This document shows, in pieces, positions 1 to 35,018 of a stretch of DNA of 35,018 bases. The notes beneath the pieces are model-generated. The model saw nothing but the letters and a program-made list of their open reading frames with translations. It made no database searches and was not told the DNA's origin. The position numbers were made by a program, and so were the translations under genes. Numbering within the stretch: the stretch's first letter is position 1; every line of letters begins with the position of its first letter. Source of the stretch: an uncultured Bacteroidales bacterium (GTDB lineage Bacteria; Bacteroidota; Bacteroidia; Bacteroidales; Paludibacteraceae); contig CACWZZ010000023.1 of assembly GCA_902765485.1 (NCBI GenBank), positions 1-35,018 of the forward strand, in the 5' to 3' direction.

Positions 1-64
1 CGCGGTGTTTCTTACTGGAGCCATTCTCTACCAATGCCTCCCATACTTGTTCAAATTCTTCCAT
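1..64 (-). CDS. Partial ORF of unknown function, cut by the window edge
   Basis: Reading leftward from an ATG at 64-62, the frame stays open to base 1 and encodes 21 residues beginning MEEFEQVWEALVENG and ending SSKKHR. The upstream bases are AT-rich, as is usual for Bacteroidetes starts, but there is no clear -33/-7 promoter. The fragment is too short to assign to a family. The acidic start followed by a basic stretch could be the N-terminus of a small DNA-associated protein or an IS-encoded ORF, but that is a guess. Confidence 0.4.
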   Translation of the reverse strand, partial: MEEFEQVWEALVENGSSKKHR

Positions 65-81
65 AATAATTTTTAATTGCT

Positions 82-128
82 GGTGCTGGTACTATGTCTG
101 TACTACGCTATTACTTAGTACCACCACC
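82..128. repeat. 13-bp inverted repeat followed by a T-rich tract
   Basis: The arms GGTGCTGGTACTA (82-94) and TAGTACCACCACC (116-128) pair at 12 of 13 positions around a 21-nt loop. On the plus strand the right arm runs straight into a long T/C tract (about 129-185), so it looks like a terminator for rightward transcription, yet no plus-strand gene is visible upstream. On the minus strand it would be a leader hairpin ahead of the partial ORF at 1-64. Confidence 0.5.
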
Positions 129-420
129 TTTTTCTTTTTTAATTTTCTTTTGCTTCTTTTCTTTTATTCCCTTTCTTTTTCCCTATTTTTGGGGACCCCG
201 AAAGACGCGACAAAATTACTGCTTTTAGATTTGGCACCGGGGTAAAATTTTACCCTTTTTGTTAATAAAATACTTGATGTTGTCTTTGGAGCACAAAAAA
301 ACATCCGCTGCCCTTGGCTGCATCCAGTAAGAATAAATCCAATTCGGTGTACATTGTGTCTAATCGGCAGGAAAACCGCGGACACCATGCCCTGCGGGCT
401 CTGCCTATAGACATAAAAAT
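129..420. other. Non-coding stretch with polypyrimidine tract and AT palindrome
   Basis: No convincing gene is seen here. Positions 129-185 are almost pure T/C on the plus strand. Positions 240-255 form a perfect 16-base palindrome (GGGTAAAATTTTACCC). Short open frames exist on the minus strand but have no family features or conserved start context. A -7-like box (TAATTTTG on the minus strand, 211-218) lacks a TTTG box 20 nt upstream, so it is not called as a promoter. Confidence 0.5.
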
Positions 421-450
421 GTGCCCGCTACGCTCACGCGCTGCGGGCAC
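415..450 (-). terminator. Terminator after the 476-856 gene
   Basis: A perfect 8-bp stem, GTGCCCGC (421-428) with GCGGGCAC (443-450), is followed on the minus strand by ATTTTTA (base 420 downwards). It starts 26 nt past the stop codon of the minus-strand gene at 476, so it most likely ends the transcript of the carbohydrate locus. The GC-rich palindrome also resembles a dispersed repeat. Confidence 0.65.
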
Positions 451-475
451 AAAAGAACCATGATTATTGTTAAGT

Positions 476-856
476 TTAGGTCATCTTCCTCACTGAGTTG
501 CCTGATTTCTTTTTAGGAAGAAATAACACTCCGTATCCCAAGGCCAATAGGAGCAACGGGAGCAGCGCATCGGTAAGAGGCGCAAACTGCGGGTTGGCGG
601 GATCGTAATCCGATACACCGCCTGTCCCCGGCGGAGCTTTGCGAGGTCCCATAGCAGGCGAAGTGGTGCCTACATTGTATGCTCCGACCTCATAGACAAC
701 CGGGCTATGCGTACTGCCGGAAGACATATACGCACTATTGTTGACCGACCGCATGTCCATCATCGGGGCTTGCGTATACGGTATAATAGGCGAGTATTCC
801 ACGGCATAGAGCGATAGGCAAAGTCCACTCGCTATAATAGCCAGAAAGCGTTTCAT
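476..856 (-). CDS. Small secreted protein with C-terminal membrane anchor
   Basis: The 126-residue protein has an N-terminal signal peptide (about 1-19, cleavage after a LYA-type motif). A Pro/Gly/Ser/Tyr-rich middle with no recognised fold follows. It ends in a hydrophobic segment (about 93-113, LTDALLPLLLLALGYG) and a basic tail starting KKK, so it should sit in a membrane with its middle part outside the cytoplasm. The ATG lies one base after the stop of the 1430-residue protein gene. A perfect AGGAGG stands 8 nt before the ATG, inside the last codons of the upstream gene, so the two are probably translated together. I do not know its function. Its pairing with a large surface protein suggests a partner or anchoring role. 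This is inference. Confidence 0.75.
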   Translation of the reverse strand: MKRFLAIIASGLCLSLYAVEYSPIIPYTQAPMMDMRSVNNSAYMSSGSTHSPVVYEVGAYNVGTTSPAMGPRKAPPGTGGVSDYDPANPQFAPLTDALLPLLLLALGYGVLFLPKKKSGNSVRKMT

Positions 857-857
857 A

Positions 858-3800
858 TTACTGTCCTCCTATCATTAGTTTGACACTCTCGTTTTCGGAC
901 CGAAGAATATAGATGCCGCCGGCTTGCTCCGCATTCAACCGTCGTGCCGCTTCTGCGAAAGAGCAGCCGTCATAGCGGGCTACAGGAATGCCGGTGAGGG
1001 TATAAACGGTGATCGCGGTCATCGGTTCGCTATCCATAACCACTTCCCATCCGGTAGGTGTATCATCGGGTGCAGCGCCACGCCGTAAAATCCGGTACCG
1101 GGTCGTAGTAGTTTCATTGGCACGAATGAAACATTCGAAGGGCAGCACCATACGATTCGTGCCGACTGCCTCACGTAGCCACGCGCCGGAGGGACCGTAA
1201 TCCGGCTCCAAGAGATAAGCATCCATTACCGTGCCGGTGTGCATGGTGTTATTGCCATAGACATTGACCACATCGTCCGCCGAAGGTGCTTCGCCGATAC
1301 TGAATGCAGATGGTATATCCTGTCCGGTGGGGCTGAAGAAAGAGATGTATTTACCAAAGAAATACTTGTCATGCCATTGGATGATATAGGGGGTGTTCGC
1401 AGACGGCAGGAAACCAACAGCACTCTCCGGATCCTGCCAGTTCTCCTCGAAGGTCTCAATGGCATAGTTGGTAACCGTCGCGGGCTTACGGATGATATAA
1501 TGTCCGGTATAGAACTTACCTCCGAAACGGTAGAAAGGCTTGATGTCATAGTATGCCCCGTCCCCATCATCCCATACCTTGACGGCACTGACGGTAAACG
1601 GCAGACAGAGGGTAGTCCACTCGTCCAGCGTATGCACCTTCATGCGGTATTCAATCGCCTTCTCTATCGTGCCGCCGTCGTAGGACTCAACGTCTGTGTC
1701 TTGGGCACGCGGGTCGTCCTCCTTGTCGCCCGTGCGGTAGATAACGAAATTGGGATAGGTGACGGTCATTTTTTTGTCCGTGATATTCCATATAAAACGG
1801 TATGTTCCTGCACCGGCGGTAGTGATTCCGCAGTTCCACATTTTGTCTGTAGCAAATGACCAGTTATGGCTGTTGCCATTGGTCATAAAAAAGACTCGAT
1901 CGGAGCCGCTCATATAGTCATCGCCTGTCAGCTTATCCACCATCTTGAATTGCATATCTGTATTAGCGGGTAGTGCTATATCCACATATCCGATTGCTTT
2001 ACCGGCTACTATGGATACGTTAGCGATGCTGAACTCTGCGCTTCCCCAGCCTTCAGACTGCGCGGACAGAGCCCAACGTTCTACGAAGTTAGCCCGTACA
2101 TCCTGCCCTGAAGCAGCACCGGTTCCATTACCGGAAAGGGTTGTCGGGTTGGTGTTCGTTGCTGAGAGACTGATGTCTTCGCCGGAAACGATCGTCCATG
2201 AGTTGAATTTATATCCCTCATCGGGCACAGCGGTCAGTTCGCGGTGGGTGGTGACACCAACGGTGGTACTTGTAACTGTCGCGCCGTTTATTTCTACATG
2301 CCCATGCCCATCATTGGAAAGGGTGACGGTAGTGGCTTTCTCCACAAACTTGGCTTCCACATTTTCATCAACTGATATATTGTAAGAGGTATAAGGATTC
2401 GTGGTGCTGAATCGGGTATTATAATTGTCATTATACCATCCCTCGAACGAATAGCCCGTTGCCGGCGTAGCGGTATAGGTAATATCTCCGCCATGAGCGA
2501 CATACTCGCCGTTATGAATAGCGAAATGGCGTCCGCTCTCGGTCGTTTGCGCGCTGACGGTACCGCCTACTGCATCGTTGGTTTTGTACAAATCGCCGTT
2601 GAGCCGTACATACGCCCATTCCAGGTTCAACAGATGCGAAGGCGGAATAGCGACTGACACGGTCGGGTACAAATCGCCGGAAGACAAGGCAGAGATAGTG
2701 AACGTACATTCTCCATGACCGTTCACACGCAACATAACATCTTTATTCTGCGTATTGAAAAGCAAAGATTGGTTTCCTATATAGGTACCGGCTGTTGCAA
2801 ATCCGAGATTTTGTCTTTTTACTTTGTCATGCACCTCAAACTTGTAGGTTGTATTCGGATCCAACGTCCGGACACAAGTCAAGTTCATGGTAGATAAGTC
2901 CGTATAGCTATTGACCGTGAAATCGGCAGTATAGTCCACCCAGCCGGGCATGCCGCCGTTGCCGGAATTATCATATATAGAGCCAACCAAACAGAAGCGG
3001 GGTTCAAAGACAGCGGTGAGCGTGCCATCAACGGCAGCTTTTATCTGAACGGTATTATCCAAGCCGGTACCTGTAGCCGGTCCTACGTAGTCGCTATACT
3101 CCCATCTGACGAATTTCCATGCGGGGTTGGCGGTCGCGGTAATAGTGGATGTCGGAGTTACCCAATGGGCTTCAATAGTAGAGGCGCAAGACAATGTTCC
3201 TGCTCCGGCAGGGGATACCGAAGTTGTTATGGTATAAGGGTGTTCCGTCCAGTCGGCGAAGAGGGAGATGGAGTTATCGTGAACCCAAGTAGGATGACCT
3301 TCGCCGTCGTTGCCTGTATAGCCTGTGACGCCCGGAATCCAGTTGCCGTTCGCGTCGATGAGTTGGACTGTTAGGTTCTCTCCATGATTATCACTCGCCG
3401 CCCAGTAACCGGCAAAATCATAATGTGCCTTTGTATGCTTGTTTTCGAGAGTCGTCAGAACGGCATCATAAGTGACATTCACATCAATGGGTAAACTCTC
3501 GCCATCTGCCTCCATACCTTCCAATCTTACGGTATAGGTTTTGGGAGTCCAAAATGGGTAAAGCGTTACTGCTTCATTGGCTGTATATGACGCCCCCAGT
3601 TCGTATGCTTTTGCTCCGCCATCAGAAGTAGCCCAACCTGTTTGGGTATAGCCGGTACGGGTAAAGATAGCCCCCGGGAGGGTAAAGGTTACATCTTTCA
3701 GTTTAATCTCACTTTCGCGAGAGCCACTAATACTTGCCGCCGGAGTACCTTTGTTGTATGAGATGGTATAAGGCGTTCGCGCTTCATAATAGATGGCAGT

Positions 3801-5150
3801 GCTGGCAACAGATGTACCACTCGTTGAGTTGTAGTAGTTGTAGGCTTCTACTGTTACCGCTTCTTTTGTGCTTGTTGTGGAAGACGCCGTAATAGTTTTT
3901 TCTGTAGATGCAGAACCTTCACCGATGGCAGAACTTTCTTTCTTGAATAAGAAATATCGGGTCATGTTGGCATCATCCAAAGCAGAAGCAGAAGCAGTAA
4001 CATGCACTTTGATATCGCCGTCTGTCGGGACGAGGTACGGCGTTTCAGATGAGCCGTTTCCGCCCCAATTGGTTGTCCCATTATCAGACAAGGAGACACT
4101 ACTCATCGGCGGACAATAGGTGGTCCAAGTAGGATCCCAATTGCTTCCAGCGTCTCCACTACCTGTCAGGCAGTTCTGATTAGCGTTAGCGCGTGTACCT
4201 GCCAAAGCTATATTTGTATTATTCCACCAGTAGATTTCATCCGGGTCTCCTTCCGGCCTTACGCGATTTATCTGAACTGCACCTTCATAGGCGTAGTTTG
4301 CATCCTCCCCATCAGGAATCTGTATATAATATACCCAATCTTCCAAGGCATTGGTACTGAGACATTCTCCATTAGCATCAGCTATATCACTCCATGGATT
4401 ATTATGTTTCTTAAAAAAGAATTTTGTATCAAATGCTTTAGCTTTCCAGTTAGTAAGATTGCGTGCATCAAAATAGAGGAAACTTCCTTTTGTGAACTTG
4501 CTTTTCGTATCAGAGACAGTAAAATGTATATGATAGTTTCCTCCATTGTTATTCCTATGTCTTTGATCTCCATAGCATTCGGAAGAACTACTTAAGTTGC
4601 CTTGTAACTCTAAGTAAAAATCCAAGTAATAAGACTGCCCCGGAGTTAAGTCTTCTACTAAATTCAAACCACTGGGACGAATCTTAAATTGCTGGATGGT
4701 CTTATCTTTATCATCACCTTCTTTTCCTGTCCAATCATCGTAACCATCATTGTTATAATTGGCAGTATAATCACTGCCGGTGCTGCCATGTCTAGATGTA
4801 TTTATGCCATAATGCATGGTGACATTACAAACGTTTCCATCATTATATTTCCATGTTAATGCTCGTATTTCAGATAGATACATATGATCCACATACCCGA
4901 GTTCCAAATCAGAGACACCATCCGGGCGACATGTAAAAGTGACTGTTTCTCCGTTTACCCAAAATTGCACATAAGACTCTGCATCTCCCCAAAAACCGCA
5001 TTGGTTATCACCTCCCCACGCATTTCCTACTCCTACGGTTAGCAAGAGAGTAACGATGGTAAACAGGTGTTTCAGAACGTGCGAACTACCCCCCCCTGAG
5101 ATTTTGGCGGCATTCGCGGTTCGGTTAAGTGAATTTAATAGTGTTTTCAT
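858..5150 (-). CDS. Large secreted InlB-repeat / carbohydrate-binding-like surface protein
   Basis: The 1430-residue protein has a long N-terminus with the hydrophobic signal core at about 28-46. Residues about 220-350 (aromatic, with a CBM26-like look) precede InlB/Flg_new-type repeats at about 460-540 and 545-635. Divergent InlB B-repeats with GW and AxF ends follow at about 642-718, 860-937 and 938-1025. Between them, about 719-835 and 1028-1135 resemble starch-binding beta-sandwiches. The C-terminus (about 1375-1430), with a TVYTLTGIPVARYDG motif and a GGIYILR motif, resembles a Por secretion (T9SS) sorting domain. It is the second-last gene of the PUL-like run and sits just before the small anchored protein. 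A role as a surface adhesin or glycan binder is likely, but the ligand is unknown. No catalytic motif was seen. Confidence 0.8.
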   Translation of the reverse strand: MKTLLNSLNRTANAAKISGGGSSHVLKHLFTIVTLLLTVGVGNAWGGDNQCGFWGDAESYVQFWVNGETVTFTCRPDGVSDLELGYVDHMYLSEIRALTWKYNDGNVCNVTMHYGINTSRHGSTGSDYTANYNNDGYDDWTGKEGDDKDKTIQQFKIRPSGLNLVEDLTPGQSYYLDFYLELQGNLSSSSECYGDQRHRNNNGGNYHIHFTVSDTKSKFTKGSFLYFDARNLTNWKAKAFDTKFFFKKHNNPWSDIADANGECLSTNALEDWVYYIQIPDGEDANYAYEGAVQINRVRPEGDPDEIYWWNNTNIALAGTRANANQNCLTGSGDAGSNWDPTWTTYCPPMSSVSLSDNGTTNWGGNGSSETPYLVPTDGDIKVHVTASASALDDANMTRYFLFKKESSAIGEGSASTEKTITASSTTSTKEAVTVEAYNYYNSTSGTSVASTAIYYEARTPYTISYNKGTPAASISGSRESEIKLKDVTFTLPGAIFTRTGYTQTGWATSDGGAKAYELGASYTANEAVTLYPFWTPKTYTVRLEGMEADGESLPIDVNVTYDAVLTTLENKHTKAHYDFAGYWAASDNHGENLTVQLIDANGNWIPGVTGYTGNDGEGHPTWVHDNSISLFADWTEHPYTITTSVSPAGAGTLSCASTIEAHWVTPTSTITATANPAWKFVRWEYSDYVGPATGTGLDNTVQIKAAVDGTLTAVFEPRFCLVGSIYDNSGNGGMPGWVDYTADFTVNSYTDLSTMNLTCVRTLDPNTTYKFEVHDKVKRQNLGFATAGTYIGNQSLLFNTQNKDVMLRVNGHGECTFTISALSSGDLYPTVSVAIPPSHLLNLEWAYVRLNGDLYKTNDAVGGTVSAQTTESGRHFAIHNGEYVAHGGDITYTATPATGYSFEGWYNDNYNTRFSTTNPYTSYNISVDENVEAKFVEKATTVTLSNDGHGHVEINGATVTSTTVGVTTHRELTAVPDEGYKFNSWTIVSGEDISLSATNTNPTTLSGNGTGAASGQDVRANFVERWALSAQSEGWGSAEFSIANVSIVAGKAIGYVDIALPANTDMQFKMVDKLTGDDYMSGSDRVFFMTNGNSHNWSFATDKMWNCGITTAGAGTYRFIWNITDKKMTVTYPNFVIYRTGDKEDDPRAQDTDVESYDGGTIEKAIEYRMKVHTLDEWTTLCLPFTVSAVKVWDDGDGAYYDIKPFYRFGGKFYTGHYIIRKPATVTNYAIETFEENWQDPESAVGFLPSANTPYIIQWHDKYFFGKYISFFSPTGQDIPSAFSIGEAPSADDVVNVYGNNTMHTGTVMDAYLLEPDYGPSGAWLREAVGTNRMVLPFECFIRANETTTTRYRILRRGAAPDDTPTGWEVVMDSEPMTAITVYTLTGIPVARYDGCSFAEAARRLNAEQAGGIYILRSENESVKLMIGGQ
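865..870 (-). promoter_or_regulatory. Strong Shine-Dalgarno inside the upstream gene
   Basis: The minus strand reads AGGAGG at 870-865, 8 nt before the ATG at 856. It is part of the codons for the C-terminal MIGGQ of the preceding protein. Bacteroidetes genes usually lack a Shine-Dalgarno sequence, so this one stands out and supports the chosen start. Confidence 0.6.
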
Positions 5151-5179
5151 ACTATTTTGGATTAAAAATCATTTAGTAA

Positions 5180-5205
5180 CCCTGCGGCGAACCAACGCCG
5201 CAGGG
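5180..5205 (-). terminator. Intercistronic hairpin
   Basis: A perfect 10-bp stem, CCCTGCGGCG (5180-5189) with CGCCGCAGGG (5196-5205), has a 6-nt loop. It lies in the 82-nt gap between the starch-binding-like gene and the large InlB-repeat gene. On the minus strand a loose T-rich stretch follows (ATGATTTTTAAT). It may terminate part of the transcripts or protect the upstream mRNA end. Confidence 0.55.
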
Positions 5206-5232
5206 CCGGTATTGGGCAGAAGCCCTAAAGGG

Positions 5233-6060
5233 TTATTTCACTTCCGCGCCGAGGACATTGAATGTCTTGCCGTCACGGATGATGATCAGCTGACCATCGA
5301 CAATACGCTTAACGGACTTGCCTTCAGCCTGGATATTCTCCACCGCCGAAGGAAGTTCCGGGAAGGATACCACCAAGTTCTGGCTGGCGAAGGTCCAAGT
5401 GAAAGTATAGTCACCGGCTTGGTCGGCGGTGAGTGCGAAATTACGGCCTTCATTCACGATATTGACATTATCCGCATGATCCCAGTCACGATGGAGACCG
5501 AAGAGCGTCTCTCCTTCTCCGTTAAGGCTGAGATAGAAGCCTTCGAGCCATACTTTCATCTCGTAGGTTCCTGCCTCCAGAGCGAAAGTCACGCTTGCGC
5601 TTGCTTTGTCTTCCGCAACGGTCATCGGGTGTGCACCGGAACCCCATGATTCGTCCCCTGCGAAATTACCTACGATAGAGACAGCCGGTCTTTCGCCATG
5701 AGCGAGCCATGTTCCCTCCGTCCAACCTACCAGATAGTAGCAGTCTTTTCCTTCCTGGAGTTCGAGATCTCCTGTTTTGGTCCAGAGGTTTTCGGTTTCC
5801 CATGGGATGGACTCGCTTTCGCCCTGTGCACGGACAAAAAGCAGGTTGTTGTTGTCGTCCGGAATTTCGGCAGAGAACAGAAAATCCTCTCCTTCCACGG
5901 CAGCTAACTTAGCGTCGGCATCCGATACGCCTCCCCATGAATGAACAAAGAACACAGCCCCGAAGGACTTCCAATCCTCATTGGCTTGGAGGTAAACGGT
6001 TTTAGCAGAGAGAGCCGATACAGCCATCAGTGCTACGAACAAAGAGTAAATCTTTTTCAT
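5233..6060 (-). CDS. Secreted starch-binding-like protein with C-terminal tail
   Basis: The 275-residue protein starts with a signal peptide (about 1-19). It contains two beta-sandwich-like modules. Residues about 20-118 (KTVYLQANEDWKSFGAVFF) resemble CBM26-type starch-binding modules. Residues about 125-232 (VSIVGNFAGDESWG) resemble the modules of SusE/SusF. The last about 35 residues (DGQLIIIRDGKTFNVLGAEV then K) form a short tail also seen on the LRR protein at 24130-26784. No catalytic residues are apparent, so it is probably a secreted or surface glycan binder that helps the locus capture alpha-glucans. It lies 47 nt after the GH97 stop with no promoter visible between them. The fold calls are by pattern only. 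Confidence 0.75.
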   Translation of the reverse strand: MKKIYSLFVALMAVSALSAKTVYLQANEDWKSFGAVFFVHSWGGVSDADAKLAAVEGEDFLFSAEIPDDNNNLLFVRAQGESESIPWETENLWTKTGDLELQEGKDCYYLVGWTEGTWLAHGERPAVSIVGNFAGDESWGSGAHPMTVAEDKASASVTFALEAGTYEMKVWLEGFYLSLNGEGETLFGLHRDWDHADNVNIVNEGRNFALTADQAGDYTFTWTFASQNLVVSFPELPSAVENIQAEGKSVKRIVDGQLIIIRDGKTFNVLGAEVK

Positions 6061-6107
6061 AATACAATGATTTTTAAAATAGTTAATAAAAAGGGTTAGT
6101 TATCGTT

Positions 6108-10178
<4,071 letters not shown>

Positions 10179-10182
<4 letters not shown>

Positions 10183-11288
10183 AATTTAGTAAAACTAATC
10201 GTTGTGTCATTGATATTGATTCGTATGGACCACTCGCCGCTCTCGGGGATGAGCCATTTGTTATCGGGATCACTGGCATGCGCGTCAAAGGTACCGTTTT
10301 CCGTAGGAGCACAGTCCGGCTCAGGCGCATAGAGCATCTCGCCCGACCAATCGGAGCGGATCTCCGTAGGGAACTTGATCTGCCCCGTATTCAGATGTCC
10401 CTCATAGGTAAAGACGCCGCTCTCGGGGTGCTGCATCTCGGTGAGGTTATCCCAGCTCCAGCCACCCGGGGCTGCGTCGCCGATCATATAGATATGGCTG
10501 TAGGCTTCGCCTCCGAGATAGGCGACCTCTATGGTCAGCGCCTCTACATCGGCGGTGATGCGGTAGTTTCCGGTCTTGGCGATAGTCCATTTGAAGTCGG
10601 GATAGCGTTCCTCGGAGTCGCGATAGACCATCTTGCTGTCGTCCGTCGAATCCTTGACGAAACAAGGGATCCAGTCCTCCGTAGTACTTATGAGTTTGAA
10701 CTCGCCTTTGTGCATTGTTCCGCTCCAGGAGAAGGAGGTGAAAGAGGTCATATCCATGATCATTGCCGTAGCGCGTCCGAGATCCCATCCATGCGGAGTA
10801 GCATCCCCCACGAGGTAGAGATCGGTCATCATCGTGGCATTCCAAGCAATAGCTACCTTTGCGATAGCCGACACTTGCTCCTCCCCGGTCTGCACCACTT
10901 GCGCCCGGACACGGCAGTCGAACACCACATACTCGCCCTCTTCTGTCTCCGGATATAGGAGATAAAGCGTATCGGCTAACTGCCGGTGGCTGAATACCAT
11001 CGTTCTATTGGCGGTTCGCCCGATCTCCCATTTCAGACCGTCAGCAAAATTATTACCCTCTCTGTCCATCTCCACCGTATAAGCGATGGCAGACCCTGTA
11101 CCATGATTGGTACCGGGAGTCCAGGAAATCTCCAATGCCGCCAGATCCTTATACACCGGCAGACAGAAAACAGAGTCTGTTGACAGCGTGAGCGCCAGTT
11201 CTTTCTCCACAACCGGCTCTACTGGTTTCTCGCAGCTGGCAAAGAGCATGAGCACGAACGTTAGTATGAAGATATATCTGTAATTCAT
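10179..11288 (-). CDS. susE: SusE-like outer-membrane glycan-binding lipoprotein
   Basis: The 369-residue lipoprotein (lipobox LFASC, Cys19) has an N-terminal SusE-type Ig-like domain (about 25-150, ISWTPGTNHGTGSAIAYTVE). Two starch-binding-like modules follow, each opening with YLVGDATPHGWDL (about 157) or YMIGDAAPGGWSW (about 263). Position right after susC-susD and before the hydrolase is typical of SusE/SusF surface binders, which hold polysaccharide near the SusCD transporter. The stop TGA overlaps the GH66 start codon. The 35-nt gap to susD is made of AT-rich repeats. The exact ligand cannot be read from the sequence; dextran is inferred from the neighbours. Confidence 0.87.
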
Positions 11289-11322
11289 AATTCGTAATTT
11301 TTAATTTGTAATTCGTAATTCC
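11289..11322. repeat. AT-rich repeat filling the susD-susE gap
   Basis: The gap consists almost only of variants of AATTCGTAATT (ATTCGTAATTT, TAATTTGTAATTCGTAATT). Similar gap-filling repeats with different cores occur at 29078-29113 and 31794-31824. Confidence 0.7.
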
Positions 11323-11323
11323 T

Positions 11324-12826
11324 TTACCAACCGGGGTTTTGAGTTAACAGATTATTGGCTTCCCGCTCCTGCATGGGGATCGGGAAAAGCAGATGTTTCG
11401 TTGTCGCAGCCGTCTTGCCGATGGAATGCAGGAAAGTGAGCGCGTAGTTATCGGGATACCGCAGCATGTCAAACCAGCGGTGTCCCTCAAAGGCGAGTTC
11501 CACACGGCGCTCATGGATGATCTTCTCCCGCATCTGAACTTGCGAGAGTCCCTCTATCTGCGCGCGGCTGGTCAGTCCGGCACGCTTGCGCACCTGGTAG
11601 AGCGGCTCCTCCGCTTCCGTGGTACGCCCTAACTCATTGAGAGCTTCCGCCTTCATGAGCAGCACATCGGCATACCGGGTAACGATCCAGTTCTGGTTGG
11701 AGGTGTTATAATCCGGCGACTGGGCTTTGGTCAGCAGGAACTTACGGACATTATAACCCGTGGTGGACCATGTGCCGGAATAGGTATAACCGTCGAAAGT
11801 AGGACAACCGGTATAGAAGATGGTGATATCCTTCCGCAGGTCTCCGGGCTCGTACTGGCTGACAAACTCAGGCGTAGGTTGGTTCCATCCATAGCACCCG
11901 GCTGCCATACCTGAGTTACGCGGTCCTTGATAGGTGCTGATCCAGGAGGCCTGATTCTCGTTTGACCAGAAATCCTTGTTCGTTTTACCATAATACTGCA
12001 CCTCAAAGATTGACTCTATCCCATTCTGCTTGGCAGGATTGTAGTTATCGGCATAGTTCGGAGCCAGTTGATAACCCATGTCGCCAATTTCCGTACAGAG
12101 CCGAACCACCTCGCTGTAGTTAGCAGGACCGGGGTTGTAGGTCAGATAGACTCGCGCCAGCTCCGCCATAGCCGCCTCTTTCGTGGCACGACCTATATCC
12201 TTGCTGCCGTACTTGCTGCGCGTAGGCAGAAGTGCTATCGCTTGCTTGAGATCCTCAATAATGAGAGAATATACATCGTCTATAGAAGCTCTCGGCATTT
12301 TCAGTTCGCTATCGGCGGTAAGAGGCTCGGTAGGCATCGGCACGCCGCCAAACAGACGCACTAATATAAAATAATAATGCGCGCGCAAGAAACGAGCTTC
12401 GCCTAGAAGGCGTGCCTTCAGATCATTGTCGATCTCCATTTGCGGCACATTAGCCAGCACGAAATTGCATCGCAGGATACCGGGAGAAGGCCCCCTCCAC
12501 AGATCCAGCGCCGCGAAATTATCCGAGGTAGCTATGAAGTTAGCCATCTCCACCGTCTCCAGACCATCCGTACCACCACCGGCTCCTACTTCACTCTCTC
12601 CGGCTATGATATCCAGCGTCCATATACGCATGTTGTATAACTTAGGCCACTGCAAAGGTTGGTAGCACGCATTGACGGCAGCAATGGCATCCGCCTCTGT
12701 CTGAAAACCATTGGTTGTATCCACAGAGTCCCATGGTTTACGGTCGAGGAAATTACAAGAAGAGAGCACTAAGGCAGCAAGACCAGCAATCAATAATCTT
12801 GTTGATATAAGATACTTTGTTTTCAT
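11324..12826 (-). CDS. susD: SusD-family outer-membrane lipoprotein
   Basis: The 500-residue lipoprotein has lipobox LSSC (Cys24) followed by the NFLDRKP start typical of SusD proteins. It shows the SusD signatures EARFLRAHYYFILVRLFGGV (about residues 140-160) and, near the C-terminus, the RRVELAFEGHRWFDMLRY motif. SusD caps the SusC pore and binds the glycan before import. The start is 4 nt after the susC stop, so the two are co-translated or at least co-transcribed. Length and organisation are normal. Confidence 0.96.
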   Translation of the reverse strand: MKTKYLISTRLLIAGLAALVLSSCNFLDRKPWDSVDTTNGFQTEADAIAAVNACYQPLQWPKLYNMRIWTLDIIAGESEVGAGGGTDGLETVEMANFIATSDNFAALDLWRGPSPGILRCNFVLANVPQMEIDNDLKARLLGEARFLRAHYYFILVRLFGGVPMPTEPLTADSELKMPRASIDDVYSLIIEDLKQAIALLPTRSKYGSKDIGRATKEAAMAELARVYLTYNPGPANYSEVVRLCTEIGDMGYQLAPNYADNYNPAKQNGIESIFEVQYYGKTNKDFWSNENQASWISTYQGPRNSGMAAGCYGWNQPTPEFVSQYEPGDLRKDITIFYTGCPTFDGYTYSGTWSTTGYNVRKFLLTKAQSPDYNTSNQNWIVTRYADVLLMKAEALNELGRTTEAEEPLYQVRKRAGLTSRAQIEGLSQVQMREKIIHERRVELAFEGHRWFDMLRYPDNYALTFLHSIGKTAATTKHLLFPIPMQEREANNLLTQNPGW

Positions 12827-12830
12827 AGCA

Positions 12831-15806
12831 TTAGAACATAATATTTATTCCAAAGGTAAAATTACGCGTGATAGGATAGACATTGCTGTCAATACCGGAG
12901 CCGCCAACCTCGGGATCAAGACCTGTGTAGCGGGTTAAAGTATAGAGGTTCTGTCCGGAGAAGGAGAAACGCACTTCTTCCATCAGGGCTTTCTTGGTCA
13001 GGTGCTTGGGCAAAGTATAACCAATCGTGATATTCTTGAGACGCAGGTAGTCCCCCGACTCCAAAAAGCGGTCGGATGTACGGTTGTTCTTATTGGGATC
13101 CGAGAAGACCGCACGGGGCATAGTGGTGGAGTGATAATCAGGACGCCAGCGGTCGAGCACGGTGATCATCTGGTTTTGAGCAACAGACATAGCTTCGAGT
13201 GTTGCCCTGTTTCCGTTGTAAATCTTGTTTCCAGCTGCGCCCTGGAGGTAGATCTCTATATCTACACCGTAGAATTCAAAACGGTTGTTCATAGAGAAAG
13301 TCCAAGATGGGCTCGGTGTACCGAGAATCGTACGGTCCTCTTCATTGATGACGCCATCGTTATTGAGATCCTTGAAGCGGATGTCGCCCGGTTGGGTAGA
13401 TGTATAAGTGTCCGAACCGATTGTCTGGACTGCATGGGCGTCTATCTCTTCCTGGGTTTGGAAGATGCCATCGGTCACATATCCGTAGAACGCCGCTACG
13501 GGGTATCCTACCTTATGAATATTGCAGTCGAAATACATCGGCACATCGTCGTTGAGGGAGAGGATACGGTTGTGGTTATAGGCGACATTGACGGTGGTGG
13601 TCCAGGTGAAATTGGTCTTCTTGATATTCATGCTATTGAGGCTGACCTCAATACCCATGTTCCGCATTCTGCCGGCATTGATACTAGGCACCGCCTCATC
13701 GGAATAACCGCTACTGATAGGTACAGACATAGGCACAAGCATATCGTTGGTGTTCTTGATATAACCGTCGATGGTGGCATGTAGTCGTTGGTTGAGGAGC
13801 GCGAGGTCGATACCGACGTTATATTGCTCCACGGTCTCCCAACGCACATTGGGGTTGGGCAAGACCCACGGAGCGAGCCCGGCTACCTGGGTTCCGCCAA
13901 AAAGATACTGCACCGTCTGGAGCTGCGATGCATAGGCATAGTTTCCTACGGAGGCCTGGTTACCTGTCAGACCATAGCCGGCGCGGAGTTTGAGATCAGA
14001 AAGAGCGAATGTTTTCTCAAACCAATGCTCTTCGCTCATTCGCCATGCTATTGCTACGGAAGGGAAATAGCCCCATCTGTTTTTCTTGGCAAACCGGCTG
14101 GAACCATCAGCGCGGAAGGTAGCAGTCAGTAGATAGCGGTTGTCATACCCATAGGTGACACGCCCCATGAAAGAAAGCAGTGCCCAGTCGGATTTATTGC
14201 CGCTGAGGGTCGGTTCCAGAAGTCCGTTACTGAGCTGGCGCGCTTCTGCGGAGATAAATCCCTGTACCGCACCGCTCATGTACTCGTAGTTATTCGCCTG
14301 CATGGACGAACCGATCATGGCGGAGAAGGAGTGCTTCTCCTTAAAGGTCTTGATGAATGTCAAGGTGTTGTCCCAAAGCCATGTGATCGATTTGTCAAAC
14401 TGGCGGGTTACCTGACTCTCCGGCTGCGCGATTGGTTTCCAATCATAAGCAGGCGACCAGCCCTCCGAATCCCAGTACATAACCTGCATGCCAAAGGTGG
14501 TCTTGAAGATGAGCCAGTCAAGAGGTTTGATCTCCGCATAGATATTACCCAGCAGGTTGTAGCCTTTGGTAGTGCTGGTGTTCTCTTTCATTTTGCCGAC
14601 AGGGTTCGTGATATCACCCACGTACATCGCCAGACCTACCGGTCCCGCCCATGTGCCATCCGGATTATAAATCGCCTGAGTAGGCAGGGCGCGCATCGTA
14701 TTCTGGAGGTTATACTCGCCGGACGATTTGATATCATGATTAAGGCTCAGTTTATGGCCGAAACGCAGCCATTTGAAGAGCTGGGTGTCGTGGTTGAACT
14801 GAAGGGTGATACGTTTATAATCCGTTGTTTTGACGATACCGCGCTGGTCGTAATAGGCACCGGAGACATAGAAATTGGATTTCTGGGTACCACCCGAATA
14901 ACTGAGGGAGTAGTTCTGGGTTGGCGCGAACTGCCATATTTGCGACATCCAGTCGGTGCCTACGCCCAATGCGGTAGGGTCTGCATATGCGGTGTATTGG
15001 GGTTGTCCGGCAGCCGCCATCATCTCATTATGGAGAGAAGCGAACTGGGAGGCGTTGAGCAAGGGAAGAGTACGTTGGATCTGATCAAAGCCGAATGAGC
15101 CCTTGAGGGAGATATGTCCCTGCTCGTTCTCGCCTTTCTTGGTGGTGATGATCACCACTCCGTACGCGCCGCGCGATCCATATATAGCAGTAGCGGAAGC
15201 ATCCTTGAGCACATCGATGCTCGCGACATCATCCATATTGATCATATTCAGCGGCACGTCGGTAGGTACTCCGTCAATGACAATGAGCGGCTGGGAGTTA
15301 TTGATACTACCGATACCGCGGATATTCAGACTCACATTGCTCCCCGGAGCACCGGAACCGGTAACCTGTAGTCCGGCTGCGCGTCCCTCCAATGCCGCAC
15401 CTAAAGAGGGCGCAGGCATCTTTTGGAGATCTTTGTCATTCACTTGGGCAATAGAACCCGTCAGATCACTTTTCTTCTGGACACCGTAACCTACTACGAC
15501 CACTTCTTCCAATACCTCCGTGTCTTCCTTTAGCACTACTTTCATGTCAGCAGCGGCGACCAGAATCTGCGAGGCATAGCCTACATAACTGATTTCCAGC
15601 ATAGCTCCTTCCGGCACCTGCATGCTGAAATTACCATCAAAATCCGTAATTGTTCCATTGGACGTGCCTTGCTGCAAGATAGTAGCGCCGATTACGGGCT
15701 CACCCGTCACGTCGGTTACTGTACCGTTGATAGCGGTCTGTGCAATACAGGTGAGAGGGAATAGCATCCCGATCAACCAAACACAAATGCGCGTGTACGA
15801 TTTCAT
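12831..15806 (-). CDS. susC: SusC-family TonB-dependent glycan importer
   Basis: The 991-residue outer-membrane protein has a signal peptide (about 1-22), a carboxypeptidase-D-like domain (about 25-95, INGTVTDVTGEPVIGATI) and a TonB-box region (LEEVVVVGYG, 99-108). It continues with a plug containing LNIRGIGSINNSQPLIVIDG and a beta-barrel ending in aromatic NFTFGINIMF. It should import oligosaccharides with the downstream SusD. It is the first gene of the operon. A promoter with -7 TACCTTTG at 15860-15853 stands about 47 nt before the ATG, and the regulator gene lies immediately upstream. Confidence 0.97.
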   Translation of the reverse strand: MKSYTRICVWLIGMLFPLTCIAQTAINGTVTDVTGEPVIGATILQQGTSNGTITDFDGNFSMQVPEGAMLEISYVGYASQILVAAADMKVVLKEDTEVLEEVVVVGYGVQKKSDLTGSIAQVNDKDLQKMPAPSLGAALEGRAAGLQVTGSGAPGSNVSLNIRGIGSINNSQPLIVIDGVPTDVPLNMINMDDVASIDVLKDASATAIYGSRGAYGVVIITTKKGENEQGHISLKGSFGFDQIQRTLPLLNASQFASLHNEMMAAAGQPQYTAYADPTALGVGTDWMSQIWQFAPTQNYSLSYSGGTQKSNFYVSGAYYDQRGIVKTTDYKRITLQFNHDTQLFKWLRFGHKLSLNHDIKSSGEYNLQNTMRALPTQAIYNPDGTWAGPVGLAMYVGDITNPVGKMKENTSTTKGYNLLGNIYAEIKPLDWLIFKTTFGMQVMYWDSEGWSPAYDWKPIAQPESQVTRQFDKSITWLWDNTLTFIKTFKEKHSFSAMIGSSMQANNYEYMSGAVQGFISAEARQLSNGLLEPTLSGNKSDWALLSFMGRVTYGYDNRYLLTATFRADGSSRFAKKNRWGYFPSVAIAWRMSEEHWFEKTFALSDLKLRAGYGLTGNQASVGNYAYASQLQTVQYLFGGTQVAGLAPWVLPNPNVRWETVEQYNVGIDLALLNQRLHATIDGYIKNTNDMLVPMSVPISSGYSDEAVPSINAGRMRNMGIEVSLNSMNIKKTNFTWTTTVNVAYNHNRILSLNDDVPMYFDCNIHKVGYPVAAFYGYVTDGIFQTQEEIDAHAVQTIGSDTYTSTQPGDIRFKDLNNDGVINEEDRTILGTPSPSWTFSMNNRFEFYGVDIEIYLQGAAGNKIYNGNRATLEAMSVAQNQMITVLDRWRPDYHSTTMPRAVFSDPNKNNRTSDRFLESGDYLRLKNITIGYTLPKHLTKKALMEEVRFSFSGQNLYTLTRYTGLDPEVGGSGIDSNVYPITRNFTFGINIMF

Positions 15807-15852
15807 AGTAAAATTAAAAAGGTTAATACTCAGTTTTTTAACTTTTGCACTG

Positions 15853-15884
15853 CAAAGGTACTACAATTCACGCAAACCCACAAT
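15853..15884 (-). promoter_or_regulatory. Promoter of susC
   Basis: On the minus strand, ATTG (15884-15881) is followed after 20 nt by TACCTTTG (15860-15853). The -7 box continues as TTTGCAGTGCAAA, an imperfect palindrome seen at four other promoters of the window. The -33 box is a partial match to TTTG. Confidence 0.65.
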
Positions 15885-15902
15885 ATGCGTACACAAAAAA
15901 GT

Positions 15903-15919
15903 AGTGCAGAGTAGCACTA
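15903..15919. promoter_or_regulatory. Possible operator upstream of the susC promoter
   Basis: A perfect inverted repeat TAGTGC-N5-GCACTA lies 19 nt upstream of the susC -33 box. A related half-site, AGTAGTGC, occurs near 15979. Its position fits an activator site for the neighbouring regulator. This is inferred from position only. Confidence 0.4.
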
Positions 15920-15955
15920 TTAAAAACACAAACCGCACATTATCAGCGGTTTGTG
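15918..15955 (-). terminator. Terminator of the regulator gene
   Basis: A perfect 10-bp stem, CACAAACCGC (15927-15936) with GCGGTTTGTG (15946-15955), has a 9-nt loop and is followed on the minus strand by TTTTTAAT. It begins 40 nt past the regulator stop at 15995 and separates that gene from the susC promoter. Confidence 0.8.
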
Positions 15956-15994
15956 AGAATTAACAATAAGTATAAAAAGTAGTGCGAATAACGG

Positions 15995-17539
15995 TCACAA
16001 TGTTGCTATTTTCTCCTCAAAATCTTCCCTTTTCCCGTTATAGAGGTTGCGCATCCGGGTGCGACTATTATAAATGGTGGAGAGAGAATAGCGCAGAAAA
16101 CCGGCAATCTGCTTGCTATCCGTAATTCCCAGACGGATAAGGGCTAAGACACGCAAATCGGTATTCAGACGCTCGCCATCCTTGATACGTATCTCCGCCT
16201 CCGGAATCAACAAGGCCTGCACATCCGAAACGAAATCCGGGAAGAGTTCCAGAAATGCCTCATCGAAATCGTGATAGAATGAGGCTAATTGCTCTTGGGT
16301 GAACCGCTGCGAGTTGAGTGCGGCGGTAATTTTGTCATATTTGCGGTCATGAGCCAGTATCTTCAACTCTTTGCGCCATGCGTCAAAACGGTCTATCAGC
16401 AGCGAGCTCATCTCCATATACCGACCGACATAGATAGTAGAACGCGCGCTCAGTTCGGCTAACCGACGGCGTTGCTGGATGATATAACTCATCAACGCAA
16501 TCAGTAACAAGACTATCAACAATATACTCGCCAGTAAAGCTATGAGCGTCATCTGGCGTCGTGTCACCTGACGGCGGTACGCTTCCACTACGATCGGATA
16601 GGTATCTCCTACTTCAATGGATCGTACTCGCGCGCTACCCTCGGAAGCATCCTGTACGGCGCACTCCATATACTTGAACGCACGGTCAATATCTCCTTCA
16701 CTATTCAGCAAGACCGCCAGTTCCCGCAGCGAGATATACTCCCGCACAGCCCCCCGAAGATCCGCTAGAGACGAGACGGTCAGATAATACTTCTCCTTTT
16801 GTTTATCTCCCAAGGCGCGGTAAATCTGCGCCCGGGTGACGGCAAAGACGGCTTCTTCGCCCTCTCCCTCCACGTGGTTAGCCCGCTCATACGCCTCCAG
16901 CACATGCAGTGCACTGTCATAGCGATGCTCCTCATAGAGATAGTCCGCTCGCACCAACTCATGCAGGAACGAACCCGCCGGATGGATATGCATCATGGAG
17001 TCGCGGTATTGCTGGGTTAATCGGGAATATATATCCCGCTCACGAGGTGACACCGCAAAATCCCGCATCGCTCCGTAGAGCGTTCGCCGCAGGTGATAAT
17101 AATATGGATATAGCACCCCATTGAGAGGATCTGACAACGCCGAGTCCATGTACTCCAATGACTCATGGTACATACCATTGCGCATCATAACCTCCGAATA
17201 ATTGAGGAGCGATACCTGTTTCTCAAAAGGAGTGGAGGCGATACGCAGCCGTTCCTCCGTATAATAGAGCTGGCTGTCCAGATCGTAGGACCTGTATTCC
17301 TCTACCAACCTGCCGCACTCTTCAAAATAAGCGCTGTCATTCCAGCTAACGGCTAACCTGCCACGCAGCGAATCAATTCTATGTTCGCGGACAGACTGGT
17401 ATTGCGAGCGGATGTTGATACACTCATCCAACTCACGCAACAGCCGGTCTTCGGCATCGCTTTTTGAAGAACATGAATACAACATGCACAGACACAAACT
17501 GATACAGAAAAAATGCAGTATGTACGATGTACGTTTCAT
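15995..17539 (-). CDS. SusR-like membrane-spanning TPR/HTH regulator
   Basis: The 514-residue protein starts with a signal or lipoprotein-type leader (LYSC, Cys23). A helical TPR-like region (about 30-325) precedes one transmembrane segment (about 331-354, LIALLASILLIVLLLIALMS). A cytoplasmic part ends in a helix-turn-helix-like stretch (about 462-500, ALIRLGITDSKQIAGFLRYS). This layout matches the SusR/DUF6377 group of PUL regulators, which sense a sugar in the periplasm and activate the adjacent susC operon. It has its own promoter (17563-17594) and terminator and lies directly upstream of susC. The specific inducer is not visible; isomalto-oligosaccharides are likely from context. Confidence 0.85.
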   Translation of the reverse strand: MKRTSYILHFFCISLCLCMLYSCSSKSDAEDRLLRELDECINIRSQYQSVREHRIDSLRGRLAVSWNDSAYFEECGRLVEEYRSYDLDSQLYYTEERLRIASTPFEKQVSLLNYSEVMMRNGMYHESLEYMDSALSDPLNGVLYPYYYHLRRTLYGAMRDFAVSPRERDIYSRLTQQYRDSMMHIHPAGSFLHELVRADYLYEEHRYDSALHVLEAYERANHVEGEGEEAVFAVTRAQIYRALGDKQKEKYYLTVSSLADLRGAVREYISLRELAVLLNSEGDIDRAFKYMECAVQDASEGSARVRSIEVGDTYPIVVEAYRRQVTRRQMTLIALLASILLIVLLLIALMSYIIQQRRRLAELSARSTIYVGRYMEMSSLLIDRFDAWRKELKILAHDRKYDKITAALNSQRFTQEQLASFYHDFDEAFLELFPDFVSDVQALLIPEAEIRIKDGERLNTDLRVLALIRLGITDSKQIAGFLRYSLSTIYNSRTRMRNLYNGKREDFEEKIATL

Positions 17540-17562
17540 AGTATCCAGAATTTACCTCGGTG

Positions 17563-17594
17563 CAAAGATACTGCTTTTTTTTGAAATATGCAAG
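17563..17594 (-). promoter_or_regulatory. Promoter of the regulator gene
   Basis: On the minus strand, CTTG (17594-17591) and TATCTTTG (17570-17563) are separated by 20 nt. The ATG is at 17539. The upstream half reads TTGCATATTTC, closely like the cysS promoter. Confidence 0.7.
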
Positions 17595-17768
17595 AGCTAA
17601 TATCATTTTATGCAAAAAACACCCGCAATGGACGCTTTTCGTTGCAGATCGCGCAATGATCCGCGAGAAACGCACAGAAGCACGAGGAAGGCTTGCCGGT
17701 CGGCAGAGCCGATACCCGAATCTGATTCGGGCGGAACAGAAGAAAAAAGAGGCAAAGGGACGATTTTA
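17595..17768. other. Intergenic region between divergent regulator and cca
   Basis: No gene is supported. The cca reading frame is open through this region, but the real start lies after the cca promoter. A short hairpin CCCGAATC-T-GATTCGGG is present at 17715-17731. Nothing else was recognised. Confidence 0.5.
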
Positions 17769-17800
17769 TTTGCGTATCTCAAAAAAAAGTAGTAAATTTG
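17769..17800 (+). promoter_or_regulatory. Promoter of cca
   Basis: TTTG (17769-17772) and TAAATTTG (17793-17800) are 20 nt apart, a full match to the Bacteroidetes consensus. The -7 box runs into the palindrome AATTTGCACGCAAATTT. The position forces the cca start to be downstream, at 17818. Confidence 0.8.
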
Positions 17801-17817
17801 CACGCAAATTTGTGTCC

Positions 17818-19257
17818 ATGACTGTGAATAACCCGAAAATAGAAGCCCCTGTTCTGCATTTGATCGGCGAAGAAGCCGACCGGCTGGGACTGGAGTGTTA
17901 TGTCATCGGCGGCTGGGTGCGAGACCTGTTTCTGCACCGTCCTTCGGACGACATCGACGTAGTGGTGGTAGCCCCCCAGCCCCCTGAAGGGGGAGAGAAC
18001 TCCGGCATTGGGATTACATTGGCAGATGCGGTAGCGAAACGGCTGGGCAAGGGTGCGCACCTCGCTGTCTTCAAGACCTATGGCACGGCGCAAGTGAAGC
18101 ACAAGGGCATGGAATTGGAATTCGTCGGAGCACGGCGGGAGAGTTACCGGCGCGACAGCCGCAACCCGATCGTGGAGGACGGGACGCTGGAGGAGGACCA
18201 GAACAGGCGTGATTTCACCATCAACGCTATGGCTATATGCCTGAATAAACACTCCTACGGGGAGCTGCTGGATCCTTTTGACGGGATCGGAGACTTGGAG
18301 CGGTGTATTATCAAGACGCCCCTTGATCCGGACATCACATTCAGCGACGACCCGTTGCGTATGATGCGCGCCATCCGTTTTGCTACCCAGCTGGGTTTCA
18401 ACCTCGACGGCGAGACTTTCGACGCTATCGCGCGCAACAAAGAGCGGATCGGAATCATTACCAAAGAGCGGATTGCGGAGGAGCTGAACAAGATCATGCT
18501 CTCGCGTCGTCCGTCTGAGGGCTGGATCCTGCTGGACAAGACGGGGCTGCTGCCTCTGATCTTCCCCGAGCTGGCTGCACTCAAAGGCGTGGAGGTCAAA
18601 GAAGGTCGGGGACACAAAGATGTGTTCTACCACACGCTGAAAGTGCTGGATAATGTGGCAGAGGGTGATAGTGGTCTTTGGCTTCGCTGGGCGGCGCTGC
18701 TGCACGACATCGGCAAGCCGCGGAGCAAGGCATGGGACCCGCAGGCGGGTTGGACCTTCCGCAATCATAACTATATCGGCGCCAAGATGGTGCCTAAGAT
18801 CTTCGCGCGGCTCAAACTGCCGCTGAACGAGAAGATGGAATACGTGCGCAAGATGGTGGATCTGCACATGCGCCCAATCAACCTGATCGAAGACACCGTG
18901 ACGGACTCCGCTGTGCGCAGACTGCTCTTCGAAGCCGGAGACGACATAGACGACCTGATGCTGCTCTGCGACGCGGACATCACCAGCCGCAACGAACAGA
19001 AAGTGGAGCGATACCACCGCAATTACCAACTCGTAAGGCAGAAAATGGTGGAGTTGGAGGAGCGCGACCGGATTCGCAATTTCCAGCCGCCCGTCAACGG
19101 CGACGAGATCATGGCAATGTTCCACCTCGAACCCTGTTCGCTCGTCGGCGAACTGAAAGCCGCGGTCAAAGACGCCATCCTCGACGGCGTCATTCCCAAC
19201 GAAAGGGATGCGGCTATACAATATATTAACGAATTATGGCAGAAGAAACAGAAATAA
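17818..19257 (+). CDS. cca: CCA-adding tRNA nucleotidyltransferase / poly(A) polymerase family with HD domain
   Basis: The 479-residue protein has the pol-beta-type head motif GGWVRDLFL followed by DIDVV (acidic pair D45/D47), the [10 protein letters not shown] motif and EELNKI. A C-terminal HD domain follows ([11 protein letters not shown]). It should add or repair the CCA end of tRNAs. The ATG at 17818 is chosen because the promoter lies at 17769-17800 and the family N-terminus begins here. The frame extending back to 17560 is rejected. Oddity: residues about 51-62 ([12 protein letters not shown]), directly after the catalytic DID strand, are encoded by a GC-rich palindromic repeat. The 3' end overlaps the parE start by 22 nt. 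Confidence 0.93.
17971..17994. repeat. GC-rich palindromic repeat inside cca
   Basis: CCCCC (17980-17984), TGAA, GGGGG (17989-17993), preceded by GCCCCCCAG. It belongs to the same group as the copy at 21305-21341 (CCCCCTTCAGGGGG) and encodes APQPPEGG in frame. Confidence 0.7.
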
Positions 19258-21149
19258 CCCCCGGCGCCGTGGAGTACGGCGAAGCGAACATTATTCACCT
19301 CGACGACATGGAACATATCCGGCGCAGACCGGGTATGTATATCGGCAAACTCGGCGACGGCAGCCACTCCGACGACGGTATCTACGTCCTGATCAAAGAG
19401 TCGATTGACAACTCCATCGACGAGTACCGCATGGGCGAAGGCAAAGTGATCGAAGTGGAGGTCAGCGATGGACGGGTTCGCGTGCGGGACTACGGACGCG
19501 GTATTCCATTGGGCAAACTTGTCGAAGTGGTCTCCGTGCTCAACACCGGCGGCAAATACGACAGCAAAGCCTTCAAGAAATCCGTGGGTCTGAACGGTGT
19601 GGGTACCAAAGCCGTTAATGCGCTCTCCTCTTTCTTCGCCGTAGAGTCCTACCGCGAGGGTAAGATGCGCCGCGCCGAGTTCAAACAAGGCAAACTGGTC
19701 TCCGACACCGGCATCGTGGACTATACCGGGTCCGAGAAACGCGGTACGGTGATCGAGTTCATACCCGACGACAGCAAAGGACTATTCGAGAACTACCATT
19801 TCCGCGACGATTATATCGAGGAGTTGCTGCGTAACTACGCTTACCTCAACACCGGGCTCACGCTCGTCTATAACGGTAAGAAATTTGTCTCCAAGAACGG
19901 TCTGCTGGATCTGCTGACGGAGAACATGACCGTCAGTCCGCTCTACCCGATCATTCATATCAAGGGCGAAGACATCGAGATCGCCCTCACCCATACCGAC
20001 CAGAACGGCGACGAGTATTACTCGTTCGTCAACGGTCAGCATACCATCCAAGGCGGTACGCACCAAACGGCTTTCCGCGAAGCGATCGGACGGACGATCA
20101 AGGAGTTTTTCAACAAGAACCAGGAGCTCGCCGACATCCGCAACGGCGTGGTGGGAGCTATCGCCATCAACGTGGAAGAGCCGGTCTTCGAGAGCCAGAC
20201 CAAAGTCAAACTCGGCTCCAAGGACATGAGCCCCTCCGGCGGCGTCTCCGTCAATAAGTTCGTCAATGACTTCGTCAAGCAGCAGCTCGACAACTACCTC
20301 CATAAGACGCCGCAGACCGTGGAGATCATGCTGCAGAAGATCCAGGACAGCGAGAAAGAGCGCAAGGCGATCGCAGGTGTGACCAAGGCGGCACGCGAGC
20401 GGGCGAAGAAGAACCTGGTCAACAACCCCAAGCTGCGCGACTGCCAGATCCACCTGAACGACCCCAAGCCGGTCAAGAGCAGCAAGGACGCCGACGACGA
20501 TCTGCGGCTGGAGAGCTGTATATTCATCACCGAGGGTCTCTCCGCCTCCGGCTCGATCACCAAGAGCCGCGACGTCCGCACACAAGCCGTTTTCTCCCTC
20601 CGAGGCAAACCTCTCAACTGCTATGGGCTGACCAAACAAGTGGTGTATGAGAACGAGGAGTTCAACTGTCTCCAGTCGGCGCTCAACATAGAGGACGGAC
20701 TCGACGAGTTGCGGTACAACAAAGTGATCATCGCCACCGATGCCGATGTGGACGGTATGCACATACGACTGCTGATGCTCACTTTCTTCCTCCAATTCTT
20801 CCCCGATCTGGTCAAGAAAGGACACGTCTATATCCTCCAGACCCCGCTGTTCCGCGTCAAGGACAAAAACCAGACGATCTATTGCTACTCCGAGGAGGAG
20901 CGGCTCAAAGCGATTGCCAAGATCAAGACGCCGGAGATCACACGATTCAAAGGTCTGGGAGAGATCTCGCCTGATGAGTTCAAAGACTTCATCGGTGCCG
21001 GTATCCGGCTCGACCAAGTGACGCTGCGCAAGGACGACAACGTCAAGGAACTACTCGCCTACTACATGGGCAAGAACACCAACGAGCGCCAGCAATTCAT
21101 CATCGATAACCTCGTTATCGAGGAAGACAAAGTGGAAGATTTTGAGTGA
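19236..21149 (+). CDS. parE: DNA topoisomerase IV subunit B
   Basis: The 637-residue protein has a GHKL ATPase domain ([53 protein letters not shown]), a transducer domain and a TOPRIM region ([17 protein letters not shown], then [14 protein letters not shown]). The short length and the [12 protein letters not shown] segment fit ParE rather than GyrB. It should decatenate chromosomes with ParC, which is not in the window. The start overlaps the end of cca, so expression is probably coupled. A detail to note is EGLSA where the TOPRIM consensus is EGDSA. The acidic E and the DADVD triad are intact, and this may be normal for Bacteroidetes ParE. Confidence 0.92.
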
Positions 21150-21158
21150 AAGCCCATA

Positions 21159-21192
21159 AACCCCACCCCGACCCTCCCCTCAAGGGAGGGAG
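21159..21192. repeat. GC-rich palindromic repeat between convergent genes
   Basis: CCCTCCC (21172-21178), CTCAA, GGGAGGG (21184-21190), preceded by AACCCCACCCCGA. It occupies nearly the whole gap between the parE stop and the convergent small gene. It may serve as a transcription terminator on both strands, but it has no T tract. Confidence 0.8.
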
Positions 21193-21199
21193 TAAGGGT

Positions 21200-21433
21200 T
21201 TAGTGGGTATGGGTCTTGTCGCAAACAGATAGAAGTTCACAGGCGGAGCAGTCTTCTCCGTCTGTATTTTTTTCGCAGTCATCGTTCTGAACCTCCTCCT
21301 TAACATCCCCCTTCAGGGGGACAGAGGGGGCTTGGGGTTCCTGCGAAGCCTTCCTCGCCTTGATCCGTTCATTGACCTCAATCAAAGTCAATACAAGGAC
21401 TGCCATTATGATAAAAGCTATCAATGCTTTCAT
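21200..21433 (-). CDS. Small Cys-rich single-pass membrane protein
   Basis: The 77-residue protein starts MKALIAFIIMAVLVLTLIEV, one membrane segment (about 3-22), followed by a charged linker and a Cys-containing end (DCEKNTDGEDCSACELLSVC). The ATG at 21433 is preferred over 21532, because the longer frame would be translated through the palindromic repeat at 21449-21490 and into the upstream gene. Residues about 33-42 (APSVPLKGDV) come from another repeat copy. The four closely spaced Cys residues could bind a metal or form disulfides. I do not recognise a function. It is co-directional with the M15-like lipoprotein gene. Confidence 0.65.
   Translation of the reverse strand: MKALIAFIIMAVLVLTLIEVNERIKARKASQEPQAPSVPLKGDVKEEVQNDDCEKNTDGEDCSACELLSVCDKTHTH
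21305..21341. repeat. GC-rich palindromic repeat inside the small membrane protein gene
   Basis: CCCCC (21307-21311), TTCA, GGGGG (21316-21320), then ACAGAGGGGGCTTGGGGTT. It encodes APSVPLKG in the 77-residue protein. Confidence 0.7.
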
Positions 21434-21448
21434 ACTCTTTCTCCTTTC

Positions 21449-21490
21449 TCCCTCCCCTGAGGGGAGGGTCGGGGTGGGGTTTGGGGGGTT
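21449..21490. repeat. GC-rich palindromic repeat filling an intercistronic gap
   Basis: CCCTCCCC (21450-21457), TGA, GGGGAGGG (21461-21468), then TCGGGGTGGGGTTTGGGG. It is in reverse orientation relative to 21159-21192 and fills most of the 59-nt gap between two co-directional genes. Confidence 0.8.
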
Positions 21491-21492
21491 AG

Positions 21493-22179
21493 CTATTCCC
21501 TCACCGTAATATGGAAACAGGATTGTTTCCACTCATACTTGACGTAGATCTTCCCTGCCCGCTGGTGGTTCAGCAAGACCTGCCCCAGCACTAATTTCAG
21601 ATTATCCTCATGCATGTACGTGCGCGTGTGCGATACCTTATTATATCGCATGTACGCGAGGTCGAAGGTCGTGCCGTAGCAATGACATGACTGGGTGACG
21701 GAATTGATATTCCCGCTCTTTTGCAGATACCGGATATCCTCCTCCGTGCGGAGGACAGACGTGACATAAAATTGGTAGTGCGGCAAGCCGTTTCGGGCTA
21801 ATATATCCGCCCATTCGGCTCCGATAGCCTCCAATTCGTGCGCCGCAGCAGGGATCAAGTACGGCACCGAGTGGGTCAGACTATCGACGATATAGTTCTC
21901 ATTCGTCTTGATCTCCACCAACTGATGACGCATCTTCGCTGCGTCCTTCCGGTCTTTCGGCGGATGAGGCAGACCAATGCGCGAAGCGACCTCATGCTGC
22001 TTCGCCTGCAGGTCGTTGAACTTGTCTTTGTAACTGAACGTCCGCCCGGGATACCAGACAAGGCTGTCCTCTACCAACGCATTCTGACCGGCTTGCGGTT
22101 TATTGCCGCAGCCGGTCAGGATCATTGCACTGATGGCGATCGCTACAAGAGCTATTCTATATACTCCACTCGAAGCCAT
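21493..22179 (-). CDS. M15-like peptidase lipoprotein (DUF5715 type)
   Basis: The 228-residue predicted lipoprotein has lipobox ILTGC (Cys24). The segment [16 protein letters not shown] followed by [10 protein letters not shown] fits the S-x-H-x(2)-G-x(3)-D zinc motif of M15 D-Ala-D-Ala carboxypeptidases, and SCFHITV near the end could supply the second His. It therefore probably trims peptidoglycan peptides in the periplasm, although catalysis is not proven. A Cys lies between the motif His and Tyr (HCYG), which is unusual for M15. The start overlaps the cysS 3' end by 23 nt, suggesting coupling. A shorter GTG start is possible but would weaken the signal peptide. Confidence 0.78.
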
Positions 22180-23629
22180 CCTTAGTATCTTTGATCTGGA
22201 AACCTAATTCGGTGAGTGAATTACGGATCCTGTCTGAGGTCGCCCAATCTTTGTTCTGTTTCGCTTGCAGACGGATGGAGAGCAGCAGGTCGATTGCGCC
22301 GTGGAAAGCTTTCATTTTGGCTCCGTCCCCGTCTTGCGAGGCAGCGGAGTCTTCCAGCCGCAGACCGAGAATGTCGATCGCGTAGGTCTTCCATACCTCG
22401 CGCAACTCCTTGAGGTCCGCTTCGCTGATCGTCGCCTTGCCGTCATGGATGGTGTTGATCATTTTGGCGGAATCAAAGAGCGCTGCAATAACGAACGGCG
22501 TGTTCAGATCGTCGTCCATCGCCTCTTGGCAACGCCGGCGAAGTTCTGACGGCTGATGGCTGACGGCTGAAGGCTGGATCTTCATCAGGCGGGAGTATGC
22601 CTCCTGCAGACGCTGCAAGCCTTTCTCTGCCGCTTCGAGTGCTTCAGACGAGAAATCCACCGTCGAACGGTAGTGCGCCTGAAGGATGAAGAAACGGATG
22701 ACCATCGGACCGAAAGGCTTCGACAGCAAGGGGTGGTTGCCGGTAAAGAACTGCTCCAGGGTGATGAAGTTGTTATAACTCTTACCCATCTTCTTGCCCG
22801 CGATTGTGATCATGTTATTGTGCATCCAGTAATGCACGGGCTCATGCCCGAGCGCCGCGCAGGACTGCGCTATCTCCGCCTCATGGTGAGGGAAGATCAG
22901 ATCCAGTCCGCCGCCGTGGATATCGAATTGCTCACCGAGGTACTTGGTGCCCATCGTGGAGCACTCCATGTGCCATCCGGGGAATCCTTCGCTCCACGGA
23001 CTGGGCCAGTGCATGATATGCTCCGGCGCTGCTTTCTTCCAGAGGGCAAAGTCATAACTATGCTTTTTCTCCTCCTGTCCATCCAGTTCGCGGGTCTCGG
23101 TGACAATATCGTTGAGGTTACGTCCGGAGAGTTTGCCGTACGGATAGTCCTTGGCGTATTTCTCCACGTCCATATAGACCGAGCCGTTGGATACATAGGC
23201 ATATCCTCGGTCGAGGATCTTTTGTACGAAAGCAATCTGCTCGATGATATGTCCCGAAGCGTGCGGTTCGATGGACGGCGGCAGCACGTTCAGCGCCGCC
23301 ATGTCGCGGTGGTAACGGTTGGTGTAGAACTGCACCACTTCCATCGGCTCCAGCTGCTCCAGCCGCGCCTTCTTAGCGATCTTGTCCTCGCCTTCGTCCG
23401 CGTCGTGTTCGAGGTGTCCCACGTCGGTGATATTACGCACATAGCGCACTTTGTAGCCCAAGTGCATCAGATAGCGGTACAGCACGTCGAACGTGATCGC
23501 GGGACGGGCATGCCCCAGATGGGCGTCGCCATACACAGTAGGACCGCAGACATACATACCTACGTGTCCTTCGTGAAGCGTTTTGAATGTCTCCTTCAGT
23601 CGGGTTAAAGAATTATAAATTTCCAACAT
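22157..23629 (-). CDS. cysS: Cysteinyl-tRNA synthetase
   Basis: The 490-residue class I synthetase has the HIGH-type motif HLGHA (37-41), zinc-ligand motifs CGPTVYG (Cys28) and [15 protein letters not shown] and the KMSKS-type motif [10 protein letters not shown]. It charges tRNA-Cys. Residues about 355-366 ([12 protein letters not shown]) are encoded by a short tandem repeat that is absent from typical CysS sequences as far as I can recall. It lies in a loop between the catalytic core and the anticodon-binding part. A strong promoter is at 23669-23700. Confidence 0.96.
22546..22576. repeat. GGCTGA tandem repeat inside cysS
   Basis: Repeats of CTGACGGCTGATGG form about 31 nt and encode SAVSHQPSE in frame within cysteinyl-tRNA synthetase. 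Confidence 0.65.
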
Positions 23630-23668
23630 AAAATATAGTTTCTTTGTATCTTATAACAATTTTGCATG

Positions 23669-23700
23669 CAAAATTACTGCTTTTTTTTGACATATGCAAG
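23669..23700 (-). promoter_or_regulatory. Promoter of cysS
   Basis: On the minus strand, CTTG (23700-23697) and TAATTTTG (23676-23669) are 20 nt apart. The -7 box runs into a perfect palindrome TTTTGCATGCAAAA. Confidence 0.75.
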
Positions 23701-23757
23701 AAAAAAAGTGATGCAGTACCGCTTTTCGCTCATTTTCAGCCATTTGTGTACCCCCTA

Positions 23758-23800
23758 TCGGAGGCATTTCGGAGTAATCTCGGAGTAATGTCGGAGGCAA
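23758..23800. repeat. TCGGAGTAAT repeat cluster
   Basis: The unit TCGGAGTAAT occurs twice, with flanking TCGGAGGCA variants, in non-coding sequence upstream of cysS. Confidence 0.6.
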
Positions 23801-23879
23801 GTGCTATAAAAGCCCCGTACGCTCCACTCCAAAAAGTTTCCGATTATTAAGATTTGTGCATTATACCAAGGTCAGCCCG

Positions 23880-23922
23880 TTGTCCTTAAGTTGTCCTTAA
23901 ACTGTCCTTAAGTTGTCCTTGG
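23880..23922. repeat. Four tandem copies of TTGTCCTTAAG
   Basis: The 11-bp unit occurs at 23880-23890, 23891-23901, 23902-23912 and partially at 23913-23922, with single-base changes. There are no spacers, so it is not a CRISPR array. Confidence 0.75.
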
Positions 23923-23924
23923 CT

Positions 23925-24043
23925 CGTTCTCGGAAGATGATCCCGTGATGCTCCTGCGCTTCCTTTTTAATTGGCTTGTGCTTCCTTTTTAACTGGATGT
24001 GCTTCCAATCACCTTACCATCACGGGACCATCTTCCGAGAACG
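23925..24043. repeat. 26-bp inverted repeat around a 67-nt core
   Basis: The arm CGTTCTCGGAAGATGATCCC plus GTGATG (23925-23950) pairs with 24018-24043 at 25 of 26 positions. The core contains two copies of a GTGCTTCCTTTTTAA-like unit (23956-23972, 23977-23993) and a partial third (23999-24006). No protein is encoded. It could be a MITE, a structured RNA or a transcription stop for the gene upstream on the minus strand. Confidence 0.75.
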
Positions 24044-24069
24044 ATATAAGAATAGTACAATCAGAACAA

Positions 24070-24097
24070 CAGCAGGCGGACTCTCGCCCGCCTGCTG
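24070..24097 (-). terminator. Terminator-like hairpin after the LRR gene
   Basis: A perfect 10-bp stem, CAGCAGGCGG (24070-24079) with CCGCCTGCTG (24088-24097), has an 8-nt loop and lies 33 nt downstream of the LRR gene stop on the minus strand. The downstream sequence is only moderately T-rich. Confidence 0.6.
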
Positions 24098-24250
24098 CCT
24101 TTGTACTTTGTACATTGTCCCTTTGTACATTACTTCACTTTCTGCCCTTGTACATTGTACATTGTCCCGTTGTACATTATATAGATTTGCCCGTCACGGA
24201 GGATTTTCTGCACCTTTGTACTTTGTACATTGTACCCTTGTACATTATCT
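24098..24250 (-). repeat. Clusters of TGTACAATGTACAA repeats around the LRR gene stop
   Basis: Variants of TACAATG / TACAAAG fill 24098-24130 (after the stop codon), 24145-24180 (encoding MYNGTMYNVQGQ) and 24209-24250 (encoding VQGYNVQSTK). The same repeat type lies inside the GH97 gene. Confidence 0.65.
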
Positions 24251-26784
24251 ACGCCTTGCCCTTCCTGCCATTCGCCTTGAGTGGTGAATGTCTGTTCGGA
24301 GCCGTAGTAATACTGGTTGCCTACCTTGCCGTAAGCACGGTATTTATAGACGGTTCCTTCGTCCAGATTAGTCAAAGTGACAGTCATCTTGATGCCACTT
24401 GCCTGCGCAAAGAAATGCTCGTTCAGCTCGGCAGACATGCGATGATATGGTGCATTTGCACTATTGTCTGCCCTGCTTTCTGCCCAATACTCAAAGCCCT
24501 GCTCGGTGAAGTCTTCCGAACCTGCAAGGGCATAACCGCTGATAGTGGCTTCGTTCTCCTTAACAACAGTCGCCCCATACGTATAGAGTATCGGGTCAAA
24601 CTCTACAGCCACATCGCCGGTGAAGATATACTGCCAGTCGCCGTAGTACATATTGCCTGCTGCGGACTGATAGAAAGCGCGGTATTTGTAATACACATCG
24701 TCTTTGAGGTTCTTCAACCGTCCAGCCATTTGACCCGAAGCTACCGGACAGAACACCTTTGTGCCCGCCATATCTGCCGGCGCATCATTGCGTTTGTACT
24801 CAAATCCGCAATTTATTTCTGCATCGGACATGTTGGTTTCTGCCAACAAAATAGCCGTCGTACTCGATACAGGCTTGGATGCCTTGGTCGTCAGTTCAAG
24901 AGCAGTGGTGGAGAAAGAAACATTCATCGTATCCGTCTCGCCAGTGTTAGCAGTCAGCACAATGGGAATGTCTTTGTATTCGCTATTTGGCTCTAATCCA
25001 ATGTATTCCAATACATTCCCCGGTTGTTGTTCGTTACCTTCGATGCCGACGGATGCAATATATTTATCCAATGCTATCCATGCATTATTGATGAATTGGA
25101 CGGAAGTACTAGTAGCGGCTTCTGATTGCGAAATAGCATAAATCGGCATAATTGTCATATTTTTCCAATACTCTTTACTTTGATATTTCTCGATACTTTC
25201 ATTGGGAACATAAACGACAGCATTACTATGAATATTCGTAAATGTATTAGATTCAATGGAAGGCGGAGTGGAGTCTAACATGACTATCGTTTTTAAGTTG
25301 GAACAGCTGAGAAAAGCATTCTCCTTAATGTAGGAAACATCACTCGTTAAAACTAAAGAAGTTAAGCTATTACAGCCGCTGAATGCAAACCTCTCTATTC
25401 TGTTGACATTCTTTCCCATATTAATATTTTTTAGCGAGTCGCATCCGCGAAATGCTTCCTCGCCGATTGAGATAACACTCTCAGGGATTGTGATTGTCTC
25501 AAGCCATGAACAGCAATAAAAAGCCCCCTTCCCGATGGTAGTCACACTATTGGGAATAATGGTATTCAGACATGCGGCTACCAGTGTGTTGCTACTGGTT
25601 TCGATAATAGCATTACAATTATCCCGACTATCATAGTTTGCATTTCCTTCTACAACTGTTATGGACGATAGATTGCGACAGCCGGCAAAGATGGTGTAGA
25701 TAGGACTATGATAATCACCAATCTCGACTACTCCACTTCCAATGGTAACGGCTATCAAATTTTCACAACCGCTGAAAAGATACGAACCCAAAGAGACGAC
25801 ATTATCTGGAATAATAATAGAAGTTAAACCACTGCAACCAGAGAAAACATAATCTCCGATAGTTGTAACCCCGTTGCCAATAGTTATAGAAGTTAAACCG
25901 CGACAATCACTAAACGCTCTACTTCCGATACTACTAACTCCACTACCAATACTAATATAAGTCATTCCGCTACATTTAGAAAATGCCGACCATCCAATGC
26001 TCGTGACACTATTGGGGATAGTTACTGAGGTCAGACTGCTGCAATACGCAAAGGCAGAACTTCCAATACTTATAACGCTATTGGGGATAGTTACGGATCT
26101 CAGACCGTGGCAATTATAGAAAGCATGACTCCCGATGGTTGTTACACTATTCGGAATAGACACTGAAGTTATATATGAGCAATTCATGAAAATATAGTCA
26201 CCTATTGATGTCATACTCTCGGGAATCTCTATATCTGTTAAAAGTTCACCATTCAAATATAAAATTCCTAAACCATACTTGGCACCTAATGGATTTGATG
26301 CAAGGTCTGCGAACTCGATTTTACACCATGCAGTTAAATCCGAGATGTACACATCTCTTATAGGACAATCGCGGAAAGCAGAACTCCCAATGCTTGTTAC
26401 TCTATTGGGGATTGATATCGCTTTTAAGCCAGAACAGCCGTCAAAAGCGTATTTACCTATCGTAGTGACACTATTGGGAATCGTAATAGAGGTCATTCTA
26501 TTACACGATTTAAAAGCGTAATCTCCGATGCTTGTACAGCCATTGGAGATAATAACTGTATCTATTGTAGAACGATGAATAAACCATGGAGAAGTCGAGC
26601 TCTGATTCGAATAAGATTCATAATTAATCATTGCCCCTGTCCCGTCGATAGTGAGTATACCTTCCTCTGTGTTCAGCGACCATGTGAGGTTTTCGCCGCA
26701 GGTACCGGAATAGACTTCCGCGTGAGCGGTGAAGAAGATTGCGCAGCATATAACTGCGAACAATGTAAATAGTTTTTTTCTCAT
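24130..26784 (-). CDS. BspA-like leucine-rich repeat surface protein
   Basis: The 884-residue secreted protein has a signal peptide (about 1-22). A short beta start (CGENLTWSLNTEEGILTIDG) leads into a long series of LRR_5/BspA repeats (about 75-520), recognisable by SITIPNSVTTIGSHAFYNC-type units. Fibronectin-like domains follow (about 620-845), then a short repeat-derived linker and a C-terminal tail (DGQIYIMYNGTMYNVQGQKV then K) like that of the starch-binding-like protein at 5233-6060. BspA-type LRR proteins are surface-exposed binders of host or environmental ligands. The ligand is unknown. The tail resembles a shortened T9SS or cell-surface signal. Nothing suggests an enzyme. The reverse-strand open frame over its 3' end is a shadow. 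Confidence 0.9.
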   Translation of the reverse strand: MRKKLFTLFAVICCAIFFTAHAEVYSGTCGENLTWSLNTEEGILTIDGTGAMINYESYSNQSSTSPWFIHRSTIDTVIISNGCTSIGDYAFKSCNRMTSITIPNSVTTIGKYAFDGCSGLKAISIPNRVTSIGSSAFRDCPIRDVYISDLTAWCKIEFADLASNPLGAKYGLGILYLNGELLTDIEIPESMTSIGDYIFMNCSYITSVSIPNSVTTIGSHAFYNCHGLRSVTIPNSVISIGSSAFAYCSSLTSVTIPNSVTSIGWSAFSKCSGMTYISIGSGVSSIGSRAFSDCRGLTSITIGNGVTTIGDYVFSGCSGLTSIIIPDNVVSLGSYLFSGCENLIAVTIGSGVVEIGDYHSPIYTIFAGCRNLSSITVVEGNANYDSRDNCNAIIETSSNTLVAACLNTIIPNSVTTIGKGAFYCCSWLETITIPESVISIGEEAFRGCDSLKNINMGKNVNRIERFAFSGCNSLTSLVLTSDVSYIKENAFLSCSNLKTIVMLDSTPPSIESNTFTNIHSNAVVYVPNESIEKYQSKEYWKNMTIMPIYAISQSEAATSTSVQFINNAWIALDKYIASVGIEGNEQQPGNVLEYIGLEPNSEYKDIPIVLTANTGETDTMNVSFSTTALELTTKASKPVSSTTAILLAETNMSDAEINCGFEYKRNDAPADMAGTKVFCPVASGQMAGRLKNLKDDVYYKYRAFYQSAAGNMYYGDWQYIFTGDVAVEFDPILYTYGATVVKENEATISGYALAGSEDFTEQGFEYWAESRADNSANAPYHRMSAELNEHFFAQASGIKMTVTLTNLDEGTVYKYRAYGKVGNQYYYGSEQTFTTQGEWQEGQGVDNVQGYNVQSTKVQKILRDGQIYIMYNGTMYNVQGQKVK

Positions 26785-27033
26785 AAGTGTTTCCCTGAAT
26801 TCGTGTCGGGTGCAACTTTTAAATGGTTGATAAATTATGTTGATTTTGTTTGGCTATTTCTTAATCAGAGTACATTTTTCTGACCCTTTCATGTGCCGTT
26901 TGTCTCTCGGTTGTCTCCCGCTCGTCGCTCGGTCAAGTGCTTTGGATGTCCACTTGTCTGCATTCTTAATGAGAGTACATTTCTTGCGATGTATCAATAA
27001 CGGCATATATACAACAAAGCGCGAACATTATTC
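26785..27033. other. Non-coding stretch with 20-bp direct repeats
   Basis: No gene is supported between the LRR gene start and the structured element. TTCTTAAT-S-AGAGTACATTT occurs at about 26858-26877 and 26964-26983, 106 nt apart. A 71-residue plus-strand open frame crosses it, but its only feature is the translation of these direct repeats. No full -33/-7 promoter was found for the LRR gene. Confidence 0.5.
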
Positions 27034-27230
27034 ACGCTTATTCTTCAAGTAGAGGTTCCGGAAATGACCCTAAGCCAAGAATAAACAATAACGTCCACGC
27101 CCGATATGCTTAACCCTCCCGCCCTATGAGGGGCGCGAACGGATATTAACATACCCACGAGGACGCTTATTGCACAATCTTGTTTCGGGGCTTGAAATTT
27201 TCCGGATTTCTACTTACCAAAACAAGCGTC
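27034..27230. repeat. Large imperfect palindrome built from two inverted structured units
   Basis: The left unit, read forward, and the right unit, read on the minus strand, show the same ordered blocks: ACGCTTRTT, AAGTAGA, CCGGAAA, AAGCC, CAATAA, CGTCC and a C/G-rich end. The blocks AAGTAGA and CCGGAAA are at 27047-27053 and 27058-27064 on the left, and 27215-27209 and 27205-27199 on the right. Each unit can also fold on itself (TTATTCTT with AAGAATAA on the left). The right edge is followed by TTTTTT at 27241. Type unknown; possibly a MITE or a paired non-coding RNA. Confidence 0.6.
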
Positions 27231-27281
27231 AATAAACGCCTTTTTTATGTCCTTCTGTTTAACGTCAGTAAGTGACGATGA

Positions 27282-27677
27282 TTATTGAATAAGCCCCAAT
27301 ATCTTATCTATAAATTGTTTCGTTTGTTCAATACGCGGAGCGGTGTCTGCCCCAGTCGCATTATATGTGCAGTTGTAGTCGCTTTTCTCGCGCATCGTTT
27401 GCAATTGAGAATAGAATGCGCCATCTTCTCTTGACAACAATCCGGTTTTAACGTAATGTTGGTGTAACATAATTACGGCTCCTTGGTGAGAACCGATATT
27501 ATGGTGGTCATGTATTAGCAATGCACTAACCGCATGAAAGGCTGCATAATAAAGTCTATTAGCGATATTATTCCATAAGCCTGCTTGTTTGAGCACACTC
27601 ATTTCTGCGAAAGTGTTTAAGGCTTTCTCTTTCTCTAAATTGACAAGGATTTGTCTTTCTTCATCGTTTAGACTCAT
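27282..27677 (-). CDS. HEPN-domain protein, partner of the MNT protein
   Basis: The 131-residue helical protein matches the HEPN / UPF0332 group (RLYYAAFHAVSALL, then REKSDYN and a C-terminal FIDKILGLI helix). Its start overlaps the stop of the MNT gene as ATGA. HEPN/MNT pairs are often two-gene toxin-antitoxin systems, in which HEPN is an RNase and MNT adds AMP or otherwise blocks it. The canonical R-x(4-6)-H RNase motif is not clearly present in this protein (R113-E-K-S-D-Y-N is the closest), so an RNase role is uncertain. An alternative is substrate binding for the nucleotidyltransferase. Confidence 0.8.
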   Translation of the reverse strand: MSLNDEERQILVNLEKEKALNTFAEMSVLKQAGLWNNIANRLYYAAFHAVSALLIHDHHNIGSHQGAVIMLHQHYVKTGLLSREDGAFYSQLQTMREKSDYNCTYNATGADTAPRIEQTKQFIDKILGLIQ

Positions 27678-27994
27678 ACTAATTGGATTTTATCGCGTTC
27701 GACATTCTTATAAAACGGCAAGAAGTTCATACTATTCCATTCTTTTTGTGAATAGGTATGAACACTAAAGTACTGCCCTAAATCAAACCCAAGTTCCATG
27801 AGCGGGTAAGAAATGCTGGCGAAATCAGTATTAACATTCTGCTGACGGTTCAGCAATACCAATAAATCCCAGTCTGAATCGGGGCGGTTATCGCCTCGCG
27901 CACGGGAGCCATATAACAATAAGTGGCTACCCTTCGGAAGTACTTTCTTTCCAAGGGTTCTAATTTGCTCTACTATGTTGTTATTCTGCGTCAT
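27674..27994 (-). CDS. MNT-type minimal nucleotidyltransferase
   Basis: The 106-residue protein has the pol-beta motif YGSRARGDNRPDSDWDLLVL (G-S-x(2)-R-G and the acidic D-x-D). It fits the small MNT family that pairs with HEPN proteins. The ATG at 27994 is chosen because the promoter's -7 box (28010-28017) overlaps the upstream candidate start at 28012. It is the first gene of the pair. MNT proteins of this type can AMPylate or otherwise neutralise HEPN toxins; that function is inferred from the family. Confidence 0.82.
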   Translation of the reverse strand: MTQNNNIVEQIRTLGKKVLPKGSHLLLYGSRARGDNRPDSDWDLLVLLNRQQNVNTDFASISYPLMELGFDLGQYFSVHTYSQKEWNSMNFLPFYKNVERDKIQLV

Positions 27995-28009
27995 ACCGAT
28001 TTTGCGCTG

Positions 28010-28041
28010 CAAAGATACTACAAATTTTGCACATACGCAAA
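28010..28041 (-). promoter_or_regulatory. Promoter of the MNT/HEPN pair
   Basis: On the minus strand, TTTG (28041-28038) and TATCTTTG (28017-28010) are 20 nt apart. The -7 box continues as TTTGCAGCGCAAA. Confidence 0.8.
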
Positions 28042-28143
28042 CGTTCGGGCATTTTTATGAAAAATAAAATGAAATTTTATCTGTTTGGCACAGACAAATA
28101 ATAGCTATGCTTGCATAAGATGGTATTTGTATGGGCAAAACAG

Positions 28144-28164
28144 GAAACCGTTTTAGCGGTTCTC
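28144..28164 (-). terminator. Weak terminator-like hairpin downstream of nagB
   Basis: AACCG (28146-28150) pairs with CGGTT (28157-28161) around a 6-nt loop, followed on the minus strand by CCTGTTTT. A stronger hairpin is nearer to nagB. Confidence 0.4.
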
Positions 28165-28224
28165 AAAAAATGTCCGCGGTGCTTAGTATATGTCCGGCAA
28201 TATGCGAACGTATTTTCGGTGGGA

Positions 28225-28249
28225 CCCTGTTTATATTTTATAAATAGGG
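28225..28249 (-). terminator. Hairpin directly after nagB
   Basis: CCCTGTTTATA (28225-28235) pairs with TATAAATAGGG (28239-28249) at 10 of 11 positions with a TTT loop. It lies 13 nt past the nagB stop at 28263. No T tract follows, so it may work as an mRNA 3' barrier rather than a true terminator. Confidence 0.55.
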
Positions 28250-28262
28250 AGGACCGACGTTA

Positions 28263-29072
28263 CTACAACAGCGTTTTGGGGTCGAGGTTGTTGCGCTCGA
28301 TATCTTTGAAATATTTGAATGTACCGAGTTTGAGTTCCTCGCAAGCCGCCTCGTCGCAGACGATGATACCATGTTGGTGCATCTGGAGCGCAGAGACAGT
28401 CCACATGTGGCTGATCGGCTCCTCGATCGCGTGTTGCAGCGCGCGGGCTTTGTTATGACCGTTGACAACGATCAGCACCTCTTGTGCGTCCATAACCGTT
28501 CCGACACCTACGGTGAGAGCGGTTTTCGGCACTTTGTTGACGTCGTTGTCAAAGAAACGGCTGTTGGCAATGATCGTGTCGGTGGTCAGCTCTTTCTTGC
28601 GGGTGCGGCTGGTGAGAGACGAACCCGGTTCGTTGAACGCGATATGTCCGTCGGGACCGATACCACCGAGGAAGAGGTGGATACCGCCGTAGTTCTTGAT
28701 CTTCGCCTCATAGCGTGCGCACTCGGCAGCCAAGTCCGGCGCATTGCCGTTCAGGATATTAACGTTCTCCTTGCGGATGTCGATATGGCTGAAGAAATTG
28801 GTCCACATGAAGCTGTGGTAGCTCTCCGGGTGCTCCTCCGGCAGGCCGACGTACTCGTCCATGTTGAAGGTCACCACATTGCGGAAGCTCACTTTGCCGG
28901 CTTCGTATAGTTTAATCAGATGTTTGTACATGCCCAGAGGTGAACTGCCGGTAGGCAGACCCAGCACAAACGGGGTGCTCTCTTTGGGACCAAACTCATT
29001 GATTCGTTTTGCTACATAGTTCGCAGCCCACTCACTGAGCAGGTCATACGAAGGTTCGATAATTACTCTCAT
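28263..29072 (-). CDS. nagB: Glucosamine-6-phosphate deaminase
   Basis: The 269-residue protein has [13 protein letters not shown], the MDEYVGL motif with the catalytic Asp, and [17 protein letters not shown]. It converts glucosamine-6-phosphate to fructose-6-phosphate and ammonia, the last step of amino-sugar breakdown. It is the last gene of a minus-strand group (yhcH, glgB, tlpA, nagB). The 34-nt gap to the upstream gene is filled by AT repeats. Length is normal. Confidence 0.96.
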
Positions 29073-29077
29073 CTTAT

Positions 29078-29113
29078 TTCAATTTTCAATTCTCAATTTT
29101 CAATTCTCAATTC
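29078..29113. repeat. AATTTTCAATTCTC repeats filling the tlpA-nagB gap
   Basis: Tandem variants of CAATTTTCAATTCT fill the space between the genes, comparable to those at 11289-11322 and 31794-31824. Confidence 0.7.
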
Positions 29114-29643
29114 CCTAACAGAATCTCAGCCAACTCCGGCTCTTCCGGATTGACAGCAACGATCTGTCCCTCGCGGTCGATCAGCACGGTGAAGGGAATA
29201 AACTCCACGCCGTATTTGTCGGCGCAAGAGTGCGCTTCGTCTTCGCGCATCTGCAGCCACGGCATCTGCTCTTCTTGCAGCGCTACGCGCCAAGCCATCG
29301 CATCCTGGTCCACAGAGCAACTGAGGATCTGCAGATGTCCTTCGGGCTGCGAAGCGTAGATCTCTTTCAGCACCGGGATAAAACGGCGGCAGGGTCCGCA
29401 CCACGAAGCCCAGAAATCGAGCAGCACATAGTCGGTCTTGCCCACTACCTGGCTCAACGAGAGCTCTTTGCCTTCCGGCGTCAGAGCCGTGATGTCGATA
29501 TAGGAATTGTCGTCCCCCTCCTGCTCCGGAGCCTCAGCCTGCTCTTGTTGGGGTTCCTGATTCTCTGCGGCTTGCTCCGCCGGTTTCTTGGTACAGCCGA
29601 CGATCGTTAATGCCGCTGCCAAAATCAATAAGTACTTTTTCAT
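29107..29643 (-). CDS. Thioredoxin-like lipoprotein (TlpA/ResA type)
   Basis: The 178-residue protein has lipobox IVGC (Cys16), then a Glu/Gln-rich linker (about 18-45) and a thioredoxin fold with active site WCGPC. The cis-Pro loop reads FIPFTVL. It should be an extracytoplasmic thiol:disulfide reductant or protein-folding helper. It sits between glgB and nagB in the same direction with a 29-nt gap to glgB. The context does not explain why a periplasmic redox protein is in this metabolic group. Confidence 0.9.
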   Translation of the reverse strand: MKKYLLILAAALTIVGCTKKPAEQAAENQEPQQEQAEAPEQEGDDNSYIDITALTPEGKELSLSQVVGKTDYVLLDFWASWCGPCRRFIPVLKEIYASQPEGHLQILSCSVDQDAMAWRVALQEEQMPWLQMREDEAHSCADKYGVEFIPFTVLIDREGQIVAVNPEEPELAEILLGN

Positions 29644-29672
29644 TGTTGTGTTGTTTTATCTAGTTTGACTAG

Positions 29673-31784
29673 TTAATCTACCTTTTTTAATACCACCGCG
29701 CTTCTTGCCGGCAGGTACATCTTCAGCCATCCCTTGCCGTCCTTGGCGTACAACTCGTCGTGCTCCGTGAAATGCGCTACCGAGTCGTCGCTCAGACCGA
29801 AACCGGCGAACTCTTTGGCGTCGGTGTTGAGCACCACTTTGTATTGACCTTCCGGCACCAGCATGCCATAGTCGGTGAAGGACTTCTGTCCGTTCCAGTT
29901 GAAGATGAACAGCAGGTCTCCGCGGGAATAAGCCACCACTTGGTCGCCCTCGTTGTCCCACCATTTCATCACCCACGGCAGATGTTTGCCAATGTTGTAT
30001 TTCTTCTCCTCCGCCGTCGGGTTCTGGGTCAGCAGGTGCTCTTTCAGCAAGTGGATCATTGCCCCGTCGAAGCGGTTGAGGTCCGCGAAGAAATAGTTGG
30101 GGTTGTCCACCAGCTCCCATTGACGGCGGGCGTACTTGTAACTCCAGCCGTTGCCCTCGCGCGGGAAGTCGATCCATTCCGGATGTCCGAACTCATTGCC
30201 CATGAAGGTCAGGTATCCGCCGTTGATGGTACTTGCCGTCACCAGACGAATCATCTTATGCAACGCGATACCGCGGTCCACCATGTAGGTCGAATGACCG
30301 TGCTCGAAATGCCAGTACATGTCGGCATCCACGAGACGGAAGATAATAGTCTTGTCGCCCACCAGCGCTTGGTCGTGGCTCTCGGCATAGGAGATCGTCT
30401 TCTCGTCCTCGCGCCGGTTCGTCATCTCGAACAGGATATGACCGGCTTTCCAGTCCTCATCCTTGACCTCCTTGATATATTTGATCCAGAAATCAGGAAT
30501 ACCCATCGCCAGCCGGTAGTCGAATCCTACGCCACCGTCCTCTATTTTAGCCGCCAGCCCCGGCATGCCGCTCATCTCTTCGGCAATGGTGATGGCGTCG
30601 GGTTTGACCTGATGGATCACTTTGTTCGCCAGCGTCAGATACATGATCGCGTCGCCGTCTTCGTTGCCGTTGAAATACGAACCGTAGCCGTTGAAATCTT
30701 CGCCCAGACCGTGGCTGAGGTAGATCATACTGGTCACGCCGTCGAAACGGAAACCGTCGAAGTCATATTCGTCGAGCCAGAACTTGCAGTTCGAAAGCAG
30801 GAAATGGAGCACTTCGTTTTTGCCGTAGTTGAAACAGAGGCTGTCCCAAGCCGGGTGCTCGCGGCGCGCGCCGTCATGGAAATATTGGTACGGCGTGCCG
30901 TCGAAATTACCCAATCCCTCCAGCTCATTCTTCACCGCGTGGCTGTGCACGAGGTCCATGATGACCTTCATACCCCTGCCGTGCGCGTCGTCGATGAGCG
31001 CTTTCAGCTCGTTCGGCGTACCGAAACGGCTGCTGGCAGCGAAGAAATTGGACACATGGTATCCGAACGAACCATAATACGGGTGCTCCTGGATCGCCAT
31101 GATCTGGACGCAGTTATAACCTAATTCAGCGATACGCGGCAGCACGTCGCGGCGGAACTCCTCATAGGAATTGACTTTCTGCTCGGAGGAAGACATACCG
31201 ATATGGCACTCGTAAATATACAGCCCGTCTTTGCCTGCTTTCTTCGCTTTCGCGGAGTTACGATGTTTCCATTCGTATTCGGGTTCGTCCCAAACCTGCG
31301 CGGAGAAGATCTTGGTGTTCTCGTCCTGCACCACGCGGCGCACATAGGACGGGATTCGTTCGCCGTAGCCGCCGTTCCACTCCACCAGCAGTTTGTATAA
31401 CTGCTCGTGCTTGATAGCCTCTTCCGGCAGCTTGGCTTCCCAAACGCCGTTGCCTATCGGCTGCAGACGATACGCCTCGTCTTTCTGCCAGCCGTTCATG
31501 TCACCTTTGATATAGATCGCCGTCGCGTTCGGTGCCCACTCGCGGAGGATCCATTGCTTGTTAGCGCGGTCGTGATGAAGACCGAAATAGAGGTATCCGC
31601 TCGCCCAATCAGCTAAAGCATGATCTTTCTCCTTCCCTTTAGGGAGGGTCGGGGTAGGCTCCCCCAATAGTTCCGCTTCCTTGCGCGCAGCGTATTCCGC
31701 ACGCGCCTGCAGAGCACACTCGTACGGCGCGAGATAAGGATCACGCGCTACGATCGGCAGATGTTGTTCTTTCTTCGTTGCCAT
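29673..31784 (-). CDS. glgB: 1,4-alpha-glucan branching enzyme (GH13_8)
   Basis: The 703-residue protein has a CBM48-like region (about 58-150) and a GH13 barrel: MDLVHSHAVKN, FRFDGVTSMIY (nucleophile D348), TIAEEMSG (acid E402) and YAESHDQ (about 465-472). The sequence resembles the eukaryotic-type branching enzymes (GH13_8) found in Bacteroidetes. It introduces alpha-1,6 branches into glycogen. The ATG at 31784 is preferred over a TTG at 31799. Residues about 41-53 (GEPTPTLPKGKEK) are encoded by a GC-rich palindromic repeat in the N-terminal helical extension. It lies 40 nt after yhcH. Confidence 0.95.
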   Translation of the reverse strand: MATKKEQHLPIVARDPYLAPYECALQARAEYAARKEAELLGEPTPTLPKGKEKDHALADWASGYLYFGLHHDRANKQWILREWAPNATAIYIKGDMNGWQKDEAYRLQPIGNGVWEAKLPEEAIKHEQLYKLLVEWNGGYGERIPSYVRRVVQDENTKIFSAQVWDEPEYEWKHRNSAKAKKAGKDGLYIYECHIGMSSSEQKVNSYEEFRRDVLPRIAELGYNCVQIMAIQEHPYYGSFGYHVSNFFAASSRFGTPNELKALIDDAHGRGMKVIMDLVHSHAVKNELEGLGNFDGTPYQYFHDGARREHPAWDSLCFNYGKNEVLHFLLSNCKFWLDEYDFDGFRFDGVTSMIYLSHGLGEDFNGYGSYFNGNEDGDAIMYLTLANKVIHQVKPDAITIAEEMSGMPGLAAKIEDGGVGFDYRLAMGIPDFWIKYIKEVKDEDWKAGHILFEMTNRREDEKTISYAESHDQALVGDKTIIFRLVDADMYWHFEHGHSTYMVDRGIALHKMIRLVTASTINGGYLTFMGNEFGHPEWIDFPREGNGWSYKYARRQWELVDNPNYFFADLNRFDGAMIHLLKEHLLTQNPTAEEKKYNIGKHLPWVMKWWDNEGDQVVAYSRGDLLFIFNWNGQKSFTDYGMLVPEGQYKVVLNTDAKEFAGFGLSDDSVAHFTEHDELYAKDGKGWLKMYLPARSAVVLKKVD
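31631..31665. repeat. GC-rich palindromic repeat inside glgB
   Basis: CCTTCCC (31631-31637) and GGGAGGG (31642-31648) around TTTA, followed by TCGGGGTAGGC. One mismatch in the stem. It encodes PTPTLPKG of the branching enzyme. Confidence 0.7.
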
Positions 31785-31793
31785 GGTATTAAT

Positions 31794-31824
31794 CTTCAAA
31801 TTATCAAATTATCAAATCTTCAAA
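31794..31824. repeat. TCAAATTATCAAATTA repeat filling the yhcH-glgB gap
   Basis: The gap between the yhcH stop and the glgB ATG is nearly all made of the unit TCAAATTA or CTTCAAATT. This is another member of the AT-rich gap-filling class. Confidence 0.7.
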
Positions 31825-32280
31825 TTACTGATTCACTTTCGCTTTGACGATCAACTTGCGGTACTCCTTGCCCGGAGCGATACCCGGTTGGTGGGCATCC
31901 GAAGGGAAGAAGACAGCGAAATGACCCGCCGGCACAGTGAACTTAGCCGTGGCCTTGTCGCCGTAGAACTCTACATCCTTGCCCTCGTCATACTCCTGAG
32001 TCACGTCCTGGCAATCCACTTGGGCTTTCCATCCCATGACCTCGTCATCGCCCAGAGGAATCTGGATATCCAGATAGTCGCGGTGCGCCTCCATACGGCA
32101 TTTGGGCTCCTCTTTGCCCTTGAAATCCACAATGTTGACGTACAGATCCTTGCCGTCCAGATAGATCTTACATGCCGGCAGCTCCTCCAGATCATTGTCG
32201 TTGTAGAACTGCATAAACTCTTTCAAACCCGGTACGCTGTCGAAATACCAATCAGCGTTCTCTAATTTGTCTAGTATCAT
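31825..32280 (-). CDS. YhcH/YjgK/YiaL-family cupin protein
   Basis: The 151-residue protein matches the YhcH / DUF386 family of metal-binding cupins, with MEAHRDYLDIQIPL and FFPSDAHQPGIA carrying conserved His residues. Members are linked to sugar metabolism, including sialic acid and beta-galactosides; the substrate here is unknown. It is the first gene of the minus-strand group that includes glgB and nagB. The promoter is at 32311-32342, divergent from the thiamine-type receptor. Confidence 0.88.
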   Translation of the reverse strand: MILDKLENADWYFDSVPGLKEFMQFYNDNDLEELPACKIYLDGKDLYVNIVDFKGKEEPKCRMEAHRDYLDIQIPLGDDEVMGWKAQVDCQDVTQEYDEGKDVEFYGDKATAKFTVPAGHFAVFFPSDAHQPGIAPGKEYRKLIVKAKVNQ

Positions 32281-32310
32281 AAACTTGTTATTTTAGATAA
32301 ATTTTGCGTG

Positions 32311-32342
32311 CAAAATTAGTAAAAAAAAATCATATACGCAAG
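32311..32342 (-). promoter_or_regulatory. Promoter of the yhcH-glgB-tlpA-nagB group
   Basis: On the minus strand, CTTG (32342-32339) and TAATTTTG (32318-32311) are 20 nt apart. The -7 box runs into TTTTGCACGCAAAA. Confidence 0.72.
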
Positions 32343-32347
32343 AATTA

Positions 32348-32379
32348 TTTGCACATTTGCAAAAAAAGCAGTACTTTTG
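32348..32379 (+). promoter_or_regulatory. Promoter of the riboswitch-controlled receptor
   Basis: TTTG (32348-32351) and TACTTTTG (32372-32379) are 20 nt apart, giving a transcript that starts about 15-20 nt before the riboswitch P1 stem. It is back to back with the yhcH promoter. Confidence 0.75.
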
Positions 32380-32402
32380 CACCCGATTTACATTCTGTTA
32401 GA

Positions 32403-32496
32403 TTCATTCGGGGTGCTGGAAGCAGGGACAAACGTCCTATTCGGCTGAGATCATACCCGTAGAACTTGAACAGATAATACTGTTAAAGGAAATGAA
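32403..32496 (+). promoter_or_regulatory. TPP (thiamine) riboswitch
   Basis: The conserved thi-box pieces appear in order: CGGGGTGC (32409-32416), GGCTGAGA-TCATACCC (about 32443-32458), GTAGAACTTGAACAG (about 32459-32473) and GATAATACTGTTAAAGGA (32473-32490). A short variable hairpin (GGGACAAACGTCC) lies between the first two. The P1 stem is TTCATT (32403-32408) with AATGAA (32491-32496), which contains the start codon ATG at 32492-32494. ACTTGA in place of the usual ACCTGA is one deviation. The location upstream of a TonB-dependent receptor fits thiamine uptake control. Confidence 0.9.
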
Positions 32497-34882
32497 AAAA
32501 TCCACATTCTTTATCAACCACGCATGGTTGATGCTTTGGGGCGCATGGACGCTCTTTGCTGCGCAAGTGAGTGCGCAGACCACCGCGCAGGACTCTGCGC
32601 AAGTTCTTCCGTTCGACACGCTGAACGCGAGTGATTTCCGGATTGAGGAGATCGAGGTTACCGCTACGCGGGTACAACAGACCACCCTTTCCCACCAAGT
32701 AACGGACAACAAATCGCTGAACCGTGATAACACGGGTCAGAACCTGCCCTATCTGCTGAGCACCACGCCGGGTCTGCAGGTCACGAGCGACGACGGTCTG
32801 GGTATCGGTTACACCTATTTTCGCGTGCGCGGAACCGACCACACGCGCATCAACATGACCGTGAACGATGTGCCGCTGAACGACGGAGAGAGCCAGACCG
32901 TCTTCTGGGTCAACATGACGGATATGGCATCCAGCATGAGCAGTATTGACGTGCAGCGCGGCGTGGGTACCAGCACCAACGGCTCGGCTTCTTTCGGCGC
33001 GAGTCTGAACATGCAGACGAACGACCCGATGCTCATCAGCCGTCATCTCGCGGAAGACCGGAGTCACGTGACCCTCGCCTTCAACGGAGGTATGTACAAG
33101 ACCTTCAAAGAGATGGTGAATGCCCACATCGTGCTACCCGGCAGATGGGTTGCCAACGCACGGTTCAGTAAGGTCAATTCAGATGGATTCCTCTACCGCA
33201 CCGGCAGCGATCTATATAGCTACTACGGCGATCTTGGTTGGTACGGCAAACAGACCCAGGTGGTAGCCCGTCTCTTCGGAGGAAAAGAAAAAACAGGAAT
33301 GGGTTGGGACGGCGTGGATTATAACACCGCCTACGGTATCAACGGTGCCGACAGACGCTATAACCCTGCGGGTGAATATACCGTCAAAGATAGCCAAGGA
33401 AACGACTCCACCGTCTATTACTCCAACCAGACGGACAACTACGCCCAGCAGCATGCCCAGATAGCCGTCACCCATCGTTTCACCCCTCAATGGAGCCTCA
33501 ACGCCACCCTCCATTATACCCACGGAGGCGGTTACTACGAGCAATACGAGAACAAGGCACTGAAGTATTTCAACCTGCTGCCCTATACCGATGCTGACCA
33601 AGGCAAAGTGGAAAAGAGCGACGGCATCTACCGCAAGAACCTGAATAACCATTTCTACGGAGCTGTCCTCTCCGCCAAATACACCTCCGAAGCAGTGCAG
33701 GCGCAAATCGGAGCCGCAGCCAATGACTATATCGGCGCCCATTGGGGCGAACTGCTTTGGGTCAGCGATCCTCATTACTCCCAAACGATCCCTTACGCCT
33801 ATGAGTTCTACCGCGCTAACAGCCGCAAAGTGGATGCCAATATCTACGCCAAAGCGAATTGGCATATTATCCACCGCGCCCAAGAGCGTCTGTCGCTCTA
33901 CGCCGACCTGCAATACCGGTATGTGCGCTATCGGATGGCAGGCATCAATGCCGATGCGCTGAAAAAGTATGCGGACCAACCGGACCTGACCGAGCTGCCG
34001 CTGCTGGTACAATACCATTTCTTCAACCCCAAAGCCGGACTCACCTACCAAAACCACGGTCATCTGTTAGCAGGTTCGTTCGCCATGGCAAACCGCGATC
34101 CCAGTCGCGACAATTACACGGAGAACATCATTTACGACCGCACGACGAAGACCTACTCCGGCAAGATGCCGCAGGCGGAGACGCTGTACGACTATGAACT
34201 GGGTTACTCCTACGCGCACACGCGGTTTAACATAGGACTCAACCTCTATTTCATGGACTACGACAACCAACTGGTCCTCACCGGCCGCGTCAACGACGTG
34301 GGCAAACAGTCCACCACCAACGTCAAAGACTCCTACCGCATGGGTATGGAGTTGAGCGCCGGAGTGAAAATCACCTCTTGGTTCCGGTGGGAAGGAAACA
34401 TAGTGCTCTCGCGCAATAAGATCCGGAACTATACCGAGACGATCACCCACTATGACGAGAACTGGAATTGGGTGGGCGAAGAAGAAGTGTTCTTCAAAGA
34501 GACGACGATCGCTTTCTCGCCGATGGTGACGGGAATGAGCTTGTTCACTTTCGACATCGCAGGCTTCGTAGGCACCATCCAGACCAACGTCACCGGAAAA
34601 CAGTATCTGGACAACACCCAGAACGAGACAGCGGCGCTCAAAGCCTACACCACGACCAACGTGAACCTGCAATACAGCCTGCCGATGCAGAAATGGGGAG
34701 AGGGAAAGAAAGGTGTTCCGGAGGTGAAACTCCTATGCCGGATCAATAATATCTTCAACGCCAAATATGCGTCCAACGGCGGCAGCGACTGCTCTTATTT
34801 CCAGAATGGCAAAGCCTGCTGGCCCTGGTACTACGCCCAAGCCGGCATCAACGTCCACGCCGGTTTTGTCGTACAATGGTAA
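32492..34882 (+). CDS. TPP-riboswitch-controlled TonB-dependent outer-membrane receptor
   Basis: The 796-residue protein has a signal peptide (about 1-28), a TonB-box-like region (EEIEVTATRVQ, about 52-62) and a plug domain (about 75-190, RVRGTDHTRINMTVNDVPLN). A beta-barrel follows, ending in NVHAGFVVQW with a terminal aromatic residue. It lacks the N-terminal CarboxypepD-like domain of SusC proteins. The TPP riboswitch directly in front makes thiamine, or a thiamine precursor or phosphate, the probable substrate, as for the thiamin-regulated receptors known in Bacteroidetes. The ATG is the one in the riboswitch P1 stem. No other thiamine gene lies in the window, so the cognate inner-membrane transporter is elsewhere. 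Confidence 0.9.
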   Translation: MKKSTFFINHAWLMLWGAWTLFAAQVSAQTTAQDSAQVLPFDTLNASDFRIEEIEVTATRVQQTTLSHQVTDNKSLNRDNTGQNLPYLLSTTPGLQVTSDDGLGIGYTYFRVRGTDHTRINMTVNDVPLNDGESQTVFWVNMTDMASSMSSIDVQRGVGTSTNGSASFGASLNMQTNDPMLISRHLAEDRSHVTLAFNGGMYKTFKEMVNAHIVLPGRWVANARFSKVNSDGFLYRTGSDLYSYYGDLGWYGKQTQVVARLFGGKEKTGMGWDGVDYNTAYGINGADRRYNPAGEYTVKDSQGNDSTVYYSNQTDNYAQQHAQIAVTHRFTPQWSLNATLHYTHGGGYYEQYENKALKYFNLLPYTDADQGKVEKSDGIYRKNLNNHFYGAVLSAKYTSEAVQAQIGAAANDYIGAHWGELLWVSDPHYSQTIPYAYEFYRANSRKVDANIYAKANWHIIHRAQERLSLYADLQYRYVRYRMAGINADALKKYADQPDLTELPLLVQYHFFNPKAGLTYQNHGHLLAGSFAMANRDPSRDNYTENIIYDRTTKTYSGKMPQAETLYDYELGYSYAHTRFNIGLNLYFMDYDNQLVLTGRVNDVGKQSTTNVKDSYRMGMELSAGVKITSWFRWEGNIVLSRNKIRNYTETITHYDENWNWVGEEEVFFKETTIAFSPMVTGMSLFTFDIAGFVGTIQTNVTGKQYLDNTQNETAALKAYTTTNVNLQYSLPMQKWGEGKKGVPEVKLLCRINNIFNAKYASNGGSDCSYFQNGKACWPWYYAQAGINVHAGFVVQW

Positions 34883-34883
34883 A

Positions 34884-34951
34884 TGTCTTATCCTGAAATA
34901 GGTTTACTCATAAAACTGGTAAAAAGTGTCAAATTTTAAGATTTTAGTTTT
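34884..34951 (+). mobile_element. Probable left end of an IS3-type element
   Basis: Immediately after the receptor stop the sequence reads TGTCTTATCCTGAAATAGG and then an AT-rich leader into a transposase-like ORF. The TG start and the layout (short terminal sequence, then OrfA) resemble IS3-family elements. The right end lies outside the window, so inverted repeats and target duplication cannot be seen. Confidence 0.5.
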
Positions 34952-35018
34952 ATGAAACAACCCAAAAATCATTATTCTGAGTCGTTCAAGCAACAAGTTT
35001 TGGAAGACTATTTTCAAT
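34952..35018 (+). CDS. Start of a transposase OrfA-like protein (partial)
   Basis: The open frame encodes 22 residues to the window end, beginning MKQPKNHYSESFKQQVLEDY. The pattern HYSESFKQQVLEDY matches the first helix of IS3/IS911-type OrfA helix-turn-helix proteins (typically YSxEFKxxVVxEY). It begins 69 nt after the receptor stop. The rest is cut off, so subgroup and intactness cannot be judged. Confidence 0.65.
   Translation, partial: MKQPKNHYSESFKQQVLEDYFQ

Follow-up and report, generated by a model that had tools for sequence, protein, structure and literature searches.

The locus analysed here raises the question of how a TPP riboswitch might control a gene whose start codon lies within the closing helix of the aptamer itself. 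It is located near the end of a DNA stretch of 35,018 nucleotides (the window), which is contig CACWZZ010000023.1 of assembly GCA_902765485.1 and stems from an uncultured Bacteroidales gut bacterium of the Paludibacteraceae. The original prediction, made from the sequence alone, had placed a TPP riboswitch at 32403-32496 and the ATG of a TonB-dependent receptor gene inside its P1 stem TTCATT/AATGAA. A search with the Rfam covariance model gave a match to RF00059 (TPP) at 32399-32507 on the forward strand, which covers the whole model (1-105) and scores 58.1 bits, compared to a gathering score of 54.3, with an E-value of 4.6e-9. The riboswitch was thus confirmed, and both P1 strands proved exact to the base, with the ATG at 32492-32494. 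Within the window, RF00059 was the sole Rfam family above cut-off, and in the corresponding genome (82.8% complete) this was the only TPP match at E ≤ 0.001. The features of the locus are as follows.

32348..32379, forward strand: predicted promoter, TTTG - 20 nt - TACTTTTG, a pattern match to the Bacteroidota promoter consensus
32399..32507, forward strand: TPP riboswitch aptamer (RF00059); the final 12 model positions lie past P1
32403..32408, forward strand: 5' strand of P1, UUCAUU (DNA TTCATT), from sequence, covariance model and covariation with 32491-32496
32409..32412, forward strand: 5' strand of P2, partner 32456-32459; closing pair C-G, A-U or U-A in relatives
32425..32438, forward strand: extra hairpin within the P3 arm, an optional P3a-like insertion, from sequence and fold
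32445..32450, forward strand: CUGAGA core strand, without variation in 84 aligned leaders
32465..32488, forward strand: P4/P5 arm, with P4 at 32465-32467/32486-32488 and P5 at 32470-32473/32480-32483; 100% of cells paired in 84 leaders
32491..32496, forward strand: 3' strand of P1, AAUGAA (DNA AATGAA), which holds the start codon, from sequence, covariance model and covariation
32492..32494, forward strand: start codon (AUG) of the receptor, the first one available in its frame; position kept in 116 of 135 receptor loci of the genus
32492..34882, forward strand: TonB-dependent receptor of 796 aa, probable thiamine receptor (OMthi-like), from Pfam and TPP-linked homologues elsewhere
32513..32532, forward strand: perfect hairpin AUCAACCA-CGCA-UGGUUGAU in the signal-peptide codons (CDS +22 to +41)

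The covariance model pairs 32404-32408 with 32491-32495, and the pair 32403/32496 extends P1 to six pairs. The stretch AAAGGAA located 5' of the AUG lies inside the aptamer; the phylum is said to do without the use of Shine-Dalgarno (SD) sequences. With the ATG inside P1 there is no space for a separate expression platform, whose absence had been predicted. For the same reason, a terminator or a sequestering hairpin between aptamer and gene was ruled out. Given the promoter-like pattern at 32348-32379, the leader would comprise about 105 nt and thus little beyond the aptamer. TAnnTTTG was found at most 70 nt upstream in 43 of 146 loci of the genus, compared to 3.9% in shuffles, and the full promoter pattern was found in 24 of these 146 loci.

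In the window's own genus, which consists of uncultured Paludibacteraceae, 152 of 178 genomes contain a TPP match at E ≤ 0.001, and 44 of 178 contain one above the family cut-off. The weakest matches were left out, and the resulting set comprised 150 loci from 146 genomes. The genes behind these loci are 135 receptor homologues and 10 thiM-like and 2 tenA-like genes, labelled by visual inspection and from their similarity to two loci; the remaining 3 loci could not be assigned. The ATG starts 6 to 2 nt before the end of P1 in 116 of the 135 receptor loci; in the window it begins 4 nt before this end. The remaining receptor loci have their ATG at -1 or +3 (2 loci) or 15-119 nt downstream (16 loci), and for a single one (L138) the start-finding rule gave none. 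The expectation that P1 of the orthologues always holds the ATG is therefore correct for 116 loci and fails for the 16 with a downstream start. Of the 12 thiM/tenA loci, 4 have the ATG at -3 and 7 have it between 0 and +2, and no ATG was found for the remaining locus. Since 11 of these 12 starts lie at -3 to +2, the compact layout extends beyond the receptor. A compact start was noted for the tenA-like loci L034 and L102, and for the thiM-like loci L035, L036, L042, L059, L079, L097, L112, L126, and L128. In the distal-start loci L037, L038, and L068, the 5' stretch GATGGGG of the aptamer could, as judged by eye, pair with a CCCATC-like stretch preceding the start, which perhaps constitutes a conventional anti-aptamer platform. 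The receptor tree requires 8 changes between proximal and distal starts, and leaders and mature receptors have seemingly recombined. Due to this apparent recombination, the order of gains and losses of the start is not derivable from the tree.

The pairing within P1 was assessed in the commonest register, -4, which comprises 90 loci of the genus. The 5' strand is TCATT in 64 of the 90 loci, and all three bases of the AUG are paired in 76. At least five contiguous pairs were found in 65 of the 90 loci, corresponding to 43 of 62 distinct leaders, compared to a chance level of 1.9% for random strands of similar composition. For the analysis of covariation, 84 distinct leaders were retained from the 116; near-identical sequences, two sequences without a recognisable GGG, and leaders longer than 115 nt were dropped. 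Across these 84 leaders, the core strands of the aptamer are invariant, P2, P3, P4, and P5 covary or hold, and 91.0% of the cells of the whole aptamer are paired, a value as high as in none of 500 shuffles. The closing pair of P2 is C-G in 51, A-U in 16, and U-A in 5 of them. All six P1 pairs change on both sides. The number of doubly changed P1 cells is 40, compared to 14.6 ± 3.1 after shuffling, and the P1 covariation score is 0.261, compared to 0.144. Furthermore, 74.6% of the P1 cells are paired, whereas at most 53.6% are paired if the strands are slid by 1-3 columns. For each of these three measures, none of 500 shuffles, which leave the relatedness among the leaders in place, was as high. 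Two further measures of P1 did not exceed the shuffles, namely the number of pairs in which a double change occurs (226 of 500) and the pair types (63 of 500). In L170, L178, and L187 the ATG is moved by 1-2 nt, and the complementary UCAUU moves too. A control with free register that allowed G-U pairs gave 34 of 58 distinct leaders compared to 31.5%, which is a moderate excess and a weaker contrast; 6 of the 58 distinct P1-start leaders contain no gapless helix that spans the whole AUG. As the relatives retain the P1 pairing over the ATG and show covariation there, this pairing exceeds chance.

Based on the observed aptamer, the AUG in P1, the conservation and covariation of this arrangement in the genus, and its absence from the loci read outside the genus, we consider it probable that the leader is a TPP riboswitch without a separate expression platform, in which closure of P1 by TPP directly hides the AUG. 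At low TPP concentration, the six-pair and mainly A-U helix P1 would be too weak to persist and the AUG would be open; the ribosome would then start the receptor at an open A-rich start region and not by means of SD pairing. If TPP is plentiful, the ligand would lock the aptamer and close P1, the AUG would be held in a helix that blocks initiation, and the synthesis of the receptor, which would carry thiamine, would drop. In PMC6847099, Bacteroidota are described as lacking SD sequences, as favouring adenines before the start, and as having an unstructured start region. It is therefore plausible to assume that masking of the AUG should suffice. According to an energy model, whose values for aptamer and P1 are rough as the extra P3 hairpin was placed out of register, P1 contributes about 1 kcal/mol (0.9 to 1.3) to the folded aptamer, and the helix should consequently depend on the ligand. 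With the same rough model, the ligand-free minimum is more stable than the aptamer fold by 4.4 to 7.0 kcal/mol. The ligand-free probability of an unpaired AUG has a mean of 0.49 for the 116 loci and of 0.38 if 60 nt of coding sequence are included. For the window, the value is 0.73-0.77 for a transcript that ends at 32496; if the transcript extends to 32520, U and G of the AUG pair with downstream codons. Stretches further downstream that can form at least 5 pairs with the AUG region are only mildly enriched (80.6% compared to 61.2% in shuffled sequences). Ligand-free folding exposes the AUG only partly, and this counts against direct masking by TPP.

Alternatively, the AUG might have come to lie beside the aptamer merely through shortening of the leader. 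The pairing in P1 would then be due to chance in an AU-rich sequence, and control would be exerted otherwise, for example by transcription or by pairing of the 5' end with the P4/P5 strand in an alternative, anti-P1 fold. A fold of the latter kind, with CUGUUAGAUUC paired with GAACUUGAACAG and P1 open, is indeed the ligand-free energy minimum of the window leader. Duplexes of this kind below -8 kcal/mol were found in 34% of 95 leaders compared to 10% of shuffled ones, and according to the energy model they may serve some members of the genus as an anti-P1 state. The distal-start loci of the genus are likewise in agreement with chance pairing. However, such an anti-P1 fold would correspond to the ON state of this very riboswitch and would not amount to another mechanism, and a terminator has no space before the gene. 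Moreover, P1 covaries in register over the AUG, and the frequency of at least five pairs in fixed register (43 of 62 distinct leaders) contrasts with the 1.9% expected by chance. We therefore regard chance pairing as an unlikely explanation.

The hairpin in the signal-peptide codons raises the possibility of a more elaborate control. A stem of at least 6 Watson-Crick pairs within CDS +10 to +75 was found in 74 of 108 distinct receptor sequences with a start in or adjacent to P1, compared to 6.5% of shuffles. It was rare in the comparison genes. Within the genus, 5 of 15 receptors with a distal start and 2 of 9 thiM/tenA genes contain such a stem; in other genera, 2 of 6 receptors carry it, as do 26 of 137 genes under TPP control beyond the genus. 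Of 17 further genes in the window, 1 has it. Among 16 additional Plug-domain genes encoded by the genome, a coding hairpin was found in 2, both with doubtful starts. Inside the genus, the link between hairpin and P1 start is modest (Fisher p 0.018, relatedness ignored). In 32 rows the stem occupies 22-29/34-41; of these, 17 have A-T and 15 have G-C as pair 26-37, and more double changes occur at 24-39, 25-38, and 28-35. Compensatory variants are AUCARCCA/UGGYUGAU and AUCGACCA/UGGUCGAU, for example in L083, L174, and L186. An intrinsic terminator was rejected for this hairpin, as the next 8 nt carry 1 to 5 T. It is conceivable, albeit doubtful, that the TPP leader controls translation by means of two elements, the AUG in P1 and the covarying coding hairpin, which act together. 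The hairpin would keep the start region clear of competing pairs, or it would pause RNA polymerase such that the aptamer reads TPP before the AUG is committed. A related palindrome is dispersed in the window's own genome, with 36 sites (at most 2 mismatches) compared to 1 for the reversed pattern. Several of 15 palindrome loci examined are located outside any long frame, and some lie within other genes. Due to this distribution, the coding hairpin may be a repeated palindrome in a tolerant site. The dispersed 20-bp family consists of ATCCGCCA-N4-TGGCGGAT and relatives, for example in L384, L388-L391, and L394-L397.

It is very unlikely that the receptor is translated from a different start codon, either the ATG that many relatives carry in loop L5 or an in-frame ATG further downstream. 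The L5 ATG seen in many leaders of the genus is in frame, 15 nt before the P1 start and inside the aptamer. An in-frame ATG at most 24 nt upstream exists in 81 of the 116 P1-start loci, mostly in loop L5. In the other 35 loci, however, the upstream ATG has the wrong frame or is followed by a stop (18), or there is none at all (17, window included), and the ATG in P1 is consequently the start common to all. The window contains no L5 ATG; 32474-32482 has AATAC instead. The ATG at 32492 is the earliest ATG, GTG, or TTG of the 796-aa frame past the preceding stop and opens a lysine-rich signal peptide, whereas a start at the next in-frame ATG (32531) would drop the positive end of this peptide. 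Least credible of all is a decayed aptamer that has lost TPP binding: the scores are modest, as seen from the 44 of 178 genomes with a match above the family cut-off, but the core is invariant and P2-P5 covary or hold, with 91% of cells paired in 84 leaders.

For comparison with the layout in the genus, 142 TPP loci from outside were used, namely 42 from the other genera of the family, 50 from the order, and 50 from the phylum; 90 were the best-scoring ones and 52 were hand-picked. The first ATG of the longest frame served as the start. An in-frame ATG at -8 to -2 was found in none of the 142 loci. The ATG is located at +1 in 1 locus (the tenA-like L003), at 5 to 30 in 7, and beyond 30 in 134. 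A receptor homologue lies downstream in 72 of the 142 loci; none of these 72 has an in-frame ATG between -8 and +4, and two lack an ATG according to this rule. The TPP link of the receptor is wide and, among the loci read, a start in P1 was seen only in the window's genus. As it occurs in 0 of the 142 outside loci read, this layout is lineage-specific and not a trait of the phylum, and a phylum-wide rule is ruled out.

The window shares all helices and core strands with the RF00059 aptamer and scores above its cut-off. The difference is the location of the start codon, which is in P1 here and more than 30 nt away in 134 of the 142 outside loci. The layout resembles "direct translation attenuation" (Barrick and Breaker 2007, PMC2258182), which is defined by a start at most 15 nt from the aptamer end and by the lack of a separate platform; here, the start lies 4 nt before the end of P1. 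In that class, mainly known from Actinobacteria and Cyanobacteria, the role of the ribosome binding site is taken by the purine-rich 3' portion of the aptamer. In contrast, the AUG itself is part of P1 in the window, and the phylum is one without SD sequences. The leader is best read as a start-codon variant of direct translation attenuation, for which we infer the response to the ligand. According to PMC11487190 and PMC5234074, TPP lowers translation initiation of E. coli tbpA and thiC, with P1 opposed to anti-P1. However, tbpA masks the SD sequence, and thiC has RBS and AUG in a separate stem-loop and a large platform. Among the open PMC papers searched, no published TPP riboswitch with the start codon in P1 as the prevailing layout of a genus was found, and neither was any other published riboswitch with the start codon in P1. 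Riboswitches that act directly on initiation (PMC2258182) and TPP-linked thiamine receptors (PMC5613172) are already known. Riboswitch action on translation without SD pairing has been little studied, and the leader is a very small switch, little more than an aptamer. For one and the same receptor, the starts that lie within P1, next to it, and at a distance from it form a natural series. The question of whether masking of the AUG alone is enough is therefore directly testable.

The receptor contains a Plug domain (PF07715, 2e-9) and a TonB-dependent receptor barrel (PF00593, 5.8e-21). It matched no NCBIfam family, and a comparison with PDB sequences gave nothing at E ≤ 0.001. Of 201 relatives found, the 80 best named ones stem from metagenome-assembled genomes assigned to Paludibacteraceae or Bacteroidales, and the titles of many refer to the rumen or hindgut; the nearest among these 80 (91% identity) is from Bacteroidales bacterium UBA3653. 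A search for ThiC in the window's own genome found none, and the same negative result was obtained for 61 of 61 genomes of the genus that were searched (own genome included; 26 at least 90% complete), whereas 13 of 14 control genomes were positive. Two PnuC-family genes are located elsewhere in the own genome. The genus likely depends on thiamine or a precursor. A resemblance exists to OMthi (BT2390) from Bacteroides thetaiotaomicron, a TonB-dependent receptor linked to a TPP riboswitch upstream, whose mutants implicate it in thiamine uptake according to PMC5613172. This resemblance concerns the domains, Plug and barrel, and the linkage, with 72 of 142 outside TPP loci preceding a receptor homologue. 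In the same study, the mRNA of the TPP-linked receptor of B. thetaiotaomicron shows no significant response to thiamine, which speaks in favour of direct masking of the AUG, and the riboswitch mechanism in Bacteroidetes is termed uncertain. A preprint cited in PMC7366714 states in its title that TPP riboswitches of Bacteroides act on transcription or translation. The role in thiamine uptake that had been assigned to the receptor is supported by the TPP-linked homologues in other families and by the search of the 61 genomes, which found no ThiC; judged from sequence, the receptor probably carries thiamine. A generic receptor is thus tied to vitamin B1 in bacteria in which the search for ThiC found none.

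The contig ends at 35018, and the operon cannot be traced further for this reason. The divergent neighbour at 31825-32280 on the reverse strand encodes a YhcH/YjgK/YiaL-family protein with no evident link to thiamine. The loci L048 and L057 agree fully or almost fully in leader and signal peptide, and their mature receptors are 45.6 and 64.7% identical to that of the window. Similarly, L041 and L050 are alike in leader and signal peptide, and their mature receptors are 92.3 and 46.1% identical to that of the window. In both pairs, the sequences look as if the body of the receptor had been exchanged behind a retained leader.
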